NCBI GenBank assembly: GCA_027083035.1
Contig: JALWSY010000162.1
Coordinates: 1-40,949, forward strand
DNA length: 40,949 nt
Origin: Sulfurimonas sp.
GTDB taxonomy: Bacteria; Campylobacterota; Campylobacteria; Campylobacterales; Sulfurimonadaceae
Direction: 5' to 3'
The translations under genes and the position numbers were made by a program. Shown here piece by piece: positions 1 to 40,949 of this stretch. Numbering within the stretch: the first letter of the stretch is position 1; every line of letters begins with the position of its first letter. The notes beneath the pieces were generated by a model. It searched no databases and was not told where the DNA came from. It saw nothing but the letters and a program-made list of their open reading frames with translations.

Positions 1-351
1 ACTAAGCTCTGCATCACTCTCAACATTGATATATAAAATATCTCTCTCTATCGCTTCACGAATCTCATCATCACTCTTGCCCACACCAGAGAAGATAATC
101 TTGTAAGCAGGGATGCCAGCCAAAGCAGCACGACGCACCTCACCAATGGAGACACAATCCGCACCACTACCCATCTTTGCAAAGTGCTTGACCACACTAA
201 GGTTTGAGTTAGCCTTTACTGCATAGGCGATAATAGATTTTCTCCCACGAAAAGCCTCTTTAAGTGCTTCATACTGGGTACTCATATAGTCAAAATCGTA
301 AACATAAAGGGGAGTTTTGTATTTTTGTGCAAGTGCTTTAAAATCAATCAT
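1..351 (-). CDS. lysA: diaminopimelate decarboxylase, N-terminal part (cut by window edge)
   Basis: This is the first 117 codons of a PLP-dependent decarboxylase that converts meso-diaminopimelate to L-lysine, the last step of lysine synthesis, in the cytoplasm. I translated it from ATG at 351. The protein starts MIDFKALAQKYKTPLYVYDF and carries YAVKANSN, whose lysine forms the Schiff base with PLP in this family, followed by GSGADCVSIGE. The 3' part lies beyond position 1. It follows the LptF/G permease gene after 65 bases, which matches the pth-permease-lysA order of Campylobacter. A TAAAAT box at 378-383 could give it its own promoter. Identification is firm; only the fragment can be judged. 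Confidence 0.9.
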   Translation of the reverse strand, partial: MIDFKALAQKYKTPLYVYDFDYMSTQYEALKEAFRGRKSIIAYAVKANSNLSVVKHFAKMGSGADCVSIGEVRRAALAGIPAYKIIFSGVGKSDDEIREAIERDILYINVESDAELS

Positions 352-377
352 AAAAATTCCAAATTCTTTTTTGAATG

Positions 378-383
378 ATTTTA
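378..383 (-). promoter_or_regulatory. possible lysA -10 box
   Basis: TAAAAT on the minus strand lies 26 bases ahead of the lysA ATG, in the short gap after the permease gene. It is an imperfect match without an extended -10, so lysA may be driven mainly from upstream. Confidence 0.3.
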
Positions 384-416
384 TCTAAAATGTGCTTATA
401 AGTGCCTGACCATATC

Positions 417-1493
417 TTATTTTTCTGTTATATCTCTATGCCTATAGAGTTCTCTGAGTGCAACTAAAAAGAGAATAATAATGGGTGCTACTACACCTAT
501 CTCACTAGGAATAGTCTTATTTGTCGAGAGTTCAATGAGCATATATAAGATACCCCAAGTCAGCAAAGAGGCAAGAATAGCTCCAAAACTAAAGAGTGAA
601 ACATTTAAAAAACGCACACTCATCGGGACAAAAAAGAAGATAATCACTATCAAACAAGGGACATAAAACGGGTAAATAAATATCTTATAAAGCGCACCTC
701 GAATATTGCTTGTATTTATATTTTGTGCATCAAGTAAAAACAGCGCTTCAAAAGCTTCGCTTATAGTAAAGTTTACTTTTCCCTCATAGACCTGATCTAA
801 AATCTTCGGACGAAACCCTTTAAGTATTTTCAGGTTATGAGACTTTCCTACCTCTATTCCCTTGGATGTAAAACTTAAATCATCAGGTTTTTTAATAATA
901 TCTGCCGATTTAATATGCCAGTATCCATCTCTGTAGGATGCCGATGATGCAATTAGCACCTCTTTTAAAGAGTTCTCTTTGACACTAAAAACACGGATAT
1001 TTTTTGCTTTTTGCTGCAGAGGAAGCAGTTTCGAGAAGTAAACATACTGCCCTTTGTAGGTAAAAAAGAGATTTCGTGAGGGGTTCAGATACTGTGAATG
1101 ATTTCGGATATTTGCTGAAAATTCTGCTCCACGCGCAAAACTAGACCAAGAGTGTAGCGATATAAAGAGTAAAATCACTACAAAAGAAACTATAACAAAA
1201 GGTTTGAGTATATCTACACGAGAGTATCCAAGCGAGTAAAAAGAGACTAAAGCATTTGATCGAATAAGATAGATTTTTGTGCTTATCATTGCAAAGATAA
1301 GCGCAAGAGGAAGCAGCATATCTATGGCAAAAAAAGATTTATACACAAGATATATAAGGATAAGATTGGCAGAAGATGAGAGCAATCCTGCATTGCTCAT
1401 ATAGTCAAATCCAACCATAAACATAACTAGAGCAGACAAAATAATCAAAAAATACTTGAGGTAATGGTATGCTACATATCGAAAAGCCAACAT
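417..1493 (-). CDS. LptF/LptG family permease
   Basis: This is an inner-membrane subunit of the YjgP/YjgQ (LptF/LptG) type, part of the LptB2FG transporter that extracts lipopolysaccharide from the inner membrane. The 358 residues show the family layout: three hydrophobic segments near the N-terminus (about 12-32, 43-75 and 96-115), a soluble periplasmic domain of roughly 150 residues, and three more hydrophobic segments from about 270 to 348. Its place between pth and lysA matches Campylobacter, where the corresponding gene is annotated as this family. The start lies 5 bases after the pth stop. I cannot tell LptF from LptG from sequence alone, so no symbol is given. Confidence 0.85.
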   Translation of the reverse strand: MLAFRYVAYHYLKYFLIILSALVMFMVGFDYMSNAGLLSSSANLILIYLVYKSFFAIDMLLPLALIFAMISTKIYLIRSNALVSFYSLGYSRVDILKPFVIVSFVVILLFISLHSWSSFARGAEFSANIRNHSQYLNPSRNLFFTYKGQYVYFSKLLPLQQKAKNIRVFSVKENSLKEVLIASSASYRDGYWHIKSADIIKKPDDLSFTSKGIEVGKSHNLKILKGFRPKILDQVYEGKVNFTISEAFEALFLLDAQNINTSNIRGALYKIFIYPFYVPCLIVIIFFFVPMSVRFLNVSLFSFGAILASLLTWGILYMLIELSTNKTIPSEIGVVAPIIILFLVALRELYRHRDITEK

Positions 1494-1498
1494 CTGCG

Positions 1499-2056
1499 TT
1501 ATCTTAGCGTGAGATTTTTAATTGTATATTTTGAACTTGTATTTTCCATACCATTTGCAAGCAGATACTCTATAGCCTCTGCTGTATGTTCAATAAAATC
1601 AGGTAGATAGGCTTGTTGTTCTTTAGAAAATGTACTCAGCACATAAGAGGAGACCTCGCCCTTATGCTCAGGCTTTCCAATGCCCATTCGCACACGTATA
1701 TACTCTTTACCTATCTTAGCGTCAATAGATTTAAGTCCATTATGACCACCATGACCACCCCCTTTCTTAAAACGAACAGCACCAAAGGGAAGGTCTAAAT
1801 CATCATGTATTACAACAACATCTTCAATCTTATAGAAGTTTTTTACCTTTACAACACTCTCTCCTGAGAGATTCATATAAGTTTGTGGTTTTAATAAAAA
1901 ATGATTTTGAAATTTATAGCATTTACCTAAAAAGTTTGTGGAGGTCACATCGTTTGCTCTAAAACGATTGATAAGGGTGTCTATTACCATAAAACCTATG
2001 TTATGGCGTGTGGATGCATACTCGGAACCAGGATTTCCTAGTCCGACTATGAGCAT
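1499..2056 (-). CDS. pth: peptidyl-tRNA hydrolase
   Basis: Pth cleaves peptidyl-tRNAs released from stalled ribosomes and recycles the tRNA. The 185-residue length is normal. The N-terminus reads LIVGLGNPGSEYASTRHNIG and contains the catalytic histidine (His18); HDDLDLPFG carries the catalytic aspartate, and GGGHGGHNGLKS is the substrate-binding glycine-rich loop. The gene begins 2 bases after the rplY stop and ends 5 bases before the permease start, so these three are translated from one message. All diagnostic motifs are intact. Confidence 0.97.
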   Translation of the reverse strand: MLIVGLGNPGSEYASTRHNIGFMVIDTLINRFRANDVTSTNFLGKCYKFQNHFLLKPQTYMNLSGESVVKVKNFYKIEDVVVIHDDLDLPFGAVRFKKGGGHGGHNGLKSIDAKIGKEYIRVRMGIGKPEHKGEVSSYVLSTFSKEQQAYLPDFIEHTAEAIEYLLANGMENTSSKYTIKNLTLR

Positions 2057-2058
2057 TA

Positions 2059-2595
2059 TTACTTCGCTTTAATGACACTTAATACAGATACACGATCAGC
2101 ATCTGTGAAAGTTACATTTTCGATTTTTGCTAAATCACGAACAAGTCTAGAGTCACCAACATCCATTGGAGATACATCTACAACAATTTTATTTGGAACA
2201 TTCTCGATAGCCGCTTTTACGCGCAGACGAGGTTTAGCAATATGAACAAGACCTTTATTCTTAAGACCAATTGCATCACCCTCTGTTACTACTGGAACAT
2301 GATAGTGAGTTACAACACCCGGTTGTGCTACCATTAAATCAACATGTAAAAGGTTCCCTGTTACTGCGTGAGACTCATAAGCTTGAACAACTACATTCAT
2401 CTCTTTTCCGTCAACTTTTACTGGAAATGCCAAAGTCTCTTTATTACGAACTGTACGGATATACTCATTCATTTTGAATGCAGCATTGATGTTTTCTAAA
2501 CCCTTTCCGTAAATATTCGCAATTAGATAACCATCGCGGCGTAGTGCCTTTACAGCGCTTTTGCCATTACTCTCTCTAACTATACCTTCTAACAT
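2059..2595 (-). CDS. rplY: 50S ribosomal protein L25/Ctc
   Basis: This is the 5S rRNA-binding ribosomal protein L25 in its long, Ctc-type form (178 residues), with an N-terminal L25 barrel ([26 protein letters not shown]) and a C-terminal TL5-like domain. That the long form is usual outside the Gammaproteobacteria is family knowledge. The ATG at 2595 is preceded by AAGGAATTAAT, a good ribosome-binding site, and a TATAAT box lies about 30 bases upstream, so transcription probably starts here for the rplY-pth-permease group. Gene order rplY-pth matches Campylobacter. Confidence 0.95.
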
Positions 2596-2626
2596 ATTAA
2601 TTCCTTGTGTTTTAAAAATGGTCGCA

Positions 2627-2632
2627 ATTATA
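2627..2632 (-). promoter_or_regulatory. rplY -10 box
   Basis: Minus-strand TATAAT (context GGATATAATTGCG) sits between the pilT stop and the rplY start, giving a leader of about 25-30 bases that contains the AAGGA ribosome-binding site. There is no convincing -35 box, as is usual for the housekeeping sigma factor of this phylum. Confidence 0.6.
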
Positions 2633-2651
2633 TCCTAAAGTGTTTTAATAT

Positions 2652-3830
2652 TTACTTTAAATCAAAGATTTCATCTTCTGAAAAATCACTTTGTATCTTT
2701 TCTGGAGCATCTGCACTTGCCTGTCCACTTGTAAGTCCGCTGATTTTAAGCTGTAAATCTGAGGCACTTGTTGCATTTTTAAGTGCCTGTTCGAGAGAGA
2801 TAACACCGTCATTATAGAGATCTAAAAGAGACTGATCAAAGCTTTGTGATTTATAGTGTTCTTTTCCCACCTCTATCGCATCACGAATCTCATAGTCTCT
2901 GTTCTCCATAATCAGTTTCTCAATAGTAGGTGTTTTTACCAAAATCTCCATAGCCGCTCGTCTGCCTCCATCTACAGTTGGAACAAGACGCTGTGATATA
3001 ACACCTTGAATTACACCTGCAACAGAGAGCCTCACACGATTTTGCTCTTCAGTTGGAAACTGCGCAATGATACGGTTGATAGTCTCTTTTGCATCAATGG
3101 TGTGCAGAGTTGAGAAAACAAGGTGTCCTGTATCTGCTGCGTGCAGGGCAAGATTTATCGTCTCTTTATCACGCATCTCACCAACAAGGATGATATCTGG
3201 ATCCTCACGCAGCGCAGCACGAAGCGCATCACCAAAGGACTTGGTATCTTGTCCAACTGAGCGCTGATTTATGATGCAGCCTCTATCTTTATGCACAAAC
3301 TCAATAGGATCTTCAATAGTAATAATATGCTGTTTTTTATTGAGATTTATCTCATTGATAAGGGCTGCAAGTGTTGTTGATTTACCAGATCCCGTAACAC
3401 CCGTTACAAGAATCAGTCCCCTGTCAATCTTAGTAAAACTCTTTACAACATCAGGAAGATGCAGCGCATCAAAAGAGGGAATATTTACAGGAATAACACG
3501 AAAGACTGCAGACACACCATCCATCTGAAAGAAGATATTGACACGAAAACGATTTCTCTCATCAAAAGGGTAAACAAGGTCAAGCTCCTTATGCTCTACA
3601 AACTCAGGAAATCGTCCCTTTAATAGCTCTTTTGCGAATGTAAGAGCATCCTCTTTTGAGAGAATAGAGCCGGAAAAAGGAACAATACTTCCATCTATTC
3701 TAGCACGAATAACAGAGTTTGCTTTTATGTGAAGATCAGATCCACCTACTTCAATCATCTTCTTTAGATATGCACGTACCTTTTTTAGTTGTTCAAAAGT
3801 TAATTGACTGACATCTATCTCACTCTTCAT
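2652..3830 (-). CDS. pilT: PilT-type twitching ATPase
   Basis: This is a GspE/PilT-superfamily ATPase of the PilT retraction type, which powers depolymerisation of type IV pili at the cytoplasmic face of the inner membrane. In the 392 residues the N-terminal PAS-like domain (GGSDLHIKANSVIRARIDG, about 29-47) is followed by Walker A GVTGSGKST at 144-152, the Asp box IEDPIEF, Walker B IILVGEMRDKET near 213-224 and the His box HLVFSTLHT near 236-244. The C-terminal tail after about residue 350 is variable. Its ATG overlaps the tal stop by four bases and is preceded by GGAGAGATT. No other pilus gene is present in the window, so pilT here is separated from its machinery. Confidence 0.92.
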   Translation of the reverse strand: MKSEIDVSQLTFEQLKKVRAYLKKMIEVGGSDLHIKANSVIRARIDGSIVPFSGSILSKEDALTFAKELLKGRFPEFVEHKELDLVYPFDERNRFRVNIFFQMDGVSAVFRVIPVNIPSFDALHLPDVVKSFTKIDRGLILVTGVTGSGKSTTLAALINEINLNKKQHIITIEDPIEFVHKDRGCIINQRSVGQDTKSFGDALRAALREDPDIILVGEMRDKETINLALHAADTGHLVFSTLHTIDAKETINRIIAQFPTEEQNRVRLSVAGVIQGVISQRLVPTVDGGRRAAMEILVKTPTIEKLIMENRDYEIRDAIEVGKEHYKSQSFDQSLLDLYNDGVISLEQALKNATSASDLQLKISGLTSGQASADAPEKIQSDFSEDEIFDLK

Positions 3831-4807
3831 AATCTCTCCAATATATCTGTAAATGCATCCTTAAATGCCTCAAGCCCATCTGCTATCTGCGTCTGTAAAA
3901 CTGCTTCAAAATCAATACCTGCTTCTTGTAGCTCCAAGAAGTGTGCTTCTATTACTGCTCTGTCTATAGGGAGTGCAGCCTCTTTCACTCCCTCTTTATG
4001 AAATGCTTTTATAGTATCTACGGGAGCAGTATTTACACTATTATACGCAAGTAGTTTTTCTATATAATAGTGTTTAGGGAGAGAGTCATCTTTTACGCCA
4101 GTACTTGCAAAAAGAGCGCGACACCCCTTCACTTCCATCTGCTCTATCTGTGCATAGATATCTGCACTATTGTAGATACCACTTAAAGCAGGAGTAACCC
4201 CTTTTTTTATAAGCTCTGCATCAAGCGCTCTATCTACACGAGAGACAAAGATGCTAATAACACTATCTACCTCTTTAGCAAACTTATAAGTCCCCCTCTT
4301 AAAAGCGTTTGCACAGGCTATAGCCTGATCTTTTGTAAAGATAAGCGTCGCATTTACAGGGATGCCTACAGAGATCAGCTCCTCCATCGCCTCATATCCA
4401 GCTGGGGTTGCAGGCACCTTAATCATAACATTTGGTCGGTTAATCGTCTTGAAGAGTCGTTTTCCCTCTGCTATGGTCGCCTTTGCATCATCACAAAAGA
4501 AAGGATCAACCTCTATACTTACATACCCACTATCCCCTGCATCGTAGAGTGGACGCAAAATATCTGCTGCTTTTGTGATGTCATAAATTGCCAACGCTTC
4601 ATACTTCTCTTTTGGACTCTTCCCCTCAAATGTTTCTAACTGCTCTTTGTACGCAGAAGAGTTTAAGATAGCATTTTTAAATATTGCGGGATTTGAGGTT
4701 GCCCCGTTTATAATCTTCTTCTCTATCAATTCTTTAAACTCGTTATCCAAGTAGTCCCGCTCAATAAAGTCTGCCCAAAGCGAAAACTTCAAATCTTCTA
4801 TATACAT
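3827..4807 (-). CDS. tal: transaldolase
   Basis: Transaldolase transfers a dihydroxyacetone unit between sedoheptulose-7-phosphate and glyceraldehyde-3-phosphate in the non-oxidative pentose phosphate pathway. The 326-residue protein has NGATSNPAIFKNAI near 34-47 (family signature 1) and NRPNVMIKVPATPAGYEAM near 123-141, where Lys130 is the Schiff-base lysine. The length fits the bacterial TalAB-like class. It has its own TATAAT at 4835-4840 and overlaps pilT by ATGA, so the two are translationally linked although their functions are unrelated. Confidence 0.95.
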   Translation of the reverse strand: MYIEDLKFSLWADFIERDYLDNEFKELIEKKIINGATSNPAIFKNAILNSSAYKEQLETFEGKSPKEKYEALAIYDITKAADILRPLYDAGDSGYVSIEVDPFFCDDAKATIAEGKRLFKTINRPNVMIKVPATPAGYEAMEELISVGIPVNATLIFTKDQAIACANAFKRGTYKFAKEVDSVISIFVSRVDRALDAELIKKGVTPALSGIYNSADIYAQIEQMEVKGCRALFASTGVKDDSLPKHYYIEKLLAYNSVNTAPVDTIKAFHKEGVKEAALPIDRAVIEAHFLELQEAGIDFEAVLQTQIADGLEAFKDAFTDILERL

Positions 4808-4834
4808 TCCACTATCCTAAAATTTCTTTCTCTC

Positions 4835-4840
4835 ATTATA
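4835..4840 (-). promoter_or_regulatory. tal -10 box
   Basis: Minus-strand TATAAT (context AGATATAATGAGAG) lies in the 50-base gap after the histidine kinase gene, 27 bases ahead of the tal ATG. Confidence 0.55.
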
Positions 4841-4857
4841 TCTAAGAAAATCTAAAA

Positions 4858-6165
4858 CTATTGCAATTTTTTCGGTATCTCTAAAGTAAAACAGCTTCCC
4901 TTAGAAGAGCTTTGTACTTTAATGAAAGAGTTGAACTGTTTTTGCATTATCATCTGCGACATATAGAGTCCTAATCCCGTTCCATTTTTTCCCTTTGTAC
5001 TGTAGTAGGGCTCAAAAATCTTCTCTAACTCTCCATGTTTAATCCCAGTTGCATTATCGACTATAGAGAGTTCCACAAACTCCTCTTTCTCCCGTAACTC
5101 TATTTTGATTTTCAAATCTTCTCGCTCTAGTTTCAGCAGTTCATCTAGGGCATTATTTAAAATATTGAGTATAACTTGTATAAGCTCATTTATATAGGTC
5201 TCTATCTCCACATCTATGCTCTCTAACTCAATACTAATATTACTCCCTTTTAAACGGGGTTTTACAAAGTTGAGTGCTTTTTGCACAAGGTTATCAAGAC
5301 CTATTTTATCTATCTCTCTATTTGGTTGAAAATAAGTTTGAAAATCATCAATAGTTTCCGAGAGATATACAACAGTATCACTAATACTCTGTAGTGTATC
5401 ATCCATTAATTTTTCATCTATCCCTGTTCCAAGCATTCTTTTGACTTGCAAATCTGAGATAGAGAGTGTGACTGTTGAGAGAGGCTGCCTCCACTGGTGT
5501 GCTATCATACTTATCATCTCACCCATTACAGCCTGTTTGGACTGCATATTTAGCATTTTATCTTTATGCGTCAATTCATTTACTTGATCTAATAACTGTT
5601 CTTGTTGCTTAAAAATAAGCCTATTAGCCTCCTCCATCTTCTTTTGATAAAAAGTAATAATAACATAAACAATAATAAACACAAAAGAGAGATAAAGAGA
5701 CTGAAATGATGTAAACTGAACAGGAATCACATTTTGCAAAGGTCCTATGAGGATCATAGAAATCATAAAAATCATCCAGTATTTGACATATTTTTTCTCT
5801 TGAAAATAGAGTAGTAAAACAGGGTAGGTAAAGAGCCAAATAAACTTCATTGCTTCTGGGGGATATGTAGCATATAGATACAAAAAGAAAAAAGAGAACT
5901 GTATGCTCATCAGAAAAGAGAGCTTTGCAAAACTCTCTTTTCTCTTACGAAGTGCTATAAAGAAGAGGGTATTCATCAAAAGCAAAAAAGCTTCTAAAGG
6001 AATAATTCCGTATGCTTCCTTATAAACATTCACACTAATGCCAAATAATAAGCCTATTGAAGAGAGCAAAAGTGCGACATTAATCATCTGAAATTTACTC
6101 TTTAAATCAAGATGTGCCTTATCAAAATTCCAACCACTTGTAAAAAAATTTTCACTATTAAACAT
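4858..6165 (-). CDS. orphan membrane sensor histidine kinase
   Basis: This is a 435-residue sensor kinase. Residues 28-172 hold about six hydrophobic segments with almost no extracytoplasmic loops, so the signal is probably membrane-borne or intracellular. A linker coiled coil (about 173-212) leads to the H-box GEMISMIAHQWRQPLS with His223, a variant typical of kinases in this phylum. The ATPase domain follows, with N-box ILNILNNALDEL, G1 DNATGIKHGE, F-box EKIFEPYYSTK and G2 GTGLGLYM. No response regulator lies beside it, so its partner is elsewhere. It starts 9 bases after the pabB stop and appears to be co-transcribed with pabB and pyrB. Confidence 0.9.
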   Translation of the reverse strand: MFNSENFFTSGWNFDKAHLDLKSKFQMINVALLLSSIGLLFGISVNVYKEAYGIIPLEAFLLLMNTLFFIALRKRKESFAKLSFLMSIQFSFFFLYLYATYPPEAMKFIWLFTYPVLLLYFQEKKYVKYWMIFMISMILIGPLQNVIPVQFTSFQSLYLSFVFIIVYVIITFYQKKMEEANRLIFKQQEQLLDQVNELTHKDKMLNMQSKQAVMGEMISMIAHQWRQPLSTVTLSISDLQVKRMLGTGIDEKLMDDTLQSISDTVVYLSETIDDFQTYFQPNREIDKIGLDNLVQKALNFVKPRLKGSNISIELESIDVEIETYINELIQVILNILNNALDELLKLEREDLKIKIELREKEEFVELSIVDNATGIKHGELEKIFEPYYSTKGKNGTGLGLYMSQMIMQKQFNSFIKVQSSSKGSCFTLEIPKKLQ

Positions 6166-6174
6166 CTCTATCCA

Positions 6175-7113
6175 TTATGGTAAATATATCTTTTCTAAAA
6201 GTTCATTATACTCAAAAAGTGCATCACTATCCAAGGTAATTCCCCCGCCACTCTTATAAATATAACCATCCCCCTGCTTTTGCAAAAAACGAATCATCAC
6301 ACCACTATCGACACTTTTTCCATCAAAAAGACCAAAAACACCACTAAAGTAGCCCCGCTCATACCCCTCTACCTGCTCTATTATCTCTAAGGTACTTCGC
6401 TTTGGCGCCCCGCTAATACTTCCAGCCGGAAGCAACGCCTCAAAAATATCGCCAATTCTCTCTTGCCACCTCTCACCTAGGTCACCACTTATGTGTGAAC
6501 TCACCTGAAGCAGTTCTCTCTCCCCTGCATCAATTTTGGTAATATAGCGAAATGCTTCTACTTTGACATCTTGTGCTACTATGGAGAGATCATTTCGTAG
6601 CAAATCCACTATCATAGTATGTTCTGCCATCTCTTTTGCATCAGAGAGTATTTTCTTCTTTGCTCCCGCAATCTTTGCATCAATAGTCCCCTTCATGGGA
6701 AATGTGTGGATTCTATTCTCTCTAATCTGAACAAACTTTTCAGGAGAAAAACAGACAAATTTATCTTTGTAGAGCAGTTTATAGTGGGCATTTGCAAGAT
6801 GAAAAATCTCCTCTAAAGAGGCTTTTGTCTCAACGGGAGTAGGTTGTGTAAGATTTAAGATGTAGGTCTCACCTGAGCGAATCTTCTCAATCACTTGAGC
6901 AAACTTCTGCTTATACGCGGCAAAAGAGAGTGGTGACTTCTCTAGAGTATGACTATGCTCTTTATAACTGTAGTTTTCATTGATGCAGTACTTTACACCC
7001 TCTTTCTCTAACGCACTTAGAGGGATAACTTCTATATTTTCTGCCTTAAAATCACTCAAAAATAAAAAAGGCTCCCCTCTTTTACCAAGAGCATTCATCT
7101 GAGAAAAACTCAT
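6175..7113 (-). CDS. pabB: aminodeoxychorismate synthase component I
   Basis: PabB converts chorismate plus ammonia to 4-amino-4-deoxychorismate, the route to p-aminobenzoate and folate. The 312-residue protein has the chorismate-binding core but a much reduced N-terminal domain, as in other compact PabB proteins of the phylum. FPMKGTID at 138-145 contains the lysine (Lys141) that distinguishes PabB (PIKGT) from anthranilate synthase TrpE (PIAGT), and GSISGAPKRSTLEII begins at 231. No glutaminase (PabA) or lyase (PabC) domain is attached. It lies 3 bases after pyrB. folP, at the other end of the window, acts later in the same pathway. Confidence 0.92.
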   Translation of the reverse strand: MSFSQMNALGKRGEPFLFLSDFKAENIEVIPLSALEKEGVKYCINENYSYKEHSHTLEKSPLSFAAYKQKFAQVIEKIRSGETYILNLTQPTPVETKASLEEIFHLANAHYKLLYKDKFVCFSPEKFVQIRENRIHTFPMKGTIDAKIAGAKKKILSDAKEMAEHTMIVDLLRNDLSIVAQDVKVEAFRYITKIDAGERELLQVSSHISGDLGERWQERIGDIFEALLPAGSISGAPKRSTLEIIEQVEGYERGYFSGVFGLFDGKSVDSGVMIRFLQKQGDGYIYKSGGGITLDSDALFEYNELLEKIYLP

Positions 7114-7116
7114 AAA

Positions 7117-7986
7117 TTATGCTATTAGTCTCTTTAGAATTGCCATGCGTATATTGACACCATTAGCGACCTGCTCTAACACCTTACAACGAGGATCATC
7201 TAAAAGCTCATCTGTGATATCAATATTTCTATGTACAGGTCCGGGATGCAGCAAAATTATATCTCGCTCTCCGATAAGCTCTTTTGTGATGCAAAAATCA
7301 CTTGCATAATCTTTAAGCGATGCGTAGCTTTGTGAAGAGTGGCGCTCTGTCTGTGTTCTTAGACTCATAATAGCATCCACTTCATCCACTATCTCCTCTA
7401 GATAGTGCGTTGTTTGGAGTGATGTCTTTGGCAAAAAGTGCGGCGGCGCTACTAAAATCACCTCCATCCCAAAACGGGTAAGGAGTTCTATGTTTGAGTT
7501 GGCAACACGCGAGTTTTTGATATCTCCAACTATAGCTATCTTTTTACCGGACACATCTCCAAAATGCTCCCTTAGCGTATATAAATCAAGGAGTGCTTGA
7601 GAGGGGTGGGCGTGCGCTCCATCACCCGCATTTAAGATACTCGCTTGTGTATGATCGGCAAGAATTTGTGGCACCCCCGAGTTTTGATGTCGAACAATGA
7701 TAGCATCAGGACCCATGGCATCAAGGTTCATCGCAGTATCAACAAGCGTCTCCCCTTTTTTTGTTGAACTCTTTGCCACATCAAGATGAACAACCTCCGC
7801 ACCCAAACGCTTCGCAGCTATCTCAAAACTACTCTTTGTACGAGTAGAGTTTTCAAAAAAAAGTGTGATGATGATTTTATCTTGTAAAATCCTCTCAAAA
7901 TGTCCATCACTAAACCCTTTTGCATCAAGGAGTATCCGCTCTATCTCCTCTTTTGTAAAGTCATCTGTGCGAATCAGGTGTGCCAT
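7117..7986 (-). CDS. pyrB: aspartate carbamoyltransferase catalytic chain
   Basis: PyrB condenses carbamoyl phosphate with aspartate, the committed step of pyrimidine synthesis. In 289 residues [13 protein letters not shown] (Ser47-Thr-Arg-Thr50) forms the carbamoyl-phosphate site, [19 protein letters not shown] the middle signature, and [13 protein letters not shown] the C-terminal aspartate-binding loop. No pyrI regulatory chain is adjacent. The ATG at 7986 is preceded by AAGGATGGAAGATAG, and a TATAAT box sits within the end of bioD. Confidence 0.96.
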
Positions 7987-8008
7987 CTATCTTCCATCCT
8001 TAAATAAT

Positions 8009-8656
8009 TTAACAATTATACAAGACATCACAAATCGTGTCAATGTCCTCAGAGAGTTTTAACACTTCTATGTCGTTATGCAGAAAAAAAGGCTCACTCA
8101 CAACAGAAAAGTCTGTATCCTCCTCTCTGCAGTTAAAAGCTAGTACCGCATCAATATTTCTATTTTGCAGGGGTTGCAGACTCAAAAGCGTATCATTGAT
8201 GCATCCAAGGGAGCAGTGCGTTACCAAGAGTGCCGTTGCATTAAAAAAGACAATCAAATCTATCATCATGAAGTTACCATCAACTGGCACATATAAACCA
8301 CCTGCCCCCTCCAAAATAAGCACATCACATACCGCCTCCATCTTCTCAATAGCACGGTTTAAAGCATCAAAATCGAGTGCCTTACCCTGTGATGCAACAT
8401 AGGGAGCCGCTGCAAGTTCATAAGAGATGGGGACAATATCCTCGATAGTAAAATCACTCAAAGCTGGATTTAACTCCCTGCAAAGTGACAAGAGAATCTC
8501 CCCATCAGGATAGACACCATCCACCACACCCGTCTCAACAAGCTTGATAGCACCAACCCGCAGCCCTTGCGATGCATAGTGACGCAACAACTGCTCTGCC
8601 GCATAAGTCTTACCAATATCTGTATTTGTCGCCGTAATAAAGATTCGTTTTTTCAT
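8009..8656 (-). CDS. bioD: dethiobiotin synthetase
   Basis: BioD uses ATP and CO2 to close the ureido ring of dethiobiotin, the penultimate step of biotin synthesis. The 215-residue protein starts with a P-loop region FITATNTDIGKTYAAEQLL; the family form is GTDTxxGKT, and here the residue after Thr-Ala-Thr is Asn. KLVETGV and LILEGAGGLYVPV match the second and third nucleotide/substrate motifs. No other bio gene is adjacent. A TATAAT ends only 6 bases before the ATG, and there is no Shine-Dalgarno sequence, which suggests a leaderless message. Confidence 0.93.
   Translation of the reverse strand: MKKRIFITATNTDIGKTYAAEQLLRHYASQGLRVGAIKLVETGVVDGVYPDGEILLSLCRELNPALSDFTIEDIVPISYELAAAPYVASQGKALDFDALNRAIEKMEAVCDVLILEGAGGLYVPVDGNFMMIDLIVFFNATALLVTHCSLGCINDTLLSLQPLQNRNIDAVLAFNCREEDTDFSVVSEPFFLHNDIEVLKLSEDIDTICDVLYNC
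8015..8020 (-). promoter_or_regulatory. pyrB -10 box inside the end of bioD
   Basis: Minus-strand TATAAT overlaps the last codons of bioD, 28 bases ahead of the pyrB ATG. It would let the pyrB-pabB-kinase run be transcribed independently of bioD. Confidence 0.5.
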
Positions 8657-8662
8657 AAAGAG

Positions 8663-8668
8663 ATTATA
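8663..8668 (-). promoter_or_regulatory. bioD -10 box, implies leaderless mRNA
   Basis: Minus-strand TATAAT is separated from the bioD ATG by only CTCTTT. Transcription starting about 7 bases downstream would begin at or just inside the start codon. Confidence 0.5.
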
Positions 8669-8700
8669 GCGAAGAATGATTAAGAGAGGTAGTACTAATC

Positions 8701-8727
8701 AAGAGGGGTGATTAATCCCTCTTTTTT
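8701..8727. terminator. hairpin after the micro-ORF
   Basis: Seven-base-pair arms AAGAGGG (8701-8707) and CCCTCTT (8717-8723) enclose a 9-base loop. Read on the plus strand it ends in six T residues, like an intrinsic terminator. Read on the minus strand it is a 3' hairpin just after the stop of the micro-ORF at 8729-8794 but with a weak T tract. It lies between that ORF and the bioD promoter. Confidence 0.5.
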
Positions 8728-8728
8728 G

Positions 8729-8794
8729 CTAATAGAGACGAACTACAAATAGAAACATCAATATTAGCATGATTAGTACTAATTTTGTGTACAA
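8729..8794 (-). CDS. candidate 21-residue hydrophobic micropeptide (type I toxin-like)
   Basis: This ORF is too short for automatic calling. It starts with TTG at 8794, preceded by a perfect AAGGAG (8806-8801) at a 6-base spacing, and encodes 21 residues with Lys4, a continuous hydrophobic core LVLIMLILMFLFVV and Arg19, ending in LY. That is one membrane-spanning helix with flanking basic residues, as in Ibs, Fst or ShoB-like type I toxins; the similarity is one of character, not demonstrable homology. An alternative ATG at 8770 would give 13 residues. Its ribosome-binding site and start codon are complementary to the 5' end of the RNA predicted at 8848-8939. It could instead be a leader peptide for bioD, but its codons show no biotin-related logic. 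Confidence 0.45.
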   Translation of the reverse strand: MYTKLVLIMLILMFLFVVRLY

Positions 8795-8847
8795 GGTAAG
8801 CTCCTTTTACTGGTATCCCACCCAACACAACCCACTAAAAATTTAGC

Positions 8848-8939
8848 AAAAAAAAAGGGTAACTAGAAAAACTAGTTACCCTTTTCTCATCCCAATAACT
8901 GTGGTAATCAATCACAGTACAAAGGAGTTACCTTGTTAC
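8848..8939 (-). ncRNA. predicted ~92-nt antisense small RNA
   Basis: An extended -10 box TGTTATAAT ends at 8946, predicting a start at G8939. The RNA would carry a 5' segment complementary to the micro-ORF ribosome-binding site, a small hairpin ACTGTG/CACAGT with a 9-base loop, and a terminator with a 14-bp stem followed by nine or more T residues ending near 8848. The segment contains no convincing coding frame. It fits an antitoxin-type RNA encoded in tandem upstream of its target. Existence of the transcript is inferred from promoter and terminator only. Confidence 0.5.
8853..8885. terminator. strong bidirectional intrinsic terminator
   Basis: Arms 8857-8866 and 8872-8881 (GGGTAACTAG/CTAGTTACCC) pair perfectly around a 5-base loop, and the flanking A and T runs extend the stem to 14 bp. 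On the minus strand it is followed by nine T residues (8856-8848), on the plus strand by TTTT. It would end the small RNA that starts near 8939. Confidence 0.75.
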
Positions 8940-8945
8940 ACGAGA

Positions 8946-8951
8946 ATTATA
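8946..8951 (-). promoter_or_regulatory. -10 box of the predicted small RNA
   Basis: A perfect TATAAT preceded by TGT makes an extended -10 element (TGnTATAAT) on the minus strand. It is the best promoter match in the 8657-9140 gap and has no protein gene behind it other than the micro-ORF. Confidence 0.6.
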
Positions 8952-9050
8952 ACACAAATAATGAAAATAACGAAAAATTTAGCCATAAAAACTAAGAGTT
9001 TTTGATTTATGAGTATCAGATTTAGATATTTTTGAGAAGAATATTATAAG

Positions 9051-9140
9051 AAAAATAAGTATGCAGATACAAGGCGCACGCTGAGGAAGCATACGCCAGT
9101 ATATGACGAGGTGAGCAACGCAGTAGATGCGTGCTTATTT

Positions 9141-9142
<2 letters not shown>
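9051..9142. repeat. 92-base palindromic element downstream of ilvC
   Basis: The ends AAAAATAAG (9051-9059) and CTTATTTTT (9134-9142) pair perfectly, and the next bases (TATGCA against TGCGTG, then TAC against GTA) continue with G-T pairs and a two-base mismatch. Inside is a second hairpin, GGCG..GCT/AGC..CGCC, near 9072-9096. The right end overlaps the ilvC stop, so as RNA this would be a large ilvC terminator or stability structure. The GC-rich interior, with AACGCAGTA and GAGGTGAGC, is unlike the surroundings and recalls mobile REP-like palindromes. That resemblance is from memory. Confidence 0.6.
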
Positions 9143-10184
<1,042 letters not shown>

Positions 10185-10215
10185 CTAAGAGCCTTGCCCT
10201 TATAAAATTTGTGGC

Positions 10216-10221
10216 ATTATA
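10216..10221 (-). promoter_or_regulatory. ilvC -10 box
   Basis: Minus-strand TATAAT (context GGAGTATAATGCC) gives a leader of about 45 bases. I see no attenuator-like run of branched-chain codons in that leader. Confidence 0.55.
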
Positions 10222-10297
10222 CTCCAACTTTGGTAAAACTTTTATTAGTTTAAGCTTATTTTTTTTTCTAGTATTATCTGTTTAATCTCACACTCTG

Positions 10298-10303
10298 TAT
10301 AAT
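10298..10303 (+). promoter_or_regulatory. -10 box of the acidic protein / NYN gene pair
   Basis: Plus-strand TATAAT predicts a start near 10310. That leaves GGAG at 10317-10320 as ribosome-binding site for the ATG at 10327 rather than the ATG at 10315. Confidence 0.55.
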
Positions 10304-10326
10304 ACGGAAAAAATATGGAGCTATTT

Positions 10327-10977
10327 ATGAGAAAATTCAACCTTTTTAAAGAGATAATTACAACTGACAAAGCAGAGCTACTCAAAGCCATTAACTCAGC
10401 AAAATCCTTTGGTATCAACATTCAAGGTGAAATCAAGTATGCACCTTATGATGCAAAAGAGGTACTTATCTTTAGTGGTAAACATACTCCAGAACCTCTA
10501 AGCGCACTTACTCCCCCAACTCCCATAAAGATAGAAAATATCCTTGGTCCAAACTACCAGATAGTAGAAGATGATGATAGGGTACTTATTAAAGCATTTT
10601 CAAATTGGCAGGAGATTATCGGTTTTAATATGCCTCGTTGCTCCTATGATGACACAACAGCAGATGGTGTTGCAGAGTTTTCAAACAGAGATCTCGAAGA
10701 GATAGGGTGGCAGGCAACGGAGTTTGATGTAGATTACAGAGATCTTGTAGATGAGTTAGAAGCGAAGTGTGAGGGTGTGGTTATCTGCATCGAGCAAGAG
10801 GAGCCTTATCAGTTTAGTGGACTTGGATTTATTGCAGATGATAAAGAGGCGTATGATGTACTCTTCGCCTACTGTAAAAATCATGTTCAAGAGAAACTTG
10901 AAAATGACCCAGACTTTGCAAAAGAGACTCTCACAGATGATGAAGAGGAAGCGGCAGAGTTCTTTGGTCTGCTGTAG
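10327..10977 (+). CDS. unknown acidic protein paired with a NYN-domain gene
   Basis: I do not recognise this protein. From ATG 10327 it has 216 residues, begins MRKFNLFKEIITTDKAELLK and is acidic, especially at its end (DDEEEAAEFFGLL). It has no signal peptide, membrane segment or clear catalytic motif. I prefer this start over ATG 10315 because GGAG stands 6 bases upstream and the predicted transcription start leaves no room for a site before 10315. The NYN-type nuclease gene begins 8 bases after its stop, so the two are probably one operon and may work together. It is not obviously horizontally acquired. Confidence 0.7.
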   Translation: MRKFNLFKEIITTDKAELLKAINSAKSFGINIQGEIKYAPYDAKEVLIFSGKHTPEPLSALTPPTPIKIENILGPNYQIVEDDDRVLIKAFSNWQEIIGFNMPRCSYDDTTADGVAEFSNRDLEEIGWQATEFDVDYRDLVDELEAKCEGVVICIEQEEPYQFSGLGFIADDKEAYDVLFAYCKNHVQEKLENDPDFAKETLTDDEEEAAEFFGLL

Positions 10978-10985
10978 GTTTTTTT

Positions 10986-11723
10986 GTGTCTTTTAACTCT
11001 CAAGCAATTTACATAGAGAAGAGGTATCGAGGGAGTGTGGAGCTACCCGATAACCCAGAAGCCAAAAATATCTTCTTTCGCATCAAGCAAGCCTATGCTA
11101 ATCATGAAAAGATTACCCTGCATCTCCTCTTTAGCAAAACAAAACTTGCCAAACTCAAAAAGTATCAAAAAGGTGCATCGAGTGTGGAACTTGACAACAT
11201 TGCACTTTATATGCAGATGGGTGAAATCTTAAGCTTTAACACAGCCGATGCAGTAAAGCTGAAAAACACAATTTTATGCATCAATGATAAAGCACACTCC
11301 AGTTTTAACATCACAAAACGGCTCAAACTCATCAACAAAAAGCATAAAAGTAAAGCAGATAGAAGCTATCTCTTTTGGGATATAGAGAACTTCTCCTCCA
11401 TCGCCTCTATCTTTTCAGATATCATAGAGCCGTATGAGGTCAATGATGCAGATATCTATCTTGCTGCAAATCCCGACTCTCTATATCTTAAAAAAGCAGA
11501 GTGGGAGGCGAACTTATATGATTACGGTAAAACACTCAATTCATTTGAATTTATAAAGTGCGACCATGGAAAGAATGTAGCAGATGATATCCTCTTGCAA
11601 CGCTATAAAGAAGCACAACTACAAAATGCCAATGTATTTATTCTTACCTTTGATAGAGAGCTTAAAGAGCGTTTTTTGGAGGCTACTCATAAAAGTAATA
11701 ACCTCTTTATAATGGGAAAGTAG
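10986..11723 (+). CDS. NYN/PIN-like domain protein, putative RNase
   Basis: This 245-residue protein has an N-terminal part of unknown nature (1-125) and a C-terminal half resembling a NYN (PIN-like) nuclease domain. SYLFWDIENFSS places Asp132 and Asn135 in the DxxN motif. NVADDILLQRYKEAQ (Asp200, Asp201) and VFILTFDRELKERF (Thr221, Asp223) match the later acidic motifs. Family knowledge suggests metal-dependent RNA cleavage. The start is GTG at 10986 with a weak site upstream. It is convergent with the FIST-GGDEF-EAL gene, one base apart. The domain call rests on motif spacing only. Confidence 0.65.
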   Translation: MSFNSQAIYIEKRYRGSVELPDNPEAKNIFFRIKQAYANHEKITLHLLFSKTKLAKLKKYQKGASSVELDNIALYMQMGEILSFNTADAVKLKNTILCINDKAHSSFNITKRLKLINKKHKSKADRSYLFWDIENFSSIASIFSDIIEPYEVNDADIYLAANPDSLYLKKAEWEANLYDYGKTLNSFEFIKCDHGKNVADDILLQRYKEAQLQNANVFILTFDRELKERFLEATHKSNNLFIMGK

Positions 11724-11724
11724 T

Positions 11725-14229
11725 TTATCTAGTTGTAGGAGATGGCTCTGCTAGATAGTAGCCTTGAATATACTCAATCCCAAGCTCTTTTACAACATCA
11801 AAGACCTCTTTTGAGTGTACAAACTCAGCAACGACTTTTTTATTTAATTTACGCGCAAAAACGATTATGGTCTCAACAACCAAACGTGCATTTTTATCTT
11901 TATCTATATTTTTAATAAGAGAGCCATCTATCTTCATAAAATCTGAGCGAATTTTTGTCATGTGTTCAAAGTTTGCAAAACCACTTCCAAAATCATCGAT
12001 GGCTATCTTCGCTCCTGCTTGATAGACAGCTTCAGTAAAGGCATCCACCCTTTCACTATTATCATTTTCCATAGTCTCAAGTATCTCTATAGTCAACTGT
12101 GAGGCGATACCATACTCCTCTATCTTCTCAAAGAGATACGCTCTTGTCTCTTCATTTAAGATATCACTAAAAGAGAGATTGATACTAAAGTTGTGCTGCT
12201 CTTTTTTAAAGTGTTGAAATGTTTTCTCTATCATTATTTTTGTTATCTGAGGGTAAAGTTTAATCTTTTGACTTACTTCTAAAAAAGCAAATGGAGAGAG
12301 TATATCCCCATTTGGAAGCCGGAGCCTCACAAGCGCCTCATACTTCTCAATCTCTTTCGTGTTCGTACTAAAGATGGGTTGAAAATAGGGGATGATTCTA
12401 TCTTGATGGATTGCATCTTTAATTCTGTTTGCGATTTGAATATTTTGTGCATACTGTTTAGAGAGTTTTAAATCTTCACTAAAAATCATATAATCTAAAC
12501 CTGCTCTCTTTGCGAGTTTAAGCGCCATATCTGCATTTACAAGACCTGTTTTGTCCTTGTTTATCATAGCCGCAGAGAGCGTTACTGAGACATGAGCAGA
12601 GTGTCCATCTTTCACAATAAAATCTTCATGCTCAATAGATGCTATACATCTCTTAATTCTCTCTTCTATACCACTCTTTGCAGAAGGTACTTCCAAAATA
12701 ATCGCGAACTCATCAGATGGGAGTTTAAAAACTTCGGCTTCCTCATCCTTTGTCAAATCTCGCAGCACCTTAGCTAGCTTTTTAAGAACATTATCACCTA
12801 TCTCATGCCCATAAAAATCATTTATAGTGGTAAAATCATCAATATTTATAAGAATAAGCATCTTACCTATACTCTCTGAGAGTTTGTTAATCAGACTGAG
12901 TCTATTTGGCAATTGCGTTAACTTATCATAGTAAGCCTGCTGATAGCTGTATGCTGAATTTTCCTCAATAGTTTTTTCTAGAAAACTATTGAGTTCCTCT
13001 AGTTCTTTAGAGACTACATTTGCTAAATGTGCCAAAATATGTTTGGAATTTACTGCATCATTTTGAGGCTCTTTAATAGAGACAATCTCTCTGTTTGCTA
13101 CTAAAGAAGAACTTTCGGTAAGGGCTAAAACCGTCATTGTCTCATTGAGTAGGTGATTCGATTCATTAGCATTAAAAAATTCACCATAGGTAAAAAATCC
13201 AGAGACATTACCTAAGCTTTGCAAAGGTCTAAGTTCATCACGAATACGCTCTCCTAAAAATCGGCGTCTTGCCATACAGGAGTAGATAAACACACCCTCT
13301 GCTTGGTATTTAATATCATTCATAAGTTTTTTTGCATTGTAGTCACTATGCAGTAAAATTGTCTCTATATCTCCAACACCAAAACGGACACTCTCACCCT
13401 CTTCAATATTTCCTGCAAATGTGAGCGAACCATCATCATGCTTCAAAACAACAGCTCGTCCAATAGAGAGATTAGCTTTTTCACAAATAAGCGGAAACTC
13501 TACCCCTATTTGTGGTAATTTTGAAACAAATTCATGTCCCATATATTTTGCATACACCTCTACAGCCGCTATACCGTCTATCTCATAAACTCTATTTTTT
13601 ACAGACTTTGTCACTACCATCTTTTTACCAATTGCAGTCCAATCAAATGTATAACTTTTTGAAACATGAAGTGTTTCACTTGCAAGTGAAACACCGACTG
13701 CTCCACTACTGCTTATCTCTTCATTATCAAAAACAAATGTCTCAATGACTTTGCCATTATCCGCTGCAAGTCCACCCGCTAAAGGAACATTTTGAAGTAC
13801 ACTATTCACACCTCTTGCAAACTCTTCACCATTTGTATTGATGCCATCTGCAAAGCTAATGATAACTTTTGTATTTTCTTCACCTACTCGCTTCGCTAAA
13901 GCTACACCTGATTCAAAACTGTTTTCATAATTATCTAAGTGTTTTACTAGAGCTGACTTAAGTTTTACAGAGTCAAAAAGACTAAAGCTCGCAACACTCT
14001 TTGTTGCAACATAGACCTCTTCATTCTCTATTATGCCATCTGTCGTTGTACCAATAAGGGTAGCATGAGGAAATGTTTTCGTGATGTACGACTGGTATTT
14101 CCTAATAGTTTTTAAATCATTGTTCGCACAAAAAAGCTGTATCAGTACAGACGAACTGCTGTATAGTTCCCCATCAACAATACCATCCAACTCTTCTATT
14201 TGCTCAAAACTGTATATAAAATTCTTCAT
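11725..14229 (-). CDS. FIST sensor with degenerate GGDEF and intact EAL domain
   Basis: The 834-residue protein has a FIST_N domain (about 28-210) and FIST_C (about 225-365, with YSCMARRRFLG), then a GGDEF fold (435-585) and an EAL domain (600-830). FIST domains are thought to bind small ligands. The GGDEF signature is PSDEF at 504-508, so cyclase activity is unlikely. The EAL domain keeps KYEALVRLRL (Glu631), IEILET, IDDFGSGFAN, MKIDGSLI and QGYYLAEP, so cyclic-di-GMP hydrolysis is likely. There are no membrane segments, so it acts in the cytoplasm. An extended -10 box ends 7 bases before the ATG with no Shine-Dalgarno sequence. Confidence 0.88.
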   Translation of the reverse strand: MKNFIYSFEQIEELDGIVDGELYSSSSVLIQLFCANNDLKTIRKYQSYITKTFPHATLIGTTTDGIIENEEVYVATKSVASFSLFDSVKLKSALVKHLDNYENSFESGVALAKRVGEENTKVIISFADGINTNGEEFARGVNSVLQNVPLAGGLAADNGKVIETFVFDNEEISSSGAVGVSLASETLHVSKSYTFDWTAIGKKMVVTKSVKNRVYEIDGIAAVEVYAKYMGHEFVSKLPQIGVEFPLICEKANLSIGRAVVLKHDDGSLTFAGNIEEGESVRFGVGDIETILLHSDYNAKKLMNDIKYQAEGVFIYSCMARRRFLGERIRDELRPLQSLGNVSGFFTYGEFFNANESNHLLNETMTVLALTESSSLVANREIVSIKEPQNDAVNSKHILAHLANVVSKELEELNSFLEKTIEENSAYSYQQAYYDKLTQLPNRLSLINKLSESIGKMLILINIDDFTTINDFYGHEIGDNVLKKLAKVLRDLTKDEEAEVFKLPSDEFAIILEVPSAKSGIEERIKRCIASIEHEDFIVKDGHSAHVSVTLSAAMINKDKTGLVNADMALKLAKRAGLDYMIFSEDLKLSKQYAQNIQIANRIKDAIHQDRIIPYFQPIFSTNTKEIEKYEALVRLRLPNGDILSPFAFLEVSQKIKLYPQITKIMIEKTFQHFKKEQHNFSINLSFSDILNEETRAYLFEKIEEYGIASQLTIEILETMENDNSERVDAFTEAVYQAGAKIAIDDFGSGFANFEHMTKIRSDFMKIDGSLIKNIDKDKNARLVVETIIVFARKLNKKVVAEFVHSKEVFDVVKELGIEYIQGYYLAEPSPTTR

Positions 14230-14236
14230 TGCGCTT

Positions 14237-14242
14237 ATTCTA
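14237..14242 (-). promoter_or_regulatory. -10 box, implies leaderless mRNA for the FIST protein
   Basis: TGCTAGAAT on the minus strand is an extended -10 element separated from the ATG by AAGCGCA only. Transcription should start at or next to the start codon. Confidence 0.5.
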
Positions 14243-14277
14243 GCATATTTAAAACTTACAAAAACTTAAGAAAATGC

Positions 14278-14994
14278 CTAAATAAGCATAATATACTTTT
14301 GATGTATTATAAAAAAAGTAAATAATATGGGTTGATGCACTAAATAAATTAAAAGTGAGTGTTTCCCCATAAAACTAAAAAACCTGTTGACTCTATTTTG
14401 TGCATTAAAAAAGTCTGTATAAAAAACTTTTTCATGCAAACCAAATCTTGCAAAACTCATCCCAAGGAGAAAAACACCAAACCAAGGAACGACATTTGCC
14501 AAATCCTCTGTATAACGTACAGGAAGGTGCAAAGGCTCTTGCAGCAGTAAAAAGAGCCAATGCATACTTAAAAAGTGAAAATTATATCCTGCGATAATGA
14601 TAATACCTACTACAAAAGCAAGTTTTGGAGTTTTTAAAAAGAGCAGGCCAGCAAGAGATGCAAAGAGAAAAAAGTGCAAAATGCCAAAGTATATCCATGT
14701 ATTTGGAAACTGCGTGTAGCTCCCTACAGAGACAAGAATAGATGCCCCTCCCAAAATCAACACGCGTTTTTTTACTTTGTGCCAATATATCCTCTCTTTG
14801 TGTGCCAAAACTAAACTAATCCCCGCAGCAAAGACAAACATCGAGACAATCACAAAACGAAAATATCGCCAAAAATCCCCATGTTTCAAATCAAGCGCAA
14901 CGATATCAAAGTTATTGAGATCAAAGGAGAAGTGAAAGATTATCATCAAAAAAAGAGCATATCCTCTAAAAATGTCTAAGCCTTGAAGTCTAAT
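14278..14994 (-). CDS. DUF1624/HGSNAT-like multipass membrane protein
   Basis: This protein has the RLQGLDIFRGYALFLMIIFHF opening typical of DUF1624/heparan-alpha-glucosaminide N-acetyltransferase-like proteins, a membrane acyltransferase-like family with no settled bacterial role. About seven hydrophobic segments follow, ending GKHSLLIYLVHQPILFTFFI. The start is unusual. No ATG lies upstream of the first helix, but ATT at 14994 is preceded by AGAGGAG at a 6-base spacing and overlaps the ruvX stop (CATTAG). Upstream GTG or TTG codons, up to 15057, would make a long overlap with ruvX and an unrelated N-terminus. It is the last gene of the rpmH-to-ruvX run. Confidence 0.75.
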   Translation of the reverse strand: MRLQGLDIFRGYALFLMIIFHFSFDLNNFDIVALDLKHGDFWRYFRFVIVSMFVFAAGISLVLAHKERIYWHKVKKRVLILGGASILVSVGSYTQFPNTWIYFGILHFFLFASLAGLLFLKTPKLAFVVGIIIIAGYNFHFLSMHWLFLLLQEPLHLPVRYTEDLANVVPWFGVFLLGMSFARFGLHEKVFYTDFFNAQNRVNRFFSFMGKHSLLIYLVHQPILFTFFIIHQKYIMLI

Positions 14995-15391
14995 GGTCTG
15001 CTCCTCTAGCGCGTAAATAACGCTCAAGTATAACCATCGCGGAGATAGAGTCAACACGCCCGTCGCGTATATACTTTATCTCGCCTTTCATTCTGTTTTC
15101 TGCTTCGAGTGAGCTTCCTGCCTCATCTTGATAGATAATCTTCCCCTCAAAAGCAACCAGATTCATAAAGTGTGCAATGCGGCGACGCATCTCCTCCTCA
15201 CTACTCCCTCCAAGAGGTATCCCAATGACTACTGCATCAACCTCCCACTCTAAAAGCACTTTTTTTACTTCATTTGAAGCTTGATTACGATTTTTGCGGA
15301 TGATGGCAGGCAGAGGAGTAACGATATCTTTATGTGCAGAGTAGGCAAGTCCTATGCGTTTGAGTCCTAAATCTATGGCGATATACTTCAC
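14990..15391 (-). CDS. ruvX: Holliday junction resolvase-like / pre-16S rRNA nuclease YqgF
   Basis: YqgF/RuvX is an RNase H-fold nuclease that matures the 5' end of 16S rRNA. The 133-residue protein starts MKYIAIDLGLKRIGLAYS, with Asp6 as the first catalytic acid, and has IGIPLGG in the middle and DEAGSSLEA and RVDSISAMVILERYL with the later acidic residues. I chose GTG at 15391, which overlaps the mnmE stop as TAGTG and has GGGGA upstream, rather than the upstream ATG at 15406 inside mnmE. It is tightly coupled to mnmE, and its stop overlaps the start of the next gene. Confidence 0.92.
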   Translation of the reverse strand: MKYIAIDLGLKRIGLAYSAHKDIVTPLPAIIRKNRNQASNEVKKVLLEWEVDAVVIGIPLGGSSEEEMRRRIAHFMNLVAFEGKIIYQDEAGSSLEAENRMKGEIKYIRDGRVDSISAMVILERYLRARGADH

Positions 15392-16728
15392 TATTTCCCC
15401 AAACAAAAAGAGCCAAACATTTTATCGAGCATCTCATCATTCTCAAAAGGTCTTGTGATACTACTCATCTCTTTGACTGCCTCATTAAGATGAAAAGAGA
15501 AAATCTCCAACTCTCCATCAAAGAGAGGCACAAATGACTCTTGGATATTTTGCATAGTTGCTTCTACTGCCTCTATCTGACGAGAGGAGATAAGCATCAT
15601 CTCATCAGAGCTGTTTTTAACATTCATAATAGCCTCTAACTGCTCTATAAGTGCGGAGACATCATCTTTTGAGTTTAGCTCCAAATCAAAAGAGAGTCCC
15701 TCTAAATGAAACTTCTGCGGCAAGTCTATCTTATTTTTAATCACAATAATCTCTTTTTGCTCTCTGTTTTCTTCTAAAAGTTTTGCTATCTTTGCATCTT
15801 CATCATCACTCTCTCTCGAACTGTCAAAAAGAGCCACTACAATGTCTGCTGCTTCTATAGCTTCCAAACTTCTCTCTATCCCAATGCGTTCTATTGCATC
15901 ATCAGCTTCTCGAATTCCGGCTGTGTCAACTATCTTTATAAGGTGTGTACCGATTTTCACCTGCTCTTCTATAGTGTCACGCGTAGTACCTGCGATATCG
16001 CTTACTATGGCTCTATTAAAGTTTAAGAGGGCATTGAGCAGAGAGCTTTTTCCTACATTTGGTTTGCCTACGATGGCAACGCGAAAGCCCTGCATCAAAC
16101 CTTCACGAGATTTTGAAGCTTGCAATGTTTTTGCTAAGAGCTTATGAAGTTCTTTGAGTTGTAACTCAATCTGCTTCACCAAATCTTCAGGCAAATCCTC
16201 TTCCGCATAATCGATACTCACTTCACTAAAGGCGAGAATGTGAATAATGGCATCACGCACCTCCTCTATAAACTCTTTGAGTGAGCCTTTCATCTGTGTA
16301 GCCAAAATCTTTGCTGCATCTTCGCTCTTTGCCTCTATAAGTTGGGCTATTGCCTCAGCTTCACTTAAATCTATACGACCATTTAAAAAGGCACGCTTAG
16401 AGAACTCTCCAGCAGTTGCAAGTCTCGCACCCGCTTTGAGTGTCGCTTTTAAAATGCTCTGCGCTACGATAAAACCACCATGACACTGAATCTCAATAAC
16501 ATCTTCGGCTGTAAAAGAGAATGGTGCTTGAAAGTAGATAAGGATAGACTCATCTATAAGCGCATCATCTGCATCATAGATATTTGTCAAAGTAGCATAA
16601 CGCGGGGTAAAGCTCTCTTTTTTAGAGAGCTTTTTTGCTATCTCTAAAGCCCTCTCTCCGCTTATACGAATGATAGCTATAGAGCCTATGCCATTGGCTG
16701 TTGCAATGGCTGAGATAGTATCATGCAT
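15391..16728 (-). CDS. mnmE: tRNA modification GTPase MnmE
   Basis: MnmE, with MnmG, installs the carboxymethylaminomethyl group on U34 of certain tRNAs. The 445 residues comprise an N-terminal folate-binding domain (MHDTISAIATANGIGSIAIIRISG), helical segments and an inserted G domain with GKPNVGKSSL near residue 220, DTAG and NKIDL. The protein ends FCLGK, which includes the conserved near-terminal cysteine. It starts 2 bases after the jag stop. The jag-mnmE-ruvX order is as expected for this phylum. Confidence 0.97.
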   Translation of the reverse strand: MHDTISAIATANGIGSIAIIRISGERALEIAKKLSKKESFTPRYATLTNIYDADDALIDESILIYFQAPFSFTAEDVIEIQCHGGFIVAQSILKATLKAGARLATAGEFSKRAFLNGRIDLSEAEAIAQLIEAKSEDAAKILATQMKGSLKEFIEEVRDAIIHILAFSEVSIDYAEEDLPEDLVKQIELQLKELHKLLAKTLQASKSREGLMQGFRVAIVGKPNVGKSSLLNALLNFNRAIVSDIAGTTRDTIEEQVKIGTHLIKIVDTAGIREADDAIERIGIERSLEAIEAADIVVALFDSSRESDDEDAKIAKLLEENREQKEIIVIKNKIDLPQKFHLEGLSFDLELNSKDDVSALIEQLEAIMNVKNSSDEMMLISSRQIEAVEATMQNIQESFVPLFDGELEIFSFHLNEAVKEMSSITRPFENDEMLDKMFGSFCLGK

Positions 16729-16730
16729 AC

Positions 16731-17636
16731 TTAGTTATTGTAGTAATCATTTACTATGATATACTTCAGACCATCACGTGTAGAGCGGATAACTACATAC
16801 TTATCTGGGTAACGCTCTCGCAGCTCTTTCAGGGCTATCTGCACTAGCACACCATCGAGTATCTTTGTCTGTGCGCGACCATCCCTATCAATACTCTCGC
16901 ATACACTCTCCAAGTAGCGCCCCACAGACTCCTCTTGATTTTTCAAAAACTCTGCTATCTCAAGACGCAGTTGCAGCTCATACCTTGCATTTATCCAGTT
17001 AAAAATCATGTATGAGAGTGCTTTATATCGATACCCCTCTTTACCTATAAGTAGAGCTGCATCATCACCCTTAAACTCTATGAGAAGTGTCTGTGCATCA
17101 TAAGCACTCACTTCAATTTTTTCTATGTTAAAGCAGGTAAGATTAAAGAGTTTATTTATTTCTAAATCTACCTCTTTTGCGATACTCTCTACCCTCTCTT
17201 GAGATGCGACTTCCTCTGCATCTTCAGGCTCCTCATTCTCATCATAGGCATCATCATAATCTGCTGTATATTCAAGCCCACTCCCTAAATCATCCTCTTC
17301 ATCATCCTGATCACTCACAAATGATGCAGGCATGATAGTATCATTAAAGATAGTGTGAGCCTCTTTCTCTTCTATCTCTTGCTCCTCTTCTTCTACTGCT
17401 TGAGGCTCTACACCCTTCTGAGATGGGGTCTCCTTAACGGAAGTTTCTACTTTCTCTGCTACTCGCGTTGTTGTTGTGGGTACAGCTACAATGATAGCAC
17501 TCTTTTTAAAGAGTCCTAAAAAACCTTTCGTTGGTTGTTGCACTATCTCTATGGTTAGTTCTGTAATCGAACAGTTAAAGTGTGTCGCGGCATCTTCGTA
17601 TGCTTGATTTAAACTCTCTGCTTCAATCTTTTTCAT
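16731..17636 (-). CDS. jag: Jag/KhpB-like RNA-binding protein
   Basis: Jag-family proteins bind RNA and are encoded next to yidC. From ATG 17636 the 301 residues contain an N-terminal Jag_N domain (IEAESLNQAYEDAATHFNCS), a long acidic linker (about 70-150, rich in Glu and Asp), and a KH domain with LLIGKEGYRYKAL. The C-terminal region is where R3H would lie. The usual RxxxH is not evident there (KELRERYPDKYVVIRS), so the R3H domain looks degenerate. A GTG at 17639 overlapping the yidC stop is an alternative start one codon upstream. The gene follows yidC directly. Confidence 0.88.
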   Translation of the reverse strand: MKKIEAESLNQAYEDAATHFNCSITELTIEIVQQPTKGFLGLFKKSAIIVAVPTTTTRVAEKVETSVKETPSQKGVEPQAVEEEEQEIEEKEAHTIFNDTIMPASFVSDQDDEEDDLGSGLEYTADYDDAYDENEEPEDAEEVASQERVESIAKEVDLEINKLFNLTCFNIEKIEVSAYDAQTLLIEFKGDDAALLIGKEGYRYKALSYMIFNWINARYELQLRLEIAEFLKNQEESVGRYLESVCESIDRDGRAQTKILDGVLVQIALKELRERYPDKYVVIRSTRDGLKYIIVNDYYNN

Positions 17637-17638
17637 CA

Positions 17639-19261
17639 CTACTTCTCTTTTTTACTCTTTTTAATAGCTGCTTGCGCATCTTTTGCATTTTTAAACTGCT
17701 GATTTACTATAAACTGCTGTGCTATAGAGAAGAGGTTGTTTACAAACCAATAAAGCACTAAACCTGAAGGGAAAGTGACAAAGAAAAATGTAAATATTAC
17801 TGGTAAGAACTTCATGACCTTCTCTTGCATTGGGTCTGTAAAGTTATTTGGTGTCATCTTCTGCTGTAGAAACATCGATGCGCCCATCAAGATAGGCAGT
17901 ACATAGTATGGATCCATACGAGAGAGATCATCTATCCATAAAATCCAAGGCGCACCCTGCAGTTCAACTGCATTTAAAAAGACACGATAGATAGCAAAAA
18001 AGACAGGAATCTGTAGTAGCATCGGCAGACATCCACCGAGTGGATTGGCTCCATGCTTCTTGTACATCTCCATTGTTGCTTGGTTTAAGCGTTGTGGATC
18101 GCCTTTGTACTTCTCCTTTAACTCTTTCATCTTTGGTGCAAGATCTTTCATCTTCTGCATAGAGACCATACCTTTGTATGTGAGAGGATAAAGTACAATA
18201 CGAACAAGCGCTGTCAGACCAATAATTGCCCAACCCCAGTTTCCAAAGATACCATAGAGCCAGCTAAGAACTGCAAAAAGTGGTTTTGATGCAAATGTAA
18301 ACCACCCATACTCTACAGCATTTGTCAGTACGGGATCTATAGACTCTAAGACTTTGTACTCTTTTGCACCAATGTAACCATGGAAGTTGTCATTTTGTAC
18401 ACCATCAAAATAGACAACGGGATTATTCTCACTATCATGCTCTACAATAACATTTCTGTCCTCACCAAATCCGTACATGATTGATGCGGTATATTGATCA
18501 AAAGCAGCAATCAGTTTCACGCCAGTATAAGATTTACGCCCTTCTGCATCACCATCCTCTATAATGGTAACAATATCATCATTTGTATAGAGCAAAGCAC
18601 CTGCAGCAGCCATCATCTGCTCTTTTTCATTTACATGAGGTCTTGCACCAAGATATATAAAGTATCTTTTGTCCTGACTTAAAGAAATTTTTGCATCATA
18701 GTGTCCATCTGCATAGAAAGTTATCTTTTTTGTTACTGTAAGATTAGAAAGTTTTTGTGTAAGAGTAACAGTAGTTTGTGCATCTCTACTAAGGTTTATC
18801 TCGCTCACATTTACACTATAAGGTACAGATATCGCTTCGTTGTTCAGAGTCTCATCCATAAAACGCAGATAGAGAGGTTTTGTACCTTTTTTTGGAATAA
18901 GTTGCGCATGATTATCCTCTTTGTCTCTAAACTTCTCTTCCGTTAATTCTTTACTTGCAATGCGTCCGAGTGTATCCATCTTTAAGATATATTTATCACT
19001 CTTTACTGTAAGGATAATCGATGCATTTGAATTTTGCTCATTTGGAGCTATCTTATGCCCTGCAACGGCCTCTAAATCTTTTACAGTCGGTTTTACTGTA
19101 CTTTTACTCTTTTCTTTGAGTGCTACACTCTCTTTTGCTTGAGCATCTTTGGCTACATTTGGTTCTGCCGGTGGAAAAATTGCTGTATATCCTACGAAAA
19201 AGACTACCGAAAGTAGTACAGCGACTAATAATCTCTGATTTGGTGACATTTTGTCTAACAC
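17639..19261 (-). CDS. yidC: membrane protein insertase YidC
   Basis: YidC inserts proteins into the inner membrane, alone or with Sec. The 540 residues show an N-terminal transmembrane anchor (QRLLVAVLLSVVFFVGYTA), a large periplasmic domain (about 35-330) as in Gram-negative YidC, and a C-terminal insertase domain of five helices. The conserved arginine in its hydrophilic groove lies in LTALVRIVLYPL. The tail is lysine-rich. The start is GTG at 19261, supported by AAAGGG at a 6-base spacing; ATG 19249 is an alternative. It follows yidD after 3 bases. Confidence 0.96.
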   Translation of the reverse strand: MLDKMSPNQRLLVAVLLSVVFFVGYTAIFPPAEPNVAKDAQAKESVALKEKSKSTVKPTVKDLEAVAGHKIAPNEQNSNASIILTVKSDKYILKMDTLGRIASKELTEEKFRDKEDNHAQLIPKKGTKPLYLRFMDETLNNEAISVPYSVNVSEINLSRDAQTTVTLTQKLSNLTVTKKITFYADGHYDAKISLSQDKRYFIYLGARPHVNEKEQMMAAAGALLYTNDDIVTIIEDGDAEGRKSYTGVKLIAAFDQYTASIMYGFGEDRNVIVEHDSENNPVVYFDGVQNDNFHGYIGAKEYKVLESIDPVLTNAVEYGWFTFASKPLFAVLSWLYGIFGNWGWAIIGLTALVRIVLYPLTYKGMVSMQKMKDLAPKMKELKEKYKGDPQRLNQATMEMYKKHGANPLGGCLPMLLQIPVFFAIYRVFLNAVELQGAPWILWIDDLSRMDPYYVLPILMGASMFLQQKMTPNNFTDPMQEKVMKFLPVIFTFFFVTFPSGLVLYWFVNNLFSIAQQFIVNQQFKNAKDAQAAIKKSKKEK

Positions 19262-19264
19262 TAG

Positions 19265-19588
19265 TTACCCTTTATATGAAAAATTTTTTATTATGTAATA
19301 ACGACCCTCTTTATTTGGGACGAACCAATATTTTATACTCTCAAGCCCTAATTTTTGAGGCTTACATCGAAGTCTATCCACTAAGGGATGATCTACTCCT
19401 CCGTCAAATAATTGATTACAACGCAGTATTCTAGTAAAAGAGTGGTAAAAAGCACTTGAAATGGAGTTGTTTTCAAAGTTTAATCGTGCATATTCGCTAC
19501 AAGTTGGGTAATATCGACACGAGCCATACCCTATGAGTGTAAAAAACTTCTGATAAAGCCAAAGTAATTTAAGTAAAAGCTTTCGCAT
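19265..19588 (-). CDS. yidD: membrane protein insertion efficiency factor YidD
   Basis: YidD is a small protein that aids YidC-dependent insertion. From ATG 19588 it has 107 residues: an amphipathic N-terminus [20 protein letters not shown], then the family core CRYYPTCSEYARLNFENN with its paired cysteines, and GGVDHPLVDRL. The more upstream start, at 19636, would add residues encoded inside rnpA and lacking family resemblance. The chosen start overlaps the end of rnpA by 20 bases. The C-terminal extension after about residue 70 is longer than in the E. coli protein. Confidence 0.93.
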   Translation of the reverse strand: MRKLLLKLLWLYQKFFTLIGYGSCRYYPTCSEYARLNFENNSISSAFYHSFTRILRCNQLFDGGVDHPLVDRLRCKPQKLGLESIKYWFVPNKEGRYYIIKNFSYKG

Positions 19589-19907
19589 TTTTAAGCACTC
19601 TTTTAAAATCTTTAAGCAGTTGTTCATAGGAAGCATCTAAAATGGCAGCTTTTGCGACAAATACATAGGAACCACTTTTGAGCTGGGGGGAGTAGTGACG
19701 AAAAACTGCTCGCATACGACGCTTTGCGCGATTACGCTTTACGGCATTGCCGAGTTTTTTTGTAGCTGTAAATCCTACTTTGTGGGTATTTTCTTGAGAG
19801 AGGTAAAAAAGTACAACACTATTTGAGTGCTGATTCTTTCCTTTGTTGTAAACATACTGAAACTCTTTATGGAGTTTCAGTGTGTAAAATCCGCCTAAAC
19901 TGACAAT
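19569..19907 (-). CDS. rnpA: ribonuclease P protein component, proposed ATT start
   Basis: RnpA is the protein subunit of RNase P, which removes tRNA 5' leaders. Translating between rpmH and yidD gives 112 residues beginning (M)[19 protein letters not shown], with the family signature [15 protein letters not shown] near residues 58-72. The frame is closed upstream by TAA, and no ATG, GTG or TTG occurs before the signature, so a standard start would give a truncated protein. ATT at 19907 has AAAAGG nine bases upstream and starts 10 bases inside rpmH. A CTG eight codons later is a weaker option. The protein itself is clearly intact. Confidence 0.88.
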
Positions 19908-20029
19908 CTTTTACGACCTTTTGCTCTACGGCGATTTAAAACTTTACGACCATTTTTAGTAGCCATTCTTGCTCTAAAACCATGCGTTCTTTTTCTTGGT
20001 GTGTTATGTGGTTGGTATGTTCTTTTCAC
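19895..20029 (-). CDS. rpmH: 50S ribosomal protein L34
   Basis: This is the 44-residue ribosomal protein L34, read as (M)[19 protein letters not shown] and ending [12 protein letters not shown], very basic as expected. The start is GTG at 20029; AAGGAT stands 6 bases upstream, and the nearby ATG (20036) runs straight into TGA. It heads the rpmH-rnpA-yidD-yidC-jag-mnmE-ruvX run, an order common in bacteria and often near the replication origin, although dnaA is not in this window. Confidence 0.97.
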
Positions 20030-20059
20030 GACATATCCTTATTTAAAATTAAGTTCGCA

Positions 20060-20065
20060 ATAATA
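20060..20065 (-). promoter_or_regulatory. rpmH operon -10 box
   Basis: Minus-strand TATTAT (context TTTTGTATTATTGCG), five of six matches, lies in the 59-base gap after clpB and would drive the L34/RNase P/YidC operon with a leader of about 24 bases. Confidence 0.4.
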
Positions 20066-20088
20066 CAAAATTTTTACTTAAATAGCGG

Positions 20089-22668
20089 TTAAGAGACTCT
20101 CGCCTCTATCTCGCCATTATTCATAACAAACTCTACCGTTGCACCCTCTTTGACTGTACCATCAAGAATCAAGTCCGCAAGTCTATCCTCTACGATCTCA
20201 TAAAGAGCGCGTTTTAGCGGTCTTGCACCATATACAGGATCAAATCCCGCTTCAGCTACATACGCTTTTGCCTCAGGTGATAAGATAAGCGTAATATCTC
20301 TATCTTTTACTTTTCTAGCAATCTCATCAAAGAAGATATCTACAATTCCCGCAATCTCTTTCTCACCAAGCGCATTAAAGATAACCACATCATCGAGTCT
20401 ATTTAAAAACTCCGGTTTAAACGCCTGTTTTAGCTCCTGCATAACAAGCTTATCTAACTCCGCACCCGCTTCATTGTTCATAATCTTATCTGAAGCGATA
20501 TTTGATGTTAAGATAATGATAGTGTTAGAGAAATCAACCGTCACGCCCTTGTTATCTGTCAAGCGCCCATCATCTAGCACTTGAAGAAGCATATTAAAGA
20601 CATCTGGGTGAGCTTTTTCTACCTCATCAAAAAGCACTACAGAGTATGGTTTTCTTCGTACCGCCTCTGTAAGCTGACCACCCTCTTCGTAACCTACATA
20701 TCCCGGAGCCGCACCAACAAGGCGAGATACCGCATGTTTTTCCATATACTCACTCATATCTATTCTTATGAGTGCATCCTCACTATCAAAGAGGAACTTC
20801 GCAAGTGTCTTCGCTGTCTGTGTTTTTCCAACACCAGTAGGCCCTAAAAAGAGGAAACTTCCTATAGGTGAGTTAGCAGCACTCAGCCCTGCTTTGTTTC
20901 TCTTAATAGCACGCGCTACAGCATGCGTAGCACGAGACTGACCGATAACTGTTTTATTCAGCTCATCTTCCACATGAAGAATCTTTGTCTGCTCAGCCTG
21001 CAACATCTTATTTACCGGAATATGTGTCCAGCGAGATACTACTGATGCTATCGCCTCTTCATCAACTGCATTTTTAAGGAGCGTTCCCTCCTCTTGCATT
21101 CTGTTCCATTGCTCATTGAGGGACTTCTCCTCCTCTATAAGCTTTGGAATCTCACCATACTCAATCTCTGCAGCTCTGTTAAAATCAGACTGCCCTTTTG
21201 CGAGTTCTGCTTCACGGCGTTTTGCTTCAATCTCTCCTTTGATGGAAGATATTTTCTCAAAGACCTCTTTTTCTGTTTGGAACTGAGACTCTAGCTTTCT
21301 CACTTCCTCTTCAGTATCTGCAAGCTCTTTTTCTATCTCCTCAAGACGCTTCTCATTTGCCGGAGTCTTCTCCATCTTCAGCGCCTCTTTCTCTACCATC
21401 AGCTCACTCAATTTGCGTTTTGCAGAGCTAAGTGCATTTGGCTCAGACTCTATCTGCATCTTTAGCTCAGCTGCCGCCTCATCGATTAAGTCAATCGCCT
21501 TATCCGGTAGGAATCTATCTGCAATATATCTGTCAGAGAGCTTTGCAGCCGCCACAAGTGCGCTATCTACTATGGTAACATTATGGTGTGCCTCAAGTCT
21601 CTCTTTGATACCACGCAGAATCTGTAGTGCTTGATTTACTGTCGGCTCATCTAAGTTAATCGGCAAGAAACGGCGCTGCAACGCAGCATCTTTTTCAAAA
21701 TACTTTCTATACTCTTTAAGTGTAGTCGCACCGATAGTGTGCAACTCACCACGAGCAAGTGCCGGTTTTAAGATATTTGCCGCATCCATACTTCCCTCTG
21801 ATGCACCCGCACCGACGATAGTATGAATCTCATCAATAAAGAGGATAATGTTACCGCTCTCTTTTACCTCATCAATAACCGCTTTAAGTCTATCCTCAAA
21901 CTCTCCTCTATACTTCGCACCTGCGATAAGCGCACTCATATCAAGGGCAACAACACGCTTGTTTTGCAGAGATGTCGGAACATTTCCAGATTGGATTCTC
22001 TGTGCGAGTCCCTCTACAAGTGCTGTTTTACCAACCCCCGGCTCACCAAGAAGCATAGGATTGTTCTTTGTTTTACGAATGAGAATCTGCATCATACGCG
22101 TAATCTCTTCATCGCGACCGATTACAGGAGAGAGTTTTCCCTCTGCTGCCTCTGCAGTTAAATCTATACCATACTTAGAGAGAGACTCTAGTGTCTCATC
22201 TGCACTCTGTGAATCAATAGTCGCACCGCCACGAGCTGCTTCAATATTCTTCTTAAGTTCCATAACATCAATATACTTTGGCAGTATCGTACTATATGGT
22301 TCGCTATCTAAGTTTGCTAACAAATAAGTATCTACTGCCAAGAACTTATCACCATTTTGCGCCATAAGCCCAGCACCCTTCTCTAGTGTCTGTGCAAACT
22401 CATTAGAGAGTCTAATACTCTCTTTTGTCACACTTGAAGATTTTGGCAACTTCTCTGTGAGACTCTTTACATCCAACTCCATTGCTACCTTATCGACATT
22501 CATCTTTCTGAGCATCTGGTTAAGAACAGAGTCTGAATTTGTTAAAAGCGCCCACAAAAAGTGTTCACTTCGCACCTCTTGGTTTTTATTGTGTAGTGCT
22601 AAAGAGACCGCACTCTCTATAGCCTGTGTTAAATTGTGTGTTAATTTTTCAAAAATATTATTGTTCAT
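20089..22668 (-). CDS. clpB: ATP-dependent disaggregase ClpB
   Basis: ClpB resolubilises aggregated proteins together with DnaK. From ATG 22668 ([20 protein letters not shown]) it has 859 residues, the usual length. In order come the Clp_N repeat domain (about 1-145), AAA+ module 1 with Walker A GEPGVGKT at 208-215 and Walker B ILFIDEIH, the coiled-coil M domain rich in Glu and Lys (about 400-530), AAA+ module 2 with GPTGVGKT near 600, and the D2 C-terminal domain. The longer reading from 22734 adds an unrelated 22 residues that overlap the promoter. I find no CIRCE or HAIR heat-shock operator upstream. Confidence 0.97.
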
Positions 22669-22701
22669 CTTAAAATCCTTTTTCTCTTTTTTTATGGCGT
22701 T

Positions 22702-22712
22702 AGTATAGTATA
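22702..22712 (-). promoter_or_regulatory. clpB -10 region
   Basis: Two overlapping TATACT boxes on the minus strand stand 33-44 bases ahead of the clpB ATG. The leader carries AAGGA as ribosome-binding site. Confidence 0.4.
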
Positions 22713-22756
22713 AAAAGGATTTATCTTTTGCCACCTAGGGGGCATTAAAGAAGTTT

Positions 22757-22787
22757 TATAATCCTTTTACCCCCTTTTTACTATAAT
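22757..22787 (+). promoter_or_regulatory. tandem -10 boxes of the nitroreductase gene
   Basis: Two perfect TATAAT boxes lie at 22757-22762 and 22782-22787 on the plus strand. The first gives a leader of about 37 bases. The second would start transcription at or just before the ribosome-binding site AAAGGA (22793-22798). The leader also contains ATGTAA, a start codon followed at once by a stop. Confidence 0.5.
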
Positions 22788-22805
22788 TTTATAAAGGATG
22801 TAAAT

Positions 22806-23486
22806 ATGCCAACAGTTTTAGAAGCTTTAAAAAATCGCTCTTCCATCAGAGCATTTAGTGATAAAAAAATTCCAAAAGAGACTTTAGAGAAGATATTAGA
22901 AGCAGCGGGAATGACTCCAAGTGGTGCAAATATGCAGCCCTGGGTGAGTTATGCTATCAGTAATGATGCGCTGCTAAAAAAAATCGGGGACGCTGTAATA
23001 GAAAAGATGGATGCAGGAGTAACGAACGATCAGTTTATACAGTATTATCCAACAAAGTGGGTAAACCCTTATAAAAAACGCCGTATCGTAACAGGAGCAG
23101 GACTCTATAAGCTTATGGAAGTAGATAGAAAAGATAATGAAACACGCATCGAGATGTGGAAGGATAACTTTCGCTGGTTTGGTGCAAAAACTGTTATCTT
23201 CGTCTTTACCGACAAAGCGAACATCGATAACTCGCAAGGTGTGCTTATAGATTGTGGTGCCTATATGCAAAGCATTATGCTCGCCGCACAGGAGTTTGGC
23301 ATCGACTCCTGTCCTCAAGGTTCAACTACGGAGTTTGGTAGGGTTATAGCAGAGGCTATGGATGCTCCTGATAATCTTGCCTTACTTTATAGTGTGGTTT
23401 TAGGATATAAAGATAGTAGTGCAAAAATCAACAGCTACCAACCGGAGCGTGTTAAACTTGAAGAGTCGGTCACTTTTATAGATTAA
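22806..23486 (+). CDS. nitroreductase-family flavoprotein
   Basis: This is a 226-residue protein of the FMN-dependent nitroreductase family, which reduces nitro groups, quinones or other electron acceptors using NAD(P)H. The N-terminus LKNRSSIRAFSDKKIPKETLEKILEAA is the family signature with the RSSIR FMN-phosphate contact, SGANMQPW is the second motif, and the C-terminal LLYSVVLGYKD is the usual end. Residues 60-130 form the variable region that sets substrate range. It stands alone, divergent from clpB, with a good AAAGGA site. The natural substrate cannot be read from the sequence. Confidence 0.88.
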   Translation: MPTVLEALKNRSSIRAFSDKKIPKETLEKILEAAGMTPSGANMQPWVSYAISNDALLKKIGDAVIEKMDAGVTNDQFIQYYPTKWVNPYKKRRIVTGAGLYKLMEVDRKDNETRIEMWKDNFRWFGAKTVIFVFTDKANIDNSQGVLIDCGAYMQSIMLAAQEFGIDSCPQGSTTEFGRVIAEAMDAPDNLALLYSVVLGYKDSSAKINSYQPERVKLEESVTFID

Positions 23487-23490
23487 ACCA

Positions 23491-25344
23491 CTACAATAGA
23501 TATGCTTCAGGCTTACCGATATAATACCCCTGTAGCATATCAACTCTCTCTTTAAGATACTCAAAAATTTCTTCAGTTGCGACATACTCTGCTATAGTTG
23601 CGATACCTAATGTTTTTGCAAACTCACATATGGAGTCCACTAACTTTTGCATCTTTGGATCATTGAATAACTCCGATACAATTGATCCATCAATCTTTAA
23701 AAAATCTATCTCTAGTTTTGCAAACTGTGCAAAGTTAGAGTATCCCGACCCGAAATCATCAAGTGCAAATTTGATACCATATCTTTTCAAACTTTTCATA
23801 AAGTTGTTTAAAAGTTCAAACTCCTCAAGCGCTTCATTTTCTACAATCTCTATCGTCATTCTTTTCGCCACGTCTGGATAACGTGCTATTAGCGTCTCAA
23901 GCAGTAATCTTACTGATTTATCATGAATATCTTTCAGGGTAAAGTTTACACTAAATGTCATCTCGCTATTTTGAAACTTCTCAAAACTTTTTAAGAGGAT
24001 TGACTTTGTAAACTCTACATAAAAAGGTGCCTCCAAAAGTACGGGTAAAAACTCAGAAGGTTCTAAAATAGTATCATCATAACGCAAACGCATCAGAACT
24101 TCATACTTTAAAACTTTTTGAATGCCTTTATCTGTAATGTAGATAGGTTGAAAATAAGGGAGTATTGCATCTTTTACCATAATCTCTTTGAGCTTTTGAG
24201 TCATTGTTAGCTCTTTTTTTATTTCGTCAAGCATATTATGAATAGTATTTGAGTCCACTAAATCCTGTTTACTTCTAAAAAGTGCAAATTCACACGCTTC
24301 GAGTGCTTTAGTTTCAAACTTCTCATATGCTCCATAAAAGAAGAGATCATACTTTGCACTATTTTGCGTCACACTTATTCCACCATTTATTTTAGAAAAA
24401 AGCTCTTTAGCTTCCTCTTGTGAATGGAATAAAACAGCAAATTCATCCCCATAAATTCTATAAGTTTTTATGGCACTAGAAGCGCGCAAAAAGGTTGCTA
24501 TTTTTTTTAAAATAGTATCTCCAAAATCATATCCATATAAAACATTTAATTTTGAAAATGATTTTACATTGAGTATCATGATATAAACATCTTTAAATAC
24601 TGAAATATCCTGTAGAAGTTGAAATCTATTTGGCAGAAGTGTAATAGGATCTATATAGATAGAAAGCAACTCCTCTTCTAAAAACATTCCGCTTAAAAGT
24701 GTTACCATTTTTAAAAAAAGTGCTATCATTTCGATATATATCAAGACAAAATAGAAATATTCTCGACGCTCATAAAAGTTTACTGCTTCAGTTGCACACT
24801 CATATAGTTCTTTATTTGTACGTAAAAAATCTGCTCGAATATCAGGATCTTGAAAAAAGAGACCAATCCTCTCTTCAATAAACTTTGTAAACTCTTCTAC
24901 TCTACCCTTTATGTTTGGAGCATTCTTCTCCATTAATACACTATCAATAAGTGCTTCTAACCATACAAGCAGCTCATCAACAATAGCAACATCCTCTTTT
25001 GAAACAAAGTTTGGATTATTATTTATCCCAAGTTTTAACGATTTTATCTCTTTTGGAAGACGCTTTTTAAGATACCCTTTTGCTAGTAGATTTTCATTTA
25101 CACGAAGAATCTTCTTTTCATCAAGTGAAAGTGTATAAGAAAAAGTATCTAAAAAGATAGCAAGTTTTGAAAAGCTTATCTCTTTTTCATATACATTCTC
25201 TCCTATCTCCTCTAATAGTTTTGATTTCACCTCTTCTTTGGTTAAGGATTTTAATAAATTCTCTAAAAATATCTTATTTTCCACATTTATCCATTTAAAG
25301 TAGTTCTTATTCATCTCTCTCTCAAAATACATCACAACATCCAT
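23491..25344 (-). CDS. GGDEF-EAL protein with unknown helical N-terminal domain
   Basis: The 617-residue protein has a helical N-terminal region (about 1-225) that I do not recognise, then a GGDEF domain (230-365) whose signature is YGDEF at 298-302, and an EAL domain (about 370-615) with KYEVLMRLRY in place of EAL. IEIVEN, LDDFGSGYSN, LKIDGSIV, AEYVA and QGYYIGKP are intact, so phosphodiesterase activity on cyclic-di-GMP is plausible while cyclase activity is doubtful. No clear transmembrane pair is present, although residues 197-222 are hydrophobic. The start could also be ATG codons at residues 5 or 11; GAGAGAG precedes the latter. Confidence 0.83.
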   Translation of the reverse strand: MDVVMYFEREMNKNYFKWINVENKIFLENLLKSLTKEEVKSKLLEEIGENVYEKEISFSKLAIFLDTFSYTLSLDEKKILRVNENLLAKGYLKKRLPKEIKSLKLGINNNPNFVSKEDVAIVDELLVWLEALIDSVLMEKNAPNIKGRVEEFTKFIEERIGLFFQDPDIRADFLRTNKELYECATEAVNFYERREYFYFVLIYIEMIALFLKMVTLLSGMFLEEELLSIYIDPITLLPNRFQLLQDISVFKDVYIMILNVKSFSKLNVLYGYDFGDTILKKIATFLRASSAIKTYRIYGDEFAVLFHSQEEAKELFSKINGGISVTQNSAKYDLFFYGAYEKFETKALEACEFALFRSKQDLVDSNTIHNMLDEIKKELTMTQKLKEIMVKDAILPYFQPIYITDKGIQKVLKYEVLMRLRYDDTILEPSEFLPVLLEAPFYVEFTKSILLKSFEKFQNSEMTFSVNFTLKDIHDKSVRLLLETLIARYPDVAKRMTIEIVENEALEEFELLNNFMKSLKRYGIKFALDDFGSGYSNFAQFAKLEIDFLKIDGSIVSELFNDPKMQKLVDSICEFAKTLGIATIAEYVATEEIFEYLKERVDMLQGYYIGKPEAYLL

Positions 25345-25365
25345 TCTCTCGTCACCAGCTTTGTG

Positions 25366-25371
25366 ATTGTA
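25366..25371 (-). promoter_or_regulatory. -10 box of the GGDEF-EAL gene
   Basis: Minus-strand TACAAT (context GGTACAATCACAAAG) lies about 21 bases before the first possible start. Confidence 0.35.
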
Positions 25372-25424
25372 CCATCAATGTAATAAAACTTTTATTAAAA
25401 ATAAAACAAAAATAAACAATTTAT

Positions 25425-26300
25425 TCATAACTTCTTACATTTTCTTGTACGTTTTGCTTTCTCTCTATATCGTTCTAGCATACTCTCATTTCCACTCAGC
25501 CCACCGCTATGGATGTAAAGCACTCCCTCAATTCTCTTCTCTAAAAGTGTGAGCCAGAGTGCCGGTGCGTAGAGCAAGTCAAATACAACCCCTGCATCAA
25601 GTAATCGTTTATATATATCTAAAAACTCTCCATAGAGTTTTGCAAAGTGGTAACGCTTTTTTGGCTCTAAGATAGTGAGATTTTCGGGAATTGGTGCGAG
25701 CGCGCGCATCTGCTCTTTAAGATAATCACTCCCACCAACACAAGCAATGGTATAGACTCTGTACTCCGGCAGAGCATGAGCAAGGAAAAGTGCGGTTGTT
25801 CCTGTACCAGATGGAGTAGCCACAGCCTTTATATCAAGATTGAGATTACGAATCTCCTCGGCTAAAACTTTTAAGCCCTCTTTGGCACCTCTATCTGCTC
25901 CACCCTGATGTACAATATATGTCTTTGCATCAAGATTTAAGCTCAATGAAGCAATAAACTCTTTGTAAATCTCCTCACTCAACTCTCTGTGCTGCATCCC
26001 AAAGGAGAGTGAATGATAGAAGTTGCCAACTCTCTGCTCTCGCATCACTTTGCTGATAGGCTTTGTATAGTAGAGGAACTCCCATCCTTTATCATGTGCA
26101 AGTTTTGCAAGTGAGAGCATTGCATTTGATTGGGTTCCGCCATAGGAGATTATTTTGTTATACTTCTCTTTTGGAGTTTGGATAAGAGTGTAGAGTTTGC
26201 GGTATTTGTTCCCTGAGAGGTAGGGATCTATGAGGTCATCGCGTTTGATGAGAAACTCAATACCCTCTAATTCTATTTTAGAGAGTTCTTGAGTTGACAT
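25425..26300 (-). CDS. ACC deaminase / D-cysteine desulfhydrase family PLP enzyme
   Basis: This is a 291-residue PLP enzyme of the tryptophan-synthase-beta fold, in the branch holding 1-aminocyclopropane-1-carboxylate deaminase and D-cysteine desulfhydrase. FLIKRDDLIDPYLSGNKYRKL includes the PLP lysine (in GNKYRKL), SYGGTQSNAMLSLA binds substrate and cofactor, and TPSGTGTTALFLA is the phosphate loop. It is shorter than the roughly 330-residue characterised members. Sequence alone does not settle the substrate; D-cysteine is the more likely one outside plant-associated bacteria. It starts 15 bases after the Peb4-like gene and is probably co-transcribed. Confidence 0.8.
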   Translation of the reverse strand: MSTQELSKIELEGIEFLIKRDDLIDPYLSGNKYRKLYTLIQTPKEKYNKIISYGGTQSNAMLSLAKLAHDKGWEFLYYTKPISKVMREQRVGNFYHSLSFGMQHRELSEEIYKEFIASLSLNLDAKTYIVHQGGADRGAKEGLKVLAEEIRNLNLDIKAVATPSGTGTTALFLAHALPEYRVYTIACVGGSDYLKEQMRALAPIPENLTILEPKKRYHFAKLYGEFLDIYKRLLDAGVVFDLLYAPALWLTLLEKRIEGVLYIHSGGLSGNESMLERYREKAKRTRKCKKL

Positions 26301-26315
26301 ATTACAGATTAGAAG

Positions 26316-27146
26316 TTATTTGATAACAGCTTTTTTTTGAAGTGCATCCATCTTCTCTTTCATAACATTTTTGAACTTCTCTCTTTTGAGACGCTGCTCA
26401 ATAAATGGTTTCACCTCATCAAATGAACGAGTAGAAGCATCTTTTTTATCTTCTACATAGATAACATGGTATCCAAACTGAGTCTTCACAGGTTCAGTTG
26501 TTACCTCTCCTTTTTTCATGCTGAATACTTTATCATTAAACGCCGGTACCATCTGTCCACGCGCGAAGTAACCTAAATCACCACCCTTTGGTCCACTTGG
26601 TCCTGTTGACTTCTCTCTTGCAAGTCTTTCAAACTCTGACTTGAGTTTTTCACCACTTAACGATTTGAGTTTTGCGATAATCTTCTTTGCTTCTTGTTCT
26701 GTTTTTACTAAGATATGGCGCGCATGAACAGACTCTTTTTCATTAAACTCTTCTTTGTTTTTGTTGTAATACTCTTTTGCCTCTTTCTCACTTACCTTTA
26801 CAGAGTCAAGAAGTTTTTTCTGCCATACTTGGATAGCTAACTCTTTTTTAATTCTCTCTTCAAGTTTCTGAAGCTCCTCTTTGTACTCTTTTGACTTTAA
26901 AACACCCTGCTTTTTTGCATCTTCATAGATAAGTTCTTTGCCTATAAGTTGCTGCAAAACTTGCTGTCTGAATTGTGCCTGTTTATCTTGAGGTACTTGG
27001 TTAAACCTTCCCTGAGTTGCTTGCATCAACTCATTGTCCACTTCCTCTTGTGTAATCGCTTTTCCATTAACTGTTACTAATGTTGTAGCTGATGCAACCG
27101 CACCTGTAATTAAAAGTGTTGCTAAAAATTTTGTAGCTATTCTCAT
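26316..27146 (-). CDS. periplasmic peptidyl-prolyl isomerase, Peb4/SurA-like
   Basis: This 276-residue exported chaperone has a signal peptide (MRIATKFLATLLITGAVASA), a SurA-type N-terminal helical domain (about 25-140) and a parvulin rotamase domain (about 140-245). The rotamase carries HARHILVKTEQEA, GPSGPKGGDLGYFARGQMVP and FGYHVIYVED. Campylobacter Peb4 (Cbf2), next to fba, is the nearest analogue I know, and fba lies 4 kb away here. Such proteins assist outer-membrane protein folding in the periplasm. The ATG follows AAGGACATATTAA. Confidence 0.9.
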   Translation of the reverse strand: MRIATKFLATLLITGAVASATTLVTVNGKAITQEEVDNELMQATQGRFNQVPQDKQAQFRQQVLQQLIGKELIYEDAKKQGVLKSKEYKEELQKLEERIKKELAIQVWQKKLLDSVKVSEKEAKEYYNKNKEEFNEKESVHARHILVKTEQEAKKIIAKLKSLSGEKLKSEFERLAREKSTGPSGPKGGDLGYFARGQMVPAFNDKVFSMKKGEVTTEPVKTQFGYHVIYVEDKKDASTRSFDEVKPFIEQRLKREKFKNVMKEKMDALQKKAVIK

Positions 27147-27216
27147 TTAATATGTCCTTCTTTTATTTAAATAGAAATTAAAGTTTAATACTAATAAACT
27201 AACACTTATTAAACAA

Positions 27217-29175
27217 CTATACCGCAGCACTTACCCTAAGGTATTTATTTAAAACCTCTTCCAATCGCTCTTTTGAGAGTGGTTTTGGCATATATTCATC
27301 AAGTCCACTCTCTAAAAGCTTCTCTCTGTCTCCTTCCATTCCCATAGCAGTAAGTGCTACAACAGGAGTGAGTCGGTTAATACCCATACCCTCTTTAATC
27401 TCTTTAGTAGCCTCAATACCATTTTTATGAGGCATATCTATATCCATAAAGATAATGTCATACTTTGTTCTTGAGCAGTAGTGGACAGCCTCTACACCAT
27501 TTGATGCGGTTGTTACTGCTATATTATACTCCTGAAGCAGTATCTGAATAAGTCTTTGATTTATAAGGTTATCCTCTACCACTAAAGCATTTATCTCTTT
27601 GCGTAGTTGTAGTTTTGTCTCACTTCTCTTCTCTGCAACACTCTCTCCATGCACAGCAAAGAGGTGTTGTGAAATAGCACTTGGAAGAAGAGGTTTTTTC
27701 ACGACATCATCTACTATATGTGTGAGTTTTGTTTGTAACTTTTCACCCGCATCGAGCAGAATATAAACAGGTGTTTTTTTAGTGTATGTTCCAAGCTCTA
27801 GCATCCATGAAGAATCACTCTGATTTGCGACTATATATAGGGCAGAAATATCTGCATATACGCTTTCATCAAGTTGATTTGATTTTATAACGTCAATGGC
27901 AAAAGAGCGTAAGTAGATAGTTAAGAAGTTCGCCTCATCTACTCTGTTTTTATCAAGAAGCAGCACTTTTACCTTTCTCTTTGGCATCATCTTAAAGTTT
28001 TGTCCTCTACTCTCTTTAAAGTTCAGTACAAAGTTTACATAAGTTCCCGCATCCTCTTGAGACTGTATGCGTAGCTCTGAACCGAGCAGTTTCACAAGTC
28101 CATAAGAGAGGCTAAGACCGACTCCTAAACGCTCATCTGCTTGTGATTCAGATGTGAACGGTTCATTTATTCTTGCTATCTGTTCACTTGAGAGTCCTTT
28201 ACCATTATCTCTTACACCGAAACCTATACTGCACTCACCATTTTTTTGTCGCTTCAGTAGCTTTACTTCAATAATAACTTTCCCACCTCGCGGTGTATAT
28301 TTCACAGCATTTTGGATAAGAGAGTACATCACTTGTCTTATCTTCTTTGCATCACCATAGAGTTCTTGTGGTAATTTTGGGTCTATAAAGGTAAGCACTT
28401 TCACCCCTTTATCACTTCCCGTCTTACAAAAGGTGTATGCTAGTTTTTCCATCGCAGGGAGGATATTAAACTCTTTTGGATTTAACTCCAATCTACCACT
28501 TTGTAACTGAGAGAGATCAAGCAGAGTTTCAATATTTGTCATTAAATTTTTAGAGGAGTGCATCACCATTGCTAAATACTCACTCTGTTCTCTATCAAGA
28601 TTTGTATTATGAAGTAGTTCTAAAAACCCTAAAATACCATTCATCGGTGTTCGAAATTCATGACCGATATTAGCTAAAAAACGACTCTTTAGCTCTTCAA
28701 CTTCTTTTGTCTTTACCTCTGCTTCATGAAGCTTTGTAACATCCTCAAGTTCTAAGATATAAAAGTTTTTATTTTTTTCAAAGATATGACATTTCGCATC
28801 TATATACATTATATCTCTACCATTTTTTAGTAGAGTAACTCGATACCCATCTGGTTTATATTTATGTATATAATCCATCCAACTCTTATCTGATTCTGTG
28901 AATATCTCTTCACTCTCTGCAACAAAAATATCTCTTACACTATCATGCTGATCTCTAAAATCTTTTATGGTACTATAGTGTAGAGTATCAAAGAAAGTTT
29001 TATTCGCACCTATCCAACCCTCGCCATGGAAAAAATAGAGCATCATATTTGAGGAACTATCTGCTATGCTCATGAAAAAATCTCTATCTAAGAATCCAGA
29101 AATATTGAGATTTCTATCATCCGCTCTACGACTATAAACTTTTTTGTTTGATGAAAAGAGTGAAAAGATACCCAT
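27217..29175 (-). CDS. PAS hybrid histidine kinase with pseudo-receiver and receiver
   Basis: From ATG 29175 (AAGGG seven bases upstream) the 652-residue soluble kinase has a PAS-like sensor (about 30-150), HisKA with FLANIGHEFRTPMNG (His172), a HATPase domain with SLIQNAVKYTPRGG and GVRDNGKGLS, and two receiver-like domains. The first (about 430-540) has no phosphorylatable aspartate where one is expected (ADISALYIVANQ), though it keeps a KKP motif. The second, at the C-terminus, is canonical with VVEDN and FMDIDMP (Asp578). There are no membrane segments. It is divergent from nth and its output partner is not visible here. Confidence 0.9.
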   Translation of the reverse strand: MGIFSLFSSNKKVYSRRADDRNLNISGFLDRDFFMSIADSSSNMMLYFFHGEGWIGANKTFFDTLHYSTIKDFRDQHDSVRDIFVAESEEIFTESDKSWMDYIHKYKPDGYRVTLLKNGRDIMYIDAKCHIFEKNKNFYILELEDVTKLHEAEVKTKEVEELKSRFLANIGHEFRTPMNGILGFLELLHNTNLDREQSEYLAMVMHSSKNLMTNIETLLDLSQLQSGRLELNPKEFNILPAMEKLAYTFCKTGSDKGVKVLTFIDPKLPQELYGDAKKIRQVMYSLIQNAVKYTPRGGKVIIEVKLLKRQKNGECSIGFGVRDNGKGLSSEQIARINEPFTSESQADERLGVGLSLSYGLVKLLGSELRIQSQEDAGTYVNFVLNFKESRGQNFKMMPKRKVKVLLLDKNRVDEANFLTIYLRSFAIDVIKSNQLDESVYADISALYIVANQSDSSWMLELGTYTKKTPVYILLDAGEKLQTKLTHIVDDVVKKPLLPSAISQHLFAVHGESVAEKRSETKLQLRKEINALVVEDNLINQRLIQILLQEYNIAVTTASNGVEAVHYCSRTKYDIIFMDIDMPHKNGIEATKEIKEGMGINRLTPVVALTAMGMEGDREKLLESGLDEYMPKPLSKERLEEVLNKYLRVSAAV

Positions 29176-29206
29176 AACATAACCCTTTTGAAAAATTCTT
29201 GCTTTG

Positions 29207-29212
29207 ATTATA
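29207..29212 (-). promoter_or_regulatory. -10 box of the hybrid kinase gene
   Basis: Minus-strand TATAAT (context GCTATAATCAAAGC) predicts a leader of about 25 bases with AAGGG as ribosome-binding site. It lies back to back with the nth promoter. Confidence 0.55.
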
Positions 29213-29225
29213 GCACAAATTATTG

Positions 29226-29231
29226 TAAAAT
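29226..29231 (+). promoter_or_regulatory. nth -10 box, implies leaderless mRNA
   Basis: Plus-strand TAAAAT ends 7 bases before the nth ATG at 29239, with no Shine-Dalgarno sequence between (CTGCTCG). Confidence 0.45.
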
Positions 29232-29238
29232 CTGCTCG

Positions 29239-29880
29239 ATGAAAAAAGCAACAAAAAAAGAGATTGCTGCAATTCATAAGCTTTTTATAGAGCGATATGA
29301 CGATGCAGTAACCGAACTACACTATAAAAACGCCTATGAACTTGTCGTAGCAGTAGCCCTCTCTGCACAATGCACAGATAAACGAGTAAATATTCTCACC
29401 CCTGCTCTCTTTGAGAAGTATCCAAATACCAAAGAGCTTGCAGCAGCCGATATTGATGAAGTAAAATCTTTTATTAACACCTGTTCATTTTTTAATAATA
29501 AGGCAAAAAATATTATTGAGATGGCAAAAAGAGTTGAGGAGGTTTATGGAGGAGAGATTCCTCTCAATGAAAAAGATTTGCAAACCTTAGCAGGTGTTGG
29601 ACAGAAAACTGCCAATGTTGTAATGATAGAGTACACAGGAGCAAATCTGATGGCAGTAGATACCCATGTATTTCGTGTTTCACACAGACTTGGTCTGAGT
29701 GATGACAAAACTGCAAAAGCAACAGAAGCAACACTTGTGAAAAAGTTTAAAAATGACCTTCACGCCCTGCATCAAGGGATGGTACTCTTTGGTCGCTATA
29801 TCTGCAGGGCTAAAAATCCAAAGTGCGAGGAGTGTTTTTTAACAGAGTATTGTAAAACAAAAGAGAGCTTTAAAGTTTAG
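29239..29880 (+). CDS. nth: endonuclease III
   Basis: Nth is a DNA glycosylase and AP lyase that removes oxidised pyrimidines in base-excision repair. From ATG 29239 it has 213 residues, the normal length. LSAQCTDKRVN is near the N-terminus, the helix-hairpin-helix LAGVGQKTANVV contains the catalytic lysine, VDTHVFRVSHRLG holds the catalytic aspartate, and the [4Fe-4S] cysteines are spaced C-x6-C-x2-C-x5-C in CRAKNPKCEECFLTEYC. Starting further upstream at 29188 would run through the promoter region, so I reject it. Confidence 0.96.
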   Translation: MKKATKKEIAAIHKLFIERYDDAVTELHYKNAYELVVAVALSAQCTDKRVNILTPALFEKYPNTKELAAADIDEVKSFINTCSFFNNKAKNIIEMAKRVEEVYGGEIPLNEKDLQTLAGVGQKTANVVMIEYTGANLMAVDTHVFRVSHRLGLSDDKTAKATEATLVKKFKNDLHALHQGMVLFGRYICRAKNPKCEECFLTEYCKTKESFKV

Positions 29881-29898
29881 GTATATTATTTGCTTGTA

Positions 29899-30129
29899 AT
29901 GACTATGATAAAAATTGCTCTCTTCTTATTCAGCACTCTGCTACTCTTTTCGGGTTGCATTAACAAACATGGCATCTCCGCAAAATACTATAGCGAGTGC
30001 AAAGAGTATTATGACCTTCAAGGCTACTACCATCATGAGTGTGGAGATGATGACATCGTCACCTATAAAGAGATGGGAGAGTTTATTGAAGGAGGCGATG
30101 AAGAAAAACCAAAGGGAAATGTCTGGTAG
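29899..30129 (+). CDS. small putative lipoprotein
   Basis: This is a predicted lipoprotein of about 76 residues. A short basic start and hydrophobic stretch (MIKIALFLFSTLLLFSGC) end in the lipobox LFSGC, so it should be lipidated and exported. The mature part has three further cysteines, a YYHHEC segment and an acidic tail. I do not recognise the family. ATG 29899 or 29905 may be the start; neither has a clear ribosome-binding site. It begins 18 bases after nth and is probably read from the same message. The cysteines and histidines might bind metal or haem, but no CxxCH motif is present. Confidence 0.65.
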   Translation: MTMIKIALFLFSTLLLFSGCINKHGISAKYYSECKEYYDLQGYYHHECGDDDIVTYKEMGEFIEGGDEEKPKGNVW

Positions 30130-30131
30130 CA

Positions 30132-30839
30132 CTACTTCATAGCTATAAAAGTAGCAAAATTTGCCCAGCGAAAGAGAACTTCACAATGAGAAAAACCGGC
30201 ATTTTTTGCCATCTGTATATTCTCCTCTTCGCTATAGGGAACGAGTACATTCTCTAAGGCTTCACGCTTCTGCATTATCTCATACTCTGAATACCCCTGC
30301 GACTTTTTAAAGTCATAGTAGCACTCTATAAGCTCTTTATTAAGCCTTGAGTGATGCGAGATTACCTTCTCACTAAAAATAAAAACACCCTCACTCTTTA
30401 ACGAAGTTACTATCTTTTTTACTAACTCCTCCCGAACAAGCGGACGGATAAACTGCAAGGTATAGTTACTGATAAAGACATCTGCACTTTTATAATCATA
30501 CTCTAAGATATCTGTATGTACTACTTCTATGTTTGCTCCATACGCCTCACACTTTTTGCGTGCTTGTTCAAGCATAGCCTCTGAGTTATCTAACCCTATC
30601 AACTCTGCATCCACCTCTAATCCTCTATGGATATTAAGGAGTAGTGATGCTGTTGAGCATCCCAAGTCATACACTACACCACCACTTCTAAGATTTTTAT
30701 GTGTAAAAAATTCCGTTATTCTTTGACTCTCTTTATAAAAAGGGACACTTCTCTCTAACATATCATCAAAAACTGCCGCAACCTCTGCATCAAACTCAAA
30801 CTGTTTTTTTATTGGTTTTGTAAATACTTTATCATTCAT
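30132..30839 (-). CDS. cmoA: carboxy-SAM synthase CmoA
   Basis: CmoA makes carboxy-S-adenosylmethionine from SAM and prephenate; CmoB then uses it to modify U34 of some tRNAs to 5-oxyacetyluridine. The 235 residues start [20 protein letters not shown], with [20 protein letters not shown] typical of CmoA, and have motif [12 protein letters not shown] and SNYTLQFI. cmoB is not in the window. The gene is convergent with the small lipoprotein gene, 2 bases apart. A TAGAAT box ends 7 bases before the ATG, again without a Shine-Dalgarno sequence. Confidence 0.92.
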
Positions 30840-30846
30840 AAGGTGT

Positions 30847-30852
30847 ATTCTA
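30847..30852 (-). promoter_or_regulatory. cmoA -10 box, implies leaderless mRNA
   Basis: Minus-strand TAGAAT is followed by ACACCTT and then the cmoA ATG. It lies next to the plus-strand TATAAT of the neighbouring gene. Confidence 0.4.
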
Positions 30853-30853
30853 C

Positions 30854-30859
30854 TATAAT
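30854..30859 (+). promoter_or_regulatory. -10 box of the small membrane protein gene
   Basis: Plus-strand TATAAT is followed by a leader of about 15 bases containing AAGGAA, then ATG 30882. Two divergent promoters share about 15 bases here. Confidence 0.5.
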
Positions 30860-30881
30860 GCAGCTAAAAAAAGGAACTCTT

Positions 30882-31229
30882 ATGGAACTCTCAACCTCTA
30901 CACTTATGCTTATCTTTTTTATTATCTTTCTTATCTTAAGTATTTGGAAGATTTGGGCATTTTTACCAAACAAGCAGTTACAAGATGATGACAGAACAGA
31001 AGAGTCTGAAAAAGAGCTTTTACGAGTAATGTTTAAGGTTATAAAAGAGAATAGAGGAGAACTTACAAATCAAGAACTTTTTGTTAAGATGGAGGAGGAT
31101 GAAACTTTTGATAGTCAACTCTTTTGGCGCTTTAACCTCAACAGACTCAACCAATTACTTATCAGTTACTACCAAAACAACCCAGATACCTCCTCGATAA
31201 AGGAGATATATGAGAAGATAAAAAATTAA
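30882..31229 (+). CDS. single-pass membrane protein of unknown function
   Basis: From ATG 30882, preceded by AAGGAA at a 5-base spacing, this is a 115-residue protein. One N-terminal transmembrane helix (about 7-27, LMLIFFIIFLILSIWKIWAF) is followed by a cytoplasmic-looking helical domain with acidic and basic residues (SEKELLRVMFKVIKENRGELTN begins it). I do not recognise the family. Upstream ATG codons at 30843 and 30858 fall in the promoter. Its stop shares TTAA with the fba stop on the other strand. Confidence 0.7.
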   Translation: MELSTSTLMLIFFIIFLILSIWKIWAFLPNKQLQDDDRTEESEKELLRVMFKVIKENRGELTNQELFVKMEEDETFDSQLFWRFNLNRLNQLLISYYQNNPDTSSIKEIYEKIKN

Positions 31230-32299
31230 TTTCTATTAAGAGCATTTAAATCTTTAAATGCCTCTTCAACGCGAGCTACAAGCCCCTCTTGTCCAGCACG
31301 AAGCCACTTTCTCGGGTCGTAGTATTTTTTATTTGGTTTATCTTCACCCTCAGGATTCCCAATCTGAGACTGTAAATAATCATTGTACTTCTCTATATAG
31401 CCACGAACACCATTCCATGTTGCCCATTGAGTGTCAGTATCTATATTCATCTTTACAACACCATAACTAATCGCTTCACTAATCTCTGAAGGAAGTGAAC
31501 CTGAACCACCATGAAAAACAAAGTTTACAGGCTTATCAACCGTAGAGTGTTTCTGCTCAATATACTTCTGAGAGTTATCTAAAATCTTGGGCGTGAGTTG
31601 TACATTTCCCGGTTTATAGACACCATGTACATTTCCAAAAGATGCAGCTATGGTAAAGTGAGGTGATACTGCACCTAGAGTCTCGTATGCTAAACATACA
31701 TCCTCTGGTTGTGTGTAAAGAAGAGAGTTATCCATATCTGTATTATCCACACCATCCTCTTCTCCACCTGTACATCCAAGCTCTATCTCTATACTCATAC
31801 CAATTTTTGCCATTCTCTCAAAGTATGTTTTGCAAGTGCTAATATTCTCCTCTAAAGACTCCTCTGAGAGATCAAGCATATGTGAAGAGAAAAGAGGTTT
31901 ACCGACATGCTTGTAGTAACGCTCACCAGCGATAAGGAGTGCATCAATCCAAGGAAGTAGTTTTTTTGCAGCATGGTCAGTATGTAAGATAACTGCAACA
32001 CCATACGCCTCTGCCATAGCATGAACATACTTTGCACCCGCTATTGCACCAAGTATTGCTGCTTTTTCATCCTCATTACTTAGTCCCTTTCCAGCAAAAA
32101 ACGATGCTCCACCATTACTGAACTGGATAATTACGGGAGAGTTTACTTTTGCGGCAGCCTCAAGAACACCGTTTATAGAGTCACTATTTACAACATTGAC
32201 TGCGGGAATAGCAAATCCTTTCTCCTTTGCATAGTCATACACTTTTTGTACATCTTCTCCAAAAAGAACACCCGGTTTGACAAGCTTTAAAACACCCAT
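31226..32299 (-). CDS. fba: class II fructose-bisphosphate aldolase
   Basis: Fba cleaves or forms fructose-1,6-bisphosphate in glycolysis and gluconeogenesis, using zinc. From ATG 32299 it has 357 residues. ILHTDHAAKKLLPWID includes zinc-binding histidine and catalytic aspartate, ELGCTGGEEDGVDN is the class II signature region, GNVHGVYKPGNVQLTP binds zinc and substrate, and FHGGSGS is the phosphate loop. The start is supported by AGAGGTGATTCT; the upstream extension to 32401 would cross the divergent promoters. Confidence 0.96.
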   Translation of the reverse strand: MGVLKLVKPGVLFGEDVQKVYDYAKEKGFAIPAVNVVNSDSINGVLEAAAKVNSPVIIQFSNGGASFFAGKGLSNEDEKAAILGAIAGAKYVHAMAEAYGVAVILHTDHAAKKLLPWIDALLIAGERYYKHVGKPLFSSHMLDLSEESLEENISTCKTYFERMAKIGMSIEIELGCTGGEEDGVDNTDMDNSLLYTQPEDVCLAYETLGAVSPHFTIAASFGNVHGVYKPGNVQLTPKILDNSQKYIEQKHSTVDKPVNFVFHGGSGSLPSEISEAISYGVVKMNIDTDTQWATWNGVRGYIEKYNDYLQSQIGNPEGEDKPNKKYYDPRKWLRAGQEGLVARVEEAFKDLNALNRN

Positions 32300-32327
32300 A
32301 GAATCACCTCTGAAATATATTTTCGAA

Positions 32328-32333
32328 ATTATA
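32328..32333 (-). promoter_or_regulatory. fba -10 box
   Basis: Minus-strand TATAAT (context TTATATAATTTCG) predicts a leader of about 22 bases that contains the fba ribosome-binding site. Confidence 0.55.
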
Positions 32334-32367
32334 TAAAAAAGTTCATTTAAAACAACTTTATGATAAA

Positions 32368-33030
32368 ATGAGCCAAATGACACAATTAGATAAAAAAGCA
32401 CTCGTTACAGATATTGTTCTAATAGATATCATAAACTTTTCACGGCTTACTTCAAGCCAACAGTTGGAGATAGTTGTATTTTTAACAAAAAGTTTTAAAA
32501 AGATGATAGAGAAGATGTTACTTAACTCAAACACGCCTCTCTCAAAATTTATTATAGGTTTTGTTTCGACAGGGGATGGTTTTTACTGTATCCTAAATCC
32601 TAGGCTCAAAGGTTTTGGTGCCATACTCGGACTCAGTTTTAATCACTTCTCTGAACATATCTCCAAAAAGTATGACTACTTTGAGGGTATCCGCATAGCT
32701 GCTCATACAGGTGAAGTCAATGAGTTCATAGATATCTTGGGCAGTAAAAACTTTATTGGCGATGGGCTTAATGATTGTGCCAGATTTTTAGAGATAAAAC
32801 ATTTTACCATTTCAACCGTTATGGTCTCAGAAGAGGCATATGAGAGTCTCAAAAAATTTCTTGTTATTCATCAGGACTTTAACAGACTCTTGGCAAAGCA
32901 TGAATTTAAAAAATCAAGTTTCTTTTCATTTAAAGATAAACATGACAAAGAGAAAAGAGGATGCCTTATCTGGCTGAGAAAATCTGGAATAATTAATCCT
33001 CCAGACATAAACTACAACTCAATGATATAA
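32368..33030 (+). CDS. stand-alone class III nucleotidyl cyclase-like domain
   Basis: The 220-residue protein looks like a single class III adenylate/guanylate cyclase homology domain with no sensor attached. VLIDIINFSRLT carries the first metal aspartate (Asp20), FVSTGDGFYCIL the second (Asp70), RIAAHTGEV is the core strand, and FIGDGLNDCARFLE has Asn135 and Arg139 at the transition-state positions plus Asp132 at the base-selecting position. The adenine-selecting lysine before GD is replaced (Val66 by alignment), so substrate and activity are uncertain. The start may be ATG 32368 or 32377, neither with a ribosome-binding site. The next gene follows after 9 bases. Confidence 0.7.
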   Translation: MSQMTQLDKKALVTDIVLIDIINFSRLTSSQQLEIVVFLTKSFKKMIEKMLLNSNTPLSKFIIGFVSTGDGFYCILNPRLKGFGAILGLSFNHFSEHISKKYDYFEGIRIAAHTGEVNEFIDILGSKNFIGDGLNDCARFLEIKHFTISTVMVSEEAYESLKKFLVIHQDFNRLLAKHEFKKSSFFSFKDKHDKEKRGCLIWLRKSGIINPPDINYNSMI

Positions 33031-33039
33031 AGGATAAAT

Positions 33040-33741
33040 ATGCGACTGACACTAGATGAGTATTCAAAACAGTTTAAAATGTCAAAAGAGATGATACAAT
33101 CAAAACTCCGCAGTAAAAAACTCAACTACATTATAGAAAACGGCACTACCTATATAATAGTCCCTATGAGTTCTCTCAAAACAAAACAACATCAGGAGAC
33201 ACCTAAGGAGCCAACTATGCAAAAAGAGAGTCAAAAAGTTCAAGAGCAAACTCAAAAGCAAGTACAAAAACCAAAAACTACGGTTGCAATGATTTTAGCT
33301 CTTTATCAAAAAGAGAACCAACAATTAAAAGAAAAAATAGTACAACTTGAAGCAAAAATTGACAAGCTTATCGATGATAAAGAGCAGATGCTTCGAGATG
33401 AGATGAATAAAATAGAACAAGTCTATAGTGCAAAAGATGAGCAACTTAAAAATATTTTAGAGTTAGTCAATGCAAAAATAGCCGCTCAACAATCACAAAC
33501 TATTCATGAAGTAGAGACTCTTGAAGCCTCAAATGATGTTGATGAACAGAGCAATAAACCTGAACGGATCGTAGAACTTAAAGACTATCTCAAAACACTT
33601 AATCTTGAAAACTATCAGAAAAAAGTAATAAAAAAACGATTCTTAGCCGCTTATGGGGAAGATATCCGCATCATTAAGCAAAATGCAAAAATTTATCTTA
33701 ACTTTTCAAAGTATGACTATAGTGATCTTTTAGAGTATTAA
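33040..33741 (+). CDS. HTH and coiled-coil protein of unknown function
   Basis: The 233-residue protein has an N-terminal segment resembling a MerR/excisionase-type helix-turn-helix (LTLDEYSKQFKMSKEMIQSKL with a following strand pair, about 1-45). Then comes a Gln/Lys-rich linker (about 50-80), a coiled coil (about 90-150) and a basic C-terminal domain (VIKKRFLAAYGEDIRIIKQN onward). AAGGA precedes the ATG. The layout recalls KfrA-like or DUF3972-like DNA-binding proteins, but I cannot assign it. It is coupled to the cyclase-like gene, so a link between nucleotide signalling and DNA binding is possible but not shown. Confidence 0.65.
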   Translation: MRLTLDEYSKQFKMSKEMIQSKLRSKKLNYIIENGTTYIIVPMSSLKTKQHQETPKEPTMQKESQKVQEQTQKQVQKPKTTVAMILALYQKENQQLKEKIVQLEAKIDKLIDDKEQMLRDEMNKIEQVYSAKDEQLKNILELVNAKIAAQQSQTIHEVETLEASNDVDEQSNKPERIVELKDYLKTLNLENYQKKVIKKRFLAAYGEDIRIIKQNAKIYLNFSKYDYSDLLEY

Positions 33742-33885
33742 ACTCCCCTCCTCCTAATCCTTTCCTCTTTTTTAGAGGAAGACAACACACTTCCAATATT
33801 TTTCATAACACTTTTTCATTTCTATCTCTTTTTTTAATCTAAACAATTTTTTATTTTTCCAATCTGATTAAAATACGATATTCCG

Positions 33886-33917
33886 TATAATACATATATA
33901 TTATTGTATGTATTATA
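33886..33917. promoter_or_regulatory. 11-bp dyad, possible operator over an upstream -10 box
   Basis: TATAATACATA (33886-33896) and TATGTATTATA (33907-33917) are perfect inverted repeats with a 10-base spacer. The left arm is also the -10 box of the upstream direct-repeat copy, and the right arm contains TATAAT on the other strand. It could be a binding site for the small HTH protein encoded just downstream. Chance palindromes are commoner in such AT-rich DNA. Confidence 0.45.
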
Positions 33918-34011
33918 ATTTAAATGATATTTAAAAGTATATATATTTTATTAAATATACATAATATAATAATTTAAATAAAATTAAATGTATGATTAAG
34001 TATATATTCCG

Positions 34012-34017
34012 TATAAT
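34012..34017 (+). promoter_or_regulatory. -10 box of the small HTH gene, implies leaderless mRNA
   Basis: TATAAT ends 7 bases before ATG 34025 with no Shine-Dalgarno sequence between (CTGCTTT). This also decides the start, since the longer frame from 33992 begins upstream of the promoter. Confidence 0.55.
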
Positions 34018-34024
34018 CTGCTTT

Positions 34025-34258
34025 ATGCAAATTGATGACCTGTTTAATATTCTTCATAACTCACTAGAATCACAAAACAATGGAAAGAAGATATCTCTTA
34101 AAGATATGGCTTCTCGTTTTGGGATTTCTATGCGCACCTATCAAGACTGGAAGCTTGGACGTGCTAAGCCACAAGCTGCTGCAGTTGTAATGCAGATGCT
34201 AGGTGAGTTAGAAGATGATGAGATTATCCGTGCAGTTAGAAAAATCAACAAGCTATAG
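34025..34258 (+). CDS. small XRE-like helix-turn-helix protein
   Basis: From ATG 34025 this is a 77-residue protein that is almost only a DNA-binding domain: SLKDMASRFGISMRTYQDWKLGRAKPQ is a clear helix-turn-helix of the lambda-repressor/XRE type. The rest is helical (MQMLGELEDDEIIRAVRKI). It may autoregulate through the dyad in the AT-rich region before it. It starts an apparent run of small protein, HU and P-loop protein. The protein lies 14 bases ahead of the next gene. Confidence 0.75.
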   Translation: MQIDDLFNILHNSLESQNNGKKISLKDMASRFGISMRTYQDWKLGRAKPQAAAVVMQMLGELEDDEIIRAVRKINKL

Positions 34259-34272
34259 AGGGGAGTAGCCAA

Positions 34273-34506
34273 ATGAGTACACTTACTAAAAATGAGAGGG
34301 ATGGTTTAGATGATGTCTTTTTATCCATTCAGACACACCAAGATAAGTACCGAAAAATCAAAGAGTTATCGGCTCTGCTCTTTTCAAAAAAATCAAAACT
34401 AGATATCACAAAGCTTCTCAAACAAGCTAAACAGGGACTAAAAGAAACAAATATTTCACATTTTCTATTGCAAATAAGCAAAAAGAAGAAAAATTTAAGC
34501 AAATAA
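34273..34506 (+). CDS. small basic protein of unknown function
   Basis: This 77-residue protein is lysine-rich and probably helical (MSTLTKNERDGLDDVFLSIQ at the start, ending KKKKNLSK). It has no recognisable motif. A strong GGGGAG stands 8 bases before the ATG, and the gene lies directly behind the small HTH gene, so I take it as real and co-transcribed. Confidence 0.6.
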   Translation: MSTLTKNERDGLDDVFLSIQTHQDKYRKIKELSALLFSKKSKLDITKLLKQAKQGLKETNISHFLLQISKKKKNLSK

Positions 34507-34523
34507 AGTATAAAGTGTCTATA

Positions 34524-34556
34524 GCTGAATTTCTTCGCGCCAATATGAAGATTCGG
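34524..34556 (+). other. hairpin between the small basic protein gene and HU
   Basis: CTGAATTTCTTC and GAAGATTCGG can pair, with a one-base bulge and G-T pairs, around CGCCAATAT. No T tract follows directly, so this is a weak terminator or a leader structure ahead of the HU ribosome-binding site AAGGG. Confidence 0.35.
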
Positions 34557-34583
34557 AAAATATTTTAATCCAAGGGTAAATTT

Positions 34584-34868
34584 ATGAATAAAGCTCAATT
34601 CGTTGAATTAGTACAAGCACATGGAGAGTACAAAACTAAAGTTGAAGCAGAAAATGCTATTAAAGCATTTACAGAAGCTGTCACAGAAGCATTAGTAAAG
34701 AAGGAAGATGTTTCTTTAGTTGGTTTTGGTAGTTTCACAGCTGCACTTCAAAAAGGTAAAAGTGGTAAAGTACCGGGTACTGATAAAACTTACACTACTC
34801 AAGATAAAATGGTTCCAAAATTTAAAGCTGGTAAAGGTCTTAAAGACCGAGTAGCTTCAGGAAAGTAA
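34584..34868 (+). CDS. hup: DNA-binding protein HU
   Basis: HU bends and compacts DNA as a dimer. The 94-residue protein starts MNKAQFVELVQAHGEYKTKV and has VSLVGFGSFTAALQKGKSGK, then the arm region GTDKTYTTQDKMVPKFKAGKGLKDRV. The strand-2 arm lacks the classical GRNPxTG wording; GKVPGTDKTY stands there instead, a variant I associate with this phylum. AAGGG precedes the ATG. It follows the small genes of the AT-rich region, whose DNA would be a natural target for bending proteins. Confidence 0.93.
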   Translation: MNKAQFVELVQAHGEYKTKVEAENAIKAFTEAVTEALVKKEDVSLVGFGSFTAALQKGKSGKVPGTDKTYTTQDKMVPKFKAGKGLKDRVASGK

Positions 34869-34877
34869 CCACTTTTT

Positions 34878-34905
34878 AGTATTGTCACTCCCTTGTGACA
34901 ATACT
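34878..34905 (+). promoter_or_regulatory. perfect 11-bp hairpin between HU and the P-loop protein gene
   Basis: AGTATTGTCAC (34878-34888) and GTGACAATACT (34895-34905) pair perfectly around TCCCTT. There is no T tract on either strand, so it is not a standard intrinsic terminator. It ends 9 bases before ATG 34915, which lacks a Shine-Dalgarno sequence. It may be an operator, a processing site or a translational control hairpin. Confidence 0.6.
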
Positions 34906-34914
34906 CCCTCGCAA

Positions 34915-36423
34915 ATGAACATACCTTCACTCACATCAATTTTTAAGAAAAAAAAGAAAAAATTAATTGTTCCTGACACTATATTAATAAAAAAACTTAA
35001 AGCACTCTCCTCTCAAAGTAATTTACTTGTTTATAAAGATATTACTATTTATCATCACACAGATGCTTTTTTTATTCCTCTTATGGTTATAGATCCTCTG
35101 CGTGGCATTTATCTCTTTGAATCAAAAGAGTGGACTTATGACGAACTTAAAAATGCAGATATACAAAAAGCGCAAAAACAGGACGATAGTGAAAATACAC
35201 TCGCCTTTGAAAATAAACATGATATCATCCGTAAAAAGTTCAATGAGTTAACACATAGTGATGGTGTACCCATCTTTAACTATCTCTTAATGGAGTACTT
35301 AAGTGCTGATGAGTATGAGCATTTAAGTGATTCATTTAAAGAGTTACTTCCAAAAGAGAAAATCATCTTTAGTGATGCTCAAGAGGCAGATATTTTTAAA
35401 AAACTACAGGCTGCTTCTAGTGAAAATGAAACTCTTCTCTCCGTAGATGAGATACTAGGAACACTTTTTATTCAGTATGCCCTATTGCGTAGTGATGACA
35501 CCTTTTGTCATGCATCAAAAGAGCAAAGAGCTTTTATAGATAAAGAGTTAGAAGATTACTCTGAACTCTTAGGATTGCCTAGGTCTGGAAAGAGTAGCAT
35601 ATTACTTCTCAAAGCTGTGGTAGAACTTCTTAATGATGCAAGTAAAAAGATTGTCATTATCAAACCAACTATTTTTGCCTGTGATATCTTAAAAAAGAAA
35701 CTTCTTGAGATAGTCGAACATGCTATTGTTGAGATTGATCTTACCTCCATTGAGATACTCACTCCTCTTGAACTTATTAACAGACATCAAAAAAAGCTCA
35801 AAAGAGAACCTTTAGCGCAGCTTTTTATTGATGCTAAACTAATGAAAAAAAGCTTTAAAGTTGCGGACATAATTTTATGTGATGATGCACAACTCTATAG
35901 TATAGAGTTCCATGAGTACCTTAAACATATTCAAAAGCATGAGCGTCTGCTGCTCACATACACAGAGAGTGATAGTACAGACAACCTACAGTTTACACAT
36001 AGTTTTGAAAATCCAGAAAAAAAAGTCTCTTTTTATCAGACAAATCCCCACGCTAAAGCTATGCATCTTATCTACTCTCTTCTTGAGAGAGGGGCTACAA
36101 ATATAGTCATAGCTTCAAATGCTTTAAGTATGGAGAGACTTAAAGAGGATTTAGACTCCTTTATTGAAGAGAATGTTCTCCATTTTGATAGCTCTCAACG
36201 ACTTATCAACCAAAACTTTAGTAATCTTTTACTCTCTGAGTACAAAGATTTAAGCGAACTCACGGTGCATCATATCATCTTGATGGATTTATGTTTTTCA
36301 AGTGAAAATGAGATAAAATATGCGCTTCATTTAGCAAAAAAAAGTGTAACTATTCTCTATGAAGAGGATTGTTTAGAGATACAAAACCTAAGGAAAACAT
36401 ATGAAAAAAGTAATCAAAAGTGA
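34915..36423 (+). CDS. UvrD/Rep-like P-loop protein, possibly NERD-related
   Basis: From ATG 34915 this 502-residue protein has an N-terminal half (about 30-130) reminiscent of a NERD-type nuclease fold ([20 protein letters not shown], then FESKEW), then superfamily 1 helicase-like motifs. These are a Q-like motif SKEQRAFID (Gln204), Walker A GLPRSGKS at 220-227 and Walker B ILCDDAQ near 320-326. The downstream part is shorter than a full UvrD and the later helicase motifs are not clear, so it may be an ATPase or sensor rather than a helicase. No match to a named family is claimed. It overlaps msrB by 23 bases. Confidence 0.65.
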
Positions 36424-36790
36424 AAATGAGTGGAGAGAACAACTCTCTCCTGAGGCCTTTTCAGTCTGTCGTATGCATGGCACGGAAGCACCATTTTCAG
36501 GAGAGTTTTACGACTTTAAGGGAGAGGGTATTTACAAATGTGTCTGTTGTGGCGCACCTCTCTTTGAGTCTGATACAAAATTTGACTCAGGAACAGGGTG
36601 GCCGAGCTACTTTGAAAGCATAGAGAATGCTATAGTAGAGAAGAGAGATGACTCTCACGGTATGACTCGTGTAGAAGTATTGTGCGCACAGTGTGATGCA
36701 CACCTTGGACATCTTTTTCCTGATGGTCCCGAGCCTACTGGAATGCGCTACTGCATTAACTCTGTTTGTTTAACTTTTGAGGAGAAATAA
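36401..36790 (+). CDS. msrB: peptide methionine-(R)-sulfoxide reductase
   Basis: MsrB reduces methionine-R-sulfoxide in proteins. The 129-residue protein has both zinc-binding pairs, CVCCGAPLF (CxxC) and [10 protein letters not shown], the GTGWPSYFE substrate segment, and the catalytic cysteine in [13 protein letters not shown] 36401 is preceded by AAGGAA inside the end of the P-loop gene. Its stop overlaps the next start as TAATG. No export signal is visible. The resolving cysteine at the usual N-terminal position is not obvious. Confidence 0.95.
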
Positions 36791-37392
36791 TGAAAACTAA
36801 ACTACTACTAATACTCTCACTACTAACACTTTTTACATTTAACGCCTGCTCATCAGAGCATAAATCTGCACCACAACAAAAGGCGCAAGTAGAAAAAGCA
36901 CAGGTAAATACAAAAAATCCTCTCGTTGTTCTGCAAACAAGCAAGGGAGACTTGGAGATAGAACTTTATCCCGATGTGGCACCCCTTGCAGTTGAGAACT
37001 TTATGACACACATTAAAGAGGGCTACTATAATGGTGTTGCCTTTCACAGAATCATCAAAGACTTTATGATTCAAGGGGGTGATCCTACTGAAAGTGGTCG
37101 TGGAGGCGAAAGTATCTGGCATAAAGATTTTAAAGATGAGTTTAAAGATAAAGTGTTTGATTCAGCTGGAATATTAGCAATGGCAAATCGCGGTCCTGCA
37201 ACAAACGGCAGTCAATTCTTCATCACAACAGCACCAACGCCATGGCTTAATGGGCATCACACTATCTTTGGAAAAATCACTCCAAAATCCTACAAAACAC
37301 TCCAACTCCTTAACAATGTACCTGTAAATGGAAGCAGACCAAATCCACGCGTTGAAATTGTAAAAGCATATGTAGAGAGTGAAGGAAAATAG
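36790..37392 (+). CDS. cyclophilin-type peptidyl-prolyl isomerase lipoprotein
   Basis: This 200-residue cyclophilin accelerates proline isomerisation. Unlike most bacterial cyclophilins it has a lipoprotein signal ([20 protein letters not shown], cysteine at 20) and a short Lys/Gln/Ala linker before the domain (about 45-198). LQTSKGDLEIELYPDVAP, VAFHRIIKDFMIQGGDP (active-site arginine in FHR) and NGSQFFIT are intact. It should be anchored on the periplasmic side. Start and stop overlap or abut msrB and the transporter gene, forming one translated unit. Confidence 0.92.
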   Translation: MKTKLLLILSLLTLFTFNACSSEHKSAPQQKAQVEKAQVNTKNPLVVLQTSKGDLEIELYPDVAPLAVENFMTHIKEGYYNGVAFHRIIKDFMIQGGDPTESGRGGESIWHKDFKDEFKDKVFDSAGILAMANRGPATNGSQFFITTAPTPWLNGHHTIFGKITPKSYKTLQLLNNVPVNGSRPNPRVEIVKAYVESEGK

Positions 37393-39039
37393 ATGGAAAT
37401 CCAAACAATGAAAAAACTAGAAGAAGAGGCTCTTAAAAAGAGTCGTACCGATTTTACACGCTTAGGCTTCTCTCTTTTTTTTATGATTGGGGTACTCACT
37501 TTTAGTTTTCTCTCCAACGGTGGTATTCCAAACAATATGTTCTTAGCAATAGCAGCCCTTATTGGTGCTTATATGGCGATGAATATTGGGGCAAACGATG
37601 TCGCAAACAATGTCGGTCCTGCGGTAGGTTCAAGAGCTATGACTATGACAATGGCAATTATTATCGCCGCGATATTTGAAGCAAGTGGCGCACTTATTGC
37701 AGGAGGAGAGGTTGTCAAGACTATCAAAAAAGGCATCATTGACATTTCTGCTTTTGGAGGAAATGCCGACCCATTCATCTGGGCAATGATGGCTGCTCTA
37801 CTTGCAGCAGCTCTTTGGCTTAATCTCGCTACAGCGATGCGCGCTCCAGTCTCCACAACACACTCAATAGTAGGTGGTGTTATGGGAGCGGGCATCGCGG
37901 CAGCAGGCTTTAGCATTGTTTCATGGGCAACTATGGGGAAAATCGCTGCTTCGTGGATTATATCACCACTTCTTGGCGGTGTTATCGCTGCTCTGTTTCT
38001 CTACTCCATTAAACGCTCTATCATTTTTAAAGAGGATAAAGTAAGAGCTGCAAAGACCTATGTACCCATTTTTGTAGCAATAATGTCATGGGCATTTGTC
38101 ACATACCTGACACTCAAAGGGCTTAAAAAGATATGGCCACAGATTGTAGAGAGTTTAAATTTACTCCCTTTTATCTCTATGGAGATGAGTAAAAAGCCCT
38201 CATTTACTACGGCACTTATCATGGGCGCTATCTTTGGAGTTGTTGTATATATACTTGTAAAAGCAAAACTCTCACAAGATACACAAAAACTGCAAAACTC
38301 AAAAGAGTCAGTAAATAGACTCTTCACCATTCCACTTATCTTTGCTGCGGCACTTCTAAGCTTTGCACATGGGGCAAATGATGTTGCCAATGCCATTGGT
38401 CCACTCGCTGCTATCAATGATGCAATCATAAACGGTGGTATCTCCTCAAAAGCGAGTATCCCTCTCTGGGTTATGAGCGTTGGGGCTTTAGGTATAGCTC
38501 TTGGACTCGCACTCTATGGACCTAAGCTTATCAAGACCGTAGGAAGTGAGATAACTGAACTCGATCAGATACGCGCCTTCTCTATTGCTATGGCTGCAGC
38601 TATCACCGTCATTATCGCTTCACAACTTGGACTTCCTGTTAGTTCAACTCACATCGCTATCGGTGGTGTTTTTGGTGTCGGTTTTTTACGCGAGTATCTC
38701 CATCTCAATGATGCAAACAGTACCATAGAAGAGGAAAAAGAGGTTATCAAAGAGGAGAAGAGTACACTGCATGCCTATAAAGCAGAACTTGAAAAACTTG
38801 AAGATAAAAAAGAAAAAACTGAAAATGAGTATGAGCGCATCATAGAGCTCTACAAACTCATAGAGCAAGAAGAGAAGATTATAAAATCTACAAAAAAACA
38901 TCTCAAAGAGATAAAAAAAGTAGAGTATGTCAAGCGTGATGCGATTAAGAAAATTATCGCAGCATGGGTCATAACTGTTCCCGCAGCTGCCCTGCTCTCA
39001 GCTATGCTCTTTTTTACTATCCGTGGAGTGATGAGCTAA
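37393..39039 (+). CDS. pit: Pit-family inorganic phosphate transporter with coiled-coil insert
   Basis: This is a 548-residue member of the PiT (PF01384) phosphate permeases. Both inverted family signatures are present: GANDVANNVGPAVGSRAM near residue 65 and GANDVANAIGPLAAIND near residue 325, with about eleven hydrophobic segments. Between the penultimate and last segments, about residues 440-515, is a charged heptad-like stretch starting IEEEKEVIKEEKSTLHAYKA that should form a cytoplasmic coiled coil. The N-terminus also has a basic cytosolic extension. AAGGAAAATAG precedes the ATG. Confidence 0.9.
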   Translation: MEIQTMKKLEEEALKKSRTDFTRLGFSLFFMIGVLTFSFLSNGGIPNNMFLAIAALIGAYMAMNIGANDVANNVGPAVGSRAMTMTMAIIIAAIFEASGALIAGGEVVKTIKKGIIDISAFGGNADPFIWAMMAALLAAALWLNLATAMRAPVSTTHSIVGGVMGAGIAAAGFSIVSWATMGKIAASWIISPLLGGVIAALFLYSIKRSIIFKEDKVRAAKTYVPIFVAIMSWAFVTYLTLKGLKKIWPQIVESLNLLPFISMEMSKKPSFTTALIMGAIFGVVVYILVKAKLSQDTQKLQNSKESVNRLFTIPLIFAAALLSFAHGANDVANAIGPLAAINDAIINGGISSKASIPLWVMSVGALGIALGLALYGPKLIKTVGSEITELDQIRAFSIAMAAAITVIIASQLGLPVSSTHIAIGGVFGVGFLREYLHLNDANSTIEEEKEVIKEEKSTLHAYKAELEKLEDKKEKTENEYERIIELYKLIEQEEKIIKSTKKHLKEIKKVEYVKRDAIKKIIAAWVITVPAAALLSAMLFFTIRGVMS

Positions 39040-39096
39040 GTAAGAGGGCATAAATAACTTCATAGTCAATAGCTTGAGAAGGCACGAGTTACTGCG
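39040..39096. other. convergent gap with AACGCAGTA motif
   Basis: This 57-base gap between the transporter and folP contains, on the minus strand, AACGCAGTAACTCGTGCCTT. It shares AACGCAGTA and a nearby GTGC.TT with the palindromic element after ilvC. It may be a decayed copy. I see no canonical terminator. Confidence 0.35.
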
Positions 39097-40239
39097 TTAA
39101 AAGCCATCTAAGGCTAATTGTACCTTGAGGGCTTGTGCATGTTCTTGTACATCATGCACACGTAAGATAGAAGCCCCATTTCTAAAAGCCTCTAAGTGAA
39201 TAGCAAGTGTCCCTCCTAATCTTTTTGAGACATCAGAGGGGTCTATCTTATCTATCATAGACTTTCTTGAAGCACCCACTAAAAGTGGGTATCCAAGCGT
39301 TTTGAAGTGTTCAAGATTTTTAATGAGCGAGATATTATCTTCAACTCTCTTTCCAAATCCAATCCCAACATCTAAAACAATCTCTTCGATGCCAAACCTT
39401 TTTGCTTTCTCTATACGCTCTTCAAAAAAGGTATAAATCTCATCTAAAGTATTTTCATAGTTTGGATTTACCTGCATCGTCTCAGGCGTTCCCTGCATAT
39501 GCATAATAACAACTCTTGCTTTATATTTTGCACAGATTTCACAAACGCCATCATCACTTAAACCCGTGATATCATTCACAATTTTAAAGCCTGATTGCAG
39601 CGCATATTCAATAACCTTTGGTGCATACGAATCAATACTAAAAGTAACTCGCTCATAGAGCCGCTCTTTTGCTATTACATCAAGGATAGGGCGTACACGA
39701 CTGAGTTCCTCTTCTGCGCTTATAGGCTTTGCATTTGGAGCTGAAGAGACACCACCGATGTCGATGATACTCGCACCCTCTGCTATCATATTTTCTATCT
39801 CTGCTATTGCATCATCTGCAACAAAACGACTTTTGGAAAAAAAGCTGTCATCATTCGCATTGATAACACCCATAACCTCTGCACTCTCTCTTCTGTCCGA
39901 AGAAGCTATTGCAGAGAGTTTTTTTGCCAACTCTTTGAGTCCAAAAGGTTGTGCTAACTCTTTTTTTGAGAGCTTTTCTAGTTGCGATTTTGTTGCAATA
40001 AGCAGGCAGTCCACCTGAGGTGTCTGCGCGATAACTGTACCTCTAGGTACTGCCAAATCTGCTCCGATAGAGAGTGCATCTTGCTTTAAAATATTTGCTC
40101 CACCTACGTGCAACTCTTTGATCCGAATGATATAAATCTTCGCTTTTTTACTCAATATAGCCACGCCTCCGGCATCAACATTGAGTGCTTTGAGCTGTTT
40201 TTGAATATCAATAGAGCTAGAGAGTCTCTCTACTATCAT
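39097..40239 (-). CDS. folP: dihydropteroate synthase
   Basis: FolP joins p-aminobenzoate to the pterin pyrophosphate in folate synthesis and is the sulfonamide target. The 380-residue protein carries an N-terminal extension of about 110 residues before the TIM barrel, as in Helicobacter and Campylobacter. Core motifs are GVINANDDSFFSKSRF (family INxTPDSFxDGG), IIDIGGVSSAPNA, VNDITGLS, VVIMHMQGTPETMQ, VLDVGIGFGK and LVGASRKSMI. The gene starts 2 bases after holB. pabB in this window supplies its substrate pathway. Confidence 0.94.
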   Translation of the reverse strand: MIVERLSSSIDIQKQLKALNVDAGGVAILSKKAKIYIIRIKELHVGGANILKQDALSIGADLAVPRGTVIAQTPQVDCLLIATKSQLEKLSKKELAQPFGLKELAKKLSAIASSDRRESAEVMGVINANDDSFFSKSRFVADDAIAEIENMIAEGASIIDIGGVSSAPNAKPISAEEELSRVRPILDVIAKERLYERVTFSIDSYAPKVIEYALQSGFKIVNDITGLSDDGVCEICAKYKARVVIMHMQGTPETMQVNPNYENTLDEIYTFFEERIEKAKRFGIEEIVLDVGIGFGKRVEDNISLIKNLEHFKTLGYPLLVGASRKSMIDKIDPSDVSKRLGGTLAIHLEAFRNGASILRVHDVQEHAQALKVQLALDGF

Positions 40240-40241
40240 CT

Positions 40242-40865
40242 TTATCGCTCCCCCGCAAAGCTCATAAGCAGCATTGCTAAAACACTTTGTGGTCTGGAGT
40301 TGAGATTTAACAGCCTGTATGCCTTGTCAAAATTCTCAAGCTGTGCAGGTGTTAATATAAGTCTATCTGTTACAGTCGCACGAAAAAAGAGTGCCTCAAC
40401 CAATGCCTTAGCGTCCTCTTTTTTTACGCGAGCATGCTCTTTTAAAAAGGCAAATACATCGCTGTAATCAAGCCGTGCAAGATTTATGTCAAGTCTATCT
40501 ATAGAGCTGTGATTATCTACCTTTAAGATAGGAAGTCTAGAGCGAACTGTTGGCAGAAGGTTTGATTTTGAAGGGGTTATAATAATAAACTCAATATTTC
40601 TTGGAGGCTCTTCAAGGAGCTTTAGTAGAGAGTTTTGCGCTATCTCTGTAAAATCGTATGTCCCAATAACGATGTATTTTGTTTGTGACTCACTGATGTA
40701 AGCCTCTGAGAGTACCGCCTTTGCATGTTCTAACTTAAAACTCTCCTCTACTACGATAAATGGCACAACACGAAAAGGTTTTAATCGCTCTTCGAGCGTA
40801 GAAAACTCCGCCTCAACTTCGCTTGAGATAATGATGTGTCCCTTAACAACCTCAGGAGCTTGCAT
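40242..40865 (-). CDS. holB: DNA polymerase III delta' subunit, short form
   Basis: From ATG 40865 this 207-residue protein (MQAPEVVKGHIIISSEVEAE) is the compact delta' clamp-loader subunit seen in this phylum. TKYIVIGTYDFTEIAQNSLLKLLEEPPRNIEFIIITPSKSNLLPTVRSR, quoted here only by its landmarks NSLLKLLEEPP and LLPTVRSR, is the typical delta' core, the latter carrying the arginine-finger-like SR segment. A Walker A motif is absent, as expected for delta'. The start overlaps hobA by 14 bases; the alternative start at 40889 lies deeper inside hobA. Confidence 0.88.
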   Translation of the reverse strand: MQAPEVVKGHIIISSEVEAEFSTLEERLKPFRVVPFIVVEESFKLEHAKAVLSEAYISESQTKYIVIGTYDFTEIAQNSLLKLLEEPPRNIEFIIITPSKSNLLPTVRSRLPILKVDNHSSIDRLDINLARLDYSDVFAFLKEHARVKKEDAKALVEALFFRATVTDRLILTPAQLENFDKAYRLLNLNSRPQSVLAMLLMSFAGER

Positions 40866-40949
40866 CAACTTCCCCAAACATAGTAGCACTCAGCGATGCA
40901 TCAAAGAGTCTGTAGAGTTGCAGTAGTTTGATATCTAAATCTTTATCAT
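40852..40949 (-). CDS. hobA: probable HobA C-terminal fragment (cut by window edge)
   Basis: A minus-strand frame entering at the window edge encodes DKDLDIKLLQLYRLFDASLS, continuing ATMFGEVDASS and stop. HobA is the DnaA-binding initiation factor specific to this phylum, and in Helicobacter the order is lysC-hobA-holB-folP. The call rests on that order and on the 14-base overlap with holB; only 31 residues are visible, too few for a domain match. Confidence 0.6.
   Translation of the reverse strand, partial: DKDLDIKLLQLYRLFDASLSATMFGEVDASS

Follow-up and report, generated by a model that had tools for sequence, protein, structure and literature searches.

Sequence evidence for a tandem antisense RNA and micropeptide module, a putative toxin-antitoxin system with type I-like pairing and type III-like layout, in Sulfurimonas and other Campylobacterota

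A small module encoded on the minus strand of a Sulfurimonas contig is probably a toxin-antitoxin system that acts by type I-like antisense pairing and is laid out in a type III-like manner, with one promoter, an antitoxin sRNA, a terminator and a toxin gene that would be reached by read-through. The module was found in a window of 40,949 nucleotides (the whole stretch of DNA that was analyzed), in the gap between two genes which we take, from their translations, to be ilvC (9141-10163) and bioD (8009-8656). In the direction of transcription, its parts are an extended -10 element, the sRNA, a terminator, a G-rich leader, a Shine-Dalgarno sequence (SD), a short open reading frame (ORF) and a hairpin. 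The features are listed below.

8954-8946, minus strand: extended -10 element TGTTATAAT, seen in the sequence; promoter element of the predicted sRNA
8941-8921, minus strand: arm A, complementary over 20 bp (RNAduplex) to the SD region and the ORF start codon; covarying
8939-8848, minus strand: predicted antitoxin sRNA of about 92 nt, its 5' end placed from the -10 element
8918-8898, minus strand: sRNA hairpin ACTGTG-ATTGATTAC-CACAGT, whose loop TGATTA (8910-8905) is complementary to that of the mRNA 3' hairpin
8897-8892, minus strand: arm C, TATTGG, predicted to form a duplex with the leader sequence CCAGTA (8813-8808)
8885-8848, minus strand: intrinsic terminator (14-bp stem and T9) between the sRNA and the putative toxin ORF, found by repeat search
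8846-8835, minus strand: small T-rich hairpin CTAAA...TTTAG directly 3' of T9, identified by comparison by eye
8834-8816, minus strand: conserved G-rich leader TGGGTTGTGTTGGGTGGGA, seen in copies found by BLAST and not selected by motif
8813-8808, minus strand: arm C', leader sequence CCAGTA, target of arm C by duplex prediction
8807-8787, minus strand: arm A', containing the SD AAGGAG (8806-8801) and the TTG (8794-8792), target of arm A (RNAduplex)
8794-8729, minus strand: micro-ORF MYTKLVLIMLILMFLFVVRLY (from the translation), 21 aa, TTG start, predicted membrane peptide and putative toxin
8781-8770, minus strand: 5' half of a long-distance pairing of the mRNA, TAGTACTAATCA, within the ORF (repeat search, 12 nt, 100%)
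8723-8701, minus strand: 3' hairpin of the putative toxin mRNA, whose loop TAATCA (8714-8709) matches the sRNA hairpin loop (loop comparison)
8701-8690, minus strand: 3' half of the long-distance pairing, TGATTAGTACTA (repeat search, 12 nt, 100%)

An earlier note on this DNA had described the extended -10 element, an RNA of about 92 nt ending at a 14-bp terminator, and a micro-ORF on the same strand with the sRNA first, and each of these parts is present in the order given. The terminator arms (8885-8872 and 8866-8853) form 14 bp with 100% complementarity, T9 corresponds to 8856-8848, and a folding z-score of -5.3 was obtained for the predicted sRNA region. The first two bases of arm A lie upstream of the predicted sRNA 5' end. 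The T-rich hairpin after T9 (8846-8835) is found in the majority of the copies of the module described below, not in every one. The G-rich leader (GGGTTGTGTTGGGTGGGA at 8816-8834) ranks with the best-conserved transcribed segments and is a partner in none of the contacts found. No tandem repeats were detected in the sRNA by the repeat search of the window, and no T-run follows the 3' hairpin of the putative toxin mRNA in the window. An imperfect inverted repeat of 20 nt (80%) lies at 9051-9142, just downstream of ilvC. The possibility that the ORF is a leader peptide of bioD was rejected, as bioD has its own GCTATAAT just upstream and the flanking genes vary among sites.

The pairing between the sRNA and the start of the micro-ORF was analyzed by duplex prediction. 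The repeat search had returned the two arms as a 22-nt repeat with 77% match (8915-8936 and 8791-8812). With RNAduplex, arm A alone (8941-8921) pairs with 8807-8787 over 20 bp, with one bulge on each side, at -27.1 kcal/mol; the pairing over AAGGAG and TTG proposed in the earlier note was thus recovered, the 25 complementary positions counted there being slightly generous. The SD and the start codon are both covered, and the complementarity stops just past the start codon. The whole sRNA body reached -32.3 kcal/mol with the leader, a value that was attained by none of 2000 dinucleotide shuffles of the body (mean -13.3, best -26.3 kcal/mol).

In order to follow the arms across the family, multiple alignments of 58 loci were made with MAFFT and RNAalifold, and no consensus pair was obtained. 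Because the arms differ in length and sequence, cognate and non-cognate duplexes were compared instead. For this purpose we used 62 non-redundant loci, for which a parsed ORF was required and near-duplicates were removed at 80% similarity, a cut that reduces, and does not abolish, their relatedness by descent. The sRNA/leader duplex had a mean of -24.7 kcal/mol for cognate and -12.1 kcal/mol for non-cognate pairs, and the own leader was ranked first of the 62 for 47 sRNAs; locus L022 showed no cognate preference (-11.7, rank 19). The earlier note had raised the prospect of homologues whose arms diverge without compensating changes, and the outcome in these 62 loci favours pairing. A second set, from other clades and Campylobacter plasmids and obtained by other searches, gave -27.7 kcal/mol for cognate and -20.4 kcal/mol for mismatched pairs, the latter raised by inclusion of the entire G-rich leader in these hand-cut sequences, and the cognate partner was first of 16 in 12 cases; L145 in this second set is similar to L099 in the first, and L153, in which two copies are joined, was left out.

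The same behaviour can be observed at a single site. In eight loci, including the window, the module neighbours an IlvC that shares 87-92% identity with that of the window, and a BioD homologue is found on the opposite flank in three of the seven others. The arms at this site read CAAGGTAACTCC/GGAGCTTACCTTG in the window and CAAAATAATTC/GAATTGTTTTG in L118, and are different again in L087. Despite such large changes, the arm A duplex is kept in all eight loci (eight species; -13 to -30 kcal/mol), and when the eight sRNAs were compared with all eight partners, each had its strongest duplex with its own partner, or one within 1 kcal/mol of the strongest. Two of these loci (L051 and L128) encode a peptide of another subfamily (...GYFTQL/GYLTQL), and it thus seems that a complete module was exchanged at this site. 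Among four copies that share a genome bin, no cross-pairing is predicted (own partners -22.4, foreign ones -10.1). The complementarity to the SD and start codon is therefore cognate-specific in the 62 loci, and occlusion of the initiation region by the sRNA is predicted. It could be argued that the complementarity arose by chance, or that the module is a decaying repeat element without function, as the ORF is lost in L018, in the first copy of L177, in the middle copy of L180, in L184 and in L185; in view of the 62-locus cognate test and the compensated turnover at the single syntenic (ilvC) site, we consider this explanation negligible.

Two further contacts between the sRNA and the message were predicted, where the earlier note had proposed a single one. 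Arm C, located between the sRNA hairpin and the terminator, has its partner in the leader, immediately 5' of the SD. This pairing comprises 6 bp in the window and is longer in other copies, is present in all eight ilvC-site loci and in Campylobacter plasmid copies, and has changed on both sides together between two close C. jejuni plasmid types (L170 and L173). The third contact would join the loop of the sRNA hairpin to that of the mRNA 3' hairpin. The longest Watson-Crick run between these loops averaged 5.1 for own, 2.9 for foreign and 2.8 for shuffled pairs, and runs of at least 6 were found in 31 of 62 own pairs vs 7.8% of foreign and 1.0% of shuffled ones. The hairpins were picked by a simple stem scorer, and the choice of the sRNA loop hairpin, three mRNA loops and the start codons of two loci were set by hand while viewing the data. 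The loop pair types switch freely (TAACTA/TAGTTA, TGGTTA/TAACCA, TCGTTA/TAACGA, CTCTAC/GTAGAG), with full reversals and the palindrome AGCT among them; in some copies the match is 4 bp long or was not found. Within the mRNA itself, pairing of the ORF start with the 3' end is predicted in the window and several subfamilies (mean -10.3 vs -6.4) and is absent from the GYLTKL subfamily.

Copies of the module in Sulfurimonas were found by a DNA search of 60 related genomes. Additionally, contigs were scanned with a pattern consisting of T9-G, a spacer, GGGTGGGA and an SD; the conservation of T9 and GGGTGGGA in this set is partly by construction, and the arms, loops, -10 element and peptide lie outside the pattern. 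The scan returned 105 loci, of which about 82 were kept, the other 23, judged by reading the sequences, being from other phyla and lacking the parts of the module. The 82 loci come from Sulfurimonas, Sulfurospirillum, Helicobacter, Helicobacteraceae, Aliarcobacter, Campylobacterales and similar groups, and from one metagenome-assembled genome labelled Desulfurellales; together with eight copies from the first DNA search they make up the 90 parsed loci. Terminator stems average 12 bp and are never shorter than 7 bp, and the tandem order, sRNA and then ORF, was seen in every copy examined. A covariance model built from the MAFFT/RNAalifold alignment (R1), which uses sequence only and also matches tsf terminators, found matches in 42 of 397 genomes of the phylum (12 of 68 genera), a count that includes partial matches and so overstates full modules, and in 69 of 135 genomes of the genus, likewise inflated by partial matches such as the tsf terminator, the inflation arising at weak E-values. 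The genome of the window contains two full modules, on contigs C162 (the window) and C183 (L002), and its third match, on C189, is the tsf terminator. The tail of the module, T9-GCYAAATTTTT, also follows ordinary terminators such as that of tsf in the genus (L003, L011, L012, L181, L182), and in L183 and L186 a sequence that resembles, by eye, a piece of 5S rRNA comes directly after the T9 of an sRNA-like copy.

Mobile elements were also searched. BLASTN of the window module against plasmids and phages gave no match, and the Campylobacter plasmid copies were reached solely via the peptide of the Helicobacter branch (30-31 aa, ...LFREEIRK...), which matches 21 Campylobacter plasmid records. Loci L170-L174, on plasmids of Campylobacter jejuni, coli and fetus, show the same order of promoter, sRNA, T9 and leader; their peptide is un-annotated or a "hypothetical protein" and lies near conjugation genes, antisense to them, which suggests a role in plasmid maintenance. 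The matched plasmids are of 25-176 kb, and among those listed no accession was recognised as pVir. Full-looking modules are also found on IMG/VR contigs (L162, L165, L166, L168, L169), of which at least two correspond to Helicobacter sequences (L130 and L067). No Rfam family reached its gathering score and none matched in the window, the best weak match obtained being DapZ with 25 bits vs 56. A literature search for Sulfurimonas together with type I toxin-antitoxin systems, with subscription papers mostly outside its reach, returned nothing. The family is apparently undescribed, CjpT/CjrA having been considered from published mentions. The concerted change of each RNA with the peptide message it belongs to suggests a widespread toxin-antitoxin family, un-named and unusual in its tandem order.

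The peptide was analyzed in the 90 parsed loci, 86 of which contain a short ORF of hydrophobic character at the expected position; it is absent in L018, L041, L053 and L125. The start codon is often TTG or GTG. The peptides are mostly of 18-22 aa (range 18-33 aa) with a mean GRAVY of 1.93, and a membrane-spanning stretch is predicted from this hydrophobicity. Family-wide, codon position 2 is the most conserved. Among the ilvC-site orthologues, substitutions in the ORF are distributed 91/68/93 over the three codon positions, a weak coding test in which the third position is barely favoured, and overlapping RNA constraint could produce this pattern. Searches of Pfam and NCBIfam with seven peptides gave no match up to E = 10, such models detecting very short peptides poorly. 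The identification of the micropeptide as a toxin is our inference. In the first copy of L177, the middle copy of L180, L184 and L185, all or some of the promoter, the sRNA and T9 are kept and the ORF is lost or broken, which suggests that these are orphan antitoxin-like sRNAs.

It is important to establish whether the message has a promoter of its own, as the earlier note had assumed by placing a separate mRNA start near 8830. In the 62 loci, the upstream -10 site is located 86-111 nt (mean 94) upstream of T9, and its extended -10 score, a simple measure of our own that does not cover non-standard promoters, averages 12.9 of a maximum of 13.5 and reaches at least 12 in 90% of loci. The best -10 between terminator and start codon averages 9.2 vs 9.8 in shuffles, and 1.6% reach 12. 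From terminator to start codon, T9, the G-rich motif and the SD stand out in the per-column information, and a TATAAT does not. Some copies read T9-GTGGG, leaving no room for a -10 element. A sigma-54 start of the mRNA was also considered, as T9-GC resembles a -12 element, and was rejected by eye because the -24 GG is absent in the window. The lack of a conserved -10 element between terminator and start codon suggests that transcription running through the sRNA terminator is the probable source of the toxin message; a dedicated promoter for the message is most likely lacking, and TGTTATAAT would be the promoter element of the whole module and not just of the sRNA. With two independent promoters, the module would be a type I system in which the sRNA starts at 8939, the mRNA starts near 8830 and regulation is in trans only. 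The pairing evidence fits such an arrangement equally well, and in the window TGCTAAATT is plausibly placed with a score of 11.0 (shuffles, mean 9.8); a -10 departing from the consensus could still serve the mRNA, TGCTAAATT most of all. However, TGCTAAATT is not conserved, the family has no conserved -10 at this place while the upstream one is near-perfect, and in L050, L070, L074, L100 and L108 T9 is directly abutted by the G-rich leader, and we regard two promoters as rather unlikely. Thus the tandem antisense RNA directed at the start of a toxic-looking micropeptide, as proposed in the earlier note, fits the data, and its separate mRNA start finds no support.

A read-through transcript would contain both arms and their targets. 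In the predicted folds, the SD and start codon have an unpaired probability of 0.40 in an mRNA starting after T9 and of 0.22 in the read-through RNA, which is 256 nt long and folds with z = -9.7. The read-through RNA should thus silence itself, and a processing step must be assumed. As every contact is possible within one molecule, and in view of this strong folding, the module could alternatively be a purely cis-acting RNA switch, with 5' arms that sequester their own SD, a terminator that acts as attenuator and a peptide that is perhaps regulatory. Nevertheless, a terminator with a long T-run between arm and target predicts an abundant short RNA, the genes flanking the module vary among sites, and the lack of cross-pairing between copies of the same genome is expected for action in trans and unneeded in cis. 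We therefore consider a purely cis-acting switch improbable.

The favoured reading, a type I-like antitoxin RNA followed by a read-through toxin, suggests the following course of events. One sigma-70-type promoter would give the antitoxin sRNA of about 92 nt, usually ending at the strong terminator and, because this terminator looks strong, made in excess. Rare read-through would give the toxin message, with leader, SD, membrane peptide of about 20 aa and 3' hairpin. The sRNA in trans, together with its cis copy in the read-through RNA, may cover the leader, SD and start codon with its two arms and bring its hairpin loop into contact with that of the mRNA 3' hairpin, and translation would thereby be blocked. 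Toxin would be made once the sRNA pool drops or cleavage removes the cis copy; as the cis fold would be largely silent, given the accessibilities above, cleavage would be needed before translation. Possible triggers are altered termination, or sRNA decay once the locus is lost (the plasmid copies sit among conjugation genes).

Known systems share some of these features. In the unconventional type I loci TisB/IstR, ShoB/OhsC and ZorO/OrzO, divergently encoded sRNAs pair with the mRNA over 18-21 nt (PMC3919570). As in these loci, a separate sRNA gene adjoins a gene for a small hydrophobic peptide and the pairing is limited; unlike in them, the two follow one another on the same strand, separated by a terminator, and the predicted contacts number three, one of them with the mRNA 3' hairpin. 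In AapA/IsoA of Helicobacter pylori, the aapA1 mRNA has a 5'-3' long-distance pairing and makes kissing-loop contacts with the antitoxin RNA (PMC8167048). The present family is likewise from Campylobacterota, with an mRNA 5'-3' pairing predicted in the window and several subfamilies but not in the GYLTKL subfamily, and a predicted loop-loop contact, whereas IsoA is a cis antisense RNA and here promoter, terminator and ORF are all on the minus strand without overlap. IbsC of Escherichia coli is a largely hydrophobic peptide of 19 aa (PMC8309996), similar in size and character to the peptides of 18-21 aa here, but Sib is an antisense RNA overlapping the ibs coding region (PMC3919570) and here the sRNA complementarity ends right after the start codon. 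CjrA/CjpT, likewise of Campylobacterota, is described as a type I system whose antitoxin is an RNA (PMC10470494, PMC7826846). In type III systems of the ToxIN kind, one promoter precedes an antitoxin RNA and an intrinsic terminator, and the toxin is expressed by infrequent read-through (PMC8167048). This layout is matched here at the level of sequence, where the score statistics favour the absence of a second -10 element and a single promoter is predicted, whereas the type III RNA consists of tandem repeats that bind an endonuclease and here the RNA is complementary to the mRNA of a hydrophobic peptide of about 20 aa. Parallel orientation is mentioned among adjacent type I antitoxins in a review (PMC8167048), and we do not claim that the tandem order by itself is unheard of.

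We give about even credence to the broader view that these modules, phylum-wide, join type I chemistry (an antisense RNA against the mRNA of a membrane peptide) with type III genetics (read-through), with cross-talk-free recognition through three contacts. If this is true, each toxin message would bear its own antitoxin in cis, the efficiency of the terminator would set the toxin:antitoxin ratio, and release would require either a processing step or the disappearance of the sRNA. Recognition through three contacts would evolve fast and prevent cross-talk of co-resident copies, and the many copies that do not cross-pair offer a natural series for the study of RNA pairing specificity. An un-annotated module, missed by gene finders because its ORF has about 20 codons and often a TTG or GTG start, would be present in as many as half of the Sulfurimonas genomes sampled, in numerous relatives from other families of Campylobacterota and on Campylobacter plasmids. 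The boundary between type I and type III systems would thereby be blurred.
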